Of a DNA stretch of 64,000 nt, positions 1 through 64,000 are shown in pieces. The stretch is taken from assembly GCF_006716355.1 (NCBI RefSeq), contig NZ_VFOW01000001.1, forward strand, positions 4,712,001 to 4,776,000, in the 5' to 3' direction. A model generated the notes under the pieces. It saw only the letters and a list, made by a program, of their open reading frames with translations. It made no database searches and was not told the DNA's origin. This DNA comes from Stackebrandtia endophytica (GTDB taxonomy: Bacteria > Actinomycetota > Actinomycetes > Mycobacteriales > Micromonosporaceae). Numbering within the stretch: the first letter of the stretch is position 1; every line of letters begins with the position of its first letter. The position numbers and the translations under genes are program-made.

Positions 1-19
1 CACGTCATAAGGAGAACCG

Positions 20-556
20 GTGACCGCCCCAACAACAGGAACGGCTCGCCCGATTGTGTACTACGGCGACCCGGTGCTGCACCGGTCGTGTCAACCGGTC
101 ACCGAATTCGATGATCGGCTGGCCGAGCTCATCGCCGACATGTTCGCCAGCATGTACGCCGTTGACGGGGTGGGGCTCGCGGCCAATCAGATCGGCGTCG
201 ACGCCCGGGTCTTCGTCCTCGACTGCGCCGACGAATCAGGCGTCAACACCGTCGCCCACGTGGTCAACCCGACACTCGAACCCGCTCCCACACCGCGTGA
301 ACTGGTGACCCAGCCGGAAGGCTGCCTTTCGGTCCCCGGGCAGTTCCACGACCTGGCCCGCCCGACGTATGCGACCGTGACCGGCTTCGACATGACCGGC
401 AAACCCATCACGCTGTCCGGCGACGGAACCCTGGGCCAGTGTCTGCAACACGAGTTCGACCACCTTGAGGGAATGGTCTACGTCGACCGGTTGCCGCGCA
501 AGGCGCGAAAGAAGCTGCTGGCCGCCGCCGGCTTGGAGGAACGCCCCGCGAGTTAG
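20..556 (+). CDS. def: Peptide deformylase
   Basis: Removes the N-terminal formyl group from nascent proteins at the ribosome; a metal-dependent cytosolic hydrolase. All three family motifs are visible in order: GVGLAANQIG near residues 51-60, EGCLSVPG near 100, and QHEFDHLEG near 142-150. The Cys of motif 2 and the two His of HEFDH bind the metal. At 178 residues it has the normal length. The GTG start is preceded by AAGGAG at a good distance. It lies at the window's left edge, so any upstream operon partner is unseen; a VOC-family gene follows in the same direction after about 70 bases. Confidence 0.96.
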   Translation: MTAPTTGTARPIVYYGDPVLHRSCQPVTEFDDRLAELIADMFASMYAVDGVGLAANQIGVDARVFVLDCADESGVNTVAHVVNPTLEPAPTPRELVTQPEGCLSVPGQFHDLARPTYATVTGFDMTGKPITLSGDGTLGQCLQHEFDHLEGMVYVDRLPRKARKKLLAAAGLEERPAS

Positions 557-624
557 CGAATCGGTTCGACAGCCGCCCACCGGGATGTCACAGTGGAGGT
601 TTCGCAGCCGATGAGGAGAGCACC

Positions 625-1011
625 ATGTCCAGCACCTTGTTCAATGTGGCCTTCGACTGTTCCGACCCCGGCGCACTGGCGCGGTTCTGGAGCCAGGTGG
701 TCGATAAACCGGTCAGTTTCGTCGACGACGATGAGGCCGTGGTGGAGTTGCCGGGCGGACCGAACCTGTACTTTCAGCGGGTTCCCGAAGCCAAGACCGA
801 CAAGAACCGGGTCCATGTCTGTTTGACGCCGAATCAGACTCGGGACCTGGAGGTGAACCGACTGGCGGAGCTCGGCGCCACGCTGATCTCGGATCACCGC
901 AATCCGGACGGATCCGGTTGGGCCGTCATGGGCGACCCGGAGGGCAACGAGTTCTGCGTCTTGCGCAGTGCGGCCGAACGGGAGGCCATGCGTATCGCCG
1001 CGCCCCTGTGA
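625..1011 (+). CDS. VOC-family (glyoxalase/bleomycin-resistance fold) protein
   Basis: A 128-residue single-module protein of the vicinal-oxygen-chelate fold, resembling the glyoxalase-like group common in actinomycetes. Sequence signs are the opening STLFNVAFDCSDP, the central HVCLTPN segment and the closing GDPEGNEFCVL, which is the usual end of the beta-alpha-beta-beta-beta repeat. The ATG follows GAGGAG. The substrate cannot be told from sequence: members include antibiotic-binding proteins, dioxygenases and many of unknown role. It is probably cytosolic; no signal or membrane segment is present. Confidence 0.85.
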   Translation: MSSTLFNVAFDCSDPGALARFWSQVVDKPVSFVDDDEAVVELPGGPNLYFQRVPEAKTDKNRVHVCLTPNQTRDLEVNRLAELGATLISDHRNPDGSGWAVMGDPEGNEFCVLRSAAEREAMRIAAPL

Positions 1012-1021
1012 GGCGGGACCG

Positions 1022-1480
1022 TCAGCTCGGCTCGGCGGGCCGCACCTGGTTCTTGAACCGGGTGAAGGACATCGACCGGGCACCCGCGTGATATCGCAGA
1101 TAGAGCGGGTGGACGCCATCGGTCTCAAGACCGTATACATTGGTGACTCGGTCCCGGAAACCGCGATGCCACAGCCAGGTCAGCCCTGCCACGTAGCCGT
1201 CGTTCGACATGGCGGAGTCGGCGTGCATGATCGCGAACGTCGTACCGCTTCTGCCTGGACTGAGGTATTCCTCGCCGTCGCGCGCCCCGCGGACCGTGAT
1301 GTCGGTGCCGATGAGCCTCCACACGCTTCGGCCGTGCACGACGGGCAGATAGCGGTTCTCGATGACGCGCAACAGGACGTCGCCGAGTGTGGCCCGATAC
1401 GGGAACTTCCACCGAACCAGATGTGACTGGGTGTCGTCGCCCATGCCGACGCTGTCTCGGTCAAGCAGAACGGTGATCAT
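1022..1480 (-). CDS. Conserved hypothetical protein
   Basis: A 152-residue soluble protein that I do not recognise. It has no signal peptide, no membrane segment and no obvious catalytic motif. It is rich in aromatic and basic residues (VRWKFPYRATLGD near the start, TWLWHRGFRDRV in the second half). The ATG has GGAAGAAGG just upstream. It is the last gene of a leftward group with the YjbR-like and DUF3097 genes and ends 11 bases from the convergent VOC gene. Codon use looks native, so it is very likely a real gene. Confidence 0.6.
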   Translation of the reverse strand: MITVLLDRDSVGMGDDTQSHLVRWKFPYRATLGDVLLRVIENRYLPVVHGRSVWRLIGTDITVRGARDGEEYLSPGRSGTTFAIMHADSAMSNDGYVAGLTWLWHRGFRDRVTNVYGLETDGVHPLYLRYHAGARSMSFTRFKNQVRPAEPS

Positions 1481-1511
1481 GCCTTCTTCCAGGGGGTGGA
1501 GGGCGACCCGG

Positions 1512-1895
1512 TCAGGTCGCCGAGCCCGATCCGCCGGACAACCCGGCGATCAGCGTGGCGGGAGCGACGGCACGATAGGCGTCGACCACCAGTTCGGCGA
1601 TCTCATCCCAGTCGACATCGGGTACGTCGAGACGAACCCCGAGCCAGCCGCGATGTCCCACATAGGGCGGAATGAAATAGCGCTGATCGTCCTCCTCGAC
1701 CAGAGCGGCCGCCTCGCCGACTCCCGCCGCGCACCAGAAACCGACCCGGTCGTCGTGGTGATGGTCGGCGAAGGTGGCGAACATGCGTCTGCCGCGAACG
1801 AACCAGGCGGGTTCACCATGGCTGAGGCGTTCGGTGACCTCCGGCAGCGCCAAGCACAGTCGCCGCACCCGGTCCGGTCCATCGGTGTCGTTCAT
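1512..1895 (-). CDS. MmcQ/YjbR family protein
   Basis: A 127-residue protein of the MmcQ/YjbR (DUF419) family, which has a DNA-binding-like fold but no firmly established role. The N-terminal RRLCLALPEVTERLSHGEP and the later GWLGVRLD plus a closing ELVVDAYRAVAP are typical. The ATG at 1895 (MNDTDGP) best matches family N-termini; in-frame starts at 1907 and 1928 are possible. It sits between the unrecognised gene at 1022-1480 and DUF3097, all leftward, and may be co-transcribed with them. Confidence 0.82.
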   Translation of the reverse strand: MNDTDGPDRVRRLCLALPEVTERLSHGEPAWFVRGRRMFATFADHHHDDRVGFWCAAGVGEAAALVEEDDQRYFIPPYVGHRGWLGVRLDVPDVDWDEIAELVVDAYRAVAPATLIAGLSGGSGSAT

Positions 1896-1935
1896 GGTCT
1901 CGATCATGCCGGTGAGGTGTGACAACACCCGGTGA

Positions 1936-2751
1936 TCACTCGGAACCGGGCGCGGTGACGAAGTCGATCAGCTCCTCGACCCGTCCCAGCAACTCCGGTT
2001 CCAAGTCGGTGTAGTCGTCGACCGCCGACCGGATGCGTCGCCACGCCTCAGGCGGGGTCAGCGACCAGCCGAGACGTTTGATGACCCCCTCCTTCCACGG
2101 CTCCCCATGCGGAACCGACGGCCAGGCGTCGATTCCGAGCCGCGCCGGTTTGACGGCCTGCCAGACGTCGATGAACGGGTGACCACAGATCAAGACGTGC
2201 GGCGAGGTGACGGTCGCGGCGATGCGGCTCTCCTTGGAACCGGGAACGAGATGGTCGACCAGGACGCCCAGTCGTCGTTGCGGAGTCGGGTCGAACTCCT
2301 CGACGATGGCCGGCAGGTCGTCGATGCCGGCCAGGTACTCCACGGCGACGCCTTCGACCCGCAGGTCGTGGCCCCAGACGCGTTCCACCAGCTCGGCGTC
2401 GTGCACACCCTCCACATAGATGCGACTCTGTCGGGCGACCCGGGCGCGCAGGTTCGGCACCGCCGTCGAACCGGAGGCGCTCCGCGTCGCGGTACGCGCC
2501 GGCGTGACGGTGGGGCGCACCAGTGTCACCGGTTCGCCGTCGATGAGGAATCCGGACGGCGCCAACGGGAACACCCGGTGGCGGCCGTGTCGGTCCTCAA
2601 GGGTCACGGTGGTCTTGTCGCAGGCGACGACGGCGCCGCAGAATCCGCTGGTGGGGTCTTCGGCGACCACGTCGCCGGTCGCCTCCACCTCGGGCACCGG
2701 GCGCCGCTTCGGGTGCCGCCAATCTCCTGACAGGACGTCGCCGTATCGCAT
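1936..2751 (-). CDS. DUF3097 family protein
   Basis: A 271-residue protein of an actinobacterial family of unknown function. It opens MRYGDVLSGDWRHPKR and contains ARQSRIYVEGVHDAELVERV, a TOPRIM-like acidic/hydrophobic stretch, then LVDHLVPGSKES and VLICGHPFIDVW. The YVEGVHDAEL and LVDHL segments suggest a TOPRIM-type fold as found in RecR, primases and RNase M5, but this is inference and no nuclease role is shown. No Shine-Dalgarno sequence is evident before the ATG. It is the first gene of the leftward group and diverges from the dehydrogenase at 2937. Confidence 0.85.
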   Translation of the reverse strand: MRYGDVLSGDWRHPKRRPVPEVEATGDVVAEDPTSGFCGAVVACDKTTVTLEDRHGRHRVFPLAPSGFLIDGEPVTLVRPTVTPARTATRSASGSTAVPNLRARVARQSRIYVEGVHDAELVERVWGHDLRVEGVAVEYLAGIDDLPAIVEEFDPTPQRRLGVLVDHLVPGSKESRIAATVTSPHVLICGHPFIDVWQAVKPARLGIDAWPSVPHGEPWKEGVIKRLGWSLTPPEAWRRIRSAVDDYTDLEPELLGRVEELIDFVTAPGSE

Positions 2752-2936
2752 CGGGCCAGTGTGCCAGGTGCTCGGGCCGTGGGGCGGGCGGCCGGTCCAT
2801 TGGTTTCAGTCTCCGTCGCCGTGACCTGCCGGTAGGCTTCCAGCCGGGGAGGACACGGGCGGATTGGCGGCCGCAGTCAGGGCCGGTCGCGGGGGTCGGG
2901 AGCCACTCGCGTCGTTCGCGTCACGAGGGAGGCGAG

Positions 2937-3983
2937 ATGCGCGCGTTGACGGTCCTGGCCGGGCAACCGGATTCACTGACGGTCGTCGATGTCCCGGAGC
3001 CGGAACCGGGGCCGAACGAACTGCTCGTGGAGGGGTTGGCCGTCGGGGTGTGCGGGACCGATCGCGAGATCGCCGCCGCCGAATACGGTGAGGCCCCACC
3101 CGGTGAGGATCGCCTGATCATCGGTCACGAGTCGTTGGGCCGGGTGATGACCGCGCCGGAGGGTAGCGGATTTCAGCCCGGTGACCAGGTGGTGGGCGTG
3201 GTACGGCGGCCGGATCCGGTGCCGTGTGGAGCATGTGCGCAGGGCTCGTTCGACATGTGCCGCAACGGGCGGTACACCGAGCGGGGCATCAAGGGCATCA
3301 ACGGTTACGCGAGTCAACGGTGGACGGTCCCGGTCGACTATGCGATCGCGGTGCCCGCCGAGCTGGGGGAGTTGGCGATCCTGGTGGAGCCGGCCTCGGT
3401 GCTGGCCAAGGCCTGGGATCAGGTGCAGTTGGTCGGTTCGCGGTCGTGGTTCGAGCCGCGGACGGTGTTGGTCACCGGCGCCGGCCCGATCGGTCTGTTG
3501 GCGGCGATGTTCGGTGCCCAACGTGGCATGGACGTCCACGTTCTCGACCGGGTGACGGAGGGGTTGAAGCCGCAACTGGTGGCGGAGTTGGGCGCCACCT
3601 ATCACTCCGAGGGTATCGCCGAGCTGGCCAGGCACCTGGAACCGGATGTGGTCATCGAGGCCACCGGAGCTCCTTCGATCGTGGGCGAGGCCATGACGAT
3701 CACCGGTCCGTACGGGATCGTCTGTGTCACCGGGGTCTCGGCGCCGGGCAAGACGACGCCGGTCGACCTGGGTGCCATCAACCGGGAGATCGTTCTGGAC
3801 AACGACGTGGTGATCGGGTCGGTCAACGCCAATCGCGGCCATTACGCGACCGCCGCGCAGGCTCTGGCGGCGGCCGATCCGGCCTGGTTGACCAAGTTGA
3901 TCTCCCGTCGGGTTCGGCTGGCGGACTACGCGGCGGCGTTCGAACCGCAGGACGGCGACGTGAAGGTCGTGATCACTCTCTAG
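2937..3983 (+). CDS. Glucose 1-dehydrogenase-like zinc MDR dehydrogenase
   Basis: A 348-residue medium-chain dehydrogenase resembling glucose 1-dehydrogenases, which oxidise an aldose to its lactone with NAD(P). Zinc ligand motifs are visible: GVCGTD (catalytic Cys, residue ~39) and IIGHESLGRV (His and Glu, ~62). A structural-zinc loop PCGACAQGSFDMC lies at ~95-108. The Rossmann motif VLVTGAGPIGLLAA is near 178. It ends in a strong terminator (3996-4025) and looks monocistronic. Substrate identity is inferred only from family resemblance; another polyol or aldose is possible. Confidence 0.85.
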   Translation: MRALTVLAGQPDSLTVVDVPEPEPGPNELLVEGLAVGVCGTDREIAAAEYGEAPPGEDRLIIGHESLGRVMTAPEGSGFQPGDQVVGVVRRPDPVPCGACAQGSFDMCRNGRYTERGIKGINGYASQRWTVPVDYAIAVPAELGELAILVEPASVLAKAWDQVQLVGSRSWFEPRTVLVTGAGPIGLLAAMFGAQRGMDVHVLDRVTEGLKPQLVAELGATYHSEGIAELARHLEPDVVIEATGAPSIVGEAMTITGPYGIVCVTGVSAPGKTTPVDLGAINREIVLDNDVVIGSVNANRGHYATAAQALAAADPAWLTKLISRRVRLADYAAAFEPQDGDVKVVITL

Positions 3984-3995
3984 ATGAGACGGTCG

Positions 3996-4025
3996 GCGGG
4001 GGCGACAGTGGTCGTCCCCGCTTTT
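3996..4025 (+). terminator. Rho-independent terminator
   Basis: An 11-bp stem (GCGGGGGCGAC / GTCGTCCCCGC, with one G-U pair) closes an AGTG loop and is followed directly by TTTT. It begins 13 bases after the stop of the glucose-dehydrogenase-like gene. Confidence 0.85.
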
Positions 4026-4082
4026 CTATGCCCCGGCTTCTGTTGTGCGGGTGAGAATCCCGGATTGCCTCCCCTTCGCCCG

Positions 4083-4146
4083 TTGACGTGGCGACCCGAC
4101 GCCGCTATGGTTGCGGATAAAGTTGATAGGAATACTAGGAAATCCC
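4083..4146 (+). promoter_or_regulatory. Candidate promoter and operator of the sulfonate importer
   Basis: TTGACG (4083-4088) and TATGGT (4106-4111) are separated by 17 bases, a good housekeeping-type promoter. Just downstream, around the expected transcription start, lies AT-rich DNA (TTGATAGGAATACTAGGAAAT, about 4122-4142). Its TAGGA core resembles the AT-rich element upstream of the cysteine dioxygenase gene at 8579-8604. Promoter and operator roles are inferred. Confidence 0.5.
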
Positions 4147-4159
4147 CTCAGGAGCCCCC

Positions 4160-5200
4160 ATGTTCCCTCGCCGGCTTCGCGCCTTGGCAATCACCACCGT
4201 CCTCGTGGCCGTCACCCCGGTGATCGCCGGGTGTTCACCGTCCGACGGCGACACGCTTCGACTGGGATATTTCCCCAACATCACCCACGCTCCCGCCCTG
4301 GTCGGAGTGGAGAACGGCTACTTCGCCGACGCGCTGGGCGACGACGTCACATTGGACACCTTGACGTTCAACGCGGGTCCGTCGGCCATCGAGGCGTTGT
4401 TCTCCGGGGCCATCGATGCGACCTTCATCGGTCCCAACCCTGCGATCAACGGATGGGCGCAGTCGGGCGGAACCGCACTGCGGATCATCGCGGGGACCAC
4501 CTCCGGCGGCGCCGGTCTGGTGGTCAACCCGGAGATTCAGGATGTCGACGATCTGGCCGGTGCGGTCATCGCGACCCCGCAACTGGCCAACACCCAGGAC
4601 GTCGCCGCGCGTCACTGGCTGACCGAACAGGGTTATTCGATCGCCGACGACGGAACCGGTGGCGTGACGGTGCGTCCCACCGAGAACGCCGAGGTCGCCA
4701 ACGCCTACGCCGCCGGAGCCGTCGACGGTGCCTGGTTGCCGGAACCCCATCTGAGCCGACTGGTCCTGGAACAGGGCGCCGAAGTGCTGGTCGATGAGGC
4801 CGATCTATGGCCGGGCGGACAGTTCGTCACGACCCACCTGATCGTGCGTAGTGAGTTCCTCGAAGAACATCCCGACCAGGTGAGGCAACTGCTGGCGGGA
4901 TTGTTGACCACCATCGACTACATCGCCGACGATCCCGCCGGCGCGCAGGCCGCGGCCAACGCACACCTGACATCGTTGTCCGGCAGTGCATTGGACGAGG
5001 CGGTTCTGGCCGCCGCATTCGACAACCTCGAATTCACCGTCGACCCCATTGCACAGTCCCTTCAGGGCAGCGCCGATCACGCTGCGGCGGTCGGGCTGCT
5101 GGACCCGGTGGACCTGTCGGGAATCTATGCGCTGGACCCGTTGAACGACCTGCTCACCGAGGCCGGTAAACCCACAGTGGATGCAGCGGGGCTGGCATGA
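4160..5200 (+). CDS. ssuA: Sulfonate/nitrate-type ABC transporter substrate-binding lipoprotein
   Basis: The periplasmic-type binding component of an importer of the SsuA/TauA/NrtA family, 346 residues, tethered as a lipoprotein. The signal segment ends in lipobox VIAGC (Cys about residue 25). The mature start RLGYFPNITHAPALVG and the following IDATFIGPNPAINGW are typical of this family. ATPase (ATGA overlap) and permease follow in one operon. The choice of sulfonate over nitrate or a thiamine precursor rests on family resemblance and on sulfur-related genes nearby; the symbol is provisional. Confidence 0.8.
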   Translation: MFPRRLRALAITTVLVAVTPVIAGCSPSDGDTLRLGYFPNITHAPALVGVENGYFADALGDDVTLDTLTFNAGPSAIEALFSGAIDATFIGPNPAINGWAQSGGTALRIIAGTTSGGAGLVVNPEIQDVDDLAGAVIATPQLANTQDVAARHWLTEQGYSIADDGTGGVTVRPTENAEVANAYAAGAVDGAWLPEPHLSRLVLEQGAEVLVDEADLWPGGQFVTTHLIVRSEFLEEHPDQVRQLLAGLLTTIDYIADDPAGAQAAANAHLTSLSGSALDEAVLAAAFDNLEFTVDPIAQSLQGSADHAAAVGLLDPVDLSGIYALDPLNDLLTEAGKPTVDAAGLA

Positions 5201-5952
5201 CGATCACCGAAGCCGGCATCGATCTGTCCGTCGTCTCCAAGTACTACGGACGCGGCTCGGAGGCTGTTCACGCGCTCGACGAGGTCTCACTTCGGGTCGA
5301 CCTCGGGCAGTTCGTCTGCATTCTCGGCGCATCCGGATGTGGTAAGAGCACGCTGCTGTCCCTGGTCGCCGGACTGGACCGGGCCGACGGCGGCGTCATC
5401 GACACCGCCGGCCATCGAGTCGCGCTGATGTTCCAGGAGTCGGCGCTGTTCCCATGGCTGACCGTGGCGGGCAACGTCGAGATCGCCCTGAAGGTTCGAG
5501 GAGTACCCAAACCACGACGGCGCGACCGGGTCGTCGAACTTCTGGACACCGTCCGGTTGGGCGACTTCGCCACCAAACGGCCGCACGAGTTGTCAGGCGG
5601 CATGCGACAACGAGTCGCGCTGGCGCGGGCGCTGGCCCAGGACGCCGAGATCCTGCTGATGGATGAACCGTTCGGCGCTCTCGACGCGATGACACGCGAC
5701 CTGCTGCACGACGAATTGGAGCGCATCTGGCGAGAACGTCGGCTCACCGTCCTCTTCGTCACCCACAATGTTCGCGAGGCGGTCCGCCTGGGGGACCGGG
5801 TGGTGCTGTTGAGCAGCAGACCCGGCAGGGTCCTCGCCGAGTTCGATGTGGACCAACCGCGTCCCCGCCGAATCGACTCCGCTGAGGTGGCCGCGTTGTC
5901 GGCGGACATCACCGATCGGCTGCGAGACGAGGTGGCGCGCCATGGCCACTGA
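5197..5952 (+). CDS. ssuB: Sulfonate-type ABC transporter ATPase
   Basis: A 251-residue ATP-binding subunit that powers the importer. Walker A GASGCGKST is near residue 46, the Q-loop MFQESALFPWL near 79, the signature LSGGMRQRVALARAL near 131, Walker B ILLMDEPFGALD near 152 and the switch His in FVTHNVREA near 187. The ATG overlaps the ssuA stop by four bases, indicating translational coupling, and its own 3' end overlaps ssuC. Length and motifs match SsuB/TauB. Confidence 0.88.
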   Translation: MTITEAGIDLSVVSKYYGRGSEAVHALDEVSLRVDLGQFVCILGASGCGKSTLLSLVAGLDRADGGVIDTAGHRVALMFQESALFPWLTVAGNVEIALKVRGVPKPRRRDRVVELLDTVRLGDFATKRPHELSGGMRQRVALARALAQDAEILLMDEPFGALDAMTRDLLHDELERIWRERRLTVLFVTHNVREAVRLGDRVVLLSSRPGRVLAEFDVDQPRPRRIDSAEVAALSADITDRLRDEVARHGH

Positions 5953-6826
5953 CCAGCGTACCGACGACGCCACCGACCGGGCGGCCGCGCGCATCACCGG
6001 ACTGGACGCCCTCGAATTGGCGCCGGGCGGCCGCACCGGCCGGTTCGCCGAACGGTTGTGGCGCGCGGCGTGGCCAAAGCTGCTCGCGGTCGCGTTGGCC
6101 GTCCTGATCTGGCAGCTCGTGGTGTGGAGCGGTTGGCGGCCCGAGTTCGTGCTGCCCTCGCCGCTGCGGGTCTGGGACGAGCTGACGGTTCAACTGTTCG
6201 ACGCGTCGTTCTGGGACGCGATCCGGTTGACGATGAGTCGCGCGCTGCTCGGATTCGCCATCGCGGTGGTCGTCGGCAGCGTGGTGGGCGCGGCGGTGGC
6301 GCGGTTCGCCCCACTGCGCGCGGCGATCGGTTCACTGATCACGGGATTGCAGACGATGCCCTCCATCATCTGGTTCCCGTTGGCGATCCTGTTGTTCCAG
6401 TTGTCGGAGAACGCGATCCTGTTCGTGGTGGTCCTCGGCGCGGCACCCTCCATCGCCAATGGACTGATCACCGGGATCGACTACGTCCCGACCGCATGGC
6501 GCCGAGCCGGGCGGGTGCTGGGGCTGCGGGGCATCGCGATGTATCGACATGTGATTCTGCCCGCGTCCCTACCGTCTTTCGTGTCAGGACTGAAGCAGGG
6601 CTGGGCGTTCGCGTGGCGCAGCCTGATGGCGGGTGAGTTGCTCGTGATCGTCCCGGGTGCGCTGTCGATCGGTGTCCGATTGCAGGGCGCTCGGGAACTC
6701 AACGACGCACCACTGCTGATCGCCTACATCATCGTCGTTCTGATCATCGGAATCATCGTGGACATGCTGTTCAACACAGTGGACAGCCGATTGCGTCGCC
6801 GATGGGGCCTGGAGGCCGGGCAGTGA
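5942..6826 (+). CDS. ssuC: Sulfonate-type ABC transporter permease
   Basis: A 294-residue membrane permease. After a hydrophilic N-terminal stretch of about 40 residues, a first helix (LLAVALAVLIWQLVVW) is followed by roughly five more. The EAA-type cytoplasmic loop (AWRRAGRVLGLRGIAMYRHVILPASLPSF) contacts the ATPase. The ATG at 5942 lies inside the end of ssuB (11-base overlap); upstream in-frame starts would overlap ssuB far more. Operon order ssuA-ssuB-ssuC ends at the inverted repeat 6881-6937. Confidence 0.88.
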   Translation: MATDQRTDDATDRAAARITGLDALELAPGGRTGRFAERLWRAAWPKLLAVALAVLIWQLVVWSGWRPEFVLPSPLRVWDELTVQLFDASFWDAIRLTMSRALLGFAIAVVVGSVVGAAVARFAPLRAAIGSLITGLQTMPSIIWFPLAILLFQLSENAILFVVVLGAAPSIANGLITGIDYVPTAWRRAGRVLGLRGIAMYRHVILPASLPSFVSGLKQGWAFAWRSLMAGELLVIVPGALSIGVRLQGARELNDAPLLIAYIIVVLIIGIIVDMLFNTVDSRLRRRWGLEAGQ

Positions 6827-6880
6827 GGGGCCCGGCCGTGTCCCGCGAATCGGCGGTGGGCTACCGATGCAGGCGGTAGC

Positions 6881-6937
6881 CGGCGGGTGATCGTGGCTCT
6901 TCGGACACGGCGAGCGTCCGGCCACGATCACCCGCCG
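6881..6937. terminator. Bidirectional terminator between convergent operons
   Basis: Perfect 17-bp arms (CGGCGGGTGATCGTGGC at 6881-6897 and its complement at 6921-6937) enclose a second stem CGGAC/GTCCG. It lies between ssuC (rightward) and the methyltransferase (leftward), whose stop is only 13 bases away. There is no long T tract, but such stems commonly terminate in high-GC actinomycetes. Confidence 0.75.
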
Positions 6938-6950
6938 ATTCCCCAACGGC

Positions 6951-7625
6951 TCAGCCGGTCAGGCGCATCAGTAGGTGACCGCGACGCAGTCGGCGCTCGT
7001 CGTCATTGGGTTCGCGCGTCATCCGGCCCACTTCGGCGAAGCCTGCTTCACCGGCCAGGTCGACCAGTTCCCCGATCGGCCACGCGTAGGCGGTGGTGAC
7101 CCGGTGATCGAACGGTGTGATCGGGTTGCCGTCGCCCGCCTCGAAGAACCCCAGCAACAGGTACCCGCCGGGCACCAGCACCCGACTGAACTCGGCGAAG
7201 AATCGCGGCAGTTCGTCGGCCGGGGCGTGAATGATCGAATACCAGGCGACCGCGCCGTCCAGGGAGGCGTCGGGGATGTCCAAATCGTCCATCGACCCGA
7301 CCTCGAATCGCAGATCCGGATAGGTCTTCGTCGCCAGATCGATCATCACCGGCGACAGGTCGATCCCGAACGTGTCCAGGCCCAGGTCGCGCAGGTGAGC
7401 GGTGACCCGTCCGGGGCCGCATCCCAGTTCGGCGACCAATCCGGCCTCACCGCCCGACTGCTTTCGCTCGGCTTGGAACGACCGTGTGAACTCGGCGAAC
7501 ACCGAGATCATGGAGCGCTCAAACGGGACGGTGGACAATTCGTCGCGGGCCATCTCGGCGTACAGTTCGGCGACGGAGTCGTAGGCGGCGGCGGTGGTCG
7601 TTCGGTAATCGGAAGGTCGGGTCAC
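6951..7625 (-). CDS. Class I SAM-dependent methyltransferase
   Basis: A 224-residue methyltransferase with the SAM-binding motif VAELGCGPGRVTAHL near residue 65. The acidic end of strand 2 is in TFGIDLSPVMIDLA near 86, and motif IV-like AVAWYSIIHAP is near 129. The FSRVLVPGGYLLLGFFE strand is typical of the UbiE/type-11 class. The substrate is unknown. It is leftward, downstream of the rhodanese and cysteine dioxygenase genes with only about 10 bases between, so it may be the last gene of that operon. Confidence 0.85.
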   Translation of the reverse strand: MTRPSDYRTTTAAAYDSVAELYAEMARDELSTVPFERSMISVFAEFTRSFQAERKQSGGEAGLVAELGCGPGRVTAHLRDLGLDTFGIDLSPVMIDLATKTYPDLRFEVGSMDDLDIPDASLDGAVAWYSIIHAPADELPRFFAEFSRVLVPGGYLLLGFFEAGDGNPITPFDHRVTTAYAWPIGELVDLAGEAGFAEVGRMTREPNDDERRLRRGHLLMRLTG

Positions 7626-7635
7626 CTTCGAGACC

Positions 7636-8088
7636 TTAAGACACCGCCCCCGACCTCCCGCTACCGTCCTCTGTGGGTAGACCTGCCAGTCGCCAGGCGC
7701 GAAAACCGCCGGTCAGGTCGGTTGCCCGATGCAGTCCGAGGTCCTGAAGTGCCGCCGCAGCCAGCGATGAGGTGTACCCCTCCTGGCACATGACGACGAC
7801 GGTCAGGTGGTACCCGGTCATCTGCGGGATCCGGTGGGCGCTGCGTGGGTCGAGTCGCCATTCGAGGACGTTGCGCTCGATCGTCAGGGCCTGCGGGACG
7901 ACGCCGAACTCGTCCCGCTGCGCCTGGGGGCGTATATCGATCAACAAGGCGGTCGGCAGCCGTGCGAAGGTCTCCGACGGGCCCAATCGGTCGAGACGGG
8001 CGCGCGCGTCCCGCAGTATCCGGTCGATCGAGCGTGATCCCGGTGGCGGACGGGTCGGGTCGGCGGGGGAGTCGGGTGGGGTCACCAT
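7636..8088 (-). CDS. Rhodanese-like sulfurtransferase
   Basis: A 150-residue single rhodanese domain. The active-site loop VVMCQEGYTSSLAAAAL (Cys near residue 101) follows a CH2A-like LLIDIRPQAQRDEFG segment, and GGFRAWRLAGLP closes the fold as usual. It would carry or transfer sulfane sulfur as a persulfide. The ATG at 8088 overlaps the end of the cysteine dioxygenase gene by seven bases, so both are probably translated together; longer upstream starts would lie inside that gene. Pairing with a cysteine dioxygenase suggests a role in cysteine sulfur turnover (inference). Confidence 0.85.
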   Translation of the reverse strand: MVTPPDSPADPTRPPPGSRSIDRILRDARARLDRLGPSETFARLPTALLIDIRPQAQRDEFGVVPQALTIERNVLEWRLDPRSAHRIPQMTGYHLTVVVMCQEGYTSSLAAAALQDLGLHRATDLTGGFRAWRLAGLPTEDGSGRSGAVS

Positions 8089-8543
8089 TGCGAGCCCGCC
8101 AGTTCGATCGCGGCGGTGCGCAGTCCTTCGTCGGTGAGTTCGTATCGGGTCATCCGGGCCAGCGCCGGGCCGTAGACGTGCACGCTGATCGCGGGCAGTC
8201 TTCCCCGGTTGGTGACCCGGTGGATGTACTGGGGGCCGAATCGATGGCCGCGACCGGTCGGCAGCAGCCGGGGACGAAGCGTCGGCGGAGAGTGTCGTGC
8301 CCGTGTCAATCGCTCCTCGGTGAGTTCGCCCGAGACCACGGTGAACGCGCCGGCGGAGCCACCGTGGTCGTGCAGGTCGGTGTGCTGGCCCGGCAGCCAG
8401 GTCAACAGCCACACCTCGTGATCAGCGGCGGAGGCGATGCGGCTGTACCACCGTTGTGCGGGGTCGAAGTGCAGCCGCCGCGACCAGGTATCGGGATGGG
8501 CGGCGTACTGACGGGCGATCGTGAGGAGGTCGAGACGGTTCAT
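8082..8543 (-). CDS. Cysteine dioxygenase-type cupin
   Basis: A 153-residue cupin of the cysteine dioxygenase family, which oxidises cysteine to cysteine sulfinate with non-haem iron. The iron-binding cupin motif 1 is HTDLHDHGGSAGAF (His-x-His near residues 57-59), and motif 2 contains YIHRVTN (third His near 109). A Glu follows in SGELTEE. It is first in a leftward operon with a rhodanese. Bacterial relatives can act on other thiols such as 3-mercaptopropionate, so cysteine is the likely rather than certain substrate. Confidence 0.85.
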   Translation of the reverse strand: MNRLDLLTIARQYAAHPDTWSRRLHFDPAQRWYSRIASAADHEVWLLTWLPGQHTDLHDHGGSAGAFTVVSGELTEERLTRARHSPPTLRPRLLPTGRGHRFGPQYIHRVTNRGRLPAISVHVYGPALARMTRYELTDEGLRTAAIELAGSQW

Positions 8544-8578
8544 GAGGCTGGTCCTTCGTCGGGCGCGACTGGTAACCT

Positions 8579-8604
8579 ATAAATCCTACTGGATTAATAG
8601 GATA
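8579..8604. promoter_or_regulatory. Candidate operator in the cysteine dioxygenase / FAD-protein divergent region
   Basis: An AT-rich imperfect palindrome, TCCTACTGGATTAATAGGA (8584-8602), has outer arms TCCTA/TAGGA. It stands out in a high-GC intergenic region, 40-60 bases upstream of the dioxygenase ATG and about 160 upstream of the FAD gene. The TAGGA core recurs upstream of ssuA. It is probably a binding site of a sulfur-status regulator; this is inference. Confidence 0.45.
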
Positions 8605-8761
8605 AAGCCCGACGCCCCACCGGAATCCGTCGAATAGGTCACGCCGCCTCCGGGCCGGACCGCGACCGCGCCAGACAGGGATCACAATGTTTCGAGTCTT
8701 GAGAATGATCGCGGGATATTCGTCGGCACCGGCCGACGGACCACGTTTCAGGAGGGGTGCG

Positions 8762-10087
8762 ATGACGCGAACTACCCTGATCATCGGTGGCGGTGCGGCG
8801 GGAGTCCTGCTTGCCGGGCAGTTGTGTCGCTCCAGCGACCACGAGGTGATCCTGGTGGATCCCTCCGAGAATCCCGGCGCCGGCGTCGCCTACGGGCACG
8901 CCGCCGCATGGCACCTGCTCAACTCCCCGGCGGCCACGATGAGCGCCGACCCCGACCAGCCCGGCCACTTCATGACCTGGGCCGACCAGGCGGGCAGCCC
9001 CATATCGGCCGGTGACTTCGCGCCCCGCTCGCTCTACGGCCGCTACCTGCGGGCCACCCTGGCCGACCTCGTCGACGCCGATCGGCTCCGCGTCATCCGC
9101 GCCGGGGTCACGGCCCTGGCCACCACCGACGAGCACGTGGTCGCCGACCTCGACGACGGTCGCCGATTGACCGTCACCGACGCCATTCTGGCCACCGGCA
9201 ATCCGGCCGGTGCGCAGCCGGTACCCGGCCTGGCCGACCACCCCCGATACATCGCCCGGCCCTGGACGCCCGGCGCCTTCGACGACCTCGACGACCGACC
9301 GGTACTGCTGATCGGCACCGGACTGACCGCCGTCGACATCGCATTGAGCGTCGCGGTGTTCCGGCCCGACGCGCCGGTTCACGCCGTCTCCCGCCACGGC
9401 CTGCTGCCCCAGGCGCACCGGGCCGGGAACCAGACCGCGACCGTGCAGACCCGGACCCCTGCCACCGACCCGTCACTGGCGGAACTGCTGGCCGCGATCC
9501 GCACCTCGGTGAGCAACACTGGAGACTGGCGGGCGGTCGTCGACGGACTGCGTCCACGTGTCGACGAATACTGGCGAGCCCTCAACCCACGATCCAAGGA
9601 GCGGTTCCTGGAACACCTGGCTCGACACTGGGAGGTGCACCGCCACCGGATGGCACCTCAGATCGCCGGACGGGTGAGCGGACTGGTCGACTCGGGACGC
9701 CTCACCGTGCGCGCCGACCGGATCAAGGCCGTCGACGTGTCGAGCGCCGATCGCATCGACGTGACCTTCGCCGACGGGACCGAGACCTCCTACGGCGCGG
9801 TCGTCAACTGCACCGGACCTGGCCGACTGCCCGGCGCCGCGGCACCGGTGGTGGCCCGCCTGCTGTCCCAGGGCCTGGCTCGGGTCGGACCGTACCGGCT
9901 CGGACTGGATGTCGACGACACCGGCCGCCTCATCGACGCGCAGGGTCGCACTAACCCGCGACTGTGGACGATCGGTGCCATGCGGCGCGGTCGACTCTGG
10001 GAAACCACCGCGGTGCCGGAGATTCGGGCTCAGGCCGTCACGCTGGCCACCGCGCTCGTCGGCGCCCCCGCCGAGTCCACGGTCTGA
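8762..10087 (+). CDS. FAD/NAD(P)-binding oxidoreductase (NAD_binding_9-like)
   Basis: A 441-residue flavoprotein. The N-terminal dinucleotide motif IIGGGAAGVLLAG near residue 6 binds FAD. NSPAATMSADPDQPGHF near 55-75 is typical of the FAD-NAD(P)-binding family of this type, and a second Rossmann motif LIGTGLTAVDIALSV near 180 would bind NAD(P)H. ATVQTRTP and a late INCTGPGR-like segment (VVNCTGPGRLPG) fit the same family. The ATG at 8762 is preceded by AGGAGG. The substrate is unknown; divergence from cysteine dioxygenase hints at sulfur metabolism. A MITE-like element begins exactly at its stop codon and may have trimmed its C-terminus. Confidence 0.8.
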   Translation: MTRTTLIIGGGAAGVLLAGQLCRSSDHEVILVDPSENPGAGVAYGHAAAWHLLNSPAATMSADPDQPGHFMTWADQAGSPISAGDFAPRSLYGRYLRATLADLVDADRLRVIRAGVTALATTDEHVVADLDDGRRLTVTDAILATGNPAGAQPVPGLADHPRYIARPWTPGAFDDLDDRPVLLIGTGLTAVDIALSVAVFRPDAPVHAVSRHGLLPQAHRAGNQTATVQTRTPATDPSLAELLAAIRTSVSNTGDWRAVVDGLRPRVDEYWRALNPRSKERFLEHLARHWEVHRHRMAPQIAGRVSGLVDSGRLTVRADRIKAVDVSSADRIDVTFADGTETSYGAVVNCTGPGRLPGAAAPVVARLLSQGLARVGPYRLGLDVDDTGRLIDAQGRTNPRLWTIGAMRRGRLWETTAVPEIRAQAVTLATALVGAPAESTV

Positions 10088-10269
10088 GAAGCTGTCTTTA
10101 AACCTGCTGTTCTGTTGCGCGTCGCCCAGACGGGCGCCTCGCGGCGAAGGCGTGCGTCCCTGCATACGCCATGCTTCTTCAGAAGCGCCGGTATGCAGGC
10201 ATCCCTCCGCCTTGCGAATGCACTCGCCTGGACACCGCTCACGACGAACGAGGTTCAAAGACAGCTTCT
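10087..10269. mobile_element. MITE-like inverted-repeat element
   Basis: About 183 bp bounded by terminal inverted repeats AGAAGCTGTCTTTAAACC (10087-10104) and the complement of AGAAGCTGTCTTTGAACC at the right end (10252-10269), with one mismatch. Weaker matches extend further inward. The centre holds a second palindrome: CCTGCATAC...GTATGCAGG around GCTTCT-TC-AGAAGC. No coding frame is present. Size and ends fit a non-autonomous miniature element. No clear target duplication is visible (TGA on the left, TAA on the right). Confidence 0.7.
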
Positions 10270-10323
10270 AAGAACCCGCCGACGGGTCGACGCCGCGGGG
10301 CACCGACGATTCGTACGGGCGCC

Positions 10324-10356
10324 TGCCGTGCCGCCGACGTGGTCGCCGGCACGGCA
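10324..10356 (-). terminator. Terminator of rocD-proC
   Basis: Perfect 10-bp arms TGCCGTGCCG (10324-10333) and CGGCACGGCA (10347-10356) enclose a 13-base loop. It begins a few bases after the proC stop in the leftward direction. There is no T tract. Confidence 0.6.
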
Positions 10357-10362
10357 TCGCCG

Positions 10363-11166
10363 TCAGGTCATCGAATCGGCGATCGCCACGCCGCGATCCC
10401 GAGCGGCCTCGACCGCGTCGGCCACCGCGGCGCGAACCCGGTGTCTCTCCAATTCCCGGATCGCGTTGATCGTGGTCCCGGCCGGGGAGGTCACCGCCTC
10501 CCGCAGTTGCACCGGGTGTTCGCCGGTGTCGCGCAGCATCGCGGCGGCTCCGACGGCGGTTTGAACGATCAGTTCGTGGGCGATGCTTCGCGGCAGACCC
10601 AGCAGGATCGCCGCATCGGTCATCGCCTCCACCAGGTAATAGAAGTAGGCGGGGCCTGAACCCGACAGCGCGGTGACGGCGTCCTGTTGCTTCTCCGGCA
10701 GCCGCAGGGTGCGGCCCAGCGGAGTGAACAGTTCCTCAGCGCGCTCCACATCGGAGTCCTTGGCGTGTCGGCCCGCCGACAGCACCGTGATCGCCTGATC
10801 CACCAGCGCCGGGGTGTTGGTCATCGCGCGCACCACGGCGGTCTGATCGGGGAGTCGCTTCTCGAAGAACGAGGTGGGCAGGCCCGCGCACAGGGACACC
10901 ACCAACCGACCCGGCGGAAGGTCGCCGAGTTCGATCAGCAGGTCCGCCGCGTCCTGTGGCTTGACCGCGATGACGACGATCTCGGCCTCGGTGATCGCCT
11001 CGGCCGTCGACAGCACGCGGACACCGAGGCTCTCGCGGACCTGTTCGACGTGTTCGCTACGGCGCACCGTGGCGATAAGGGCTTCCGGCGGCCAACCCGA
11101 CCGAGTCAGTCCAGCTAGGACAGTCCGGCCGATGCGGCCCGCTCCCAATACCGCCACGGTGACCAT
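10363..11166 (-). CDS. proC: Pyrroline-5-carboxylate reductase
   Basis: Reduces pyrroline-5-carboxylate to proline with NAD(P)H, the last step of proline synthesis. At 267 residues it has the usual size. The N-terminal Rossmann motif VAVLGAGRIGRTV and the C-terminal signature ALSGSGPAYFYYLVEAMTDA, followed by EAVTSPAGTTINAI, are diagnostic. The ATG at 11166 gives the normal N-terminus directly before the dinucleotide motif; a longer in-frame start at 11241 is less likely. It lies 82 bases downstream of rocD on the same strand, so ornithine can be converted through glutamate semialdehyde to proline. Confidence 0.95.
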   Translation of the reverse strand: MVTVAVLGAGRIGRTVLAGLTRSGWPPEALIATVRRSEHVEQVRESLGVRVLSTAEAITEAEIVVIAVKPQDAADLLIELGDLPPGRLVVSLCAGLPTSFFEKRLPDQTAVVRAMTNTPALVDQAITVLSAGRHAKDSDVERAEELFTPLGRTLRLPEKQQDAVTALSGSGPAYFYYLVEAMTDAAILLGLPRSIAHELIVQTAVGAAAMLRDTGEHPVQLREAVTSPAGTTINAIRELERHRVRAAVADAVEAARDRGVAIADSMT

Positions 11167-11248
11167 GGCAACGCTCCCTCTGTTCGTCCGATTCTCTTCG
11201 CAACCGGGGGTTCCGGCATCGTCGACGACGACTGCCGTCACCCCACTG

Positions 11249-12448
11249 CTACTCCATGGCCTCCGCCAGGACGGCCACGGCGTGGTCGAGCTGCTCCTCG
11301 GTGATCACCAGCGGCGGCGCGATTCGGACGGTCGTCTCGTGGGTCTCCTTGCACAGCACCCCGGCGCGAGCCATCCGCTCACACACCTCGCGCGCACTGG
11401 GAGCGTTCGACGACAATTCCACACCGGCCCACAGACCGCGCACCCTCAGCTGTGTCACCTTTGACTTGTCAAGGGTAGACAACGCACTGTGCAGGTGCTT
11501 GCCCAGCTCCTGCGCACGCTGCTGCCAGGTTCCCTCCGCCAGCATCGCGACGACCTCACGGCCGACGGCGCACGCCAGCGGGTTGCCGCCGAAGGTACTG
11601 CCGTGCTGCCCCGGCGCGTAGACGTCCATGACGTCCCGATTGGCGACCATCGCCGACAGTGGAATGACACCGCCGCCCAACGCCTTGCCCAGCAGGTAGA
11701 TGTCGGGCTGAACACCCTCCTGCTCGCAGGCGAAGGTGTAGCCGGTGCGGCCCAGTCCGCTCTGGATCTCGTCGGCGATCAGCAGGACGTTGTTCTCGTC
11801 GCACAGCTGACGCAGGCCCGCCAGCCAGCCGTCCGGCGGGATCAGGACACCGGCCTCGCCCTGAATCGGCTCGACCAGCACACCGACGGTGTCGGGCGTG
11901 ATCGCGGCCGCGACCGCCGCCAGGTCCCCATAGGGCACGAGGTCGAAACCGGGCGTGTACGGGCCGAACTCGGCGCGGGCGACCTCATCGGTGGAGAAGC
12001 TGATGATCGTGGTGGTCCGGCCGTGGAAGTTACCCTCGAAGGCGATGATGCGGGCCTGGTCCGCCGCAACGTTCTTCTTCTGGTATCCCCACTTGCGGGC
12101 GGTCTTGATACCGGTCTCGACGGCCTCGGCACCGGTGTTCATCGGCAGCACCGCGTCCATTCCGGCCAGTCGAGCCAGTTCCTCGCAGAACGGCCCCAAC
12201 TGGTCATTGTGGAACGCCCGGCTGGTGAGCGTGAGCCGGTCGAGCTGCCGCTTGGCCGCCTCGATCAGCCGAGGGTGCCGGTGACCGAAGTTCATGGCCG
12301 AATAGGCCGACAACAGGTCCAGGTACTCCCGGCCGTTGGTGTCGGTCACCGTGGCGCCCTCGCCGTGACTGAGCACCACCGGGAGCGGGTGGTAGTTGTG
12401 CGCGCCGTGCCGGTCCTCTAGCTCGATGAACTGTTTAGGGTCGGACAT
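11249..12448 (-). CDS. rocD: Ornithine--oxo-acid transaminase
   Basis: A PLP-dependent class III aminotransferase that moves the delta-amino group of ornithine to a 2-oxo acid, giving glutamate semialdehyde/pyrroline-5-carboxylate. The 399-residue length fits. The PLP-binding Asp lies in LLIADEIQSGLGRTG near residue 222, and the Schiff-base Lys in LLGKALGGGVIPLSAM near 252. GNFHGRTTTIISFS and MNTGAEAVETGIKTARKWGY are also typical. Its partner proC lies just downstream. An arginase-linked catabolic role or proline supply are both possible. Confidence 0.92.
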   Translation of the reverse strand: MSDPKQFIELEDRHGAHNYHPLPVVLSHGEGATVTDTNGREYLDLLSAYSAMNFGHRHPRLIEAAKRQLDRLTLTSRAFHNDQLGPFCEELARLAGMDAVLPMNTGAEAVETGIKTARKWGYQKKNVAADQARIIAFEGNFHGRTTTIISFSTDEVARAEFGPYTPGFDLVPYGDLAAVAAAITPDTVGVLVEPIQGEAGVLIPPDGWLAGLRQLCDENNVLLIADEIQSGLGRTGYTFACEQEGVQPDIYLLGKALGGGVIPLSAMVANRDVMDVYAPGQHGSTFGGNPLACAVGREVVAMLAEGTWQQRAQELGKHLHSALSTLDKSKVTQLRVRGLWAGVELSSNAPSAREVCERMARAGVLCKETHETTVRIAPPLVITEEQLDHAVAVLAEAME

Positions 12449-12542
12449 GTAGCCCCCAAGATTCTTGAGTTTGGTCTGGTCATGGCTGTGCAGCCGCAGA
12501 CGTCGCGGAACCGAGCGGCGGTCGATGGTCGCAAGGACGACC

Positions 12543-13568
12543 TCAATCGCGCGTGCGGCTCAACAATGCCCGGGTGAGTGGCGCCGACGGGTCGGTCGAC
12601 AACTCCAGGGGCGACCACGGAGCGTCGACTGAGGTCAGCATGCTCCCGACCGCGGCGATCATGGCGCCGTTGTCGGTGCACAAGTAAGGCGGCGGAACCC
12701 GCACGGTGACACCGGCGTCCGCGCAGCGTCTCTCGGCCACCTCGCGCAGCCGAGAGTTGGCGGCGACGCCTCCGGCGATCACCAACGTGTCGACCTCGTG
12801 CGAGACACACGCGTCGACGGCCTTCGCGGTCAGCACGTCGACCACGGCCTCCTGGAAGGAGGCCGCCAGATCGGCGACCGGAAGCGGCCCTTCGCAGCGG
12901 TCCACCCAACGGGCCACCGCGGTCTTCAATCCCGAGAACGAGAAACCCCATCGGGTCGTCGTCGGTCGGGGGAAACGAATCGCGTCCGGGTCGCCGTCCT
13001 CGGCGGCCCGCTGAATCGCCGGTCCCCCCGGGTAACCCAGGCCCAGGATCCGGGCGACCTTGTCGAACGCCTCCCCGGCGGCGTCGTCGGCGGTGTCGCC
13101 CAGGTGCACGATCGGATCGCGCGCCAAGTCGCCTAGCAGCAACAGGGACGTGTGGCCACCGGAGACCACCAGCGACACACTCCTGTCGGGCAGATCCCCG
13201 TGCACCAGCGTGTCGGCGGCGACATGACCGGCCAGGTGATGCACCCCCAGCAACGGTATGCCCAGGCTGAGGGAATACGCCTTCGCCGAGGCCAACCCCA
13301 CCTGCAACGCCGTGGCCAGACCGGGGCCGGCGGTCACCGCGATCGCGTCGATCTCGCTCATCGAGACCCCGGCACGCTCGACGGCCTGCCGGACGGTCGG
13401 GACCATTGCCTCCAGGTGGGCTCGCGCCGCCACCTCCGGGACCACGCCACCGAACCGGACGTGTTCGGACATGCTCGACGACAGGCACTCACCCAACAGT
13501 TTGCCGTCGCGGACCAGTCCGACACCGGTCTCGTCGCAGGAGGATTCGATCCCCATCACCAAGGTCAC
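12543..13568 (-). CDS. tsaD: tRNA N6-adenosine threonylcarbamoyltransferase
   Basis: Transfers threonylcarbamoyl to A37 of ANN-decoding tRNAs together with TsaB/TsaE/TsaC. The start [15 protein letters not shown] is the family signature. The metal ligands lie in [13 protein letters not shown], and [12 protein letters not shown] and [11 protein letters not shown] are further hallmarks. I chose the GTG at 13568 ([10 protein letters not shown]), giving 341 residues, close to the family norm; the ATG at 13556 is the alternative. The reading frame stays open far upstream but that part is antisense to the DUF1684 gene and not TsaD-like. Confidence 0.93.
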
Positions 13569-13747
13569 CGGCGCACCGCCGTTCGAGGTGATGAACAGGT
13601 GTGCACGGTCTCCTCCATACATCGTAAGCGGCCGCAGGTCACGGCCGGGAGCTGACGAAACGCCCGGTGCTATTGCAGCACACCGACCGTCACCGTGAAC
13701 CGTCGGCTGGCACCGAAACGACGCGGTGATCGGTCGGCCGAACCGAA

Positions 13748-14512
13748 TCAGACGAGCAGCCGCTCGCCCGCGGTGACGGCGATGTCGAGCCGGTTCTCCG
13801 GCAGCGGTACCGGACAGGTCGAGAAGTCGTTGTACGCGCACGGCAGATTGCCCGCACGATTGAAGTCGACGACGGTGGCGCCATCGGACTCCGGAGCAGG
13901 CAACGCCATGGACCGGGCGGCACCGGCGGTGGTGACACCGCTGGTGCGGTCGCGAAACAGCACCCAGAAATGGTCGGACTCCCCGAAGACCACCAGCCGA
14001 TGCGACCGGCCGTCGACCTCGAAGACGACCTCCCCGAGGGTCTTGGTCTCGTGGCTGACGCCCTCGACCACCGAACCGACCTCGCGGGTCTGGGCCTGCG
14101 GGTACGACTCGAACCGCGCGGGCAGGCGCCAACCCGGGTCGAAGTCGTAGCGGGGCAGGGTGTCGAACGCCAACCGGGCCGGTGCCTGCGGGTCGCGCAC
14201 CCGAATCGCCGGGGAGCCACTGCGTCGGATGATCTCGATGATCCCGCCGGCGAACCGAACGCGCAGATCTTCCACCGGGTCCAGCGTCGTCTCCCCGTCG
14301 ATCGGGCGGTCGTCGATGCTCATTCCGTCGGTCGCGGTCGCGGTGACCACGACCCGGTCGTCGGCCGCGCGCCAGGTCCCCGGGATCCCGGGGTAGGCGG
14401 TATCGGTGTCGTCCAACCAGTGCAGCGCGGTCAGGCTCAACGGACCGTCGGGGGCGCCGATTTGACGGTCGCGGCGGGCGGTCCACTCCAGCCAGTCTTC
14501 GCGGTGGTTCAT
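13748..14512 (-). CDS. DUF1684 family protein
   Basis: A 254-residue soluble protein of the DUF1684 family, common in actinomycetes and of unknown function. It opens with [15 protein letters not shown] and a [11 protein letters not shown] segment. The family core [21 protein letters not shown] and [34 protein letters not shown] closes it; the last portion holds conserved Asp, Asn and Cys residues. It lies upstream of tsaD in the same direction, separated by about 180 bases. No signal peptide is present. Confidence 0.88.
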
Positions 14513-14702
14513 CAGGGGTCTCCTCGCGGCAGGGGCAACGCCGCGAAGGCTACTTCGCACCGAGCCGCTCCGCCACCGGTCGTGGCGGCGAACACGCCTG
14601 AGGGACCGGCCGGCCGACGCGGTCATCGTCCACGTTGCTCTCCATCGATAGGCTTCAGTGCGCAGTCGAGTGGACCGCACCGTCCCCCATGCTGGAGCCT
14701 CG

Positions 14703-16196
14703 ATGACGAACACCGCCGATGCCCGATTGACCGAGTTCGCCCACCGACCGATCACGATCGTCCTCGCCGTCGTTGCGGCACTGCTGACCGCGTTGTCGGC
14801 CCGCTACGGCTACCACCGCGACGAGCTGTACTTCCTGGCCGCCGGCGATCGTCTCGACGTCGGATACGTTGACCAACCACCGCTGACCCCGTTGCTGGCC
14901 AAGGCATCCGTGACCGTCTTCGGCGATACGCCGATGGGACTTCGCGTCGTCGCCACGATCGGATTCCTGGCCGCCATCGTGCTGGTCGCACTCATTGCGC
15001 GGGAGCTGGGGGCCGGCCGGATCGGCCAGACCGTCGCCGCACTCGGCGCCTCCATCGCGGGGTTCGGACTGGCGATCGGGCACATGGTGTCCACCTCGAC
15101 CTTCGACATGGTGGCCTGGTTGGCACTGACCTGGGTGCTGCTGCGGCTAATGCGCGGCGGTGATCCCCGCTGGTGGTTGGCCGCCGGTGCCGTCGCCGGT
15201 GTGGCGATTCTCAACAAGTACCTGGTGGTGCTGCTGGTCGTCGCGATCCTGATCGGGTGGTTGTCGGTGGGACCGCGATCACGGTTGGCCACCGGATGGT
15301 TGGCGGGGGGAGTCGCGGTGGCCGCGATCATCGCGGCACCCAACCTGTGGTGGCAGTTCAGCAACGACTGGCCGCAGTTGACCGTCGCCTCCGGAATCGC
15401 CTCCGACGACGGTGGGGCCAACCGGATGATGTTCCTGCCCGACCAGATACTCCTCCTGTCACCGGTTCTCGTGCCGATCTGGCTGGCCGGTTGGTGGCGG
15501 TTGTGGCGATCGGAGTCGATCGCGTGGGCGCGACCCATCGCGGTCGCCTACCCGGTCCTGTGCCTGATCGTCCTGGCCACCGGGGGCAAGGGCTACTACG
15601 CGTTGCCGCTGTTGCTGGTGCTGACCGCCGCCGGGGCGGTGCCGACCGAACGGTGGTGGCGCGCGAGCGCGGGCAACCGACGTTCGCTGGGCGTCGCACT
15701 CGCATTGGGCGGTATCGGCGCGGCGGTCATCTCGCTACCGGTGCTGCCGGCCACCGCACTGGACATCCCGAACTCGATCAACCGGGAACAGGGCGAACAG
15801 GTGGGCTGGCCCGAACTGACGGCCGCCGTCGCCTCGGCGTGGGAAACGTTGACGCCGGACCAACGGGACGGGGCGGTCATCCTCACCGAGAACTACGGCC
15901 AGGCCGGTGCCGTCGAACACTATGGACCGGACCTCGGCCTCCCTGCGCCGTACTCGGGGCACATGAGCTACGCCGACTGGGGGCCACCGCCGGACGACCG
16001 GATCGGCCCGGTGCTGGTGGTTCACCAGGCGGGCGGCGCGGGACTCACCGGCTCGTTCGCGAACTGCCGGGCGGTCGCCACAGTGGACAACGGTCACGGA
16101 GTGGACAATGAGGAGCAGGGCACGGTGATCAGTGTCTGCGACGGACCCGACGTCGCCTGGTCGGCCCTGTGGCCGCGCCTGAGGCATTTCTACTAG
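14703..16196 (+). CDS. GT39-like membrane glycosyltransferase
   Basis: A 497-residue polytopic membrane protein of the ArnT/PMT (glycosyltransferase 39, PMT_2) type, which would use a polyprenyl-phosphate sugar at the membrane. The first extracytoplasmic loop YGYHRDELYFLAAGDRLDVGYVDQPPLTP is characteristic: the acidic pair DE and the later PPLTPLL match the donor/metal-binding loop. About eleven hydrophobic helices follow, then a roughly 100-residue C-terminal extracytoplasmic part. The ATG at 14703 has GGAG upstream. Acceptor and sugar are unknown. Confidence 0.85.
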   Translation: MTNTADARLTEFAHRPITIVLAVVAALLTALSARYGYHRDELYFLAAGDRLDVGYVDQPPLTPLLAKASVTVFGDTPMGLRVVATIGFLAAIVLVALIARELGAGRIGQTVAALGASIAGFGLAIGHMVSTSTFDMVAWLALTWVLLRLMRGGDPRWWLAAGAVAGVAILNKYLVVLLVVAILIGWLSVGPRSRLATGWLAGGVAVAAIIAAPNLWWQFSNDWPQLTVASGIASDDGGANRMMFLPDQILLLSPVLVPIWLAGWWRLWRSESIAWARPIAVAYPVLCLIVLATGGKGYYALPLLLVLTAAGAVPTERWWRASAGNRRSLGVALALGGIGAAVISLPVLPATALDIPNSINREQGEQVGWPELTAAVASAWETLTPDQRDGAVILTENYGQAGAVEHYGPDLGLPAPYSGHMSYADWGPPPDDRIGPVLVVHQAGGAGLTGSFANCRAVATVDNGHGVDNEEQGTVISVCDGPDVAWSALWPRLRHFY

Positions 16197-16280
16197 GGAA
16201 TCCCGCTCCAAACCGCCACCGCCCGTGAGGCGGCAACCGGCGATAATCTGGGCGGTGACGTCCCCCGACGAAAGGCAACC

Positions 16281-17060
16281 ATGGCTCGTATGGCATTGCG
16301 CCGCTGGACATCGATGGCGTCGGTGGTTGCGACGGCCGCTCTCGTCGCGGCGTGTTCGCAGACCGGTCTGGTGACCGAGCCGACCGAGGCGGAGTCTCTC
16401 GACCCGGTCCAGTTGCAGTTTCGACCGGTGGTCGCCGCCGTGGCGATATCCTCACCCGCGGGCGGGGCACTGGGGGAGGCCACGGCCACCAACCTGGACC
16501 AGGTGTGGGAGAAGGTCGGCGACGAGGCGGCCGAGCTGGCGTCGAACCTGACGACGGTTCCGCAGACCGAGGCCGACCTGGCGACCCTGGCGCCGTTCGC
16601 TCAGCTGGCCCCCTCCGAGGTCGCCCTGCTGCCGACATCCGTGCGGTTGTTCGTTCCCACTATCGGTTGCGACCAGCTGACCACCGACGCCGAGTACTTC
16701 GAGCCGTCCACCGAGACCGTCGTATGTGACTTCGAGGACGGCAACCCGACCGAGAAGCTCCATCTTGGACCAGTCGAACTGGACGGATCTCACGTGACCG
16801 GGGCGGAGTCCGCGACCAGCCAGGTGCAACCGGGGGCCTGGGTGGTCACGGTGACGTTCACCGACGAGGGAACGGCCGCGTTCGCCGATCTCACCGCCGA
16901 GTACATCAACGGACGAGTCGCCGTGGTGCTGGCCACCGAGGTGATCACGGCTCCCACGATCATCTCCACGATCACCAATGGAGTAGTCGAGATATCCGGA
17001 CTGTCGGGAGAGGGTGAGGCTGTCGAACTGGCGCGGGCGATCAACTCCGCGACCGAGTAG
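16281..17060 (+). CDS. Lipoprotein with SecDF P1-head-like domain
   Basis: A 259-residue predicted lipoprotein. The signal ends in lipobox LVAAC (Cys near residue 25). The C-terminal half, from SQVQPGAWVVTVTFTDEGTAAFADLT through RVAVVLATEVITAPTI, matches the P1 head subdomain of SecD, where a similar VxxxFxxxGxxxFxxxT...AIVLDxxVxSAPxI pattern is known. No SecD transmembrane segments are present, so it cannot be a full SecD. It may be a stand-alone extracytoplasmic chaperone-like or structural factor (inference). It is rightward after the GT39 gene. Confidence 0.65.
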   Translation: MARMALRRWTSMASVVATAALVAACSQTGLVTEPTEAESLDPVQLQFRPVVAAVAISSPAGGALGEATATNLDQVWEKVGDEAAELASNLTTVPQTEADLATLAPFAQLAPSEVALLPTSVRLFVPTIGCDQLTTDAEYFEPSTETVVCDFEDGNPTEKLHLGPVELDGSHVTGAESATSQVQPGAWVVTVTFTDEGTAAFADLTAEYINGRVAVVLATEVITAPTIISTITNGVVEISGLSGEGEAVELARAINSATE

Positions 17061-17104
17061 ATCGACGGTGGGCGTACACCCCGCGACCGACATAGGGTGA
17101 CGTC

Positions 17105-17431
17105 ATGGCCGATGACAACTGGGCGCCCGACGAATGCACACTTCCCACCGCGCAGCAGCCCCTTCGCGTCGCGGAGTTCGGCGAGCTGTTTGCGACCTCG
17201 TTGCGCGCGATCGAACGCATCGACCCCTCGAACCTGCGGCTGGTCCTAGCCGAGGGGTCGCGTCCCGAACTCGAACGGTTGATCGCCGCCGAGACCGAGT
17301 GCTGTTCGTTCTTCCGGTTCTCGACGCGGCCGCTCGACGACGGTTTGATCGATGTGACGGTCACGGTTCCGGACAGTCGCTCCGACGTCCTCGACGGCGT
17401 TGCCCGGCAGGCGCAGGCCGCTCTCGCCTAG
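17105..17431 (+). CDS. Small conserved protein with ECC motif
   Basis: A 108-residue cytosolic protein of unknown role. It contains AAETECCSFFRFS with adjacent cysteines near residues 63-64, and it resembles small actinobacterial proteins sometimes found beside metal-resistance genes. The start is the ATG at 17105, 40 bases after the lipoprotein gene. Its TAG stop interlocks with the stop of the convergent methyltransferase in one CTAG tetranucleotide (17428-17431). A metal- or thiol-related role is possible but not shown. Confidence 0.65.
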   Translation: MADDNWAPDECTLPTAQQPLRVAEFGELFATSLRAIERIDPSNLRLVLAEGSRPELERLIAAETECCSFFRFSTRPLDDGLIDVTVTVPDSRSDVLDGVARQAQAALA

Positions 17432-18096
17432 GGAGTTCCCTCCACCTTGGTCGCCGCCACCCGCTCGACACTGCCAGCCTTCAATCGGACCCGTTCATCG
17501 ACGCGGAACCCGAGCCGGGGGAGGATCGTCGACGGGCGCCGCGTCTGGTGCTCCCCGGCGGTGCGCACCGTCATCAGCTCCACCGTCTTCTGCAGCAGCC
17601 AGATCGGCGGCCAGGAGCTTCCGATGTGGTCCAGCAGCAACAGCCGTCCACCCGGTCGAAGTACCCGACGCATCTCGGTGAGGGCGCGTTCGTCATCAGG
17701 GACCGCGCACAGGGTCAGGGTGGACGTCACCGTGTCGAAGGACGCGTCGTCGAACGGCAGCTCCAGGGCGTTGGCCACCTGCAGATCCGCCTCACGCCCC
17801 AGTTCCCGGGCACGGTGGCGGGCCAACTCCAGCATCTGCGGGCTCAGATCGATACCGGTCAGTCGTACCTCGGCCGGGTAATGCGGCAGGTTCATGCCAC
17901 TGCCGACACCGATCTCCAACACGTCGCCGTGCGCCCGGGAGCAGACCCATTCGCGGCCACCGGTGAACACCCTCCGTTCGAAGAACCTCATCGCCCGGTC
18001 ATACCGTGGCGCGGCACGATCCCAGACTCGGCGATTGCGGTCGATCTCGGAATCCATGTGCGGCTTCACCTTCGTCGTCGGTGCGTTCCGTTCCAT
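17428..18096 (-). CDS. UbiE-like class I methyltransferase
   Basis: A 222-residue SAM-dependent methyltransferase. Motif I is DVLEIGVGSGMNLPHY near residue 58, LTGIDLSPQMLELA follows near 80, motif II is FDTVTSTLTLCAVPD near 119, and motif III is RVLRPGGRLLLLDHIGS near 143. The N-terminal NRRVWDRAAPRYDR resembles methyltransferases of phospholipids or quinones. The acceptor is unknown. The start is the ATG at 18096, with an internal ATG (MDSEID, 18057) as alternative. Its end shares the CTAG with the convergent small gene. Confidence 0.85.
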   Translation of the reverse strand: MERNAPTTKVKPHMDSEIDRNRRVWDRAAPRYDRAMRFFERRVFTGGREWVCSRAHGDVLEIGVGSGMNLPHYPAEVRLTGIDLSPQMLELARHRARELGREADLQVANALELPFDDASFDTVTSTLTLCAVPDDERALTEMRRVLRPGGRLLLLDHIGSSWPPIWLLQKTVELMTVRTAGEHQTRRPSTILPRLGFRVDERVRLKAGSVERVAATKVEGTP

Positions 18097-18196
18097 AGTG
18101 CCCCATCACGGGGCGCGGCACCCGGTGGTACCACGATGTGCCGAACGCGGTGTCGACCTGGCTGACGGTGAGGGCTATGACCGGTAGGTTGAGGGA

Positions 18197-19105
18197 ATGG
18201 CCGAGGGGACACGGCCCATGCTCGCGGTGAAGGCCGATCGGCCGCCGGTCGGGGAGCAGTGGGTGTACGAGTTGAAATGGGACGGTATCCGGGCACTGGT
18301 CTATGTCGACGGTGGCCGGATTCGCGTGGAGACGCGGCGGGGCCGAGACATCACCGGCCAGTTTCCGGAGCTCACGGGACTGGTGGACGCGATCGGCGAC
18401 GCCGCGCCGGCGACTCTCGACGGTGAGTTGGTGGTGTTCGCCGAAGACCGGCCCGACTTCGGGGCCGTGATCTCCCGTATGCAGGCCGGTGTGTCGATGG
18501 CCGGGCGGGCGGCCCGACAGCATCCGGCCACACTGATCGTCTTCGACGTGCTGGAGGTGCGCGGCGAGGACGTCCGGCATCGGCCGTGGACCACGCGGCG
18601 GGCGTTCCTGGACGAACTCGCCTTGGACGATGTGCATTGGCGAACCAGCATCGTCGGCGACGACGCCGAGGCGATGATCGCGACCAGCCTGGACAACGGG
18701 CTGGAGGGGATCATGGCGAAGAAACGATCGAGTGGCTATCACGACCGGCGCACCCGGGACTGGGTCAAGATCAAACACCGGCACCACACCGATCTACTGG
18801 TGGGCGGCTGGCATGAGACCGACAAGGGACACCTGTCCCTGCTGGTGGGGGAGGACACCGAGTCCGGTTTGGAATATCGGGGTCGGGTCAGCCAAGGGGT
18901 CGAATCGGTGCCGGACCTGCGCATCGCCTTGGACAGTCTGAAGGCGTCCACTTCGCCGTTCAACGCCCCGCTGCCACCACACAGTGGAGACCATCCCCAC
19001 TGGGTGGACCCGATTCTGCCCGTCGAGGTCGAGTACGGATCGGATACACCCGAGGGACATCTGCGTCACGCCAAACTCGTCCGGGTCCGCATCGACCTGC
19101 TGTGA
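18197..19105 (+). CDS. ATP-dependent DNA ligase (LigD ligase-type)
   Basis: A 302-residue nick-sealing ligase of the NHEJ-associated class. The nucleotidyltransferase motifs are clear: I ELKWDGIRAL (Lys near residue 27), III TLDGELVVF, IIIa IVFDVLEV, IV LEGIMAKKRSSGY and V DWVKIKHRH. The C-terminal OB domain (HTDLLVGGW ... VEVEYGSDTPEGHLRHAKLVR) resembles the LigD C-terminal part. There is no polymerase or nuclease domain, and no Ku gene in the window. It likely works in repair as a stand-alone ligase. Confidence 0.9.
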   Translation: MAEGTRPMLAVKADRPPVGEQWVYELKWDGIRALVYVDGGRIRVETRRGRDITGQFPELTGLVDAIGDAAPATLDGELVVFAEDRPDFGAVISRMQAGVSMAGRAARQHPATLIVFDVLEVRGEDVRHRPWTTRRAFLDELALDDVHWRTSIVGDDAEAMIATSLDNGLEGIMAKKRSSGYHDRRTRDWVKIKHRHHTDLLVGGWHETDKGHLSLLVGEDTESGLEYRGRVSQGVESVPDLRIALDSLKASTSPFNAPLPPHSGDHPHWVDPILPVEVEYGSDTPEGHLRHAKLVRVRIDLL

Positions 19106-19127
19106 CCTTTTGTCGGGGGCGTCGACC

Positions 19128-19445
19128 TCATTCGATGCGGGGCGTCAGTTCGGCGATTCGGCGCAGCGCGTCCAGATGGGTGGTCAGTGCCCGTTTACCG
19201 GAGTCGGTCAGCCGCAGCCAGGTCCGGGAGCGCCGACCCATCCGTTCCTTGGCGATGTCGACGTGTCCGGCACCCTCCAGAATGGTGAGCTGTTTGGACA
19301 GTGCCGAGTCGGTGATCTCGACGGTCGCCCGAATCGTGGCGAAGTCGGCCTTCTCGACCCCGGACAGGGCCGCCACGATCGACAACCGCACCGGTGACTC
19401 CAATGTGGTGTCGAGTTCGTGGCGGGGGTGGATCGCTTCGGTCAC
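19128..19445 (-). CDS. Winged-helix transcriptional regulator
   Basis: A 105-residue single-domain winged helix of the ArsR/MarR-like HTH class. VRLSIVAALSGVEKADFATIRATVEITDSALSKQLTILE spans the recognition helix (SALSKQLTILE), and RSRTWLRLTDSGKRAL forms the wing. The GTG start overlaps the stop of the upstream membrane-protein gene (GTGA). Without its own metal-binding Cys or His pair, it probably senses an organic ligand or partner protein. A 29-bp palindrome in front of the operon is a good candidate for its own operator, implying autoregulation (inference). Confidence 0.85.
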   Translation of the reverse strand: MTEAIHPRHELDTTLESPVRLSIVAALSGVEKADFATIRATVEITDSALSKQLTILEGAGHVDIAKERMGRRSRTWLRLTDSGKRALTTHLDALRRIAELTPRIE

Positions 19446-19885
19446 GACGACTCCAACGACGACTCCGAGGCGTCGCAGCGTCCGCACCGGATCGCGGCGA
19501 CCACCAGGGGAATCATGGTCGCGGCCGCGCCCACCAGCCAGAACCACAGGTCGGTCAGCTCTCCGCCCAGCCCCACGGCCAGGACCACGCCGTAGACGAT
19601 CGCCCAGCCGGCGGCGGCGGTGCCGATGCGTCGCGATGTTCCGGCGGCGATGGCGCCCTGTCGGCGAGACCACAGGGCGCCGGCGGCCACGGCCAGCCCC
19701 CAGGCGGACAGGCCGATGATCATGCCGGTTTTACCGAGTAGACCGATGACCAGGACCAGGCCGGCACTGGCCACCGCCCATCCGATGAGGTAGATCCGCA
19801 TCCACCGTTGACCGTTTTGTCGCGTGGTGGCGGCGAGGTGTTGTGCTTGGATCAGGGCGGCGCGGGCGTCTTCGCTGTGGCTCAT
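19442..19885 (-). CDS. Small membrane protein co-transcribed with regulator
   Basis: A 147-residue protein with four hydrophobic segments (YLIGWAVASAGLVLVIGLL, MIIGLSAWGLAVAAGALW, AGWAIVYGVVLAVGL, LWFWLVGAAATMIPLVVAAI). A hydrophilic N-terminus and a tail with two Cys (IRCGRCDASE) flank them. It has no recognised domain but resembles the membrane proteins often paired with ArsR/PadR-like repressors in actinomycetes. The ATG at 19885 lies 14 bases from the 29-bp palindrome. Its stop overlaps the regulator's start, a tight two-gene operon. Confidence 0.7.
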   Translation of the reverse strand: MSHSEDARAALIQAQHLAATTRQNGQRWMRIYLIGWAVASAGLVLVIGLLGKTGMIIGLSAWGLAVAAGALWSRRQGAIAAGTSRRIGTAAAGWAIVYGVVLAVGLGGELTDLWFWLVGAAATMIPLVVAAIRCGRCDASESSLESS

Positions 19886-19898
19886 GATTCCAGTTAAG

Positions 19899-19927
19899 CA
19901 TCTACTTGCCATATTGGCAAGTAGATG
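19899..19927. promoter_or_regulatory. 29-bp perfect palindromic operator
   Basis: Perfect 13-bp arms CATCTACTTGCCA and TGGCAAGTAGATG flank a TAT centre. On the leftward strand TTGCCA lies 17 bases before TTAACT, so the operator would cover the -35 region of the membrane-protein/regulator operon. The likely ligand is the winged-helix regulator at 19128-19445. Confidence 0.75.
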
Positions 19928-20117
19928 TCGGTTGGGAAATCAAAAGGCTTCGACGTGGCGCCGGCCGGGGGGATGATCAGACGAGTGATCGCCGGGCCAT
20001 CTGGGGCTCGCTCGGACCTGTTCTGCAATGCCGCGATCCCGTCGTCGCTCGGTTCCATGCGGTGAGGCTGGGGCCGTGTTCGGCCAACGGATCACGATGT
20101 CGAGCCGGACATCGAGG

Positions 20118-20702
20118 TCATCCAAAAGGCTCGATGTAGTGATATCTCGATTCCGGCACGAACGTCGAGTCACGCCAGATCCGTTGTCCGGTGGCGGTTT
20201 CCAAGGCGACGATGGTGGAGAACGGTCCACGTGGTCGGGTGCCGAATCCATAGAGGACAAGATGATCCCCCGGGGTGAGCTCGACTTCCTCGCCGAACGC
20301 GTCCGATCTCAGGTGAAGGTATCGGGTTCCCTTGCCCAGTCTGGGGTGATCGACGGCCACCGACACCGGGTACGGGTCTTCGCCCGTGACGCCGTCGACG
20401 GTGACGTCCAGACTGATTACCGGCTGCCGACCGGCGAGGACCAGCGACGGCATGTCCCCGAACAGCACACTGTCGAGGCCACGCCACACGTATATACCCA
20501 GCGGCACCACGAACAACAGGCCGATCAGCGCTACACCGAACAGCCCGAACGCCAGATCGAGCGGTATCAGAAGCAGCGACGCACCGAAGACCGTGACCAT
20601 GGCGGGAAGCGACCAGGCCAGATGCCTTCCCGCACTCCTGGCGTCCTTGGCTTTAACCGCCAGCGTCGAGATCTCTGCTTCGGTCAGTTCCATGTTCGTC
20701 AT
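20118..20702 (-). CDS. Unknown membrane protein, paralog of neighbour (copy 2)
   Basis: A 194-residue protein with two transmembrane helices near residues 25-75, then a roughly 110-residue presumably beta-rich domain. It is clearly homologous along its whole length to the gene at 20743-21309. Shared blocks include VLAGRQPV, VSVAVDHPRLGK, YLHLRSDAFG, LYGFGTRPRGPF, ALETATGQR and DSTF. I know no named family. The ATG at 20702 has AGTAGG at a suitable distance; the ATG at 20693 aligns better with the paralog's MEL start. It follows the paralog by about 40 bases in the same operon. Confidence 0.7.
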   Translation of the reverse strand: MTNMELTEAEISTLAVKAKDARSAGRHLAWSLPAMVTVFGASLLLIPLDLAFGLFGVALIGLLFVVPLGIYVWRGLDSVLFGDMPSLVLAGRQPVISLDVTVDGVTGEDPYPVSVAVDHPRLGKGTRYLHLRSDAFGEEVELTPGDHLVLYGFGTRPRGPFSTIVALETATGQRIWRDSTFVPESRYHYIEPFG

Positions 20703-20742
20703 GTCATGCCTACTCTTCACCACCGGATTCGTGACGGCGTCC

Positions 20743-21309
20743 CTACGGCTCGATCACCACGTGCTTCGGTTCATTGTGGAAGGTGTCGCCGTGCCAGCTG
20801 CGTCGACCCGTCGCCGTCTCCAAAGCGATGATCTCCTTGAACGGTTGGGCTGTAGCGGTGCCGAACCCCAAGAGGCTCAACTGATCGGCGAGATTCAGGC
20901 GCACGTCGGCTCCGAAGTCGTCCGCCCGAATATGCAGATATGGATGCTTTCGCAAGCTCGGATGGTCAACGGTTACCGACACCGTATAGGGGAAGTCCCC
21001 TGTGACACAGGTGACGGAGGCGGCGGCTCGAACCACCGGTTGGCGACCGGCCAGGATGGCGGCCGACACGTCCTCGTACAACAAGGCCCGCAGTCCGTCC
21101 TTCGCGTGGATACCCAGCGGCAACACCGCCACCAGCACCACCAAACCCGCGCCGACCGGTCCCCACAGTGGATGCAGCTGCCACAGAAGCCAAGCTCCGT
21201 ATGCCGCAACGGCCGTCGCCGGAATGGACCAGATCAGGTTCCGTTGTGCCTGCCGGTCGCACTTGACGAAGACGTTCAGCGTTGAGACGTCCGCCGCGTT
21301 CAGTTCCAT
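20743..21309 (-). CDS. Unknown membrane protein, paralog of neighbour (copy 1)
   Basis: A 188-residue protein with two hydrophobic helices (roughly residues 27-45 and 48-68) and a C-terminal soluble domain shared with the next gene. The shared pattern is ILAGRQPV, VSVTVDHPSL, YLHIRADDFG, LLGFGTATAQPF, IIALETATGRRSW and DTF. Identity is about 40 percent by eye, so it is an old tandem duplication. It starts MELNAADVSTLN, parallel to MELTEAEISTLA in the copy. Upstream in the same direction are the beta-propeller lipoprotein and the subtilase. Function unknown. Confidence 0.7.
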   Translation of the reverse strand: MELNAADVSTLNVFVKCDRQAQRNLIWSIPATAVAAYGAWLLWQLHPLWGPVGAGLVVLVAVLPLGIHAKDGLRALLYEDVSAAILAGRQPVVRAAASVTCVTGDFPYTVSVTVDHPSLRKHPYLHIRADDFGADVRLNLADQLSLLGFGTATAQPFKEIIALETATGRRSWHGDTFHNEPKHVVIEP

Positions 21310-21401
21310 CTCAGTGATATTCCATGGCGGCGGCTCCTACCGATCACAGGTTCGCCGATGAACCACGGGCGGCCCGAACAGCGGGCCGCCCGTCAGAGGA
21401 G

Positions 21402-22586
21402 CTACTCGGCGCCGTAGACCAATCCGGTGTTGATCGTCGAATCGTCGGCGAGGTACATGACGTAGGGCCCGTCGGTCGCGGCCAAGGCCTCGGCCCAGTC
21501 GCCGGACTCCACGACCTCACCGGTGGCGACGTCGAGAACGCCTCCGGTGGCGTACAGCCGACCGTCGGCGACCGGACCGAACGAGGAGACCGTGCCGGGC
21601 TCGGCGGTCCAGACGACCTCACCGGACGCCACGTTCACACCGAACTGTCCCGCGTCACCGCCGATGACACTGATACCGGTGGCCGGGTCGTGGACCCCTT
21701 CGGAGATCGGCTGGGACTGCATGGCGTCACCGGGTGCCTCTCCGATCAGCTCGCCGGTCGTGGGGTCGGTGAACAGCACCGTGACATCGGTACCGTTGGT
21801 GGCGAAACAGGTCGTGACGACCACACCGCCGAACGCGCCGATGACCGTGATGTCCATGTCGGGATCGCAGGCCGCGGCGAGTTCGAGGTCCGTCTCGTCC
21901 CACAGTCGGTCGCCCGCAGGCGATTCGCCGAGTATCGAGCTCAGGCCGTCGGTGCGGATGAGGGCTGTTGAACTGACCGGGAACGCGGCGTCGTCGCCCA
22001 ACCCGCCGGGCTCGGCCAGGATCGCCCCGTCCTCAGGGGACAACACGGCGCCGTAGGCGGCGATCAGGCCGTTCGAGGCATCGACGGGTTTCGTCTCGGT
22101 GGCCAGCGCATCGGGCACCTCCACACTCCACAGTTGATCACCGGCGGCGGTGTCGTAGGCGGAGACCGTCGGCACCACGCCGGCGACGGACGGGCCGCCT
22201 TCGGCGGCCTGTGCCAGGTACAGCGCGGTGCCGTCCGGGGACGCCGAGATGAATACCGTCCCGCCGTCGTCCTCCCGGGGTAGGGGAGTACTCCATCTGG
22301 TCGCGCCGTCGGCGGCATCGAGCACCGTCAGTTCACCTGCGGGGGTGATCACGGCGAAGCCGCCGGCGACGCCCTCGACGTGGTCCAGGTCCTGTGACCA
22401 CAGTTGGCGCAGTCCGCCGGGGGTTCCCCCGGCGGGGGTCTCGCTCGGATCGGGCGTGTCCGTTTCAGTGGCCTTGTCGTCGGGGGCGTCGGAGTCCGCA
22501 CCGCAGCCGCCGACCGCCAGCGCCGTGACCGCAGCCAACGCGATGAAGAGCTGCCGGGGCATTGTCACGTGGTTCGAGTCTTTCAT
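21402..22586 (-). CDS. PQQ-like beta-propeller lipoprotein
   Basis: A roughly 394-residue predicted lipoprotein. The signal ends in lipobox LAVGGC, followed by a Thr/Pro/Asp-rich linker (DDKATETDTPDPSETPAGG). It then carries repeated blades of the WSTPL / LWSVEVPD / VVWTAEPGT type, as in BamB/PQQ-like propellers. Such proteins usually scaffold or bind other cell-surface proteins. I chose the ATG at 22586 (MKDSN); the ATG at 22562 (MPRQLF), which starts at the signal peptide, is equally credible. It lies 172 bases downstream of the subtilase gene. Confidence 0.75.
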   Translation of the reverse strand: MKDSNHVTMPRQLFIALAAVTALAVGGCGADSDAPDDKATETDTPDPSETPAGGTPGGLRQLWSQDLDHVEGVAGGFAVITPAGELTVLDAADGATRWSTPLPREDDGGTVFISASPDGTALYLAQAAEGGPSVAGVVPTVSAYDTAAGDQLWSVEVPDALATETKPVDASNGLIAAYGAVLSPEDGAILAEPGGLGDDAAFPVSSTALIRTDGLSSILGESPAGDRLWDETDLELAAACDPDMDITVIGAFGGVVVTTCFATNGTDVTVLFTDPTTGELIGEAPGDAMQSQPISEGVHDPATGISVIGGDAGQFGVNVASGEVVWTAEPGTVSSFGPVADGRLYATGGVLDVATGEVVESGDWAEALAATDGPYVMYLADDSTINTGLVYGAE

Positions 22587-22758
22587 TCGCGGCATGATAC
22601 GGCGGCGATGCACGTGTCTCGTGAAACCATTGTCCACCAGGGAGAATAGAAAGTCTATTATGGAGCCAACGCTGAGAGGCCCGGTTCGCGAGCAAAACGT
22701 CGGAACCGGGCCGTGGACCACCCGGGGCGCCGTGGCCCCCTGGGTGGCGGTCAATCCG

Positions 22759-25700
22759 TTACCTCAGCGCATAGGCGCGGATGATGGACTGTTCGGTGCG
22801 GTTGCCGTCGTCGTCCCAGACCGCGACCCGAAGCGACACGTAGCCGGAGGTCTCCGACATCTTCGGGTGCTTGACGGTCACGGAGTGCTCGGCACCACGG
22901 CGGTCGACCTTGACCTTGTCGGCCGAGACCCAGGTGTCACCGTCGTTGTAGGACACCTCGACCTCGACCCCGGCGATGCGGGAATCCTGGACGCAGCCCG
23001 GTGGGCGCTCGGTCAGCAGGTCGAACTTGAACTGCTTGCCCGCCCTCGCCGAGTTCTGCCCGTCGAGGTTCATGTCATACCCGGTCAGGATGACCGGAAG
23101 CGCCGCGCAGTGTCCCGAGGTCGCGAACCGCTCGGCACAGCCGTCCACGGTGCTTTGTGTTGGTGCACTGGACACGAACGTCCACGAGGTGTCGATCGTC
23201 GACCACAACGGAGCGAGCGAAGACGTGTAGGGCGTGGTGGTGGCGTCGATGCGGTACTCGGCCGAATCCGCGATCGCGAGCGAATCCAGATCGGACACCT
23301 CCACCCCGTCACGGTGGTATGTGACGGTGGTCGGCATGAGTCCGAAGTGGTTGTCGACGCTGTCGGTGATCGATGCGACGTCGAAGCCGATCCGGTCCGA
23401 GGTTCGGCAGAAGGCGCACGGCGAGGTCGGATCGGGGCCCGGGGTCAGCGGTCCGTGATACCAGTCGGACTGATACGTGCGTCCCGCCTGATACCCACGC
23501 GCCGTGTCGTACAGGCTCGGCGCGCCGCTGAGGGAGACTCCGACGAACTGCTGATAGGTCATCCCGTCCGCGTAGACGTACTCGGTGCGTCTCGTGGGGA
23601 CGTACTTGAACTTCGTCACCTGCGCGGAGACGGCTTGGCCGGTACGCCACGCCTGCAACGCCTCAAGGCTGACCTGCGCGGGACCGGAGGCACGGACGTC
23701 GTTGACCAGTTTCGCGAAGTCACGCTGTTTCGCCTTGGCCGTCAACTCGTCGGGAACGGAACCGGAGACGCTGAACGGCACCAGGTAACCGACCGGGTCG
23801 TCGATGTGCCCTTCGACGGTGATGTCGAACGGTTTCCCGGCGGCGGTCACCGCACGCAGTGCCGCCGAGGTGTCGTAGGGTGCGCCCAGAATCGGAAGGT
23901 CCGTTGTACTCAGGTACAGCAGCTCCAGCGCCGATGCGTCGTCGTCGCGGACGAACAGCGTCGCCGCGGCGCCGTTGGCCTGCGCCCGGTCCACCTTCGC
24001 CATGTCGAACGGAGCTGAGATCACCGCCAGGGCCCCCTCGACATCGCGCTGCGCGTAGTCGGCGTCCTCACCGGCCCCGACCGGGACGGCGACGAACTTG
24101 CGCTTTCCATCGAAGCGACCGGTCATTTGATCCGTGATGAGCGGAAGGTCGATCCAGGTGCGGTCCGCCCGGAACCGGGCGGTGTACTTCGGCGTGGCGA
24201 GGCCGACGTCGGCGTGAAGCGCGAAAGTACCGTTGGCGGCCGTGGTCTGCGACGGGATGGCGCCGACGGTGGCGTCGGAACCGCCGATGGAGGCGATGTG
24301 GCCGAAGGCCATGCTCACCCCGTCCCCACGTTCCCGCTCTCCCAACACCATGATGGTGTCCTTCATCAGTTGCCGACGTTCGTCGGTGATGTCGGCGGTG
24401 ATGTCGACTGCCTCACGGGCGTCCGCCGTCAGCCTGACATCCTCCGTGATCGAAACCTCGGGTTCGAAGAAGTAGTCGGTGTCCTGAACGAAACCGAAGC
24501 CTTCGCCCGACTGAACGATCCGAGCGGCGATCGCGTAGTCACCGGCGGGGAGCTGGAAGGTGGCGGACGGCTTGTCGAACACGATTTGTTGAGCGGCCAC
24601 CCGAGCCTTACCAGTCAGTTCGAACACGATGAACTCGACCGTCGACGGGGCCTCCCCCTGTCGGTTCAACACATCGATGGTCAGCGCCTGACGCGGCACC
24701 TCCTTGATGTAGTGGATCGCCGTCGAGACGTCGATGTCGCCGGCGGTGGCGGTCAGATTGCCGCCGTATGCGCCGTATTCATCCAATGTGGCATCCAAGG
24801 TCACGGTGACCTCGGCGGTACCGTCGGCGGGAACCGTCACGGATTCGGCGGACACCGAGACCGCACCGGGCACCACCTCGAGCTGCCGACTCATGTCGAG
24901 CGACAGATCCAGCGTCACCGAGGTGTCGCCCACGTTGGTGTAGGTGACGGTCTGCTCCACCGTCTGGTCGTCGACGGTGACGGTGCCGAAGTCGGCGATG
25001 CCGGTGGCGTACACCTCGGAACTCACAGCCTTGTAGGCGTCGACCCGACCCGAACCGGTGTCGTGAAGACTCTGATCCCACAAGGTTGTCGATGTGGACA
25101 CCAGAGCGTCCTTGAGCTGCGGCGCCTTCCAATCGGGATGCTGTTGGACCAGAAGCGCAGCGACGCCCGACACGTGCGGTGTCGCCATCGACGTGCCGTT
25201 GGCGCCGGTGTAGTACTCGTCGACCGGGGAGCCCAAGCTGGTTCCGGACGACCGTGGCGCGACGATGCCGACGCCCGGCGCCGAGATCTCCGGCTTCAGC
25301 ACGCCGTCGGAACGCGGACCGCGGCTGGAGAAGCTCGCGACCACGTCCTGGTTGTCGGTGGCCGCCACGGTCAGGGCCCGATTGGCGATCCCCGGTGTGC
25401 CGAGGATGTTGGCGCCCTCGTTACCGGCGGCGATGACGAACAGCACGCCGCTCTCCTCGGAGAGCGCGTCGATGGTCTCACTGACCGGATCGGTGGAGGC
25501 CATGGTCTTGGCGCCGAGGCTCATACTGATGACGTCGGCGCCCTGTTCGATCGCCCATTCGGCGCCGAGGATCACCGCGGAGAACGGGCCGTTGCCATCG
25601 TCGTCCAGGACCTTTCCGACCAGCAGATCGGCACCGGGTGCGACACCCTTGTGGGTTCCGCCCGAGGCGGCCCCGGATCCGGCGATCGTGCCGGCCACGT

Positions 25701-26517
25701 GGGTGCCGTGACCGTGGCCGTCTTGAACCGTCTCACCGTCGATGAAACTCTTCGAGCCCACGACCGCCTCGGTCAGGTCGGGGTGCTCCGTGTCGTAGCC
25801 GGAGTCCAGAACCGCGACGGTCACGCCGGCGCCATCGAAACCGTTCTCCCAGGCCTGTGGCGCCCCGATCAGTGGGACGCTCTCGTCCAGCTGGACGTGG
25901 ACCTGCGCGTCGAGCCAGATCCGTTCGATCCGGGAGTCCTCGGTCAGTGCTTCGAAGAAGTCGGGGGCGACGTCCTTCTCGACGGTGGTCGCCGATGCTC
26001 CGAGCGTGGTCAGCGCGACAGCCGGTTCGGTACCGGGCATGTCGTCGGTGCGGGTGGTCGTCGTCCGGTCCGACGGTTGACCGGTGTAGTCCACGATGAC
26101 CGGTATCGAGCCGGTGGTGTCGTCGTCGTAGCCGTCACGGACCAGCCGGGTCACGTTGAACAGTTCGTTGTCGAGCAGGCCTTCGGCGAGATAGGGGCCG
26201 ACATCGCCGGGGTAGACGTACAGGTCACCCTGCGGATCGGTGAGGGTGTTGAACGTGCCTGAGCCGCCTGCCGGGGTGACACTGATCGCGGTGCGGCCGT
26301 CGGGATTGGTGCGGACCTCGACGCGGTCCCCGGTGACCAGGGTGACGTCGGCGGTGTCGGGCAGGTTCTCCGGCCAGACGATGCCACCGGGATCGGTGGC
26401 CGGGTCGGAGACGGGATCGGCTGCGGCGGGCGCGGGCAGCACCGCCACGGTGAGGGCCACGGCGAGGGCACATAGGCCGAACCCTCGCCGTCGGACTCCG
26501 GGGGTGGAGGACTTCAC
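22759..26517 (-). CDS. Large secreted subtilisin-family (S8) protease
   Basis: A 1252-residue exported serine protease. A Sec signal (hydrophobic CALAVALTVAVLPAPAAA) is followed by a propeptide region (residues ~45-215). The catalytic domain has Asp238 in AVLDSGYDTEHPDL, His273 in GHGHGTHVAGT, the oxyanion Asn in VIAAGNEG, and Ser443 in NGTSMATPHVSG. A long C-terminal half of roughly 750 residues looks like beta-sandwich/Fn3-type modules (YTNVGDTSVTLDLSLDM; TVTLDATLDEYG). The ATG is preceded by a weak ribosome site. The TrmB/LuxR-type regulator lies just upstream in the same direction. The substrate is unknown. Confidence 0.93.
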   Translation of the reverse strand: MKSSTPGVRRRGFGLCALAVALTVAVLPAPAAADPVSDPATDPGGIVWPENLPDTADVTLVTGDRVEVRTNPDGRTAISVTPAGGSGTFNTLTDPQGDLYVYPGDVGPYLAEGLLDNELFNVTRLVRDGYDDDTTGSIPVIVDYTGQPSDRTTTTRTDDMPGTEPAVALTTLGASATTVEKDVAPDFFEALTEDSRIERIWLDAQVHVQLDESVPLIGAPQAWENGFDGAGVTVAVLDSGYDTEHPDLTEAVVGSKSFIDGETVQDGHGHGTHVAGTIAGSGAASGGTHKGVAPGADLLVGKVLDDDGNGPFSAVILGAEWAIEQGADVISMSLGAKTMASTDPVSETIDALSEESGVLFVIAAGNEGANILGTPGIANRALTVAATDNQDVVASFSSRGPRSDGVLKPEISAPGVGIVAPRSSGTSLGSPVDEYYTGANGTSMATPHVSGVAALLVQQHPDWKAPQLKDALVSTSTTLWDQSLHDTGSGRVDAYKAVSSEVYATGIADFGTVTVDDQTVEQTVTYTNVGDTSVTLDLSLDMSRQLEVVPGAVSVSAESVTVPADGTAEVTVTLDATLDEYGAYGGNLTATAGDIDVSTAIHYIKEVPRQALTIDVLNRQGEAPSTVEFIVFELTGKARVAAQQIVFDKPSATFQLPAGDYAIAARIVQSGEGFGFVQDTDYFFEPEVSITEDVRLTADAREAVDITADITDERRQLMKDTIMVLGERERGDGVSMAFGHIASIGGSDATVGAIPSQTTAANGTFALHADVGLATPKYTARFRADRTWIDLPLITDQMTGRFDGKRKFVAVPVGAGEDADYAQRDVEGALAVISAPFDMAKVDRAQANGAAATLFVRDDDASALELLYLSTTDLPILGAPYDTSAALRAVTAAGKPFDITVEGHIDDPVGYLVPFSVSGSVPDELTAKAKQRDFAKLVNDVRASGPAQVSLEALQAWRTGQAVSAQVTKFKYVPTRRTEYVYADGMTYQQFVGVSLSGAPSLYDTARGYQAGRTYQSDWYHGPLTPGPDPTSPCAFCRTSDRIGFDVASITDSVDNHFGLMPTTVTYHRDGVEVSDLDSLAIADSAEYRIDATTTPYTSSLAPLWSTIDTSWTFVSSAPTQSTVDGCAERFATSGHCAALPVILTGYDMNLDGQNSARAGKQFKFDLLTERPPGCVQDSRIAGVEVEVSYNDGDTWVSADKVKVDRRGAEHSVTVKHPKMSETSGYVSLRVAVWDDDGNRTEQSIIRAYALR

Positions 26518-26586
26518 ATGAACTCCTAAAGGGGCGTAGTTGCCGCTTGATAGTTCATGAGTTGTTAACGATCTTCAAGACGTTCG

Positions 26587-26606
26587 ACTGGCAACTGGTT
26601 GCCAGT
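26587..26606. promoter_or_regulatory. Palindrome between regulator and protease genes
   Basis: ACTGGCAAC-TG-GTTGCCAGT, 9-bp perfect arms, sits about 70 bases upstream of the protease ATG and 40 bases beyond the regulator stop. It could be the operator of the LuxR-type regulator at the protease promoter, or a short hairpin in a joint transcript. I favour the operator reading; it lacks a T tract. Confidence 0.5.
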
Positions 26607-26645
26607 GGCATGAAGATGTCATCGCAGGATACGGCCGTGACGCGG

Positions 26646-27608
26646 TTACAGAGTGGTGATCCACCCCAGCCGTGCCGCATGGAATCCCAACTGCATCCGG
26701 GTCTCGGCTCCGGCTCGGGTCATCAGCAACTTCACTCGCCTGGCCACGGTTCGCTTGGCGATGCCCAACTGCCGACAGATCGAGTCGTCGGTGAACCCGG
26801 TGAGAAGAAGGACCAACAACTGATTGTCCTCTGGGGATAGTGTTGGGTGGGGTGTTCCCGACTCCGGCATGGGTAGTGCGGACATCCACAGGACTTCGAA
26901 CAGCGCGAGCAGCGAATCGAGCAGCGGCGACCGGTGCACCAGCAGGCTGCCGCACTCACTGAGGACGATGTGTCGTTGCTGCGGCAGCATGGCCCAGCGC
27001 CGGTCGACGATCATCATCTTGGCGGGTGTGTGGTCCATGACCTTGGCCCGCTCCCCGGCGTCCATGAACTTCGTGATCCGTTCCAGGCCACCGGGTGCCG
27101 CCAGAGCCAGCTGGTCGTAGATCGTCCGGTAGGTTACCCCGGCCTGCATCTGGGTGATCTGCACCGGATTCGAATCGTCCACCGTCAGATACGGCGGTGC
27201 GTCGATGATGAGGATCTCCTCGGTGGCCTGACTCTGTATCTCCGACAGGCGGCGACTCACCTCCAGACCCGGAAGTACCTCCACCAGCGGATCGACGTAG
27301 TTGGGGGCGTCGCGGTAGCTCGCCGCCAGCTCGTTCAACGTGACCCTGGCGTCATGCAGTTCCCGGTATCGCTGCAACAGCATCGTGATGCCGGTCAGGT
27401 CGGGAGGCGATGCGACCAGAAGGCCGGGACGCGCCGGGTCGGTATGCAGTAGTCCCATGGTCATCAGGCCGGTGACGGCGTCGGCGAACGCGGGCTCGGG
27501 CAGGCTGACGGCCGTCATCGCCTCCGATGTGCTCATGCTCCGGCGCTGTGCCACCGTTCGATACACGATCGTTTGCGCCGTATCGAGTCCGAGTGCCTCC
27601 AGCGCCAT
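26646..27608 (-). CDS. TrmB/LuxR-type transcriptional regulator
   Basis: A 320-residue regulator. The N-terminus (ALGLDTAQTIVYRTVAQRRSMSTSEAM) resembles the TrmB-type helix-turn-helix. The middle has a ligand- or effector-domain-like part (ILIIDAPPYLTV; TYRTIYDQLAL). The C-terminus ends in a LuxR-type HTH (LSPEDNQLLVLLLTGFTDDSICRQLGIAKRTVARRV). This architecture is common in actinomycetes near secreted proteases and lantibiotic-like clusters. The ATG at 27608 removes an unsupported 91-residue extension. It probably controls the downstream protease. Confidence 0.8.
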   Translation of the reverse strand: MALEALGLDTAQTIVYRTVAQRRSMSTSEAMTAVSLPEPAFADAVTGLMTMGLLHTDPARPGLLVASPPDLTGITMLLQRYRELHDARVTLNELAASYRDAPNYVDPLVEVLPGLEVSRRLSEIQSQATEEILIIDAPPYLTVDDSNPVQITQMQAGVTYRTIYDQLALAAPGGLERITKFMDAGERAKVMDHTPAKMMIVDRRWAMLPQQRHIVLSECGSLLVHRSPLLDSLLALFEVLWMSALPMPESGTPHPTLSPEDNQLLVLLLTGFTDDSICRQLGIAKRTVARRVKLLMTRAGAETRMQLGFHAARLGWITTL

Positions 27609-27934
27609 GGCGTCAGTATGACCCGGCACACCCCTGTTCAGGGGGTGCCGTCCGCGTGATCGTGATGGGAAGCATTGCAACCGACCAGGCCGGTGAGACC
27701 CCGGTGACGACTGGTCACAGTGGTCTGTCTGAATTGTCCCCGATGTGGCCCGATGTTGCGGCACGACGGAGGCGTTGGAGGCGGTCCCCGGCGGGGTTGA
27801 GATCGACCGACACCATGCCGAGAGATCAACTGAAAAGTTTCCCGATCCCGACTTTCGGTCGAGCCGCCGCATCGGCGACACAGCGCCCGGGGGGAGGGTC
27901 TCGGTGATGTCGCCTCGGCGATAACCGAGGCGTG
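27609..27934. other. Intergenic region with two small inverted repeats
   Basis: No gene is supported here. Near the regulator start lies an imperfect palindrome ACCCCTGTTCAGGGGGT (27630-27646), a candidate operator. Near the other end is a perfect 8-bp stem CGCCTCGG/CCGAGGCG (27911-27932). The rest, including the moderately GC-rich part around 27700-27900, shows nothing I can name. Confidence 0.4.
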
Positions 27935-27970
27935 AAAAGGCCCGTCGACAATATTGTCGACGGGCCTTTT
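27935..27970. terminator. Strong terminator after tRNA-fMet (copy 1)
   Basis: A perfect 36-nt palindrome: an 18-nt half AAAAGGCCCGTCGACAAT is followed at once by its complement. A/T tracts at both ends let it function on either strand. It sits only about five bases beyond the leftward tRNA gene's CCA. Confidence 0.85.
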
Positions 27971-27975
27971 TCTCT

Positions 27976-28052
27976 TGGTAGCGGGGACAGGATTTGAACC
28001 TGCGACCTCTGGGTTATGAGCCCAGCGAGCTACCGAACTGCTCCACCCCGCG
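27976..28052 (-). tRNA. tRNA-fMet (initiator), anticodon CAT, copy 1
   Basis: 77 nt including an encoded CCA. It reads CGCGGGGTGGAGCAGTTCGG from the 5' end, with anticodon loop CTCATAA. Initiator signs are the unpaired first base of the acceptor stem (C1 opposite U72) and the three G-C pairs GGG/CCC closing the anticodon stem. GGTTCAAATCC forms the T loop. It is identical to the second copy at 28424-28500. A palindromic terminator follows immediately. Confidence 0.95.
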
Positions 28053-28341
28053 ATGATGTGTATACAGCTTAACCCATGCCGTCGGTGCGGTCGGTTTTGC
28101 GGTCCCCATCGGTACCGGCTCGACGCGGTGGGCTCCGTGAAACCCCTGTGTAAGCCCGGTTCCATCGTGTCTCTGGCGCGTCTCGATGAACCCGATCGGC
28201 GTCAGGGTGAGCGAGGCGACTGGTGGGCCGGGGTGACGAGATGACGCTGCCGATGTCAGAAACATCCGGGACGGGGATTCTGGCGAACCGTGACCGATGC
28301 CGCCGATTGATCGGACGGAGTCCGGGCTGTCCCCCTGATAC
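28053..28341. other. Spacer between duplicate tRNA genes
   Basis: About 290 bases with no supported gene. It presumably holds the promoter of the first tRNA-fMet copy, reading leftward. No other named structure was seen. Confidence 0.4.
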
Positions 28342-28378
28342 AAAAAAGACCCTCGAACCGAAAGGTTCAAAGGGTCTT
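28342..28378 (-). terminator. Terminator downstream of tRNA-fMet (copy 2)
   Basis: Stem AAGACCCT...AGGGTCTT plus inner GAACC/GGTTC around GAAA. On the leftward strand it is followed by six T. It lies about 45 bases beyond the second tRNA gene. Confidence 0.85.
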
Positions 28379-28423
28379 GATCGTTGCCAAACCGGCTTTT
28401 CAAACTTGCCAGCTTTTGAAACT

Positions 28424-28500
28424 TGGTAGCGGGGACAGGATTTGAACCTGCGACCTCTGGGTTATGAGCCCAGCGAGCTACCGAACTGCTCCACCCCGCG
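28424..28500 (-). tRNA. tRNA-fMet (initiator), anticodon CAT, copy 2
   Basis: 77 nt with encoded CCA, identical in sequence to the copy at 27976-28052: same C1/U72 mismatch, GGG/CCC anticodon stem and CAT anticodon. It sits 22 bases from the stop of the leftward DMT permease gene, so it may be read through from there as well as from its own promoter. Confidence 0.95.
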
Positions 28501-28522
28501 TCGAGTGCTTTTAAACAATAGC

Positions 28523-29707
28523 TCAGGTCTCGCGGCGCGCCAACAGGGGGGTCTGTGAATGGTGTGACCGGGGGAGCGATTTGGGTTGACCTGGGCTTTT
28601 ACCGGCCGATATGGGCGGAATGGGGTGGGGGAGGCGATTCGTTCCCGTTGTCGCCTCGTCCTCGCCGGCGTCAGTCGACGCGCTGATCGGGAGGGCGGTG
28701 CCGAAGGGGTCGGTGTCCGACTGTCGGGGTGGTACGGAGCCAGATGGCACGGAGACCTCTGGCGCAGAGTCCTCGGGTACGGAGTCCTCTGCTGCGGAGC
28801 CCTCCGGCGCGGTACCCGGTGGCACGGTGCTCGGTAGCTCATCGGCGGTGACCGGAGCCAGCCTCGGCGGCAGTTTGTCCGCCTGCGGTTCGGCGAACCG
28901 GGTGAGTGCGAGCACGGTCGCCAGGGTGACGAGGAAGCCGGCGGCGGCGAGCCATTCGAGTCCCGGTCGAATCTGGTCACCAAGCAACAGCAACCCGACG
29001 GCCGCGGCCGGAGCGGCGAAGGCGGCGTCCATGGCGGCGACCGCGGCGGTGGTGGAGCCGCGCTGCATCGCCAGCGCCAGCAACAGCTGGCCGGTCAGCG
29101 ACTGCACGATGATGAGGTACAGCAACGGGTTGGACACCAGATCGGTGACCCCGATGGCGCTGGCCAACGGACGGGAGGCCACTGCGGCGGCTCCGAAAGC
29201 CAACCCGGCGAGTGCACCGAGCGCGACCGAGCCGGGGACCCCGTGCACCCTGCGGGCGGTGAACCAGCCCAGCACCGCGATCACGATCCAGCTGCCCGCC
29301 AGGGTCAGGATCGCCAACAGGTCGAGGTCTTTTGACGCCGACGGTTTTGCTGAGATGACCAGTGCGGCGATGCCCAGGGTGAGGCCGACGAGGAGCGCGA
29401 TCTCGGCGCGCGGCAGTTGCCACTTCAGAATGAGGACACCGAGTACGGCGGTCACGCCGAGTCCGGCGGCCACCGCCGCCTGCACGAGGAACAACGGCAG
29501 GTCGGCTCGGGCCACAATGGCCAGGAGGAAGCCGAAGACCTGACAGCCGATACCGGCCAAGTAGGTCTTCTGCGAGGCCAGTTTCAGCAAGAGCCTCGGG
29601 TTGAAGGTCTCGTGCTTGCTCTCACGACTGGCGGCGACGGCCTGGAGAAAGTTGGCGACTCCGTAAGCCATGATCATCGCCGCGAGGAAAAACCATCCCG
29701 CGGTCAC
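28523..29707 (-). CDS. DMT-superfamily (NIPA/EamA-like) membrane transporter
   Basis: A 394-residue protein with about nine or ten transmembrane segments over the first 290 residues (WFFLAAMIMAYGVANFLQ, GIGCQVFGFLLAIVA, VGLTLGIAALVISA, ILTLAGSWIVIAVLGWF and others), resembling actinobacterial DMT/NIPA-like permeases. The last 100 residues form a hydrophilic tail with repeats such as AEDSVPEDSAPEVSVPSG, unusual for the family. The start is a GTG. The transported compound is unknown. It reads toward tRNA-fMet copy 2. Confidence 0.8.
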   Translation of the reverse strand: MTAGWFFLAAMIMAYGVANFLQAVAASRESKHETFNPRLLLKLASQKTYLAGIGCQVFGFLLAIVARADLPLFLVQAAVAAGLGVTAVLGVLILKWQLPRAEIALLVGLTLGIAALVISAKPSASKDLDLLAILTLAGSWIVIAVLGWFTARRVHGVPGSVALGALAGLAFGAAAVASRPLASAIGVTDLVSNPLLYLIIVQSLTGQLLLALAMQRGSTTAAVAAMDAAFAAPAAAVGLLLLGDQIRPGLEWLAAAGFLVTLATVLALTRFAEPQADKLPPRLAPVTADELPSTVPPGTAPEGSAAEDSVPEDSAPEVSVPSGSVPPRQSDTDPFGTALPISASTDAGEDEATTGTNRLPHPIPPISAGKSPGQPKSLPRSHHSQTPLLARRET

Positions 29708-29803
29708 CTGGTGAGAGTAGTCCCGTCGCGCCCCTCCATTCCAGTCGGGTGGAAAATCGGCGGCGCGAGTTAGGTCACCGACACGGTGTGATGGTGGTCG
29801 ATA

Positions 29804-30649
29804 TCACCCGGTCGGGCGAGGCCGGAAATCGGAAAGACGGTGAGTGGTTTCGGCTCCGTCGTCGCGGGTCGGATCCAGCGCGCGGAGCAGTTCGTCGTGG
29901 AGCAGGCCGTTGCTGGCCACCGCAGACCCTCCGCCGGGACCGGGGACGCCGTCGAGGTTGGTGAAGGTGCCGCCGGCTTCGGTGACGATGAGCGACAGGG
30001 GCGCCAGGTCCCACAGCGCGACCTCCGGTTCCGCCGCGGCATCGACGGCGCCCTCGGCCACCAGCATGTAGCTGTAGAAGTCGCCGTAGGCGCGGGTGCG
30101 CCAGGCCCGGTCGAGCAGGTCGAGCATCTGGGGGCCGCGGCCGTGTTGGTACCAGCTGGGAACGTTGGAGTAGCTGAGCGAGGCGTTGGGGATGCGGCGC
30201 ACTCCGGAGACGTTGATCCGTTCGGCACGATTGCGGTGTCGCCCGGCGTGGGCGCCGGTCCCCTTCGCCGCCCACCAGCGTCGGCCCAGTAGTGGCGCCG
30301 AGACCACGCCGACGACCGGTTCGTTCCCTTCGAACAGCGCGATGAGGGTGGCCCAGATCGGTACGCCGCGCACGAAGTTCTTGGTGCCGTCGATCGGGTC
30401 GATGACCCATCGGCGTGAACCGCTGCCGGGTTCGTCACCGAACTCCTCTCCGGTCACGCCGTCACGGGGTCTGGCCCGGCCCAGAGTGGCCCGGATGGCG
30501 GTCTCGATAGCGGTGTCGGCGTCGCTGACCGGTGTCATGTCCGGCTTCGTCTCGATCTTCAGGTCCTGCGCCTTGAAGCGGTCGGTGGAGATCGAATCGG
30601 CGGAGTCGGCCAGGAGGTGTGCCAGTCCCAAGTCGTCGGCGTATCCCAT
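29804..30649 (-). CDS. hisN: Histidinol-phosphatase, inositol monophosphatase type
   Basis: A 281-residue Mg-dependent phosphatase of the IMPase fold; actinobacterial members of this type dephosphorylate histidinol phosphate in histidine synthesis. Metal-binding motifs are GEEFGDEPG near residue 69, WVIDPIDGTKNFVRG near 85 and a later LWDLAPLSLIVTEAGG near 223. The ATG MGYADDLGLAHLLAD start is typical of HisN. It stands alone on the leftward strand. Inositol monophosphate activity is the main alternative. Confidence 0.88.
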   Translation of the reverse strand: MGYADDLGLAHLLADSADSISTDRFKAQDLKIETKPDMTPVSDADTAIETAIRATLGRARPRDGVTGEEFGDEPGSGSRRWVIDPIDGTKNFVRGVPIWATLIALFEGNEPVVGVVSAPLLGRRWWAAKGTGAHAGRHRNRAERINVSGVRRIPNASLSYSNVPSWYQHGRGPQMLDLLDRAWRTRAYGDFYSYMLVAEGAVDAAAEPEVALWDLAPLSLIVTEAGGTFTNLDGVPGPGGGSAVASNGLLHDELLRALDPTRDDGAETTHRLSDFRPRPTG

Positions 30650-30777
30650 GTCAGCGAGTGTAGGGAGTTGGTCCGGCGGTATCGACGTGACGGGGCTGTG
30701 GACTGTTGATCATGGTCGGTTCACTGTGGTCGGTGTACTCGGCGGAGGGGTGTCTCACACCGCGGTGGGTGATATTG

Positions 30778-30807
30778 GATACGCTAGCGTAGCTACGCAG
30801 ACGTATC
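30778..30807. promoter_or_regulatory. Palindromic operator before GH39 gene
   Basis: The perfect dyad GCGTAGCTACGC (30787-30798) is embedded between GATACG (30778-30783) and CGTATC (30802-30807). It sits 40-70 bases upstream of the GH39 TTG start, about where a promoter should be. It is probably the target of a sugar-responsive repressor not encoded in the window (inference). Confidence 0.6.
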
Positions 30808-30847
30808 TTGTCCTGCGTGGTTCGGAATCCGCACCGAAGGAGCAACC

Positions 30848-32314
30848 TTGGACGACACGACCTCTCACCACCTTCCGATCCAGATCGACTGGGAGACCGA
30901 ACGCGGAACCTCCCGCACCGTCCTGACCACCCACCTGTGGAGTGCGCCGCCGCTTCGTCGTGAATCGCCGATTCACGACCGGGCCTTCGCCGCGTTCCGG
31001 GACCTGAAGGCCGACTACGCCCGGTTCCTGCCGTTCTGGACCCACCCGAGACTGTCCGTGGCGCAACTGGAGCGTCCTACGGAGGAGTCCACCAACTGGG
31101 ACTTCTCACTGCTCGATCCGATCGTCGAGGACTTCATGGCCGCCTCAGAGGGGCGTCCGGTCGTCGGCAACTTCGCCACGATCCCCGCCTGGATGTTCGA
31201 CACACCCGAGCCGGTCACCTACGGTGACGATCCCGACGAGGACAACTGGGCCTACGAGACCGGTCATCGGCTCCACGATGAGAGCACCGTTGAGATCGCC
31301 GAGTACTTCCATCGGGTCGCCAGTTGGTACATCGCGGGAGGCTTCACCGACGAGCGGGGGCGACGCCACGAATCCGGTCACCGTCACCGTTTCGACTACT
31401 GGGAGGTGCTCTGCGAACCCGATGTGGGACACCAGCTGTCGCCGCAGACCTACACCAGGTTGTACGACGAAGTCGTCAAACGGGTGCGCCGGCTGGACCC
31501 CGACATGAGGTTCATCGGGTTGTCACTGGCCATGATGGAGTTGAACCCGGAGTACCTGTGGTACTTCCTCGATCCGGCCAACCATGAGGACGGCATCCCG
31601 CTGGACGCGTTCTCCTACCACTTCTACGCCTGTCCCGACGTGGTCAACCCGATGGGCAGCGAGGGGAATCCGCCGTTTGAGGAGTGGCGCGGCGCGATAT
31701 TCGGGCAGGTCGAGGCATTCCTCGACAAGGTCAAACTCATCGAGTCGCTCAAGAACCGGTTGTCGCCCGACACCAAGACCTTCATCAACGAGGTGGGCAC
31801 CTTCGCGCCCGACGTCATGAACCCGAAACCGGACATCCCGGCGGACTACTGGGCACTGAGCGGTGCCGCGATCTCCTACCTGTGGTCGCGATTGCTGGAA
31901 CAGGGCATCGAGCTGGTGGGTATCGCCGAGTTCATCGGATACGCGGGCATGATCCCGGGAACGTCCCTACTGGACTGGGAGACCGGTGAGCCCAACGCCC
32001 GGTACCACTGCGCGAAACTGTTGATCGACAACTTCGGTGTCGGTGACCGGTTCTTCGACGCCACGGTCGGGGACGGTATGGCCCCCGACCAGGCCGTTCA
32101 CGCACGCGGCTTCATCACGGCCGACGGCCGCCGCAAACTCCTGTTGGTCAACAAATTCGATACGTCGACCACCGTGATCCTGCCATCGGCCACGGCCACA
32201 GCCACAGTGTCGATGGTGGACACCACGACCGGAGCGCGGCCGCCGATACCCACACCGGTCGGTTCCGAGCTCACCCTCGGCGCCTATGCGACGGCCGTGG
32301 TGACATTGGATTGA
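30848..32314 (+). CDS. GH39-family glycosidase (beta-xylosidase-like)
   Basis: A 488-residue cytosolic glycoside hydrolase resembling family 39. The acid/base region reads YWEVLCEPDVGHQ (Glu near residue 191), where family members usually have NEP; here Cys replaces Asn. The nucleophile Glu is probably in TFINEVGTFAP near 316. The TIM-barrel core is followed by a small beta domain. It starts at TTG with AAGGAG five bases upstream; no ATG/GTG option gives a better start. There is no signal peptide, so it acts on imported sugars. Confidence 0.8.
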   Translation: MDDTTSHHLPIQIDWETERGTSRTVLTTHLWSAPPLRRESPIHDRAFAAFRDLKADYARFLPFWTHPRLSVAQLERPTEESTNWDFSLLDPIVEDFMAASEGRPVVGNFATIPAWMFDTPEPVTYGDDPDEDNWAYETGHRLHDESTVEIAEYFHRVASWYIAGGFTDERGRRHESGHRHRFDYWEVLCEPDVGHQLSPQTYTRLYDEVVKRVRRLDPDMRFIGLSLAMMELNPEYLWYFLDPANHEDGIPLDAFSYHFYACPDVVNPMGSEGNPPFEEWRGAIFGQVEAFLDKVKLIESLKNRLSPDTKTFINEVGTFAPDVMNPKPDIPADYWALSGAAISYLWSRLLEQGIELVGIAEFIGYAGMIPGTSLLDWETGEPNARYHCAKLLIDNFGVGDRFFDATVGDGMAPDQAVHARGFITADGRRKLLLVNKFDTSTTVILPSATATATVSMVDTTTGARPPIPTPVGSELTLGAYATAVVTLD

Positions 32315-32404
32315 ACGGTTGCCCTTGAGCCGTTCCGTTGCGCGCGGGCCCAGGCGAACGCCCGGACCGTCGCCCACGACGAACGACGACGACCTCCATG
32401 ACGG

Positions 32405-33430
32405 TCAGTCGCGACCGGACATGGACTCCAGCAACCGGCGGTAGGAGACCAACCGCTGCGGTGGATCGCCCTCGGCGTCGACCAGGGTGTCGAGGGCGCA
32501 ATCCCCGCTGGCGCCGGTGTGGTCACATCCCCGCGGGCAGTCGGTGGCCACCTCGGCGAGGTCACCGAAGGCCAACAACAGCGAATCCGCCGACACGTGA
32601 GCCAAACCGAACGACCGCACCCCCGGGGTGTCGACGATCCAGCCGCCGTCGGGCAGTTCCAACGCGATCGCGTTGGTCGAGGTGTGGCGTCCCTTCCCGA
32701 TCGCCGACACCACCCCGGTGGAGCGGCCCGCGCCGGGCACCAAACGGTTGACCAGAGTCGACTTGCCGACGCCGGAGTGCCCGATGAACACCGATACCTT
32801 GTCGCGCAACGTGTCGCTCAACCCGGTGATCGGTTCGTCGGGTGCGCACACCACGAAGTCCAGATCCAGGTCGGCGTAGTAGGACTCGATGTCACCGATC
32901 ATGTCGCCGCCGATGTCGGCCTTGGTCAGACACAGCAGGATGTCGATGTCGGCGTCGAACGCCGCCACGATGCAACGGTCGATGAACCCGGTACTGGGCG
33001 GCGGATCCGCCAGGGCCGAGACCACGACCAGCTGATCCACATTGGTGACGATCACCCGTTCGGTGGAATCGTCGTCGTCGGCGGTCCGACGCAGTTCGCC
33101 GTGGCGCGGCGCGACCTTCACGATGCGGGCGAGCGTTCCGGGTCGTCCCGAGGTGTCGCCCACGATTCCGACCCGGTCACCCAGGATGATCGACTTGCGT
33201 GCCAGTTCCCTGGCCGACATCGCCACCACGTCGACGGGGCCGTTCGGACCGTCGACCCGACATTGATAGCGCCCGCGGTCGACACCGAAGACGAAACCCT
33301 CGACGGCCTCGGTGTGCTTGGGACGCACCTTGGTTCGTGGTCGAGAACCACGGCCGGGCCGGACCCGGACGTCGTCCTCGTCGTACTGTCGGCGCCGCTT
33401 CAGGACCCGGTCCCCAGCAACTGGTCCCAC
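32405..33430 (-). CDS. rsgA: Ribosome small-subunit maturation GTPase RsgA
   Basis: A circularly permuted GTPase that checks 30S assembly. In order: an OB-type N-terminus; G4 LCLTKAD; the G1 P-loop GHSGVGKSTLVNRL; the switch region GKGRHTST; G3 VDTPGVRSF; and a C-terminal zinc cluster CPRGCDHTGASGDC. The start is uncertain: the GTG at 33430 gives 341 residues but overlaps the end of aroA by 31 bases, while a CTG at 33405 would begin LKRRRQYDEDD as in relatives. It is coupled to aroA in the leftward operon. Confidence 0.92.
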   Translation of the reverse strand: MGPVAGDRVLKRRRQYDEDDVRVRPGRGSRPRTKVRPKHTEAVEGFVFGVDRGRYQCRVDGPNGPVDVVAMSARELARKSIILGDRVGIVGDTSGRPGTLARIVKVAPRHGELRRTADDDDSTERVIVTNVDQLVVVSALADPPPSTGFIDRCIVAAFDADIDILLCLTKADIGGDMIGDIESYYADLDLDFVVCAPDEPITGLSDTLRDKVSVFIGHSGVGKSTLVNRLVPGAGRSTGVVSAIGKGRHTSTNAIALELPDGGWIVDTPGVRSFGLAHVSADSLLLAFGDLAEVATDCPRGCDHTGASGDCALDTLVDAEGDPPQRLVSYRRLLESMSGRD

Positions 33431-34698
33431 ATGTGCGGGAAGTCCGGCAGCGTCTTGGAGGTGCACGCCACATCGGACAGTTCAACCTCGGGCACGGCGA
33501 GCCCGATCACGGCGGCCGCCTGAGCCATCCGGTGGTCGTCATAGGTGTTGAACACCCCGCCGTGCAGCTTCCGGGGGCGGATCCGCAGGACGTCCTCGGT
33601 GGCGGTGACATCGCCGCCCAGTCCGTTGATCTCGGTGGTCAGCGCGGCCAGTCGATCGGTCTCGTGACCACGGAGGTGACCGATACCGCGCAGCGTCGAC
33701 GGCGTTTCGGCCAACGCCGCGATCGCCGCGATGACGGGGGTGAGCTCACCGGCCTCCGACAGGTCGATGTCGATGCCCCGAATTCGGCCGTCACCGCGGG
33801 CGGTCATGCCCGCGTCGGACAACTCCACCCGGCCACCGAACTCGACCAGGACGTCACGCAGCAGGTCACCGGGTTGACTGGTCTCCTGCGGCCAACCGGG
33901 AATGGTGGTCGATCCGTTGGTGATCAACGCGGCGGCCATGAACGGCGCGGCGTTGGACAGGTCCGGTTCGATGTTCCAGGTACGGCCGCTCAACCGCCCG
34001 GGTTCGACCCGCCAGGTGTCCCGTTGTGAGTCGTCCACCACCGCGCCGGCGGCACGCAACATGTCGACGGTCATCCGCACGTGTGGCGCCGATGGAACCG
34101 GTGGACCGTCGTGGCGAACCGTGAGGCCCTGATCGAACAGCGGACCGCTGAGCAACAGTCCCGAGATGAACTGGCTGGACAGCGCGGCGTTCATGGTGAC
34201 CTCACCCCCGGCCAGTCGCCCCATACCGGTGATGGTGAACGGAAGTCCGCCCTCGGCGGAGCGATCGATGTTGGCGCCCAACTGCTCCAGAGCGTCCAGC
34301 AGCGGCGCCATGGGACGGGTGCGGGCGTGCGGGTCGCCGTCGAAGGCGATCGCCCCGGTCGCGGTCGCCGCCAGCGGCGGCAGGAAGCGCATCACCGTTC
34401 CGGCCAGGCCGCAGTCGATCTGAGTGGGACCGCGCAGCGCACCCGGCTGCACCTGCCATACCGCGTCGTCCTCGGTGTCGATCCGGGTTCCCATCGCCCG
34501 CAGGGCCGCGACCATCAGCGAGGTGTCGCGGGCGCGCAACGGCGCGGTCAGGGAACTGGCGGTCACGCCGGCGGCGGTGAGCACCAGGGCTCGGGCCATC
34601 ATGGACTTCGATCCGGGCAACGCGACCTTGGCGTGCACGGGGTTGGAAGCGGAGGGAGCGCGCCAGCGCTGGGCGGCGGGGGCACTGGTATCAGTCAC
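33400..34698 (-). CDS. aroA: 3-phosphoshikimate 1-carboxyvinyltransferase (EPSP synthase)
   Basis: A shikimate-pathway enzyme joining shikimate-3-phosphate and PEP, 432 residues. Family motifs: LPGSKSMMARAL near residue 27 (usually GSKSxTNRAL; here the Thr-Asn pair is Met-Ala), GLAGTVMRFLPPL near 96 and YDDHRMAQAAAVIGL near 385. The catalytic Lys and Arg of the substrate loops are kept. It is co-transcribed with rsgA. The GLAGT form resembles some glyphosate-tolerant variants, but this alone proves nothing. Confidence 0.95.
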   Translation of the reverse strand: MTDTSAPAAQRWRAPSASNPVHAKVALPGSKSMMARALVLTAAGVTASSLTAPLRARDTSLMVAALRAMGTRIDTEDDAVWQVQPGALRGPTQIDCGLAGTVMRFLPPLAATATGAIAFDGDPHARTRPMAPLLDALEQLGANIDRSAEGGLPFTITGMGRLAGGEVTMNAALSSQFISGLLLSGPLFDQGLTVRHDGPPVPSAPHVRMTVDMLRAAGAVVDDSQRDTWRVEPGRLSGRTWNIEPDLSNAAPFMAAALITNGSTTIPGWPQETSQPGDLLRDVLVEFGGRVELSDAGMTARGDGRIRGIDIDLSEAGELTPVIAAIAALAETPSTLRGIGHLRGHETDRLAALTTEINGLGGDVTATEDVLRIRPRKLHGGVFNTYDDHRMAQAAAVIGLAVPEVELSDVACTSKTLPDFPHMWDQLLGTGS

Positions 34699-34746
34699 CC
34701 CACCAGCTTACGGGGCAATGTCGGTGGTGCGGCGTAATGTGGCCTC

Positions 34747-35475
34747 ATGTGCGGACGTTACGCCTCAACCCGGTCCAGCGCGGATCTGGCCACCCTGTTC
34801 GATGCGGCGGACTTCACCCAGGGACGGCTGGACGCCAGTTTCAACCTCGCCCCCACCGATTCGGTTCCGATCATCCGGATGTCGCGGTCGGCCGACGCGC
34901 GGGTGGTGTCGGCGGCCCGGTGGGGACTGGTCCCGCCGTGGTCCGACAGCCCGAGCGTGGGCGTCCGCATGATCAACGCCCGATCGGAGTCGGTGACGAC
35001 CTCCCGTGCCTACCGGGGGCCGTTCGCACGTAAACGTTGCCTGGTTCCCGCCGACGGTTGGTACGAGTGGCGCAAACTCGGCGGTGGCAGGAAGCAGCCG
35101 TATTTCACCACGGCCAAGCAGGACCGCCCCCTGGTGTTCGCGGGCCTGTGGGAGACCTGGGGCGGTGACGAGAATCGGTTGATGACGTGCACGGTGCTGA
35201 CCACCCCGGCGGTGGGGGAGCTGCACGAGATCCACGACCGGATGCCGCTGTTGCTGGAGGCCGACTCCCATCGCGACTGGCTGGAGGATCGTGACGCCGC
35301 CGAGCACCTGTTGCACGGTGTGGATGAACAGTCGCTGAAATCGTTGGAGATCCGTCCGGTGGGCAAAGCCGTCGGCAACGTGGCCAACGACGGTCCACAG
35401 TTGGTCGACCGGGTTGACGTGCTGGAATCCGGTCCCCCGATGGCCAAAGAGGAGCAACAGCAGACCTTGTTCTGA
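34747..35475 (+). CDS. SRAP-family abasic-site crosslinking protein (YedK/HMCES-like)
   Basis: A 242-residue SOS-response-associated peptidase family protein. It starts MCGRYAS; after Met removal Cys2 attacks abasic sites in single-stranded DNA. Other conserved residues are visible: the Asn in INARSESVTTS, the Glu in ADGWYEWRKL and the His in EIHDRMPLLL. Length is normal. It diverges from aroA across about 48 bases and sits near aroA, as it does in mycobacteria (family knowledge). Confidence 0.93.
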   Translation: MCGRYASTRSSADLATLFDAADFTQGRLDASFNLAPTDSVPIIRMSRSADARVVSAARWGLVPPWSDSPSVGVRMINARSESVTTSRAYRGPFARKRCLVPADGWYEWRKLGGGRKQPYFTTAKQDRPLVFAGLWETWGGDENRLMTCTVLTTPAVGELHEIHDRMPLLLEADSHRDWLEDRDAAEHLLHGVDEQSLKSLEIRPVGKAVGNVANDGPQLVDRVDVLESGPPMAKEEQQQTLF

Positions 35476-35521
35476 CGGTTGTAATCCGGGTGGCCGTTTG
35501 GTCCGTTTCGGTTACCACCTC

Positions 35522-35551
35522 TTGCGTTCGCGCCATCTTGTGGGGTAAAAC
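35522..35551 (+). promoter_or_regulatory. Candidate promoter of the whiB-family gene
   Basis: TTGCGT (35522-35527) and TAAAAC (35546-35551) are separated by 18 bases in an AT-richer patch 75 bases before the GTG. This is a plausible but weak housekeeping-type match. Confidence 0.35.
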
Positions 35552-35626
35552 ACAACACACGCGCGCGTTGCGGAAGCCGGATGATCGCAGCGCCTTCGAA
35601 CGATCCTGTACGGGAGGCTGGGCAGC

Positions 35627-35962
35627 GTGAGCCGGAGCAAGAGAACCCCGAGCCGAGAAGAAGTCGAGGCTGTCCGGCACGATCCCCGATTGCGACGCGC
35701 CATGGACATGCGCCGGGGCGACCCCGAGTGGCGGTTGCGAGGCCGCTGTCTGTCGGTGGATCCCGAGACCTTCTTCCCCGAGCCACAGATGAAGGAAACC
35801 CCCAACGCAGCCCTGGCGCTGTGTTCCGGATGTGGTGTCCAGGCGGCGTGCCTGGCCTGGGCGTTGGACGCCGGAGACCGCAACGGTGTGTGGGGCGGTA
35901 CCACCCCGCGGGAGCGTCAAGTCATGTTGGTCGCCTGGCGGGACACCGTTCCCGCCGCGTGA
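35627..35962 (+). CDS. WhiB-family iron-sulfur regulator
   Basis: A 111-residue WhiB-like protein that would hold a redox-sensitive [4Fe-4S] cluster. The four Cys are at residues 41, 66, 69 and 75 (RGRC, LCSGCGVQAAC), followed by the GVWGGT turn and a basic tail. It starts at GTG with GGGAGG upstream. It is distinct from WhiB1 at 52938. WhiB proteins usually partner with the principal sigma factor. It lies upstream of sigR, but a long structured spacer separates them, so co-transcription is unclear. Confidence 0.9.
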   Translation: MSRSKRTPSREEVEAVRHDPRLRRAMDMRRGDPEWRLRGRCLSVDPETFFPEPQMKETPNAALALCSGCGVQAACLAWALDAGDRNGVWGGTTPRERQVMLVAWRDTVPAA

Positions 35963-36437
35963 AGCCCGCTTGCCCGATTCGACGACGCCCGATTTCTTCG
36001 AACTCGCCCGGTTGCCCGGCTGATCCCCGCTCTCAAGGTCGACCTCGGCCGCCCGGATGCCTCGTGGCGGACCGCTTGCCGGGGACCGGTGCAGGCCTGT
36101 GATTTCGCCTCACTCCCCGTCCGGAACGACCCCGACGGAGCAGCTCGGCAACGTCCCGTGGAAGCACGTCGGCCCGTGACGATGTCGTACCTCGTGGAAG
36201 CTGACGATTCGCCTGCGGGAGCCGCGCACATCACCGATTGGTCCCATCCCGGGTCCGACGGTGGTGTCTCACCGTCGAACCCGGGCAGGGCCTGGGAGAT
36301 TGGCACGGGCCGTGAGGCCCGTCGTGGGAGATCCCTTATGGGTTCACTGGTACTAACGAGGTCTACGAGGCCGGGTAACGGCTCGGCTACCGGAAACGGT
36401 GATCCGACCCACCCGTCGCAGTTTGGTGGGCATGTGC
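35963..36437 (+). other. Long spacer with stacked hairpins before sigR
   Basis: About 470 bases without a supported gene. A stem of 7+7 bp (CCCGGGT/ACCCGGG outside, GACGGTG/CACCGTC inside, 36248-36285) and a second stem ACGGGCC-GTGA-GGCCCGT (36305-36322) follow each other. They may terminate whiB-family transcripts or fold in a leader/small RNA. No T tract is present. Confidence 0.5.
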
Positions 36438-36463
36438 GGAATGTTTGACCAACCGACGATGTT
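36438..36463 (+). promoter_or_regulatory. SigR/SigH-type autoregulated promoter
   Basis: GGAAT (36438-36442), exactly 18 bases, then GTT (36461-36463) is the established SigR/SigH consensus. Transcripts starting about 36470 would contain the upstream GTG at 36513 with GGAAGGAG ahead, allowing an N-terminally extended SigR in addition to the normal form. Confidence 0.75.
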
Positions 36464-36692
36464 TGAACCGGTCGTGACGGCGTGGAGTGCGCCGCGGAAG
36501 GAGTGGCTACCCGTGATGGCACCTGTCCGGGAACGTTCGGGCGACGCTGTGCAGCTGCAGCGTCTGCTGAACTCCCCAGCGTGGCCGGTCGACCAGCTCG
36601 ACGGCCAGAGCAGCACCCACATCGACATTCCGGTTTCGAAGACGGTCGGGCTTGCCGTACCCTCAGCGCAGCAGCCGTTGAGAGGGGAGCCG

Positions 36693-37301
36693 GTGACGGG
36701 CGCCGAGGAAGAGACCGACCAGCAAAAACGGGAGCGTTTCGAACGGGACGCGATGCCGCTGGTGGACCAGCTTTACGGCGCGGCACTGCGAATGACCCGT
36801 AATCCTCAAGACGCCGAAGACCTGGTGCAGGAGACCTATCTCAAGGCGTTCAGCGCCTTCCACCAGTTCAAGGCCGGGACGAACCTTCGCGCCTGGATGT
36901 ACCGCATCCTGACGAACACCTATATCAACTCCTATCGCAAGCGCAAGCGTCAACCGGTGCAGGCACCGACCGACGAGATCACCGACTGGCAGCTGGTGGA
37001 GGCGGAGTCCCACACCTCGTCGGGTCTGCGCTCCGCCGAGACCGAGGCACTGGATCGTCTGCCCGATTCCGATGTCAAGGACGCGTTGGCGCAGTTGCCG
37101 GAGGAGTTCCGACTGGCCGTCTACCTGGCCGACGTCGAAGGCTTCGCCTACAAGGAGATCGCCGAGATCATGGGCACTCCGATCGGTACCGTGATGTCCC
37201 GGCTGCACCGCGGCCGACGCCAGCTACGCGACATGTTGACCGGTTACGCGGCCGAACGAGGCTTCTCCGCGTCTTCGGGTAACGAGGAGGTAGCCCGGTG
37301 A
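36693..37301 (+). CDS. sigR: ECF sigma factor SigR/SigH (thiol stress)
   Basis: A 202-residue group 4 sigma factor. Region 2 runs from [23 protein letters not shown] to [20 protein letters not shown], with the NxYINxxRKRxRxP end typical of SigR/SigH. Region 4 is [42 protein letters not shown] take the GTG at 36693, preceded by GAGGGGAG. The same frame is open upstream, and the GTG at 36513, following a SigR-type promoter, would add 60 residues, as known for the unstable long form in Streptomyces. It is coupled to the anti-sigma gene by GTGA. Confidence 0.93.
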
Positions 37302-37570
37302 ACGGCGCCGAACACAACGAGGTCGATTGCCGAGAAGTGCTCTCCGAGGTCTACTTCTACCTCGACTCCGAATGCGCCGAGGCCAGGCGCGACATCATCA
37401 AACAGCATTTGGCGGAATGTTCGCCGTGCCTGGCCGAGTACGGCATCGAACAGGACGTGCGCGCGTTGGTACATCGCTGCTGCTCCAACGAGACCGCGCC
37501 GCAAGAGGTGAAGGCCAGGTTGCGGGCGAAGCTGGCGAAGATCACCGACCTGGAGATCGAGACCGGCTGA
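37298..37570 (+). CDS. rsrA: Zinc anti-sigma factor RsrA/RshA
   Basis: A 90-residue redox-sensing anti-sigma factor that holds SigR inactive until disulfide stress. The ZAS motif is present: Cys11, His37, Cys41 and Cys44 ([10 protein letters not shown]), plus a Cys61-Cys62 pair. This spacing equals that reported for S. coelicolor RsrA. The GTG start overlaps the sigR stop by four bases, giving stoichiometric coupling. Confidence 0.93.
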
Positions 37571-37637
37571 ATCCGGCCGCGTCGTGATCACACCGACACC
37601 GTGACTCACCGGTGGACGAGTGTGATCTCCACTACGA

Positions 37638-37677
37638 CATGTGGGGGTCGAGCCCGATCGGGCTCGACCCCCACATG
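37638..37677. terminator. Bidirectional terminator
   Basis: A perfect 40-nt palindrome, each arm 20 bp (CATGTGGGGGTCGAGCCCGA and its complement). It separates the rightward rsrA from the leftward bL37 gene, whose stop is 10 bases away. Confidence 0.85.
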
Positions 37678-37686
37678 CAAGCCCGA

Positions 37687-37761
37687 TCAGGCGTTGGGGC
37701 GCTTTCCGTGGTTGGCGCCGTTCTTTTTGCGCGCGCGGCGCTTGCGGGCCCGCTTGGCCAT
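37687..37761 (-). CDS. Ribosomal protein bL37 (24 residues)
   Basis: A very short, strongly basic protein, MAKRARKRRARKKN then GANHGKRPNA. An excellent AGGAGGAAA ribosome site stands directly before the ATG. Size, charge and the ANHGKRPNA end match what I recall of the actinobacterial bL37 that sits in the large ribosomal subunit of mycobacteria. It is an independent leftward gene between two terminator-flanked rightward units. Identification rests on memory of the family, but coding is hard to doubt. Confidence 0.8.
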   Translation of the reverse strand: MAKRARKRRARKKNGANHGKRPNA

Positions 37762-37870
37762 GGTTTCCTCCTGAAACGTCTAACGATCGACGCTTTAGGA
37801 TACGCATCGCCTGGCTGCGTCATGCCCGGCGTTCTAGTGTGTGGACAACCGAACAGAACTGGAGGCGGCC

Positions 37871-38086
37871 ATGGCCGAGGAGATCCGCGCCGAGATGGTG
37901 GCGAACGTTTGGAAGATTGTCGCCAAAACCGGTGATGAGATCACCGACGCCGACCCGATCGTGATTCTGGAATCCATGAAGATGGAGATTCCGGTGCACG
38001 CCGAGGACGGCGGAACCGTCGCCGAATTGCATGTGACCGAAGGTCAGGTCGTGCAAGAGGGCGACCTGATCGCGACGATCGAGTAG
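37871..38086 (+). CDS. Single-domain biotin/lipoyl carrier protein
   Basis: A 71-residue biotinyl domain. The biotinylation motif ESMKMEIPV has its Lys near residue 36, with flanking hammerhead turns (KTGDEITDADPIVILE, EGQVVQEGDLIATIE). It resembles mycobacterial TB7.3, which also lies next to sigH/rshA (established neighbourhood). It is preceded by GGAGG at the ATG at 37871; an upstream GTG at 37841 is less likely. The biotin-dependent carboxylase partner is not in the window. Confidence 0.9.
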   Translation: MAEEIRAEMVANVWKIVAKTGDEITDADPIVILESMKMEIPVHAEDGGTVAELHVTEGQVVQEGDLIATIE

Positions 38087-38090
38087 GGAC

Positions 38091-38126
38091 CGTCTTCGAT
38101 TCTCGCCACCCCGAGAATCGAAGACG
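38091..38126. terminator. Terminator after carrier protein gene
   Basis: Perfect 14-bp arms CGTCTTCGATTCTC / GAGAATCGAAGACG around an 8-base loop, 5 bases after the carrier-protein stop. A short TT lies shortly after. Confidence 0.8.
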
Positions 38127-38156
38127 ACTTCCGTTGAGGCCGATTGGATTCACATC

Positions 38157-38690
38157 ATGACCCCCTCAGAAATCGCCCCGCCCGTCGGCATCGTCGTCAG
38201 GCCGGCCACCGAAGACGACCTGGCCGAGATCGGTCGGATCGCGGTGGACGCCTACCGGGCCGACGGGCAATTGAGCGATGAGAGCGCATATGAACGTGCG
38301 CTGCGAGATGCCTCGCAGCGCGCTCGGTACAGCGAACTGCTGGTGGCCGTCGACTCCGATCGGGTCGTCGGCAGCGTTGCGCTGTGCGAACCGGGCACCC
38401 GGTTGGCGGAGGTCTGCCGCCCCGGTGAGCTGGAGTTTCGGATGCTGTCGGTCGACCCATTCGCCCAGGGCAGGGGAGTCGGCACCATCCTGGCCGGCGC
38501 GTGTCTCGATCGGGCACGTCAGCGCGGTTGCGACGCGGTGGTGATCTCCACCCGAGACGAGTTGGCCAAGACCGCGCAGCGGATGTATCGGCGTCTCGGA
38601 TTCGAGCGGCTGCCCGACCGGGATTGGATCCCCGAGGGCACCGATATCCGCCTCATCACCTGGCGACATGATTTGACCGTTTCGGTGTGA
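38157..38690 (+). CDS. GNAT-family acetyltransferase
   Basis: A 177-residue N-acetyltransferase. Motif A, which binds acetyl-CoA, is RMLSVDPFAQGRGVGTILA near residues 101-119, preceded by the VVGSVALCEPG strand and followed by VISTRDELAKTAQRMYRRLGFERL (motif B). The acceptor is unknown. It starts at the ATG at 38157, 30 bases after a terminator, and ends before the hairpin at 38753-38783, so it is probably monocistronic. Confidence 0.88.
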   Translation: MTPSEIAPPVGIVVRPATEDDLAEIGRIAVDAYRADGQLSDESAYERALRDASQRARYSELLVAVDSDRVVGSVALCEPGTRLAEVCRPGELEFRMLSVDPFAQGRGVGTILAGACLDRARQRGCDAVVISTRDELAKTAQRMYRRLGFERLPDRDWIPEGTDIRLITWRHDLTVSV

Positions 38691-39001
38691 CCTTCGGTGA
38701 CCGACCGGTGATCTCGGCTGGTGCGCCGGGTTCCCGGTGGGTGACCGTGCTTCGGCCGGATCGGCGTCGAGCCGATCCGGCCGCTTTCTATGGGCCGACC
38801 CCCGTCGGATGAATCCCGATCGAACATTCGAGGAAGAGTCCGCCGGTTGCTTGAGCCGATCCGGCCACCCATATCACTGGAAGGCCTGCTGCCCGGCGTT
38901 GTCGGTCGCTGTGAAGGTCGCTACCTTCAGCTGCCGCGCAATCATGCGCAGAATATGCTAGGCATGAGCATTAGTAAGCAATTCTGATCAGGGAGCTTTC
39001 G
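38691..39001. other. Intergenic region with terminator and dyads before the SIS gene
   Basis: It holds the terminator 38753-38783 and a candidate operator GAAGGT-CGCT-ACCTTC (38913-38928). A -10-like TATGCT (38955-38960) inside ATGCTAGGCAT probably forms the start region of the SIS-domain gene. No gene is evident. Confidence 0.45.
38753..38789 (+). terminator. Rho-independent-type terminator
   Basis: Perfect 13-bp stem CGGCCGGATCGGC / GCCGATCCGGCCG around GTCGA, followed by CTTTCT, about 60 bases after the GNAT gene. Confidence 0.8.
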
Positions 39002-40111
39002 GTGAGTGAGAACCAGGCAGCCGCGTCGGCCGCCAAGAGCCCAGACGGCGTGCTGGCTGAGCAGCCGCACGGGTCGGGTATGACAGCCGATATCAACGAC
39101 CAGCCCGAGGTGTTCGCCCGGTTGGCCGACGGCCAGGGGGCGGCGATCGCCGCCGTCGCCGCCGAGATCGCCGAGAAGCGGCCGAAGTACGTGCTCTTCA
39201 CCGCGCGCGGTACCTCCGACCACGCCGCCCTGTACGGGGCCTACCTCACCGAGATCCGTTTGGGCATCCCCGCCGCGATGGCCTCGCCCAGCGCCATCAC
39301 CGTCTACGGTGCTCGGCCCGACCTGTCGGACGCACTGGTCATCGGGGTCTCGCAGTCGGGCGGTTCCCCCGACATCGCCGAAGTTCTTCGTGTCGCCGCC
39401 GAGTCCGGCGCGCGCACCCTGGCCGTCACCAACAACCCGGAATCACCCCTGGCCGCCCAGGCACATCGCCACATCGACGTAGCCGCCGGTCACGAACGCG
39501 CGGTGGCGGCCACCAAGACCTACACCGCCGAACTTCTGGCGCTGTTCATGTTGATCGAGGGCATCGGCACCGGAACCGGTCGACTGGCCGATGCCGAGGC
39601 CGCAGCGGTGGCCTCACTGCCGGAGTTGGCCCGCACGGTACTGGAGGACGACACCGCCGAGCAGTTGGCGCCGCGGTACCGATTCGCCGAGCGTCTGGTC
39701 ACCACCGGGCGGGGTTACGCCTACCCCACGGCGCGGGAGACCGCGCTGAAGTTGATGGAGACCTCTTATCTGTCGGCGTTGTCGTTCTCCGGCGCCGACC
39801 TGCTGCATGGGCCGCTGGCGATGGCCGACCCCGATGTGCCGGTCCTGGCGATCGTCGGTGACGGCCCCGGTGGTGAGGCCATGCGCGAGGTCATCGGCCG
39901 ATTGGGGGAGCGGCGCGCCGATGTCGTCTCCATCGGACCCAAGGATGTGCCGGGAGCACCGATCCGTATCCCGTCGCCGCAGGTCGACGAACGGTTGGCG
40001 CCCATGTTGGACATTCTGCCGTTGCAGCGGCTGGCCTTGTCGTTGGCATTGATCCGAGGGGAGAACCCGGACGCGCCGCGCGGTCTGCGCAAGGTCACGC
40101 AGACGTTGTGA
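39002..40111 (+). CDS. SIS-domain aminotransferase/isomerase-like protein (GlmS C-half type)
   Basis: A 369-residue protein with two SIS sugar-phosphate domains and no glutaminase domain. The first SIS domain has FTARGTSDHAALYGAYLTE and VSQSGGSPDIAEVL; the second has TGRGYAYPTARETALKLMET and FSGADLLHGPLAM. The end (LPLQRLALSLALIRGENPDAPRGLRKVT) follows the GlmS isomerase pattern. It would act on hexosamine phosphates as a deaminase or isomerase (AgaS/FrlB-like). The GTG has AGGGAG upstream. It is bounded by the perfect palindrome 40139-40174. Confidence 0.88.
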   Translation: MSENQAAASAAKSPDGVLAEQPHGSGMTADINDQPEVFARLADGQGAAIAAVAAEIAEKRPKYVLFTARGTSDHAALYGAYLTEIRLGIPAAMASPSAITVYGARPDLSDALVIGVSQSGGSPDIAEVLRVAAESGARTLAVTNNPESPLAAQAHRHIDVAAGHERAVAATKTYTAELLALFMLIEGIGTGTGRLADAEAAAVASLPELARTVLEDDTAEQLAPRYRFAERLVTTGRGYAYPTARETALKLMETSYLSALSFSGADLLHGPLAMADPDVPVLAIVGDGPGGEAMREVIGRLGERRADVVSIGPKDVPGAPIRIPSPQVDERLAPMLDILPLQRLALSLALIRGENPDAPRGLRKVTQTL

Positions 40112-40138
40112 TCGGCACCCACCGTGAATCGGCGGGTG

Positions 40139-40174
40139 GAGGGGGTGTGCCCGGTCGACCGGGCACACCCCCTC
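40139..40174. terminator. Terminator after SIS gene
   Basis: A perfect 36-nt palindrome: GAGGGGGTGTGCCCGGTC and its complement without a spacer, 28 bases past the SIS-gene stop. Confidence 0.8.
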
Positions 40175-40268
40175 GGCGTGTCGGCCGCCGGAAACCCGGT
40201 CGCCGACCGTCAGCGCGCCTGCCCTCGTTCCCGGGATTTCAGCGCTAACGTCGTTGACCGGGGGGACG

Positions 40269-40314
40269 ATTGCCCGATACTGGTGTCCATTACGGACATG
40301 ACGTATCGGGCAAT
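40269..40314. promoter_or_regulatory. Nested inverted repeat before the osmoprotectant operon
   Basis: Outer perfect 12-bp arms ATTGCCCGATAC (40269-40280) and GTATCGGGCAAT (40303-40314) enclose an inner TGTCC/GGACA pair. It ends 17 bases before the TTG start of the first permease. It could be a double operator of a dimeric regulator or a leader hairpin controlling translation. Confidence 0.65.
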
Positions 40315-40331
40315 GATCAGGGGGTGGGGCC

Positions 40332-40979
40332 TTGAGTTTTTTCGGTTATGTTCGAGACAACGCGCAGTTGCTGACCTTTGAGTTCCTGCAATACGCCAGC
40401 ATGGTCTTTCAATGCGTGCTGGCGGCAGCCATCATCGGTATGGCGTTGGCGATCGCCTCCTACCGTCGGCCGTGGCTGGCGGCGTTGTCGACCGGTGTCG
40501 CCTCGGTCATCTTCACGATTCCCTCACTGGCGCTGTTCGGGCTGATGGTGCCGGTCTTCGGCCTGGGGGTTACACCGGCCGTCGTCGCGTTGACCTTCTA
40601 CGCGTTGCTGCCGATCATTCGCAACGGCATCGTCGGGCTGTCCAATGTCGATAGCTCAATGGTCGACGCCGCCCGGGGTATGGGCATGGGGCGCACCGCG
40701 ATATTGGCCAAAGTGGAATTGCCGTTGGCGTGGCCGGTCGTGTTGACCGGCATTCGCGTGGCGACCCAACTCACCATGGGCGTCGGTGCCATCGCCGCCT
40801 ACGTCTCCGGGCCGGGACTGGGCGACCAGATCTTCTCCGGTCTGGCGCGCCTGGGTGGCGCGAACTCGCTCAACGCCATCCTGGCCGGAACCATCGGCAT
40901 CATCATCCTCGCGTTGCTGTTCGACGCCGCGTTCGTGTTGATCGGTCGACTCACGACTTCCAGGGGGCTCCGTGTCTGA
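40332..40979 (+). CDS. Osmoprotectant ABC transporter permease (OpuBB/ProW-like) 1
   Basis: A 215-residue permease with about five or six transmembrane segments, for quaternary-ammonium compound uptake. The loop IVGLSNVDSSMVDAARGMGMGRTAILAKVELPLAWPVVLTG is the ATPase-contact (EAA) region of OpuB/ProW proteins. It begins at TTG with a G-rich ribosome site. It overlaps the ATPase gene by eight bases, in a tightly linked four-gene operon. The substrate may be betaine, choline or proline. Confidence 0.88.
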   Translation: MSFFGYVRDNAQLLTFEFLQYASMVFQCVLAAAIIGMALAIASYRRPWLAALSTGVASVIFTIPSLALFGLMVPVFGLGVTPAVVALTFYALLPIIRNGIVGLSNVDSSMVDAARGMGMGRTAILAKVELPLAWPVVLTGIRVATQLTMGVGAIAAYVSGPGLGDQIFSGLARLGGANSLNAILAGTIGIIILALLFDAAFVLIGRLTTSRGLRV

Positions 40980-42147
40980 AACCACCGCACCGGCGCAGGC
41001 CGACAGCCGCGGCGCCGAGATCGAACTGCGCGGGGTCACCAAGCGCTACCCCGGGCAGAAGAAACCCGCCGTCGACAATGTGAACCTGACGATTCCCGAC
41101 GGTGAGATCGTCATGCTGGTGGGGCCGTCCGGCTGCGGCAAGACCACCACGATGCGCATGATCAACCGACTCATCGAACCGACCGACGGCGACATCCTCA
41201 TCGGCGGCGAGGACGTTCGTAAGAAGGACCCCAACGAACTACGCCGCCACATCGGCTACGTCATCCAGGCGGGCGGACTGTTCCCGCACATGTCGGTGGC
41301 CGACAACGTGGCCCTGGTGCCCCGCATGCTGAAGTGGCCGTCGCAGAAGGTATCCGACCGGGTCGACGAGATGTTGTCGCTGGTGGGCCTGGAACCCTCA
41401 CAGTTCGGCGACCGGTACCCGCGGCAGCTGTCGGGCGGGCAACAGCAGCGGGTGGGCGTGGCCCGTGCTCTGGCGGCCGACCCGCCGGTGTTGCTCATGG
41501 ACGAGCCCTTCGGCGCCGTCGACCCGATCACCCGGACCCACCTCCAGGACGAGTTGCTGGCGCTTCAGGACGAACTGAGTAAGACGATCGTGTTCGTCAC
41601 CCACGACTTCGACGAGGCCGTGAAACTCGGCGACCGGATCGCGATCCTCGCCCAAGGTTCCGAAATCGTCCAATACGACGAACCCGCCGCGATCCTCGCC
41701 AGTCCGGCCAACGACTTCGTCCGCGGATTCATCGGGGAGGGCGGCGCGATGAAACTGCTCAACGTCACCCGACTGGCCGACATCGAACTGGCCGACGTGG
41801 TCGCCACCCGCCCCGGAGCGGACGCCGCGGGAGTACTGGCGGAGGTGTCGGAAAAGGAGACACCGTGGGCGGTGGTGCTGGATGAGTCCCAGCGTCCGGT
41901 GCGATGGGTCTCGCGCGACGCGCTGGCGGACCTGTCCGGCGACATCGGCGACGCCGGTGACCCCGTCTCGGCGACCATCAACGGGCGGTCGACCGTCCGG
42001 GAGGCGCTCGAGGTGCTGCTGAAATCCGATGCCGAATGTGTGCCGGTCACGGTGCGGCGCAAATACGTCGGATCGGTGACCCTGGCGACGGTGCAGCACG
42101 CGATCAACCAACTGAGAGAACGCGCCAAGGGCGGTGGACGCGCATGA
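40972..42147 (+). CDS. Osmoprotectant ABC transporter ATPase with CBS domain
   Basis: A 391-residue ATP-binding subunit of the OpuBA/ProV kind. Walker A is GPSGCGKTT, the Q-loop VIQAGGLFPHM, the signature LSGGQQQRVGVARAL, Walker B VLLMDEPFGAVD and the switch FVTHDFDEA. After about residue 260, a CBS-like region (TPWAVVLDESQRPVRWVS; VREALEVLLKSDAECVPVT) probably gates transport in response to ionic strength, as in OpuA. It starts at GTG overlapping the first permease and ends overlapping the second permease by ATGA. Confidence 0.9.
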   Translation: MSETTAPAQADSRGAEIELRGVTKRYPGQKKPAVDNVNLTIPDGEIVMLVGPSGCGKTTTMRMINRLIEPTDGDILIGGEDVRKKDPNELRRHIGYVIQAGGLFPHMSVADNVALVPRMLKWPSQKVSDRVDEMLSLVGLEPSQFGDRYPRQLSGGQQQRVGVARALAADPPVLLMDEPFGAVDPITRTHLQDELLALQDELSKTIVFVTHDFDEAVKLGDRIAILAQGSEIVQYDEPAAILASPANDFVRGFIGEGGAMKLLNVTRLADIELADVVATRPGADAAGVLAEVSEKETPWAVVLDESQRPVRWVSRDALADLSGDIGDAGDPVSATINGRSTVREALEVLLKSDAECVPVTVRRKYVGSVTLATVQHAINQLRERAKGGGRA

Positions 42148-42920
42148 CGGCCGTCGCGGAGAAGGCGCAGGCCGCGGGAGCGACCGCCGCCGACACCAGC
42201 AAGAAACCGTGGGCACTGTTGACAACCCCGCTCGTGGCGTTGGCCGCGGCCGGTGCCCTGGCGCTGTACCTGACCCAGATCGACCTCACCGGCGCGCAAC
42301 GCGCGACATTGAATCCCTCGTCGTTGGCCGACGCGGTGGTGCAGCACCTGGAGTTGACGATCGTCTCCACCGTCATCGTGTTGGCCATCGCGATACCGGT
42401 GGGCATCGCACTGTCCCGCAAGGGCGCTCGGCTGGCCACCCCGGTGGTGTTGGCGCTGGCCAACATCGGGCAGGGTGCCCCGGCCATCGGTGTTATCGCG
42501 CTGTTGGCGGTCTGGCTGGGCATCGGATTCTGGACCGCGATCGTGTCGCTGTCCGTCTACAGTATTCTTCCGGCGCTGCGAAACACCCTGGTGGGACTGC
42601 AGCAGGTGGATCCGGCGCTGGTCGATGCCGGCCGAGGCATCGGTATGTCGGCTCCGGCCGTGCTGTTTCGAGTCGAAGTGCCATTGGCGATCCCGGTGAT
42701 CCTGGCCGGTATTCGCACGACCCTGGTGCTCAACGTCGGCATCGCCGCGTTGGCGGCGTTCATCGGTGCCGGCGGTTTGGGCAATCTCGTCGTCACCGGG
42801 GTCAAGCTCTACGAGTTCCCGGTGCTGGTCACCGGCAGTGTCCTCATCGCGATTCTGGCGCTGTTGGTGGACTGGGTGGCCGCCATCGCCGAACGCTACC
42901 TCCACCCGAAGGGAGTGTGA
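42144..42920 (+). CDS. Osmoprotectant ABC transporter permease 2
   Basis: A 258-residue permease paralogous to the first, with an additional N-terminal segment before the first helix (TTPLVALAAAGALALYL). The EAA-like loop VGLQQVDPALVDAGRGIGMSAPAVLFRVEVPLAIPVILAG is clear, with about six helices. The ATG at 42144 overlaps the ATPase stop by four bases. Two permeases plus ATPase and binding protein match ProVWXZ/OpuB systems. Confidence 0.9.
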   Translation: MTAVAEKAQAAGATAADTSKKPWALLTTPLVALAAAGALALYLTQIDLTGAQRATLNPSSLADAVVQHLELTIVSTVIVLAIAIPVGIALSRKGARLATPVVLALANIGQGAPAIGVIALLAVWLGIGFWTAIVSLSVYSILPALRNTLVGLQQVDPALVDAGRGIGMSAPAVLFRVEVPLAIPVILAGIRTTLVLNVGIAALAAFIGAGGLGNLVVTGVKLYEFPVLVTGSVLIAILALLVDWVAAIAERYLHPKGV

Positions 42921-42924
42921 GGCG

Positions 42925-43917
42925 ATGCGTACGGCGAAGGCGGTGGCGACGCTGGCGCTGGCGGCCCTGGTGGGCGCCTGCGGATTGGAACCGGCGTCGC
43001 AGTTCATTCCCGAGGTCAAGGCCGGGCCGGAACTCGACGAGTTCGACTCGTTGGACGGCGCGACCATCGTGACCACCTCGAAGGACTTCACCGAGCAGCT
43101 CATCCTGGGCAAGATCCTGACCCTGGTGCTGACCGCCAAGGGCGCCGAGGTCGTCGACAACACCAATGCCAAGGGCAGCGTGAACGCTCGGGAATCCCTA
43201 CTGCGCGGTGACGCCGACCTGATGTGGGAGTACACCGGAACCGGTTGGGTCAACTATCTCGGCCACGCCGACGGTGATCCCGGTCCCGACGGCAAGCCGG
43301 TCGAGTTGAGCGACGCGGATCAGGTGTTCGCGGCGGTCGCGAAGGAGGACCTGGCGAAGAACGGCATCTTCTGGTCGTCGCCGGCGCCGTTCAACAACAC
43401 CTACGCCATCGCGATGACCGAGGCCGACTCCCAGCGGCTTGACGTGACCACACTGGACGATATCGCCAAGCTGCCGACCGAGGAGCAGACCTTCTGCCTG
43501 GAGAACGAGTTCGAATCGCGCTCCGACGGTTGGCCGGGCATGAAAGAGGCCTACGGGCTGGACATCCCGAGCTCCAACGTATCCATCATGGACGCCGGGA
43601 TCGTGTACAGCGAGGTCGGCGGCCGCTGTGTCTTCGGTGAGGTCTTCGACACCGACGGCCGCATCCTCGCCAACAACCTGGTGACCCTGGAGGACAACCG
43701 CGGATACTTTCCGATTTACGAGCCGTCGGTGACGATCCGCGAGTCGATCAACGAGCAGTACCCGCAGATCGCGAAGATATTCGAGAAGGTCGGATCCAAG
43801 CTGAGCACCGATGTCATGCGAGAACTCAACAGCCGGGTCGACGTCGACGGTGAGAACCCGGTCAGTGTGGCAGAGGAATGGTTGATCAAAGAGGGGTTCC
43901 TGGAGTCGACGGACTAG
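42925..43917 (+). CDS. Osmoprotectant-binding lipoprotein (ProX/OpuBC-like)
   Basis: A 330-residue substrate-binding protein. The signal ends in lipobox LVGAC (Cys near residue 17). The mature part begins with TIVTTSKDFTEQLILGKIL, the conserved N-lobe of glycine betaine/choline-binding proteins, followed by LLRGDADLMWEYTGTGWV and later VYSEVGGRCVFGEVFDTDGRI. The ATG at 42925 lies four bases after the permease stop; longer frames upstream would run inside the permease. Confidence 0.9.
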   Translation: MRTAKAVATLALAALVGACGLEPASQFIPEVKAGPELDEFDSLDGATIVTTSKDFTEQLILGKILTLVLTAKGAEVVDNTNAKGSVNARESLLRGDADLMWEYTGTGWVNYLGHADGDPGPDGKPVELSDADQVFAAVAKEDLAKNGIFWSSPAPFNNTYAIAMTEADSQRLDVTTLDDIAKLPTEEQTFCLENEFESRSDGWPGMKEAYGLDIPSSNVSIMDAGIVYSEVGGRCVFGEVFDTDGRILANNLVTLEDNRGYFPIYEPSVTIRESINEQYPQIAKIFEKVGSKLSTDVMRELNSRVDVDGENPVSVAEEWLIKEGFLESTD

Positions 43918-43960
43918 CGTTGACCGGGGGTTGGAGCGGTCGCGGGTTAGAGTTGCCTCG

Positions 43961-45463
43961 ATGTCGACCCTTCGTGATCTTGTCGAGGCCCGGACCGACC
44001 TGTCCGCAGCCACCAGCGAGCACCTGCACCGGCTGGCGGCCGAATGGCAACTGCTGGCGGACCTGTCGTTCGCGGATCTGTTGCTGTGGGCGCCGATGCG
44101 CGACGACCAACCCGGTGGAGCCTCCGACGGAACCGCCGCGTTCATCTGCCTGGCGCAGGTGCGTCCCACGACCGGGCCGACCGCTTACGACGACGACCAG
44201 GTCGGCCGAGTGTTGGCCGGCGACGCCGCCGAACATCTGCGGGTCGCGTTCACCGAGGGGCGGATCTACCGTGAGGGTGATCCGGTGTGGCACGGGGCGA
44301 CCCCCGCTCGACACGAGGCCGTCCCGGTGCGTCGCCGAGATCGCCAGAAGGTTGTGGCGGTGGTGGCCCGTGACACCAACCTGTCCGACACCCGCAGCCC
44401 CAGCCACCTGGAACTGAACTACCTCAAGACCGCCGACTACCTGGTACAGATGCTCACCGACGGCGGTTTTCCACCACCGTTGTTGCCCGGTGAACCCACC
44501 ACCGCGCCCCGAGTCGGCGACGGCCTGGTGCGCATCGGCTCCGACGGCCTGGTCCGGTATGCCTCACCCAACGCCCTGTCCGCCTACCGCCGCATGGGCG
44601 TCACCGGCATCCTGTCCGGTGAGGACCTCGCCAGCCTGACCCGCAAACTGGTCAACGACCCGGTCAAGGGGGAGGACGCGTCCCGTCGCATCTCGGCGGC
44701 CCTGGCCGGTGGGACACCCCGCCGTAAGGAACTGGAGGCCAGGGGTGCGGTCGTGCTGATGCGCGCCCTGCCGCTTCGCCCCGACGGGCGCGGCGCCGGT
44801 GCGCTGGTCCTCGTCAGAGACGTGACCGAGGTGCGTCGCCTCGACCGCGAGCTGGTGACCAAGGAGGCGACCATCCGGGAGATCCACCACCGGGTCAAGA
44901 ACAACCTCCAGACCGTCGCCGCGTTGTTGCGGTTGCAGGCGCGGCGAGTCGGAGTGCCGCAGGCGCGTGCCGCGCTGGAGGAGTCGGTGCGTCGGGTCGC
45001 CTCCATAGCGTTGGTCCACGAGACGCTGTCGCTGTCCAGCAACGAGTCGGTCGCCTTCGACGCGATCGTCGACCGGGTCGCGTCCATGGCGACCGAGGTC
45101 GCTGCCGCCGAATCGGATGTGCGGTTGCGCAGGGAGGGCAGCTTCGGCGTTCTCCCGTCGGAGGTGGCGACTCCACTGGTCATGATCCTCAACGAGCTGA
45201 TTCAGAACGCCGTCGAACACGCCTACGCACCCGGTCAGGGCGGCGAAGTGGTGATCACGGTGGACCGGGACGGCGACCGGTTGAGCGTGGTGGTCTCCGA
45301 CTCCGGTCGTGGGCTGCCCGAATCGTTCCGAGTCGACGCCACTCACCGGCTCGGTCTACAGATCGTGCGCACGCTGGCCACCGGTGAACTGCGCGGTGAG
45401 ATCGAACTGCGCAACCGAGAGACCGGCGGCACCGAGGCCGCGTTGAACTTCAGCCTGGTGTGA
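43961..45463 (+). CDS. pdtaS: PdtaS-type sensor histidine kinase
   Basis: A 500-residue cytosolic sensor kinase. It has an N-terminal GAF-like part (residues ~30-150), a PAS-like part (VGDGLVRIGSDGLVRYASPNALSAYRRMGV), then the HisKA_2 box EIHHRVKNNLQTVAALLRLQARR (phospho-acceptor His near residue 308) and HATPase_c motifs MILNELIQNAVEHAY and VVSDSGRGLPESF. It matches mycobacterial PdtaS, which phosphorylates the antitermination regulator PdtaR. PdtaR is not in the window. The ATG at 43961 lacks a strong ribosome site; a TTG at 43931 is possible. Confidence 0.88.
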   Translation: MSTLRDLVEARTDLSAATSEHLHRLAAEWQLLADLSFADLLLWAPMRDDQPGGASDGTAAFICLAQVRPTTGPTAYDDDQVGRVLAGDAAEHLRVAFTEGRIYREGDPVWHGATPARHEAVPVRRRDRQKVVAVVARDTNLSDTRSPSHLELNYLKTADYLVQMLTDGGFPPPLLPGEPTTAPRVGDGLVRIGSDGLVRYASPNALSAYRRMGVTGILSGEDLASLTRKLVNDPVKGEDASRRISAALAGGTPRRKELEARGAVVLMRALPLRPDGRGAGALVLVRDVTEVRRLDRELVTKEATIREIHHRVKNNLQTVAALLRLQARRVGVPQARAALEESVRRVASIALVHETLSLSSNESVAFDAIVDRVASMATEVAAAESDVRLRREGSFGVLPSEVATPLVMILNELIQNAVEHAYAPGQGGEVVITVDRDGDRLSVVVSDSGRGLPESFRVDATHRLGLQIVRTLATGELRGEIELRNRETGGTEAALNFSLV

Positions 45464-46115
45464 CCGGGCGTTCGGCGGTGGGCGCGGTGATGCGCAGCCA
45501 GCCGCTGATCAACAGATACTGCGCGGCGATGTAGGTCGACATGATGACGATTCCGCGCCCGGGGAAGTCGAGGCCGCCGACGTTGATGCCGATCAGCAGG
45601 TCGGACAACAGGAACAGGACGCCACCGATGCCCATGCGCGTCGACAGGCCGATCGCGAACATGGCCATGCCGGCCAGGGCGAGACCGTAGAGCGCCATCG
45701 GGACGGCGAAGTCACCCAGGTCACCCCATAGTGGAATGAAGAACGCCGCGAGAAAGGCCAGCAGCGCCGGGATCAACCACCGGCGCCGCTTCACGCCCTC
45801 CCAGGCGCCCAGCTTGACGAACACCGTGATGTAGCAGGCCTGCATGACGAGGAAGAAGCCCATCCCGGTCAAGAACGCCAGGTCGGTGTCGATCAGGAGG
45901 GCGACGTCGGCGATCGTCGCGGTGGCCAGTCCGAACACCATGAGCCGGGCATGGTGATGAGCCAGACCACCGCTGACCAGCACCAAGACGATCAGCATCG
46001 GCATGAGCAGCGGTTTGGTCAGCCACTCCAATGTGGCAAGGCCGGCCGCGACGCTGACGAGGTTTCCCACGGTCAGCGCACCGAACAGTGTCAGCGGAAT
46101 GCGTTGGTTCGTCAC
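45450..46115 (-). CDS. YhhN-like lysoplasmalogenase family membrane protein
   Basis: A 221-residue polytopic membrane protein with about seven or eight helices (TLFGALTVGNLVSVAAGLATLEW, PLLMPMLIVLVLVSGG, FALAIGLSTRMGIGGVLFLLSDLLIGINV and others), matching the YhhN/TMEM86 family whose eukaryotic members hydrolyse lysoplasmalogens. The LLSDLLIGINV segment holds the conserved Ser-Asp. The bacterial role is uncertain. It starts at GTG and its tail overlaps the convergent pdtaS by 14 bases. Confidence 0.8.
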   Translation of the reverse strand: MTNQRIPLTLFGALTVGNLVSVAAGLATLEWLTKPLLMPMLIVLVLVSGGLAHHHARLMVFGLATATIADVALLIDTDLAFLTGMGFFLVMQACYITVFVKLGAWEGVKRRRWLIPALLAFLAAFFIPLWGDLGDFAVPMALYGLALAGMAMFAIGLSTRMGIGGVLFLLSDLLIGINVGGLDFPGRGIVIMSTYIAAQYLLISGWLRITAPTAERPVTPG

Positions 46116-46250
46116 CGGGTCACTCGGGTGAGCCGGATTGGGCGTCAGGGGTCGAGCACGTGGCGACGAGGTCCATGGGCAGGCATTCCATTCGGGTAAA
46201 GGTGCTCTCGAGTTTGTCCTACTGGCGGGTAGCTGTCAAGTGGAGGCCGC

Positions 46251-47756
46251 TCACCGGTGGCGGGTGAGCAGGGCGACGCTGAGGCCGCGCAGTTGCCAGT
46301 GTTCGGTCACCGTGAAGTCGGCGCGCAGCCGGGACTCCTTCGATCCGCCCAGATCCGACAGCACATCGGGTGGGTTCTCGAACCGGATCACCCAGACCCG
46401 GTCGACGGTACGCAGCACATCGGCGTCGGAGGTTTCAGTGGCCAGGAACCGGCCGTTCTCACGCTGTTCGGTCAATGCGAACACGTCGTCCGGTTGTGCG
46501 TGGACGGGAACATAGGCGGCGACCAGGTCGCGAGCCTCCCACGGGACCACGGGCTCGGCGAGGTTCACCACCAACGCGTCGCCGGGTCGTGCGTGCTCGG
46601 TGATGACGGCGGCGACCGCCCGGGTGTCGTGGCCGTGCCCGCTGGTGCTGCGAACATCGAGGTGGGCCAGGGTTCCGGCACCCGCCACCACACCGAGGAT
46701 GAGTACGAGGACCACCCCGTGGACGCGCGGTCGCCACGTGGGTGAGCTGAACGCCCGCGCCGCCAGCAGCACCCAGGCGGGCATCGTGAAGAGGAGATAA
46801 CGCGGGAACCACAGATCGCTGACCTGGGCCACCAGCAGCAGTCCGATCGTCGGGGCCACCGCCCAGCTCAGCAGGGCGACGGTGAGCCGGTCACGGTGCC
46901 GCAGTATCGAGACGGCCGCCAACGCCAAGACCAGGATCGCCACCGTATGAGATCCGAACAGAACCGTGGGCAGCCTGGCGATGCCGGCCACCGATATCGG
47001 CTCGATCCAATCGGTTTGTCCTATCTGGTGTGTTCCGATGATCATCAACGGTGTCAGCGCCAGGATTGCGGCGGCGACGGCGAGCAACCACCGGCGCCAC
47101 GACCCACCCAGGGCCACGATCATGACGGCGTGACCGGCCAGGAGCAGCAAGCCCATCAAATGAAACGCCCCCAACGCCGTCACCGCGGCGGCGTACCCGA
47201 TGAACCATGGGTGTCGACCGGATTCGGCGGACCGGATCAGCAGCCACCCGGCGAGCAGCGACAGCGCGACGACCAGGGCGTAGGCCCGCGCCTCCTGTGC
47301 GTATCGACTGACCACCGGCAGCAGGACGAAGATGATCCCGGCGGGAATGGCCCACCTGAGGCCACCGAGACGTTGACCGATCATCGTGACCAGCGCGGCT
47401 GAGGCGACGGTCGCGACGGTCGCGGGAAGCCGCAGCGCGAGCTCGGAGGTACCCGCGACGGCGGTCCAGGGTTTCAGCAACAGGTAATAGCCACCGTTGA
47501 CGGCATCGGTATTACCCAACAACTGAAACAGGTCCGGCCAGGTCAACCGGACGGCCGCCCAGGTTGCCAATTCGTCGGCCCACATGCCCGGCCGGGTGAT
47601 CCCGGCGAGCCCGACCGCCAGCATCGCCACGGCGATCAGGACGGGAACCGGGATGCGGGTAAGGGCAATCGGGCGCGCCACGGCGCCGAAGTCTAGGTGG
47701 CGACGGTGAACACGGTGGTTGCCGAAGTTGGCCGCGTGGTTGACATTGCTGGACAT
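46251..47756 (-). CDS. GT39/PMT-like polyprenol-dependent membrane protein
   Basis: A 501-residue protein with about ten transmembrane segments. The first loop GMWADELATWAAVRLTW, with its acidic pair, and LGNTDAVNGGYYLLLKPW resemble mannosyltransferase-type GT-C enzymes. The C-terminal 130 residues form an extracytoplasmic domain (ARPGDALVVNLAEPVVPWEAR). Sugar and acceptor unknown. It differs from the GT39 protein at 14703. It is leftward with its own start, and diverges from the sulfite-reduction operon across a leader region. Confidence 0.8.
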   Translation of the reverse strand: MSSNVNHAANFGNHRVHRRHLDFGAVARPIALTRIPVPVLIAVAMLAVGLAGITRPGMWADELATWAAVRLTWPDLFQLLGNTDAVNGGYYLLLKPWTAVAGTSELALRLPATVATVASAALVTMIGQRLGGLRWAIPAGIIFVLLPVVSRYAQEARAYALVVALSLLAGWLLIRSAESGRHPWFIGYAAAVTALGAFHLMGLLLLAGHAVMIVALGGSWRRWLLAVAAAILALTPLMIIGTHQIGQTDWIEPISVAGIARLPTVLFGSHTVAILVLALAAVSILRHRDRLTVALLSWAVAPTIGLLLVAQVSDLWFPRYLLFTMPAWVLLAARAFSSPTWRPRVHGVVLVLILGVVAGAGTLAHLDVRSTSGHGHDTRAVAAVITEHARPGDALVVNLAEPVVPWEARDLVAAYVPVHAQPDDVFALTEQRENGRFLATETSDADVLRTVDRVWVIRFENPPDVLSDLGGSKESRLRADFTVTEHWQLRGLSVALLTRHR

Positions 47757-48112
47757 TCGATGAGCCGGTCATACGGTGAATGCCATTGTGGCTGCCCGAC
47801 CTCAGGGGACAGCTGCGTCCGGCCGGTGAGATCGACACGGTTGACGGTGGCGCCGACGGGCCGGTTGTGCAATGCTTAGCGCATGTCTTCCGCACTGCGT
47901 CTTCGGCTGGTGGCTCGTCGCCACGTCGATTACGGACGCATGTGTAGTTCGCTGTGTCGGTTGGTCTGATCGCTCGCCAGCGTCGCCTCACAGCGCTATT
48001 GCTTGTCACGCATCGCCATTGAAGGCTGCACCGGTCCGGGCGCGTAACCCGCTCGGCCGCCGCCGTCCGTGCTGCTACGCGCCGCCATACCGCATCGCGC
48101 ACAAGGAGCACC
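47757..48112 (+). other. Leader region of the sulfite/APS reduction operon
   Basis: About 350 bases containing the small leader-peptide frame (47883-47969). Downstream an 8-bp stem GGCGCGTA/TACGCGCC (48039-48046 with 48076-48083) lies before the AAGGAG of the reductase. I see no other gene. It presumably also holds the divergent promoters. Confidence 0.5.
47883..47969 (+). CDS. Cys-ending leader peptide of sulfur operon
   Basis: A 28-residue frame starting MSSALRLRLVARRHVDYGRM and ending CSSLCRLV. The RRHVDYxRxxSSLCR pattern is the one known from short leader peptides upstream of actinobacterial sulfur genes. Ribosome pausing at the late Cys codons is thought to control attenuation there. 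It ends 143 bases before the sulfite reductase start. A Cys codon-based attenuator of this operon is therefore likely; no experimental support here. Confidence 0.7.
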   Translation: MSSALRLRLVARRHVDYGRMCSSLCRLV

Positions 48113-49765
48113 GTGTCCACTGCCACCCGAGGACGTGCGAAGGGACAGGGCCAATGGGCCCTGGGCCATCGTGAGCCCCTCAATCCCAATGAACAGTCTA
48201 AAAAGGATGACAATCCGCTGAACGTCCGTTCTCGCATCGAGAACGTATACGCCCGTGGGGGGTTCGACTCGATCGATCCCGCCGACCTGCGCGGGCGATT
48301 CCGCTGGTGGGGTCTCTACACGCAGCGCAGACCGGGTATCGACGGTGGAAAGACCGCGGTACTCGAACCGCACGAGCTGGATGACGAGTACTTCATGCTG
48401 CGCATCCGCATCGACGGTGGGCAATTGTCGATCCCGCAGCTGCGGGCGGTCGCCGAGGTCTCGACCCGGTTCGGGCGTGATTCGGCGGACGTCACCGACC
48501 GCCAGAACGTGCAGCTGCACTGGGTGCGCGTCGAGGACGTTCCCACCATCTGGCGCATTCTGGAGGATGTTGGACTGTCCACACAAGAGGCTTGTGGGGA
48601 CTGCCCGCGTGTCATCCTCGGCAGCCCGGTCGCCGGGGTCTCGGAACAGGAACTGGTGGACGCGCGGCCGTTGATCGATGCGATCACCAGTCGCTACATC
48701 GGTGACCGGTCGTTGTCGAATCTGCCGCGAAAGTTCAAGTCCGCGATCTCGTGGCTTCCCGACATCCCATACGAGTGCAACGACATCTCGTTCCTGGGTG
48801 CGGTCCATCCCGAGCACGGCCCCGGCTACGACCTCTGGGTCGGTGGCGGATTGTCGACCAACCCGATGTTGGCGGTGCGGATGGGCACCTGGATCGCGCC
48901 CGAACGGGTCCCCGACGTGTGGGCCGCCGTCGTCTCGGTGTTCCGCGACTACGGGTATCGACGGCTGCGCAACCGGGCTCGCCTGAAGTTCCTGATCAAG
49001 GACTGGGGCATCGAACGGTTCCGGCAGGTCGTCGAAACCGAGTACCTGGGGTATTCACTTCCGGACCTGGCGCCGCCGCCGGTTCCGGAACGACTGGAGG
49101 ACCACATCGGCGTCCACCGGCAGAGGAACGGCAAGTTCTACATCGGAGTGGCTCCCACCGTGGGCCGGGTCTCCGGCACCCTGCTGGCCAGGCTGGCCGA
49201 TATCGCCGAACGGCACGGCGCCGACCGGGTCAGTGCCACCCCGATGCAGAAGTTGTTGTTGCTGGACGTTCCGGAGGCCAACGTCGCCGCCGCCGTCGCC
49301 GACCTGGCCGAACTGGGGCTGGTGGCCGACCCGTCGCCGTGGCGACGAGCCACGATGGCCTGCACCGGTATCGAGTTCTGCAAGTTGGCCATTGTGGATA
49401 CCAAGGATCGTGCCACCGCATTGGTCGGCGAACTCGAACGACGAGTACCCGAGTTGGACACTCCGATCTCGATACACGTGAACGGATGCCCTAACGCCTG
49501 TGCTCGAACGCAAACCGCCGATATCGGTCTGAAGGGACAGTTGATGACCGTCGACGGACGGCAGGTACCCGGCTTTCAGGTGCACCTGGGCGGGGGAGCC
49601 GGGGTACACGCCGGTTTCGGGCGAAAACTGCGCGGTCTGAAGGTGACGTCGGCCGAACTCGACGACTATGTGGAGCGACTGACACGTCGCTACCTCGCCG
49701 GACGCAAGGCGACGGAACCGTTCGCCGAATGGGTGGTGCGCGTGGAGGAGGCCGAACTGCGATGA
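48113..49765 (+). CDS. Ferredoxin-dependent sulfite/nitrite reductase (sulfite type)
   Basis: A 550-residue siroheme/[4Fe-4S] reductase that makes sulfide from sulfite. It has the two-fold ferrite-reductase-like repeat (LSIPQLRAVAEVSTRFGRD). The cluster motif is CTGIEFCKLA (Cys-x5-Cys) then NGCPNACARTQ (Cys-x3-Cys). An N-terminal Arg/Lys-rich stretch is typical of actinobacterial SirA. The GTG start has AAGGAG five bases upstream. It is followed with ATGA overlap by a zinc-ribbon gene and then cysH, so the partner reactions support sulfite over nitrite. Confidence 0.92.
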   Translation: MSTATRGRAKGQGQWALGHREPLNPNEQSKKDDNPLNVRSRIENVYARGGFDSIDPADLRGRFRWWGLYTQRRPGIDGGKTAVLEPHELDDEYFMLRIRIDGGQLSIPQLRAVAEVSTRFGRDSADVTDRQNVQLHWVRVEDVPTIWRILEDVGLSTQEACGDCPRVILGSPVAGVSEQELVDARPLIDAITSRYIGDRSLSNLPRKFKSAISWLPDIPYECNDISFLGAVHPEHGPGYDLWVGGGLSTNPMLAVRMGTWIAPERVPDVWAAVVSVFRDYGYRRLRNRARLKFLIKDWGIERFRQVVETEYLGYSLPDLAPPPVPERLEDHIGVHRQRNGKFYIGVAPTVGRVSGTLLARLADIAERHGADRVSATPMQKLLLLDVPEANVAAAVADLAELGLVADPSPWRRATMACTGIEFCKLAIVDTKDRATALVGELERRVPELDTPISIHVNGCPNACARTQTADIGLKGQLMTVDGRQVPGFQVHLGGGAGVHAGFGRKLRGLKVTSAELDDYVERLTRRYLAGRKATEPFAEWVVRVEEAELR

Positions 49766-49908
49766 GTTCCCGTGCCGTCCCCTACTTCTGCCCCTACTGC
49801 GGAGACGAAGACCTGCGCCCCCACCCCGACGGCGGATGGCACTGCCGGGCCTGCACCCGGGTGTTCACCGTCAAGATGCAAGGACTGGTGATCGAAAATG
49901 ACCCGTGA
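49762..49908 (+). CDS. 48-residue zinc-ribbon protein between sulfite reductase and cysH
   Basis: A small protein starting MSSRAVPYFCPYCGDEDLRP and ending VFTVKMQGLVIENDP, with two CxxC pairs (CPYC, CRAC) forming a zinc ribbon. It is translationally coupled on both sides: its ATG overlaps the reductase stop and its own end overlaps the CysH start by 11 bases. I recall such a ribbon in the same position in other actinomycetes, suggesting a conserved accessory to the reductases. Its molecular role is unknown. Confidence 0.85.
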   Translation: MSSRAVPYFCPYCGDEDLRPHPDGGWHCRACTRVFTVKMQGLVIENDP

Positions 49909-50593
49909 CCCCTACGAACTGCGTGATCTCGCCCATGAGGCGGGTCGGAGGCTGGAGACCGCCACCGCCTCGCAGATCATCGAGTGGGCGGTCGTTGAGT
50001 TCGGTGAATCCTTCTGTGTGACCTCATCGTTCGCCGACGCGGTGCTGGTGCACCTGGTCTCGAGCGTGGCGCCCGGCGTCGAGGTGGTCTTCCTGGACAC
50101 CGGACTGCACTTCAACGAGACCCTCGGTGTCCGAGAACACGTCCGGCGTCGTCTGCCGGTCACGGTGCGGTCCATCACCCCGCCGCTGAGCGTCGGTCGG
50201 CAGGACGGCGAGTACGGGCCACGGCTGTGGGAGCGCGATCCCGACAGCTGCTGTGCCATGCGCAAGGTCGCACCGTTGGCCGACGCGCTGGGCGGCTATG
50301 ACGCCTGGGCCACCGGTCTGCGCCGCGACGAGTCACCGACCCGGGCCGACACCCGCGTCGTCGATTTCGACGCCACCCGTAAGAAGGTCAAGGTCTCGCC
50401 CATCGCGAGATGGACGCAGGCCGATGTCGATACGTATGTGGCACGCCACGACATTCCGGTCAATCCGTTGCTGTCGCAAGGCTACGGCTCGGTCGGATGC
50501 TGGCCGTGCACCCACCGGGTCGCGCCGGGGGAGGACCCGCGCGCGGGCAGGTGGGCGATGTTCGAGAAGACCGAATGCGGCATCCACACATGA
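49898..50593 (+). CDS. cysH: APS/PAPS reductase
   Basis: A 231-residue assimilatory reductase, forming sulfite from (phospho)adenylyl sulfate. The catalytic core includes the SSFADAVLVHLV strand near residue 44, DPDSCCAMRKVAPLADAL and YGSVGCWPCTHRVAPGEDPRAGRW. The CC...CxxC set marks a [4Fe-4S]-type, so APS is the likelier substrate. The end ECGIHT carries the catalytic Cys found in all CysH. Part of the operon from the sulfite reductase to the chelatase. Confidence 0.93.
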   Translation: MTRDPYELRDLAHEAGRRLETATASQIIEWAVVEFGESFCVTSSFADAVLVHLVSSVAPGVEVVFLDTGLHFNETLGVREHVRRRLPVTVRSITPPLSVGRQDGEYGPRLWERDPDSCCAMRKVAPLADALGGYDAWATGLRRDESPTRADTRVVDFDATRKKVKVSPIARWTQADVDTYVARHDIPVNPLLSQGYGSVGCWPCTHRVAPGEDPRAGRWAMFEKTECGIHT

Positions 50594-51399
50594 GACCGCC
50601 CGCGGTGCTCGTCGCCCACGGCAGTCCCGATCCCCGGTCGGCGCCGGTGGTGCGTGCCATCGCCGCCGCCGCCGGGGTGCGGGAGGCCTTTCTCGACTTC
50701 GATACGCCGACCGCCGACGACGTCCTCGCGGACTTCGTCGGGGACGGTCACCGGCATGCCGTCATGGTGCCGTTGCTGTTGACCGACGCCTACCATCGCC
50801 GTGTCGATCTGCCGCGTATCGCCGACCGGACGGGTGAACTCCTCGGGATGTCGGTCACGATCACCGCGACCGTCGGCGGCGCGCGACTGATTCCGGCGTT
50901 GTCGGCCAGGCTGCCGCCCGGAACCGATGCGGTCGTGTTGGCGGGGGCCGGAAGCCGTTCGAGCTCGGCGCTTGCGGAGGTGGCCGCGGTCGCGGCCGAA
51001 CTGGGTGATCGGGTGGGGCTGCCCGCCAGGGCGGCGTTCGCGGCGGCCGAGCCGTCGGTCACCGAGGCCGTCGGCCGGTTGCGTGACGAGGGTGCCCGCC
51101 GGGTGGCGGTGGTCTCGTACTTCGTCGCGGCGGGTCGGCTTCACGATCGGGTCGCGCGCCAGGCCGTCGAGGCAGGGGCGTCGGTCACACCGGTCCTGGG
51201 TCCCTGCCGGGAACTGGTGGACACGATCGTCGATCGCTACCGGGCCGTCTCGACGCCTTCGCCGGTTTCGGTGTCGTCGTCGGTGTCGGGATCCAGGCCG
51301 ACGCCGAGCCACTCGCGGCTCGAACGGGTCAGCAGCAGCACCGCGGTGATGACACCCAAACCCCACGCGGCGGCCCCCCAGTCGCCCCTGTCGGCCTGA
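50590..51399 (+). CDS. Sirohydrochlorin chelatase-like (CbiX) protein
   Basis: A 269-residue protein with the CbiX/SirB fold: AVLVAHGSPDPRS near the start (metal-binding His) and later VVSYFVAAGRLHDRV. It probably inserts metal into sirohydrochlorin for the siroheme of the upstream sulfite reductase. The ATG overlaps the cysH stop (ATGA). The last ~50 residues (Ser/Pro-rich PSPVSVSSSVSGSRP) are low-complexity and are simply antisense to the convergent gene, overlapping it by 163 bases. The usual end would be near RYRAV. Confidence 0.85.
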   Translation: MRPPAVLVAHGSPDPRSAPVVRAIAAAAGVREAFLDFDTPTADDVLADFVGDGHRHAVMVPLLLTDAYHRRVDLPRIADRTGELLGMSVTITATVGGARLIPALSARLPPGTDAVVLAGAGSRSSSALAEVAAVAAELGDRVGLPARAAFAAAEPSVTEAVGRLRDEGARRVAVVSYFVAAGRLHDRVARQAVEAGASVTPVLGPCRELVDTIVDRYRAVSTPSPVSVSSSVSGSRPTPSHSRLERVSSSTAVMTPKPHAAAPQSPLSA

Positions 51400-51662
51400 A
51401 ACAGGAAATAGCCGATGGGCAACCAGGCCAACTGACTGAACACCGCGATACCGCGCATGCCGGGGCGGCGTCGGCTCAACGAGTGGGCCGCTCCGCCCAG
51501 CAGTGCGGCGACGGCAACACACACCACGGCCTCGGCGAAGCCGGCGCCCGGTGAGGTCTGCGTCTCGGTGAAGCTCAACCACACCAGCCACAGCGCCATG
51601 CCGACCAGCCCGACCGCTTGCAACAACAGCGATCCCAGGGCGATCCGCAGGGGTGTGGACAT
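51237..51662 (-). CDS. Four-helix membrane protein
   Basis: A 141-residue membrane protein with about four helices (IALGSLLLQAVGLVGMALWLVWL, AEAVVCVAVAALLGGAAHSL, GIAVFSQLAWLPIGYFLF, WGAAAWGLGVITAVLLLT) and an acidic C-terminal tail (DPDTDDDTETGEGVETA). It is unrecognised but similar to small actinomycete membrane proteins. The ATG at 51662 (MSTPLRI) is preceded by GGCGAG; the alternative ATG is at 51710. Its 3' end overlaps the CbiX-like gene. Confidence 0.65.
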   Translation of the reverse strand: MSTPLRIALGSLLLQAVGLVGMALWLVWLSFTETQTSPGAGFAEAVVCVAVAALLGGAAHSLSRRRPGMRGIAVFSQLAWLPIGYFLFQADRGDWGAAAWGLGVITAVLLLTRSSREWLGVGLDPDTDDDTETGEGVETAR

Positions 51663-51741
51663 GCTCTCGCCGGTGATGGTGGACACGGCGTGGGGTGAAT
51701 CATTCACCATCTCAACTTACCGGGAAGTACAGTCGCAGGGC

Positions 51742-52668
51742 GTGAGAGCGCTGCTGATTGTGAACCCGAAGGCCACAACGACGAGTGAACGGGCCCGCGA
51801 CATCCTGGTCCGCGCACTACGCAGTGCCGTGGATCTGGTGGTGGAGAACACCTCTCGGCGTGGCCACGCCGCCGAGTTGGGCGCGTCGGCAGCCGCCGAC
51901 GGTATGGACCTGGTCGTCACCCTGGGGGGTGACGGAACCGTCAACGAAGTCGTCAACGGATTGCTGGCCGATGGCCGCACCGCCGATGTCGCACCGGCTC
52001 TGGCCGTCGTCCCCGGCGGTTCCACCAACGTGTTCGCGCGTGCCCTGGGATTGCCGATGGACTGGGCTGACGGCACCGGGGTGATCCTGGAGGCACTGCG
52101 AGACAAACGTTTCCGGCGAGTCAGCCTGGGGAGGGCCAACGGCCGATATTTCACTTTTTGTGCCGGGGTGGGTCTGGACGCGGCGGTGATCCGTCGGGTC
52201 GAGGAGGCCCGTAAACGTGGCGTATCAGCCACTCCGGCGCTGTATCTGAGGTCCACCGCGGCGGAGTTCTACTCCGCCGATGGCCGCCGTCACCCCGATC
52301 TGACCCTGCAGATTCCGGGGCGACGCGCCCGAACCGGTTTGGCGATGGCGATTGTGCAGAACACCTCACCCTGGACTTACCTCGGTGGACGTGCCGTCAG
52401 TCCCAATCCGAAGGCAACCTTTGATACCGGCCTGGATGTATTGCTGCTCAAGCATTTGACGGTTGCGGGAACGATACGCACCGCATCGCAATTGCTCGCC
52501 GGACGGGCCGCTCCACACGGTAAGCAGATTGTCGCGCACCATGATCTTGAGAAATTTTGGTTGAGATCGGCCAGACCGCAAGCATTTCAGCTCGATGGCG
52601 ACTATCTTGGTGAATGCGATGAAGTAGAGCTGGATTCTGTCCCCAACGCCCTGCGCGTGGCGTGCTGA
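51742..52668 (+). CDS. Diacylglycerol kinase-like lipid kinase
   Basis: A 308-residue DAGK-catalytic protein, probably phosphorylating diacylglycerol or sphingoid-like lipids. VTLGGDGTVNEVVNGL near residue 54 and VVPGGSTNVFARALG near 82 form the nucleotide site; the C-terminal beta-sandwich ends FQLDGDYLGECDEVELDSVP. The GTG at 51742 gives the proper N-terminus VRALLIVNPKA. The 3' third uses lower-GC codons than its neighbours. It lies next to whiB1, as in mycobacteria. Confidence 0.9.
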   Translation: MRALLIVNPKATTTSERARDILVRALRSAVDLVVENTSRRGHAAELGASAAADGMDLVVTLGGDGTVNEVVNGLLADGRTADVAPALAVVPGGSTNVFARALGLPMDWADGTGVILEALRDKRFRRVSLGRANGRYFTFCAGVGLDAAVIRRVEEARKRGVSATPALYLRSTAAEFYSADGRRHPDLTLQIPGRRARTGLAMAIVQNTSPWTYLGGRAVSPNPKATFDTGLDVLLLKHLTVAGTIRTASQLLAGRAAPHGKQIVAHHDLEKFWLRSARPQAFQLDGDYLGECDEVELDSVPNALRVAC

Positions 52669-52801
52669 TCCAAGATTCCAACAACACGACATCACAAAAA
52701 ACTTGCCAAAACACCGCAACACTGGCACCATGCGTATTACATTCGCTACGGGTCTTTCGTGTGTTGAGCTAGAGCTACTGGACTAATCCTGGAATAATCC
52801 T

Positions 52802-52833
52802 CGTGAGCTTCCTCACGGGACCAAGATTTTTTT
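52802..52833 (+). terminator. Terminator of the lipid kinase gene
   Basis: Stem CGTGAG-CTTC-CTCACG followed, after a short run, by seven T (TTTTTTT near 52827-52833). It lies in the AT-rich stretch between the kinase gene and whiB1. Confidence 0.7.
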
Positions 52834-52843
52834 GGCTAGCCCC

Positions 52844-52876
52844 TTGACATTGAGCCAGTTCGTGAAAGTATTCACA
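52844..52876 (+). promoter_or_regulatory. whiB1 promoter with CRP-like site
   Basis: A perfect TTGACA -35 box (52844-52849) is followed at 17 bases by AGTATT. The CRP-type inverted repeat CGTGA-N6-TCACA (52861-52876) overlaps the -10 region. Mycobacterial whiB1 promoters are known CRP targets. Here the position at -10 would suggest repression when bound. Confidence 0.65.
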
Positions 52877-52937
52877 AGGTTGCTGGTGATGAGGCCCGCC
52901 AACTGTTGTATCGATCCGATCAAGGAGTGTCGCACTA

Positions 52938-53195
52938 ATGGACTGGCGCCACCACGCCATCTGCCGGGACGAGGACCCGGAGCTGTTCTTCCCCATTGGA
53001 GACAGCGGTCCCGCCTTGGTGCAGATCGAGCAGGCCAAGGGAGTCTGCCGGCGCTGCCCCGTAACTGAAGAATGCCTGAAGTGGGCATTGGAGTCCGGCC
53101 AAGATGCCGGTGTCTGGGGCGGAATGAGCGAAGAGGAACGGCGCTCTCTCAAACGCCGTGGCGGTCTGCGTCGCATGACCGTTCACTCGGCTTAA
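52938..53195 (+). CDS. whiB1: WhiB1 redox regulator
   Basis: An 85-residue [4Fe-4S] transcription factor that binds the housekeeping sigma factor and responds to nitric oxide. Cys at 9, 37, 40 and 46 (VCRRCPVTEEC), then GQDAGVWGGMSEEERRSLKRR. DWRHHAICRDEDPELFFP and the size are those of WhiB1/WblE. ATG start with AAGGAG about 11 bases upstream. The long AT-rich upstream region holds a CRP-like site and promoter. The terminator 53206-53250 follows. Confidence 0.95.
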   Translation: MDWRHHAICRDEDPELFFPIGDSGPALVQIEQAKGVCRRCPVTEECLKWALESGQDAGVWGGMSEEERRSLKRRGGLRRMTVHSA

Positions 53196-53205
53196 GAATG
53201 CGTGT

Positions 53206-53250
53206 ACGAGGGAGAAGGGTGACACCCCAGTCACACTTCTCCCTCGTTTT
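53206..53250 (+). terminator. Terminator of whiB1
   Basis: A 12-bp stem ACGAGGGAGAAG / CTTCTCCCTCGT with an inner GTGAC...GTCAC stem and a following TTTT. Confidence 0.9.
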
Positions 53251-53451
53251 GTGTGCTGATCGCGTGGAGTGGTGAACATCCCACGAACCGTATAGGCGAC
53301 AATCACGGAATTGACTCGCACACGTTGTGCGACATCTATTTCTTTCTGGGATCTTGGCGCATTTGTGACGCGCATGCCATTAACGATCGATCAGTTTCCT
53401 TACCCTCGCGCCGCCATTGATCGCAATGACCGGGCGGCTGCGGTGGCCCTA

Positions 53452-53841
53452 TCAGGCCTGCCGGGGAAGCGGTTGAGTAAGCCGTACCGTCGTGATGCCG
53501 TCTTTGGTATCGGTGGACACCGCACCCGCCAAAGCGTCCAGAACCCGCCAGTCAAAAGATTGTCGGTTCGGCAACGGCCCGATACCACGCGCGCCGATGG
53601 AGATCAACAGATCTTCGGCCACTACATCGAAACGGCAATGAACGACCGCACTCGGATCGTCGGCGGCCGTCAGAATCAATGAGGCCGCCTCATCGACGGC
53701 AACCCGGAGATCCTCGATGGCATCGAGACCGTAATTGAGCCGAGTCGCCAACCCCGCGGTGGCGGTGCGCAGCACCGACAGAAAGTTCGGGGTGGCCGGG
53801 ATATCCAGGATGAGAACATCACCTTCGACCGCGTGTGACAC
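53452..53841 (-). CDS. RsbW-like anti-sigma serine kinase ATPase
   Basis: A 129-residue HATPase_c_2 protein resembling RsbW/SpoIIAB-type anti-sigma factors. The N1-box region is LRVAVDEAASLIL near residues 44-56, and the ISIGARGIGPLP segment is the degraded G1-type box. No cognate sigma or anti-anti-sigma gene is next to it, so its target may be encoded elsewhere. It starts at GTG. Leftward, it lies between whiB1 and sodN, both terminator-bounded. Confidence 0.8.
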   Translation of the reverse strand: MSHAVEGDVLILDIPATPNFLSVLRTATAGLATRLNYGLDAIEDLRVAVDEAASLILTAADDPSAVVHCRFDVVAEDLLISIGARGIGPLPNRQSFDWRVLDALAGAVSTDTKDGITTVRLTQPLPRQA

Positions 53842-53998
53842 GACTGCTCTCCGGGGTATATCGGTGCGTCGGTGGCCTTACCGACGCCGCGTAGCGGGCA
53901 TATTCTCTCGTCGCGATCGGTCGAGCCGACGGCGTTCTGCGGCGTTGTCGACGCTATACCCACAGTCGGTTCAGTCCCACCATGCCCCCATCACGACG

Positions 53999-54034
53999 AA
54001 AGGGGCGTGTTCGAAGATCCGAACACGCCCCTTG
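53999..54034. terminator. Terminator after sodN
   Basis: A perfect 12-bp stem AGGGGCGTGTTC / GAACACGCCCCT with an 8-base loop, flanked by A and T runs, 11 bases past the leftward sodN stop. Confidence 0.85.
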
Positions 54035-54044
54035 AGAATAATCG

Positions 54045-54461
54045 CTACTTCTTGGTTTCCCAGAAGATCTTGGCGATCTCGTCGATCTTGCCGAGCAGTT
54101 CGTCGGCGACGGTCGGGTCGGCCGACCCCTTGGCGCCCGAGGCACCGGCCAGCTTGGTGGCCTCGTTGACCAGGACGTGCAGCTGCGGGTACTTCTCGAA
54201 GTGGGGAGGCTTGAAGTAGTCCGTCCACAGGACCCACAGGTGGTGCTTGACCAGTTCGGAGCGCTGCTCCTTGATCATCAACGCGCGGGCCCGAAACTCC
54301 GGGTCCTCGTTTGCCTGGTACTTCTCGCAGATCGCCTTGACCGACTCGGCCTCGATCCGCGCTTGAGCCGGATCGTATACGCCGCACGGCAAGTCACAGT
54401 GGGCGGACGCGGTGGCTTGCGGGACGAACAGACGAGACGTCAGAAGATGCGAAAGGCGCAT
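54045..54461 (-). CDS. sodN: Nickel superoxide dismutase precursor
   Basis: A 138-residue precursor. The nickel hook HCDLPCGVYDP begins at residue 21; proteolysis before the His exposes the amino group that, with Cys2 and Cys6 of the mature chain, binds Ni. The rest is the all-helical SodN body (AICEKYQANEDPEFRARAL ... LWVLWTDYFKPPHFEKYP). The ATG follows GGAGGG; longer upstream starts have no support. Usually a SodX protease gene adjoins sodN, but none is seen here; the 20-residue leader must be cut by a protease encoded elsewhere. Confidence 0.95.
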   Translation of the reverse strand: MRLSHLLTSRLFVPQATASAHCDLPCGVYDPAQARIEAESVKAICEKYQANEDPEFRARALMIKEQRSELVKHHLWVLWTDYFKPPHFEKYPQLHVLVNEATKLAGASGAKGSADPTVADELLGKIDEIAKIFWETKK

Positions 54462-54738
54462 CAAACCCTCCAGCGTTAATCGACAATGATGATCTTTCGT
54501 GGCCGACCATACTCCGCTGACCACGTCAGAACAGATGGACTCGACACCTTGCCACAACCTGGTGGTGTGCCCGGCCTTGGGTGGTCGCGCCGTAGCGTGG
54601 GTCGCCATAAAAAGTGAATAATCCGGGCGCATAGACTCAAACCTCGACCGCCGGTGATCCCGGCGAACCGTCCCTCAACTCCCGGTTCACCCTTCAGCCG
54701 GAAGCCAGTATGACCATTGAAAGTGGAGTGAGGACTTC

Positions 54739-55926
54739 ATGAGCAAGGAAACCGATCGGATATTCCATGATCACCGGGGCGGCAAACTCTCGGTGGAGTT
54801 GACCCGTCCGCTGGTCAGCCGAGACGATCTGTCCATCGCCTACACTCCCGGTGTCGCCGAAGTGTGCAAGGCCATCGCCGACGACCCGGCTCTGGCCGCG
54901 GAGTACACCTGGACGTCGAACCTGGTCGCGGTGATCACCGACGGCACCGCCGTTTTGGGCTTGGGAGACATCGGACCTCGCGCCGCGATGCCGGTGATGG
55001 AGGGAAAAGCCGCACTGTTCAAGAAGTTCGCGAATGTCGACGCCGTTCCGATCTGTTTGGACACCACCGATCCCGATGAGATCGTCGAGACCGTGGCCAG
55101 GCTCGCCCCGTCGTTCGGGGGCATCAACCTCGAGGACATCTCGGCGCCCCGCTGTTTCGACATCGAAGCCCGATTGGATGCCGCGCTGGACATTCCGGTG
55201 TTCCACGATGACCAGCACGGAACCGCGATCGTGGTTCTGGCGGCACTGCGCAACGCGACCCGCTTGACCGGCCGCAAGTTCGCCGACCTTCGCGTGGTCG
55301 TCGTCGGTGCCGGAGCCGCCGGCGTCGCGGTGACCAACATGTTGAACTCGGCCGGAATCGGTGAGGTCACCGTGTGCGATTCACGTGGCATCATCCACAC
55401 CGACCGCGACGACCTGACCCCGGTGAAGCGGGAACTGGCCGACAGCACCAACGCCGGTGGGCTGACCGGCGACGTCGAACGCGCACTGCGCGGTGCCGAC
55501 GTTCTGGTCGGGGTGTCCGGTGCTCGGCTGGAGCCGTCGGTGATCGAGCACATGGCCGACGACGCGATCGTGTTCGCGCTGGCCAACCCGGTCCCCGAGA
55601 TCGACCCGGAGGCCGCCCGCAACCGGGCGTCCATTGTGGCGACCGGCCGTAGCGACCTGCCCAATCAGATCAACAACGTGTTGGCCTTCCCCGGGGTATT
55701 CCGTGGGGCCCTGGACGCCAAGAGCCGCTCGATCACCCCCGCGATGACCTTGGCCGCCTCGGAGGCGATAGCCGGCATCGTCACCGAGGACCTGGCGGCG
55801 GACTACATCGTTCCGTCACCGCTGGACCCCAGGGTCGCTCCCGCGGTGTCCCGGGCGGTGGCGCAGGCGGCGAAGAACCAGACCGAGGCGGAGGCACGGC
55901 AGCACCTGCCGGTCCAGCTGGACTGA
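54739..55926 (+). CDS. NAD(P)-dependent malic enzyme
   Basis: A 395-residue oxidoreductive decarboxylase turning malate into pyruvate and CO2. It has the YTPGVAEVCKAI substrate loop, the FDIEARL metal-binding region, FHDDQHGTAIVVLAALRNA (conserved DDxxGT), the dinucleotide site VVVVGAGAAGVAVTN, and FALANPVPEI. Size matches the short bacterial class without a phosphotransacetylase domain. The cofactor could be NAD or NADP. ATG start, with GGAGTGAGG some 10 bases upstream. Confidence 0.9.
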   Translation: MSKETDRIFHDHRGGKLSVELTRPLVSRDDLSIAYTPGVAEVCKAIADDPALAAEYTWTSNLVAVITDGTAVLGLGDIGPRAAMPVMEGKAALFKKFANVDAVPICLDTTDPDEIVETVARLAPSFGGINLEDISAPRCFDIEARLDAALDIPVFHDDQHGTAIVVLAALRNATRLTGRKFADLRVVVVGAGAAGVAVTNMLNSAGIGEVTVCDSRGIIHTDRDDLTPVKRELADSTNAGGLTGDVERALRGADVLVGVSGARLEPSVIEHMADDAIVFALANPVPEIDPEAARNRASIVATGRSDLPNQINNVLAFPGVFRGALDAKSRSITPAMTLAASEAIAGIVTEDLAADYIVPSPLDPRVAPAVSRAVAQAAKNQTEAEARQHLPVQLD

Positions 55927-56071
55927 GCAAACATTGTGGAGTCAGACGGGCCTCCACCCGATACCGAACGCTTTCGAGCACTTTCCATTCGGCGTCGACT
56001 TTGGCATTCTGAAGAGTCCATCGTCGGCGTGTCGCGTAGCCGCACAGCTGGCGTCAATGGAAACCGGTCGA

Positions 56072-56107
56072 GTGTGCCCCACACCGGATGGGGAGTATGG
56101 GGCACAC
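56072..56107. terminator. Perfect hairpin downstream of malic enzyme
   Basis: Arms GTGTGCCCCA (56072-56081) and TGGGGCACAC (56098-56107) around a 16-base loop. Probably the terminator of the malic enzyme transcript; no T tract. Confidence 0.55.
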
Positions 56108-56156
56108 CCGGCTTCACCTCTGCCTCCGGGGCGAACCCGATCGTTAAGCTGATGAC

Positions 56157-56405
56157 ATGATCACCAGGATGTGGGAGGTACGTGCCGAGCCGACGAGGTT
56201 CGACGCGTTGTTGGACTGGGTGCGCGACGACGCACTGCCGACGGTTTCGGGGCCGTCCCTGGTGAGCAGTCAGGTCTATCGGTCCGAAGATCACCGGATC
56301 GTCGTCATCACCACATTCGACGGAGCGGTCGTCGATCTGCCCGAACCGCCTGCAGGTCTGGCCGCCCGACCGCCACACGCGTGGACCTTCACCCGGGTGG
56401 ACTGA
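56157..56405 (+). CDS. Small conserved protein (ABM-like fold possible)
   Basis: An 82-residue protein, MITRMWEVRAEPTRF at the start and TTFDGAVVDLPEPP near the end, like short actinobacterial hypothetical proteins with a ferredoxin-like (ABM) core. No active-site motif is obvious. It is followed by a tandem repeat before the next gene. Function unknown. Confidence 0.6.
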   Translation: MITRMWEVRAEPTRFDALLDWVRDDALPTVSGPSLVSSQVYRSEDHRIVVITTFDGAVVDLPEPPAGLAARPPHAWTFTRVD

Positions 56406-56411
56406 GCCCGG

Positions 56412-56466
56412 AACCGGCGGATCACGGCACGCGAAACCGGCGGATCACGGCACGCGAAACCGGCGG
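56412..56466. repeat. 23-bp tandem repeat, about 2.4 copies
   Basis: The unit AACCGGCGGATCACGGCACG plus CGA occurs at 56412-56434 and 56435-56457, with a further nine-base partial. It occupies the gap between the 82-residue gene and the MDR gene. Confidence 0.8.
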
Positions 56467-56508
56467 GGAATCGAGTCGCCGAGCGCCGACGACCGGTAGG
56501 GTCGGCCC

Positions 56509-57474
56509 ATGCTATCCGCGTACGCCTCGACCATCAATCCCGCCGATCCGTTGGCCGCCTTGGAAGTCGGCGACCGCCGCAACCCCGATCCACCGCCGGG
56601 TTGGGTGACCGTGACCGTCAAGGCCGCGACCTTGAATCGGCACGATCTGTGGTCGCTGGGCGGAGTGGGCCTCGCCGAGACCGACTGTCCGATGATCCTG
56701 GGCTGCGACGCCGCCGGCATCGACGACGAGGGCAACGAGGTCATCGTTCACGCGGTGATCGGTGACGCCGAAGCCGGTGGTGGCGACGAGACCCTGGACC
56801 CGCGGCGCAGTCTCCTGTCGGAGAAGTACCCGGGAACCCTCGCGCAACGTGTCATGGTTCCCCGCCACAACCTCGTTCACAAGCCGGCGGAGTTGAGCTT
56901 CGCGGAGGCGGCCTGTCTTCCGACCGCCTATCTCACGGCCTACCGGATGCTCACCACCAAGGGACGGTTGCCCAAGAACGGCGCCGTACTGATCCAGGGC
57001 GCCGGTGGCGGTGTCGCGACCGCCGCGACACTGCTGGCACGCGCGATGGGGGCCCGCGTCTACGTCACCAGCCGCGACGCCGAACGTCGGCGCCTCGCCA
57101 CCGAGCTGGGCGCCACCGCGTTCGAACCGGGTGCCCGACTGCCCGAACGGGTCGACGTGGTCATCGAGAGCGTCGGTGAAGCCACTATGGACCACTCCCT
57201 CAAGTGTGCCAAACCGGGCGGCCGGATCGTACTCTGTGGAACCACCTCGGGACACCTGGCCGAGATCGACCTGCGCCGGGTGTTCTTCCTTCAGCTGGAG
57301 CTGCTGGGTTCGACCATGGGAACCCACGCCGAACTGGTCGCGTTGACCGACTTCTGCGTCACGACCGGAATCAAACCGCTGATCGACAGCACCTATCCGT
57401 TGAGCCGCACCAGGGACGCGATGGCCAAACTCGCCGCCGGCGAGGTCTACGGCAAGATCGTCATCGAACCCTAA
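56509..57474 (+). CDS. Zinc-less MDR oxidoreductase (quinone-reductase-like)
   Basis: A 321-residue medium-chain dehydrogenase. TLNRHDLWSLGGVGLAETDCP opens the catalytic domain, the NAD(P) motif is LIQGAGGGVATAATLLA near residue 163, and GARVYVTSRDAERRRLATELGATAFEPG follows. It lacks the structural-zinc Cys cluster, so it resembles the zinc-independent quinone oxidoreductase/enoyl-reductase branch. The substrate is unknown. ATG start; the repeat just upstream leaves no clear ribosome site. Confidence 0.85.
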   Translation: MLSAYASTINPADPLAALEVGDRRNPDPPPGWVTVTVKAATLNRHDLWSLGGVGLAETDCPMILGCDAAGIDDEGNEVIVHAVIGDAEAGGGDETLDPRRSLLSEKYPGTLAQRVMVPRHNLVHKPAELSFAEAACLPTAYLTAYRMLTTKGRLPKNGAVLIQGAGGGVATAATLLARAMGARVYVTSRDAERRRLATELGATAFEPGARLPERVDVVIESVGEATMDHSLKCAKPGGRIVLCGTTSGHLAEIDLRRVFFLQLELLGSTMGTHAELVALTDFCVTTGIKPLIDSTYPLSRTRDAMAKLAAGEVYGKIVIEP

Positions 57475-57633
57475 AGACCAATTCGTGGCGGTGGTTTCGC
57501 CCGCCGGCGGCGTTGTCCTCGTTGCCGGTACAACCCCGGTACCGGCAACACCCATGTCGAAGCGGACGAGGGTTGAGGCGCCGTCGTCCCGGGCGACCCG
57601 GCCGGCGTCACACCCGGACGTTATCGTCCGGGC

Positions 57634-58842
57634 GTGACAACGCTGACCAACACCCAGGCTCGCCGTATCGTGCTGGCGGCTCAGGGGTTCACCGTCGCCC
57701 GCCCCTCCTCGACACCGAACCTCCGGCATCTGCGTCGGGTCCTCGGGCACACCCAGTTGTTCCAGGTCGACTCGGTGTACGTCCTGGAACGGGCTCACTA
57801 CCTGCCGGCGTATTCGAGATTGGGCGCCTACCCACACGAGTTGGTCGATCGGGCCGCCTACCAGCCGGTACGGGAACTGTTCGAGTACTGGGGGCATGCG
57901 GCGTCGCTGTTGCCGGTGGAGTTGTATCCGCTGATGCGCTGGCGCATGGACGCCGCCGAACAGCACGCCTGGGCCGGCATGGTGCGGGTGGTCACCGAGA
58001 ATCCGGGACTGGTCGACAAGCTGTACCGACGGATCGAGGTCGAAGGCGGCATGACCGCCCGACAACTCGATGACGGTGCCCCACGTGACAAGAATCAGTG
58101 GGGGTGGAACTGGACCGACACCAAGCACGCCCTCGAATGGATGTTCCGAAGTGGTCGGATATCGGTGGCGGCGCGTCCGGGGTTCGAGCGGGTGTACGAC
58201 CTGACCGAGCGGGTCATCCCCAAGGAACACTACGAGGCACCCGCCGTTGACAGGGCCGAGGCTCACCGCCACCTCATGTTGCGATCGGTCAAGGCACTGG
58301 GCGTGGCCACCGAGGTCGACCTGCGCGACTATTTCCGACTGGCACCGGGCGAAGCCCGCACCGCGTTGGCCGAACTGGTGGCCGAAGGCTCGGTCGACCA
58401 GGTCGAGGTCACCGGCTGGGACCGACCCGCTTACCTGCTGCCCGGTACCACCGTGCCACGCAGGTTCCCGGCTCACGCGCTGATCAGTCCGTTCGATCCC
58501 CTGGTGTGGCATCGGGACCGGACCCAACGGCTGTGGGACTTCTTCTACCGCATCGAGATCTACGTACCGCGGGCGAAACGGGTCCACGGCTACTACGTCC
58601 TGCCGTTCCTGTGGGGTGAACACCTGGCCGCCCGAGTTGATCTGAAGGCGGACCGAAAGGCGGGCGTACTCCAGGTCCCGGCGGCGTGGCAGGAGGCCCG
58701 GTTCGCGACCGACCGTGAGGAGCTTGCCGAGGCGTTGGCGGCCGAATTGATCACACTGGCGAACTGGCTGGGTCTGTCCGCGGTCACTCCGCCCGAAGCC
58801 GGTGACCTCAAGGAACCGTTGACCCGGGCCCTGCGGGCCTGA
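57634..58842 (+). CDS. YcaQ/AlkZ-family winged-helix DNA glycosylase-like protein
   Basis: A 402-residue HTH_42 family protein, homologous to AlkZ/YcaQ glycosylases that unhook interstrand crosslinks. Visible hallmarks are QVDSVYVLERAHYLPAYSRLGAY, FEYWGHAASLLPVELYPLMRWRM and the later LISPFDPLVWHRDRTQRLWDFFYRIEIYVP. The catalytic QxQ-like motif region lies in the last third (YVPRAKRVHGYYVLP). It starts at GTG. Protection against azinomycin-type crosslinkers or general repair are both possible. Confidence 0.88.
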   Translation: MTTLTNTQARRIVLAAQGFTVARPSSTPNLRHLRRVLGHTQLFQVDSVYVLERAHYLPAYSRLGAYPHELVDRAAYQPVRELFEYWGHAASLLPVELYPLMRWRMDAAEQHAWAGMVRVVTENPGLVDKLYRRIEVEGGMTARQLDDGAPRDKNQWGWNWTDTKHALEWMFRSGRISVAARPGFERVYDLTERVIPKEHYEAPAVDRAEAHRHLMLRSVKALGVATEVDLRDYFRLAPGEARTALAELVAEGSVDQVEVTGWDRPAYLLPGTTVPRRFPAHALISPFDPLVWHRDRTQRLWDFFYRIEIYVPRAKRVHGYYVLPFLWGEHLAARVDLKADRKAGVLQVPAAWQEARFATDREELAEALAAELITLANWLGLSAVTPPEAGDLKEPLTRALRA

Positions 58843-58893
58843 CACCGGACTTGCTCGGTCGGGGCCACCGCGGTCGCGGGGTAGGCTGAGTGC

Positions 58894-59490
58894 ATGTCCG
58901 ATGGGATGTCCATGCCGACACAGGAACTGCCGATCGTGCCCCCCGGTTCGCCTCAGGCGGGTGGGGCCGCGGCACCGGGCGCCCCCTTGAACAACTCGGC
59001 GGGCCAACCCGGTCCCTGGCAACGACCGACCGCGCCCCGCGCCCCCGGCCGATTCGGCCGACTGTGGTTGAAACTGAAGCACAGTCCGGCCTGGGTGGCA
59101 CCCGCGGCGCTGTTGACCTGTTTCCTCGGGTTGGCGGCGACGGTGCTCGCCACCAACCCCACCGACGACCTCGGCCCGACCACCTGTGCTTTCAAACTGG
59201 TCACCGGTTTCGACTGCCCCGGTTGTGGTGGTACTCGCGCGTTCTATTACGTCTTGACGCTGAACCTGCCGGAAGCGGCTCGCAACCACGCCATCGCGGT
59301 GTTCGCCGCCCCGTTCCTGGCGTATCTGTATCTGTCGTGGGCGTTGCGCCGAGTGTTTCCATCGGTCAAGTGGCGGTTGCCGCAGTTCCGGATCACCGCG
59401 TCGATGGCCTCCATGTTCTTGATCGCCTGGGGTGGTTACTGGGTGATTCGCAACCTGCCGTTCGCGCCCTTCACCCTTCTCTACGTTTGA
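58894..59490 (+). CDS. DUF2752 membrane protein
   Basis: A 198-residue protein with a Pro/Gly-rich cytosolic N-terminus of about 60 residues and three transmembrane helices. The defining CAFKLVTGFDCPGCGGTRAFYYVL lies in the second part, with conserved CPGCG. Members are widespread in actinomycetes and their role is unknown; the CPGC motif might bind metal. The start is ATG (MSDGMSMPTQE). Confidence 0.85.
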   Translation: MSDGMSMPTQELPIVPPGSPQAGGAAAPGAPLNNSAGQPGPWQRPTAPRAPGRFGRLWLKLKHSPAWVAPAALLTCFLGLAATVLATNPTDDLGPTTCAFKLVTGFDCPGCGGTRAFYYVLTLNLPEAARNHAIAVFAAPFLAYLYLSWALRRVFPSVKWRLPQFRITASMASMFLIAWGGYWVIRNLPFAPFTLLYV

Positions 59491-59782
59491 CGGTTGTCTC
59501 GCGGCGGTGGATTCCGCTGTGATCGGCGTTGTCGCGGCGAGTAAAGCACCCTCGATACCCGTACCGGCTGCGCTCGTGACGAGGCCGACCGTCGCCCGAC
59601 ATCGGTCCTCATGAGACCCTCCTCGGATTCAGTCCATTACCTTATGGGGATAGTCCCCTGTGGCATTCCACGTCTGGCGGCGTGTCGAGCGCCATCGCGC
59701 CCTTCGGCGGTATGAATTGCGACGAAACCTGCACATGCAGTGATGGTGACCGGTGATACTGCGTCCCGGGAGGACTGATCAC

Positions 59783-60790
59783 ATGCGACGAATCATCGCA
59801 CGCGCAGTCGTGCTGGCGGCCGGAGTACTCACCATTCTGGTGGCGATTCCAACGGCGGCGCAAGCGGCCGACCAACAACGGTTCATCGACACCGCGGGGG
59901 AGAGTGCTCAACCGAGTCAATCGAAATACGGAGTACCCGCATCGGTGACGGTCGCGCAGGCCATTCTCGAATCGGGTTGGGGTGACAGTGACCTGGCGAA
60001 GAAGGCCAACAACTACTTCGGTATGAAGTGCCACGACGGCCAGACCGGCCCCATCGCGGTCGACTGCGTCAAGATGAACACCTGGGAGTGTGACGGCAAG
60101 AAGTGCTGGGACACCAAGGCGTGGTTCCGGGTCTACGACTCGGTGGCCGACTCCTTCAGCGACCACGGTCGCAATCTGTCCGAGAACTCTCGGTACACCA
60201 AGGCGTTCGAGCACACCGACGACGCCGACGCCTTCATCCGCGAGGTCCATAAAGGTGGATACGCCACCGACCCGAAGTACACCGACAAGATCGTCGGCCT
60301 GATGAAGGAGTTCGATCTATACCGGTTCAACGAGTCCACGAACGTCCAGCAGGTCAACGCGACGACGAAGAAGATGTCACACTCGGCGGCCGTCGCGAAG
60401 TTCACCGAGAACAACATGGACATATGGTCCAGCGGTAAGTGTTCCGACCGCAACAATCCCAACTGCACGTCGTTCGAGCAGATCAACACCGCGACGGTAC
60501 GCGGTGCGATCACTCTGACGACCTACAGCGGATGCAAACTGACCCTGACCGGCGGTACCGAGACCGGTCACGGGGATGGGACCTATACGCACTGGAACGG
60601 CTACAAGCTGGACATGTCGTTGACCACGTGCCTGGCTCGATACATCGAGGCCAACTTCAGCTACATCGGCGGCGACCAGTGGAAGTCACCGGCGGGCAAC
60701 ATCTACTACCGCGAACCCGATCACTGGGACATCCTGTTCTACAACTGCGGTGGATGTGACGGCACCGAGTCGACCATGGCGCTGGGCTGA
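59783..60790 (+). CDS. Secreted wall hydrolase: GH73 glucosaminidase plus M15-like domain
   Basis: A 335-residue exported protein. The signal peptide ends TAAQA-AD. Residues 35-190 form a GH73/FlgJ glucosaminidase: YGVPASVTVAQAILESGWGDSDLAKKANNYFGMKCHDG has the catalytic Glu, and DSFSDHGRNLSENSRYTKAF continues. After a linker, residues ~210-335 show an M15-like pattern: GGTETGHGDGTYTHWNGYKLDMS (SxHxxGxAxD-like) and REPDHWDILFY. It probably cuts both glycan and peptide in peptidoglycan. The start ATG follows GGGAGG. Confidence 0.8.
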   Translation: MRRIIARAVVLAAGVLTILVAIPTAAQAADQQRFIDTAGESAQPSQSKYGVPASVTVAQAILESGWGDSDLAKKANNYFGMKCHDGQTGPIAVDCVKMNTWECDGKKCWDTKAWFRVYDSVADSFSDHGRNLSENSRYTKAFEHTDDADAFIREVHKGGYATDPKYTDKIVGLMKEFDLYRFNESTNVQQVNATTKKMSHSAAVAKFTENNMDIWSSGKCSDRNNPNCTSFEQINTATVRGAITLTTYSGCKLTLTGGTETGHGDGTYTHWNGYKLDMSLTTCLARYIEANFSYIGGDQWKSPAGNIYYREPDHWDILFYNCGGCDGTESTMALG

Positions 60791-60868
60791 CCCGGCCGAA
60801 ACGACGGAACACCTCGGCGGAGCGATTCGCCGGGGTGTTCTTCGTCGTGGGTGATCGGCGAGAGGTGT

Positions 60869-61531
60869 TTAGAGCACGCCCAGTTGCCACAGCAGGAATC
60901 CCACGCAGGTCAGCACCGACAGCGTCGCGCCCAGCCGTGGGCTTCGATAGACGTTGAACGGGATCGGTTCGCCGCGGCGGTCGGTCATCGGGATGCGCGG
61001 CGTACCGACGATCCCGGTGCACACGTAACCCACGACCAGGAACAACAGTGGTGGCATCACCACGACCCAGGTGCTGAGGTTGTCCGAGATTTGTCCGGTG
61101 GCGACCATACGGGCCATGATCACCTGAACCACCACGGCGGCCACCATGGACAGTCCGTACACGATGAGGTTGCGCAGCAGCGCCTGCGCCCGTGGCAACA
61201 GCGGGGGCAGTTGCCCGGCTCGAACGGCCGCCAACCGGTGGGTCTCGGCTCTGCGCAGCGCCGCCGTCGCGGCCGCCAGCTCGGCATCGAGATCGGTGGG
61301 TGGGGCCTCGGCCTGATCCACGGGTGCCCGCAGATCGGGAACCCCGGCCCGCAACAGTGCGGCGGTATCGGTGATCTCGGTTTCGCACGGATCGGCCTGA
61401 TCGGCGACCGCGCGCACCGCCGCCGCAGTGGCGGCGAGTCGCTCCCTGGCCGAACTGCTGGACTGCGCGTCGGTGGCACGCAGCCGCTCCAGTTGGTACA
61501 GCAACTGGTCGTAGTCGGATGTCTGGTTCAC
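60869..61531 (-). CDS. Unknown membrane protein coupled to FtsK-like ATPase
   Basis: A 220-residue protein. Its first ~115 residues are a helical, alanine/arginine-rich cytosolic part (ERLAATAAAVRAVADQ), likely coiled coil. Four hydrophobic segments follow (LIVYGLSMVAAVVVQVIM, WVVVMPPLLFLVVGYVC, LGATLSVLTCVGFLLWQLGVL among them). No family is recognised. The GTG start overlaps the FtsK-type ATPase stop by four bases, so the two are translationally coupled and may act together at the membrane. Confidence 0.7.
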   Translation of the reverse strand: MNQTSDYDQLLYQLERLRATDAQSSSSARERLAATAAAVRAVADQADPCETEITDTAALLRAGVPDLRAPVDQAEAPPTDLDAELAAATAALRRAETHRLAAVRAGQLPPLLPRAQALLRNLIVYGLSMVAAVVVQVIMARMVATGQISDNLSTWVVVMPPLLFLVVGYVCTGIVGTPRIPMTDRRGEPIPFNVYRSPRLGATLSVLTCVGFLLWQLGVL

Positions 61532-64000
61532 CAGGATCCCTCCGAATCCGCCCGATCGGCCCGACGAAACGGCACGCACAGTCGCAGCGAGTTGTTGTGC
61601 CGGTCCAGGACCAGCGCGCGATTGTCTCGGGGTTGATAAGTCAACGATCCATCCCCGACGAATGTCGCCACCTCGATACCGGTGACGTTGAGCAGCATGA
61701 GGCCCGCGACGTCCTCCCGGTTGGTGCTACCGCCGACATCCTCGATGAATCGACGCATGCCACGCCACCACCCCAGCAGGTGAACCCCCTTCGCGGGGCC
61801 GTGTCGCAACAGTTGTTGGAATGTTCGCTGCCCGGTGGGGCCCCAGACCGGTCCGGCCGCGTCCCCGCCGAACACCGCCAGGTACATCGGACGATCCGGT
61901 TGCGGAGCCTCGACCAGGTCGGAGACCAACTCGCCCAGTTCCCCCGCGGTGACGGTTCGGGGGTCGTGTCCGGCGGCCGTCAGCTCGGCCACGACCTCGT
62001 CGACGACCGGGGTCGCCGGGCCGATCAGTGGGGCCAGTACGAACCGGGCGTCATCGGGCTCGTGCTGCCGCCCCAGGCTGGTCATCGCCGCGTGTAGGAC
62101 GTCGGCGCCGGTCGGGTCGGTGCCCACGACCGCGAAGTTCCGCCCCGGGATGGATTCCATTGGCACCGCGACCGTGGAGATGTCCAGGTCGACGGCGCGC
62201 CCCAGCAGCGCCGCCGCCGGGCGCTTGGTGGTGGAGAGGTCGTGGAATCGGGGATCGTCGGCCAGGTGCTGTTCGGCGTAACCGGCGAACACCGTCGGAG
62301 CGGGTGAACCGGACTCGCGCTCCCGCCACAGTCGCTGCCGCAGGTCGGTGAGCAGAGCGGGATCGGCGGTGGCGTCGGGGAACTGGATCAGTCGATCGAA
62401 ACCGGGAACCCCGCCGGAGTCGTTGACGACGGCCTGGCCCAGCTTGATCGCCTCGGCTGAGGTGTTCAACGGCGCGAGGACGTGCCGTGCTCCTGGCAGG
62501 GCGATACGCAGCGGAAACTGTCCGAAGATCGAGTCCCGTTTGTCGTACAACGCCTCCACACCGGAGATGGTCTGACTGGCCAGGATCAGGTGTACTCCGT
62601 AGGAGCGCCCCTTGCGGGCCAACTCCTCCAGATGTGCCGCCGATTCTCTGGCGAGCCGGTCGTTGCCGGCGAACAGCACGTGGAACTCGTCGATGACGGC
62701 GACGATGCGGGGCATCGGATGGTGGGGTTCCTGGCGTCGCAGTTCGGCGAGTTTGGTGACTCCGGCCTGTTTCATCGCGGTGGCGCGGCGCGTCAACTCG
62801 GCTCGAAGCGCGACCAGTACGGCGTTGCCGTACTCACGGTCGGACTCCACACCGACGGCGCGGACCTGTGGAATCCAGCTGGCGTCTCGGGGGGAGGGGG
62901 TGAACTCGGTGAACGAGACGCCTTCCTTGAAGTCCAGCAGGTACATGGACAGTTCCCGTGGCGAGTACCGGGAGGCGAGTCCGTAGAGGACGTCGAGGAG
63001 GAAGACGGTCTTGCCGCCACCGGTGCGCCCGCCGATCAGCCAGTGCGGGGTGGCGTCGTCCAGCGACAGCGTGACCTCCCCGCGAGAATCGCGGCCCACC
63101 ACCGTGGACAGGCCGGTCACGCTGGACTCCTGCCAGTGCGCGGCGGGAATCAGGTCACCGATGACCACCTTGGTCTCGCGGTCGTGGACCCGCGCCAAAC
63201 CCTGGTATACCTGTTTGGACAGTGCCGGGGGAGGGGTCGGGTCGAGCCGTACCGGCACCGGAATCCGGGACACCCGATGGGCGGCGTCATCGGCGGCGAC
63301 CGACAGATAAGTAGCGTGTTCGATGGCCGGGGCCGGTTCGTGGCGATCGTCGCGCCACCCGGCCAGCACTAGATGAACCCTCCCGTGTGGACCCGCGTGA
63401 GCTAGGGCGGCGATACGCCCCTTCAGAGTCCGCGACGGTTGTGGCGGCAAACCCGCGATCACGACCAGCAGGAACGGCATCGACGACACGTCGAGTGAGT
63501 CGTTGCGAGCCTGCTGCACCGACTGCACATGGGCCTCCGCCGTGGCCAGGACCTGCTCCAGTCCCGGACCGTCGGTGGCGGTGGGGCCGGTCAGCCCGCC
63601 GGCGATCAACGGTGCGGCGGTGGTGAACGTCTGCCCGAGCGCGACGCAGTCGGCCAGTGCCACCGTGACCTTGGGAGCGGCGGCGACGGTGCGCAGCAGT
63701 ATCGACTGCAACAGTCCCGACACCCGTGAATCGGAGGCGTCGGCGTCGATGACCAGGTGGCCGGCGCCCAACATCGGCACCACCACCGGAAACGACGCGT
63801 CGGGTGTGACCAGGCCGGTTCCGACCCGAACATAAATGGTTCCCACGCCGGGGTGGGAACGCAACGCGACCTCGGAGTCCAGTGTGACCAGGTCTGCCGA
63901 CAGGACGCCCGGCGCCAGTGTCGCGGCCCGGTCGCCGAGCTGTCGGGCGAGGTCGGCCTGCGCGTCGGCGGTGGCGTCCTCGGGCGGGATCTCGGTTTCC
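61528..64000 (-). CDS. FtsK/SpoIIIE-type ATPase, 5' end outside window
   Basis: At least 823 residues, incomplete at the window's edge. Walker A GGRTGGGKTVFLL lies about 63007-63033 and Walker B RIVAVIDEFHVLF about 62668-62706, in a SpoIIIE/FtsK ATPase domain; the nearby SVTGLSTVVGRD is the typical lead-in. The C-terminal third resembles a second, degenerate ATPase domain (NFAVVGTDPTGADVL) without a P-loop Lys. The architecture is closer to EccC-like secretion or plasmid-type motors than to FtsK of division: there is no gamma domain. A membrane partner follows. Confidence 0.85.
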   Translation of the reverse strand, partial: ETEIPPEDATADAQADLARQLGDRAATLAPGVLSADLVTLDSEVALRSHPGVGTIYVRVGTGLVTPDASFPVVVPMLGAGHLVIDADASDSRVSGLLQSILLRTVAAAPKVTVALADCVALGQTFTTAAPLIAGGLTGPTATDGPGLEQVLATAEAHVQSVQQARNDSLDVSSMPFLLVVIAGLPPQPSRTLKGRIAALAHAGPHGRVHLVLAGWRDDRHEPAPAIEHATYLSVAADDAAHRVSRIPVPVRLDPTPPPALSKQVYQGLARVHDRETKVVIGDLIPAAHWQESSVTGLSTVVGRDSRGEVTLSLDDATPHWLIGGRTGGGKTVFLLDVLYGLASRYSPRELSMYLLDFKEGVSFTEFTPSPRDASWIPQVRAVGVESDREYGNAVLVALRAELTRRATAMKQAGVTKLAELRRQEPHHPMPRIVAVIDEFHVLFAGNDRLARESAAHLEELARKGRSYGVHLILASQTISGVEALYDKRDSIFGQFPLRIALPGARHVLAPLNTSAEAIKLGQAVVNDSGGVPGFDRLIQFPDATADPALLTDLRQRLWRERESGSPAPTVFAGYAEQHLADDPRFHDLSTTKRPAAALLGRAVDLDISTVAVPMESIPGRNFAVVGTDPTGADVLHAAMTSLGRQHEPDDARFVLAPLIGPATPVVDEVVAELTAAGHDPRTVTAGELGELVSDLVEAPQPDRPMYLAVFGGDAAGPVWGPTGQRTFQQLLRHGPAKGVHLLGWWRGMRRFIEDVGGSTNREDVAGLMLLNVTGIEVATFVGDGSLTYQPRDNRALVLDRHNNSLRLCVPFRRADRADSEGSW

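Follow-up and report, generated by a model that had tools for sequence, protein, structure and literature searches.

A MITE with IS5-like ends at the stop codon of a flavoprotein gene in Stackebrandtia endophytica shares a hairpin core with a class-wide superfamily

The segment at positions 10087–10269 of the window, as we call the whole analysed stretch of 64,000 nucleotides from Stackebrandtia endophytica, is a genuine MITE, and it belongs to a class-wide superfamily in which an interior hairpin core is kept and the ends differ. The MITE-like nature that an earlier note had read from the letters was borne out, as the segment is multi-copy in its own genome and its site is empty in the nearest genome of the same genus (G001). 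MITEs with IS ends are a known kind of element; a core common to many types of terminal inverted repeats (TIRs) and many genera was not met in the literature searched, mostly outside subscription journals, which contained no description of the element or of such a core, although this is not proof of absence. That one core goes with many end types, in 25 genera or more, raises the question of why a non-coding core should persist longer than its ends, and it opens end-swapping to tests.

The TIRs lie at 10087–10104 on the forward and at 10252–10269 on the reverse strand, and the repeat search recovered the 18 bp with one mismatch that had originally been described (2 matches as compared to 0.01 expected in shuffles); ungapped extension lengthens the repeats to 23 bp (10083–10105 and 10251–10273, 91% complementary). 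The inner palindrome was likewise confirmed. It comprises CTGCATAC...GTATGCAG and a further stem GCTTCT/AGAAGC (10160–10198, from sequence and fold), and it lies inside one long imperfect hairpin that is formed by the whole segment 10087–10269, with a fold energy of −92.5 kcal/mol versus −63.2 ± 4.0 kcal/mol in shuffles (z −7.3). Copies, fold, and alignment define the element proper, GAAGC...GCTTC or in full GAAGCTGTC...GACAGCTTC, as the 181 bp at 10088–10268. It is flanked on the forward strand by the TNA target triplets TGA (10085–10087) and TAA (10269–10271), which differ in the middle base and were assigned from the sequence and the edges of the copies, the left one also from the open reading frame and the comparison with G001. 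The upstream reading frame (8687–10087) ends in this TGA, and the statement that the element begins exactly at the TGA was correct because the TIR as it was then given starts with the A of the TGA.

A search of the own genome (G000, a single contig of 5.66 Mb) with the segment gave 42 matches, including the reversed self-match, and the best 20 of these, window copy included, were taken as loci; the other 19 are 73–87% identical to the window copy. Other copies were also found by a genome search for the element ends, with 45 matches of the end motif versus 5 of the reversed control. In the alignment of the 20 copies, ends of the form T-N-A-GAAGCTGTC...GACAGCTTC-T-N-A are common to most and decayed in four (L017–L020). 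Besides fragments, there is a second, shorter class of derivatives of about 60–70 bp that have both ends and no core (L186, L188, L189, L198, L202, L215, and L217). When 61 genomes among the relatives were searched for the element, six matched at E ≤ 0.001, namely the own genome, three of the same genus (G001, G003, and G004), one other member of the family with a match of 26 nt, and one genome from a different family within the order (G046). The copies in G001 are 71–76% identical, and no flank similarity and no shared positions were seen between the fetched copies of G000 and G001. A 17-mer of the element end occurs in 64 stretches scattered over unrelated bacteria in a scan of genome contigs, and plasmid and phage searches gave no match to the window element or to the G046 element.

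The ends point to the IS5 family (NF033580; PF13340 DUF4096 plus PF01609; groups IS427 and IS1031), which the element resembles in its TIR sequence, in its CTAG/CTNAG targets, and in its TA or TNA flanks, and of which the loci L161 and L268/L344 carry ends of the element type. IS427 duplicates TA, and IS1031 duplicates TNA. Actinobacterial IS5 elements with mixed features of the two groups, one of which recognises three nucleotides as its insertion site, are reported in PMC2516522. The search for transposases covered five genomes each for PF13359 and PF01609 and thirteen for PF13340. L161, from G003, is an IS of 939 bp with an IS5-family transposase (NF033580, 197 bits versus a cut-off of 110). 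Over 17 nt, its right end has the same sequence as the ends found in G001 copies, from which its left end departs at 3 positions; compared with the window end type, this IS (also L256) has 2–3 mismatches over 17 nt. The ends had been likened to those of IS-linked miniature elements, and this was supported, as an IS5-family element carries the end type of the sister species. Among further IS loci, one (L257, in G355) is identical at one end, over the first 15 nt, to an element of the same genome (L238), the better-matching IS5-family end of L268/L344 differs from the G303 type at 4 of 20 positions, and an IS5-family end at L338 has 2 mismatches in 18 to the G652 type; no IS fetched from G409 or G303 has the ends of the element. 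The own genome gave no close relative of the L161 transposase, and none of the transposase loci examined has the window's own ends (GAAGCTGTCTTTRAACC), so that the co-occurring transposase with the same ends, for which the earlier note had suggested a search, was not encountered among the loci of the families searched. The transposase that moved the window's family is therefore one that we infer, and its absence from the matches weakens the case for a partner within the genome but not the case for the mechanism. As its copies have diverged, the window's family may be inactive in its own genome. No transposase had been seen in the window, and all own-genome matches listed for the three domain families lie outside it (G000:C1:4712001-4776000), at distances from about 44 kb upwards. 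An IS-like element of the own genome with 15-bp inverted ends TAAGGGCTGTCCCG (L153/L162, at G000:C1:3421284) has ends that resemble the hairpin ends of other genomes of the class (G240 and G593).

We regard it as very probable that the segment is a MITE that is moved in trans by an IS5-family transposase recognising the ends of about 18 bp and inserting at CTNAG-like targets. An ordinary IS5-family member differs from the element, which has no transposase, is 155–190 bp long, and has an interior core that was not found in the IS examined. This core became apparent when the copies of G000, G001, G003, G004, and G046 were compared, as their interiors are alike and their TIRs differ. Its pattern, GCGTTGTCG and CCTCCGCCTTGC separated by 15–45 nt of any kind, is present in 11 of the 396 phylum genomes searched, with 28 copies in one of them, and the reversed control gave none throughout; viral contigs contain no match. 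Thirty fetched loci with the pattern are mostly long hairpins with different ends. A covariance model, R1, was built from 35 cores and covers, besides the core, about 24 nt to either side of it, TIRs excluded. As 24 of the cores were chosen by the exact pattern, the invariance of 21 pattern bases is by construction for these 24. R1 matches 82 of 296 genomes of the class (79 of 291 good ones) in 25 of 106 genera, with up to 13 candidates scored per genome, and it matches all 20 own-genome copies. The core arms vary compensatorily (at column pair 21/82, both sides are changed in 16 of the 35 cores), which does not follow from this choice of cores, and the mismatched middle is constant. The pattern was also considered as coding sequence, which was dropped, since the core spacing varies (matches of 44–55 nt) and there is no fixed frame.

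The window copy matches R1 at 10120–10240 on the forward strand with 44.4 bits (E 1.5e-8). The 3′ half of the core, CCTCCGCCTTGC, is present at 10204–10215 (forward strand; from sequence, alignment, and pattern), and the 5′ half has been lost, as the sequence, the alignment, and the R1 match place GCGAAGGCG at 10144–10152 of the forward strand, where related copies have GCGTTGTCG. Three copies, the window copy and two others (L001, L002, and L004), have this GCGAAGGCG in place of the 5′ half, a change that increases the complementarity of their arms, as though one had served as the template for the other.

The ends were compared at 49 distinct core sites, which remained of 60 loci after duplicates and loci not fitting the expression had been dropped. 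In 38 of these 49, complementary end segments reach a score of at least 13, as compared to 1 of 196 shifted controls, and CTAG or CTNAG is found at an edge of 31 of the 38. In most core-bearing elements, the core starts 51–61 nt from the left end and the length is 154–190 bp; the boundary finder failed or gave outliers at several loci. The end types include GTGCTGTGRCCGGAAAGG, GGGCCTGTCGTTCGGATCA, GGGCGTGTCTGACAATTC, and AGGGCTGTCCCGTAATCCC, and altogether, the core was found with about 20 different TIRs. This diversity bears on the usual explanation of MITEs as shrunken copies of one IS. The element could be a type I MITE of the ordinary sort, which arose from a single IS by internal deletion and whose interior is not conserved for its own sake, and TIRs that match or resemble those of IS5-family elements are what one would then see. 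However, the same core occurs with about 20 different TIRs, and the paired core was not found in the 40 IS-search loci scanned, with isolated halves only in 4 of 30 further IS loci (L258, L262, L264, and L277), and we thus consider this origin unlikely. A second possibility is that the core is an RNA or DNA element of use to the host, such as a bidirectional terminator, a stabiliser of mRNA 3′ ends, or a protein site, that was spread by transposition and is kept by host selection. The compensatory changes in the arms and the constant mismatched middle agree with this, as do the copies at gene ends and between genes, but copies also lie between divergent genes, the presence is patchy (82 of 296 genomes), and the fetched G000 and G001 copies have no similar flanks. 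Furthermore, 12 loci contain no Rfam family at the gathering threshold, the two sub-threshold matches near the window element do not lie over it, and no T-run follows the stem of the window copy. A benefit to the host is, in our view, likewise an unlikely explanation. Returning to trans-mobilisation by IS5-family transposases, a role for the core is a guess: the ends may be exchanged to suit the IS5-family transposase that happens to be there, with the core kept as an aid to mobilisation or tolerance, a reading that we tentatively favour.

Relatives on plasmids allowed mobility to be followed at single insertion sites. Three elements of the Streptomyces type match 34, 52, and 56 plasmid records from Streptomyces, Embleya, and Streptantibioticus, and one of these types was searched in phages, where there was none. 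Elements are present or absent in Streptomyces plasmids that are otherwise 97–99% identical, with TA on either side of the element, in one case altered to CA. At a racemase locus, the empty sites (L368 and L369) read GGCGCCCC-TA-GCCGG and the occupied site (L357) reads GGCGCCCC-CA, element, TA-GCCGG. This comparison shows insertion into CTAG with an apparent duplication of TA, one copy of which was changed. At fabG, the empty sites (L372 and L373) end with ...AACTTCTAG and the occupied one (L350) with ...AACTTTTAG, in which the G is from the element, and here the comparison shows how the first G of the element replaces the last base of the TAG stop, such that the stop is preserved. The empty pcaB site is too diverged for the target to be read. 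Of the 45 plasmid matches listed, the query is covered to 95% or more in 15, and the nine records annotated there represent eight distinct loci. A gene stop lies at the element edge in four of the eight (fabG, H1/H2; the racemase, H5; an MBL-fold protein, H16; a hypothetical protein, H21) and not in the other four (H7, H17, H18, and H22); outside this set, H24 has a stop at the edge and H39 has none.

Gene calling with a simple codon score, trained on the window, places all 20 copies of the own genome between genes, and a caller of this kind assigns 84% of the window to coding sequence. The flanking genes are convergent, tandem, or divergent. The stop of a neighbour is the TNA triplet, or a TAG with the first G of the element, in 7 of the 20 copies (L001–L005, L007, and L016), and three of the seven short derivatives (L202, L215, and L217) have a stop at the edge. 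A stop overlaps 4 of the 13 CTNAG sites that lie in non-coding parts of the window, a small null sample, so that these 7 in 20 are what target choice and selection would give; an active preference for stop codons was not supported. The two triplets of a copy often differ, at N only, and the middle base is the same on both sides in 8 of 16 copies, the four with decayed ends being left out (permutation p 0.054), which weakly supports a 3-bp (TNA) target duplication in the window's own family.

The gene upstream of the window copy encodes an FAD-NAD(P)-binding protein (PF13454, PF07992; 8687–10087, forward strand, true start probably 8762; from ORF, domains, and relatives), and the convergent downstream gene is proC, for pyrroline-5-carboxylate reductase (10363–11241, reverse strand; from ORF and domain/family match). 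The site that is occupied in the window is empty in G001, where the two genes are also convergent, the spacer is short, and the FAD gene ends with TGA at the corresponding place in a similar context. In G003 and G004, nothing element-like follows the FAD gene, but as the genes after it differ from those in the window, this shows merely that no element is near the stop. In a four-way alignment of the own protein with those of the three relatives, the FAD proteins end within a few residues of one another. The empty site with its TGA and the similar protein ends therefore indicate that in this lineage, the insertion occurred at the gene and not in it. The earlier note had envisaged that the insertion could have shortened the protein or supplied its stop. 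A truncated protein was rejected on the basis of the alignment, and the idea that the element supplied the stop and altered the protein, which the TGA touching the element may suggest, is highly improbable in view of the similar ends in three relatives and of the TGA that G001 has without the element. A stop supplied by the element is a fair description at the CTAG targets of relatives, where the element contributes the G of the TAG and the stop is the same as before. Annotators should be wary of reading truncation into every gene whose stop lies at the edge of a hairpin.

The distribution can be envisaged as follows. An IS5-family transposase with DUF4096 and DDE domains would recognise the ends of about 18 bp, move the MITE in trans, and insert it at CTNAG-like targets, which would give the TNA flanks. 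In the present high-GC genome, such targets would often contain a stop, either TAA, TGA, or a TAG that is completed by the first G of the element, and insertions inside genes would be selected against; for these two reasons, the surviving copies would be those between genes, many of them precisely at a stop. The window copy would then have inserted at the TGA already present, between the FAD gene and the convergent proC, with no effect on the protein. Stop-preserving insertion would be a simple and checkable reason for tolerance in gene-dense, high-GC genomes. It is plausible, if slightly short of an even chance, that an ancient core persists across the Actinomycetes by acquiring new ends for successive IS5-family transposases, that the terminal G together with CTAG/CTNAG rebuilds stops and so permits harmless settling, and that the constant mismatched core is a structural signal recognised by a host factor or transposition helper, so far undescribed.

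Among known systems, MITEAba12 (PMC6382973) and QMITE2 of Coxiella (PMC5896051) are similarly short, non-coding, and multi-copy, with TIRs that resemble those of co-resident or related IS, and a stop codon is reported immediately before one QMITE2 copy (PMC5896051). The elements described here differ from what is given there in that the interior is conserved over many TIR types and genera and the ends change. With REP/REPIN elements (PMC3733652, PMC3116915), they share intergenic palindromes in many copies. An element of this type, moved by a RAYT (Y1 transposase), would also account for a multi-copy intergenic hairpin, but 18-bp TIRs, CTAG/CTNAG edges with a duplicated TA in a relative, IS5-type ends, and a length of mostly 155–190 bp versus 20–40 bp for REPs (PMC3733652) make this reading very improbable.

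Further core-bearing sequences were observed in the own genome. Near two of the copies, there are additional matches to the core model (L016:2652-2771, E 2.7e-8; L006:983-1102, E 4.4e-4), and core-bearing hairpins in other surroundings (L220, L231, L237, L242, and L246) indicate more than one subfamily. The window itself has a weak match to the model at 57486–57611 (19.5 bits, E 0.019); the hairpin GTTGCCGGTAC...GTACCGGCAAC at this position, a few bases after a TAA, is possibly a decayed relative of the element.

Follow-up and report, generated by a model that had tools for sequence, protein, structure and literature searches.

The operon for sulfite reduction in Stackebrandtia endophytica is preceded by a short open reading frame with cysteine codons at its end, and the question raised by this locus is whether the frame is a leader peptide through which cysteine supply controls the genes downstream. 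In this study, the window, a stretch of 64,000 nucleotides, was analyzed together with the corresponding loci of other actinobacteria. It is very probable that the frame is an ortholog of the mycobacterial leader Ms4527A and that ribosome pausing on it under cysteine limitation controls the sulfite reductase operon.

The leader frame, its promoter and the operon

On the + strand of the window, the leader is read as a frame from the ATG at 47883 to a TGA ending at 47969, with 28 sense codons and the product MSSALRLRLVARRHVDYGRMCSSLCRLV. Residues 12-16 form an RRHVD block (47916-47930) that is invariant or nearly so in 27 diverse leaders and in 85 distinct leader DNAs. The two Cys codons lie near the stop, four codons apart and not consecutive, and both are TGT. 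The first is residue 21 (47943-47945), a position where mycobacterial leaders also have Cys, and the second is residue 25 (47955-47957), the core Cys, which is Cys in 85 of 85 leaders. The leader stop is followed by a spacer of 143 nt (47970-48112) that ends at the GTG start of the reductase at 48113, and the ribosome-binding site of the reductase, AAGGAG, was read from the sequence at 48103-48108, 133 nt beyond the leader stop.

Four genes follow on the same strand, and they are joined by ATG/stop overlaps: a ferredoxin-type sulfite reductase of the NirA/Sir family (48113-49765; PF01077, PF03460 and NCBIfam); a small CxxC zinc-ribbon protein (49762-49908; NCBIfam and domain searches); cysH, encoding an APS/PAPS reductase (49898-50593; PF01507, and NCBIfam PRK02090 with 263 bits against a cutoff of 154); and a CbiX/SirB-type sirohydrochlorin chelatase (50590-51399; PF01903). 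Like the members of the Ms4527A family, the leader immediately precedes a nirA/sulfite reductase operon. The first-pass annotation had described a 28-codon, Cys-ending frame ahead of the sulfite reductase, with start and stop well before the AAGGAG, and an operon of sulfite reductase, zinc ribbon, cysH and chelatase; the coordinates, the distance and the gene content were all confirmed, the last by family matches and by the overlaps of the genes. Elsewhere in the window, the protein encoded on the - strand at 54045-54632 has HCDLPCGVY in its N-terminal part, which we take to be the nickel superoxide dismutase motif.

Upstream of the leader, an extended -10 element, TGc-AATGCT, lies at 47868-47876 with its last T at -7 relative to the ATG, and a -35-like hexamer read from the sequence, GTGGCG (47847-47852), lies 18 nt before the -10 hexamer; GTGG is enriched near the equivalent place in related leaders. 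The generic sigma-70 scan did not call this -35-like hexamer. Among 89 distinct leaders, xAnnnT ending at -8/-7 of the ATG was found in 86, as against 2 of 89 in a control shifted by 15 nt, with TGn ahead of the -10 element in 71 and C at -1 in 83. Because this signature stands at a fixed distance from the ATG, the mRNA is predicted to be leaderless with its 5' end at 47883, and 47883 is supported as the start codon; the comparison of upstream sequences thus indicates transcription from the A of the ATG. An alternative of 100 aa that starts at 47872 and is Cys-rich in a different reading frame was rejected: it had no family match, and its ATG falls within the -10 element.

Homology, distribution and selection of the leader

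The NCBIfam model NF042936 (leader_Ms4527A), which was built independently of the present leader alignment, matched residues 9-26 of the S. endophytica leader at model positions 3-20 (E=1.9e-6). The score of 27.4 bits is under the curated cutoff of 45 bits, and the leader is therefore homologous to the family yet not called by the model. When all six frames of the genome were scanned with NF042936, 6 matches were obtained, of which the leader was the best at 9.4e-5 and the next had 1.46. Moreover, the A1 HMM, made from 27 aligned leaders of which the S. endophytica leader is itself one row, gave the leader as the sole strong match over the 5.66 Mb genome (E=5.4e-13; next 0.198). The putative leader peptide model NF042934 (cis_reg_atten) matched 26 of the 27 related leaders, and the S. 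endophytica leader scored 8.1 bits with it against a cutoff of 27. An Rfam scan of 47400-51700 gave no relevant match.

A further frame, MRTLLLTKRRAIDFCLIAGSLCCR, was observed outside the window in the same genome (G000:C1:3198689-3198763; L201:290-364). It matched leader_Ms5788A (NF042933) with E=2.1e-8, under the family cutoff, and it is followed by a rhodanese-type sulfurtransferase gene and by the gene for a small protein. A TACCGT element lies 7 nt ahead of its ATG, and its equivalent of the core Cys is UGU as well. The S. endophytica genome thus contains two or more cysteine leaders with homology to published families, this frame and the reductase leader included.

The first-pass annotation had also proposed that the same leader be sought before sulfur operons of other actinomycetes, and it proved to be widespread. 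A reductase protein search yielded 80 loci from named actinobacterial genomes, as well as further genus and family loci. Of the 79 loci with a sufficiently long upstream sequence, 75 had the leader ahead of the orthologous reductase; no leader was found at the other four (L050, L055, L065 and L073), which belong to two Saccharopolyspora, one Actinopolyspora and Saccharothrix yanglingensis. All 27 additional family loci checked carried it, some of them possibly from the same species as loci among the 80, and so did both congeners that possess the reductase. Order-wide, leader matches with E up to 1e-5 occurred in 266 of the 299 genomes, spread over 59 of the 66 genera, and in the majority of examined genera the leader precedes the sulfite reductase. 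Copies in other genera precede genes that resemble cysC, cysD, TauE-type exporter, transporter and siroheme synthase genes, these putative identities having been read from sequence and not from a family search. In addition, Streptomyces-like genomes, among them G222, G292, G346, G458 and G477, were observed to have between 3 and 12 such leaders each, which may represent an operon set co-tuned by cysteine.

The peptide appears to be under selection, and some of its codons are biased as well. R12, H14, V15, D16, S22 and C25 are invariant across the 27 leaders, and the pattern R-HVD--R--S--C is kept despite only one or two Cys codons in most leaders (just one in 52 of 85). While the peptide remains constant, every CGN codon is used for R12 among the leaders and every GCN codon for the Ala before it, and this synonymous variation at fixed residues argues that the frame has been selected as a peptide and looks translated. 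Certain codons, in turn, are strongly preferred. Over 58 genus-level units, the core Cys is UGU in 61%, as against 5% of the Cys codons in the downstream reductases of these loci (counted per sequence, UGU is the core Cys codon of 70 of the 85 leaders and makes up 10 of the 398 Cys codons of the reductases). In the same units, the Ser three before the core Cys is AGC in 95% (background 21%), and the Arg six before it is CGU in 45% (background 6%). GTG and CGC codons are also enriched, and most leaders with UGC come from a single family-like group, to which Saccharothrix and Lentzea belong. This codon bias possibly reflects decoding speed, mRNA pairing or both.

Proposed mechanism and alternatives

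Cysteine-limited pausing is the best-supported mechanism for control of the operon, with experimental demonstration only in Mycobacterium, and since the S. endophytica leader is the ortholog of the mycobacterial cysteine leader, the same use is most likely. Transcription would begin at 47883, the first base of the leader's ATG, and the ribosome would translate LVARRHVD..R..S..C. When charged Cys-tRNA is scarce, the ribosome would pause at the UGU at 47943 and mainly at the UGU at 47955, covering the end of the leader, and the pause would allow translation (or transcription) of the reductase and the three overlapping genes to proceed. When cysteine is ample, the ribosome would leave at 47969 and the operon would be dampened. 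Both the cysteine response and its sign are presumed from the mycobacterial work.

In M. smegmatis, cysteine leaders reportedly act via hidden ribosome-binding sites, and hiding of the ribosome-binding site, rather than Rho-dependent termination, would by analogy most likely be the output here. No intrinsic terminator, that is, a hairpin with a T-run, follows the leader, as a classical attenuator would have. The RNA from the leader to the reductase start codon did not fold more stably than shuffles (z=+1.4 and +0.7), pairing between leader and spacer was not above shuffles, and no consensus RNA structure was found in 131 anchored leaders. In a simulation, stalling of the ribosome at the core Cys did not on average open the ribosome-binding site, in a set where some Glycomyces starts are misassigned. 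A candidate helix hiding the Shine-Dalgarno sequence (48069-48076 with 48104-48111) had an energy no better than shuffles; a helix hiding the AAGGAG can be drawn by eye in two congeners too, with changed bases, and three sequences are insufficient to establish it. A candidate intra-leader helix between the first codons and those before the core Cys gave a family-level z of -2.1, the best of many comparisons. Pairing of the leader end with its own ribosome-binding site, compared with those of other genera, reached z of about -2 to -3 at the genus level; it is not claimed here because z was only about -1 at the family level. Individual cases of such pairing are striking: in loci L100 and L105 the codons just past the core Cys are perfectly complementary to the reductase ribosome-binding site over 8-9 bp (CCCGGTGCA with TGCACCGGG), and these loci offer a good test system for the hidden-site model.

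The competing output, Rho-dependent termination in the spacer, would have the paused ribosome block Rho loading and its release at 47969 expose the spacer. The absence of a terminator hairpin and the lack of support for an RNA-fold route in this analysis are consistent with such an output, which was proposed for mycobacterial cys leaders by Seliverstov 2005 (PMC1262725). However, the spacer shrinks to about 60 nt in Glycomyces, which leaves little room for a Rho site, and the mycobacterial work of Canestrari 2020, as cited in PMC13236596, reportedly favours hidden ribosome-binding sites. Termination by Rho is regarded as rather unlikely.

A tentative reading, held to be about as unlikely as the Rho output, is that the nascent chain assists arrest: R-HVD--R--S in the exit tunnel would stall the ribosome at the single core Cys codon, and the peptide rather than a run of Cys would give the sensitivity. 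Many positions from 5 before to 11 after the H are near-invariant, though 52 of the 85 leaders have a single Cys, and HVD lies 9-11 residues from the core Cys, a spacing similar to the one in known arrest peptides. Constraint on the mRNA may, however, account for some of the conservation, as seen in the Ser codon bias and the enrichment of GTG and CGC described above. Nascent-chain arrest is compatible with the pausing explanation and would refine it. A wider form of the idea, slightly more doubtful still, is an actinobacteria-wide cysteine-sensing arrest peptide, in which LVARRHVD..R..S would stall ribosomes at a single rare UGU kept by selection; no more than one or two Cys codons would then be needed, and the mycobacterial cluster would be derived. 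The single-Cys leaders pose a clean question in this respect: does Cys-tRNA shortage act alone, or does the conserved nascent peptide act too?

A role of the peptide as a small protein acting in trans would agree with the strong conservation but is very improbable, as the leader lies directly upstream of sulfur genes, the tails past the core Cys are unrelated, the N-termini are variable, and Streptomyces-like genomes hold several copies. Several short frames overlap the leader region, but a chance open frame is refuted by the conservation together with the family matches and the promoter signature, and its probability is negligible.

Relation to known cysteine leaders

Cysteine-limited pausing on the leader can be set beside several described systems. 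A response to cysteine is described for short, leaderless polycysteine frames of M. smegmatis (Canestrari 2020 Mol Microbiol, as cited in PMC13236596 and PMC9094748), and the leader of nirA/MSMEG_4527, Ms4527A, was described by Shell 2015 (PMC4633059, Fig 7C). The first-pass annotation had noted a resemblance to known actinobacterial sulfur leaders, and this view was upheld, as the leader fits the published cysteine-responsive class in homology, in its start site, in position and in the genes that follow. The S. endophytica leader adds a member to this known type of switch and does not constitute a new system. Its significance is that the mycobacterial cysteine switch is extended to a Glycomycetes-type genome, with the same leader before the sulfite reductase in most sampled genera.

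Residue by residue, the S. endophytica leader aligns with the mycobacterial leaders LVARRHVDFKRVCSCCCLP, which precede the same downstream gene. Ms4527A shares with it LVARRHVD..R..S..C, the downstream gene family, the leaderless start (predicted for S. endophytica) and the near-terminal Cys. However, the S. endophytica leader has two Cys four codons apart and three residues after the core Cys, whereas the mycobacterial form has three or four clustered Cys and two residues after the core Cys. The Ms5788A leader (NF042933), which stands before cysA2, is similar in architecture to the S. endophytica reductase leader but belongs to another locus with another downstream gene. The leaders predicted by Seliverstov 2005 (PMC1262725) are likewise short frames that end in Cys and stand before cys operons lacking terminators, and they were confined to Mycobacterium, Propionibacterium and Bifidobacterium.
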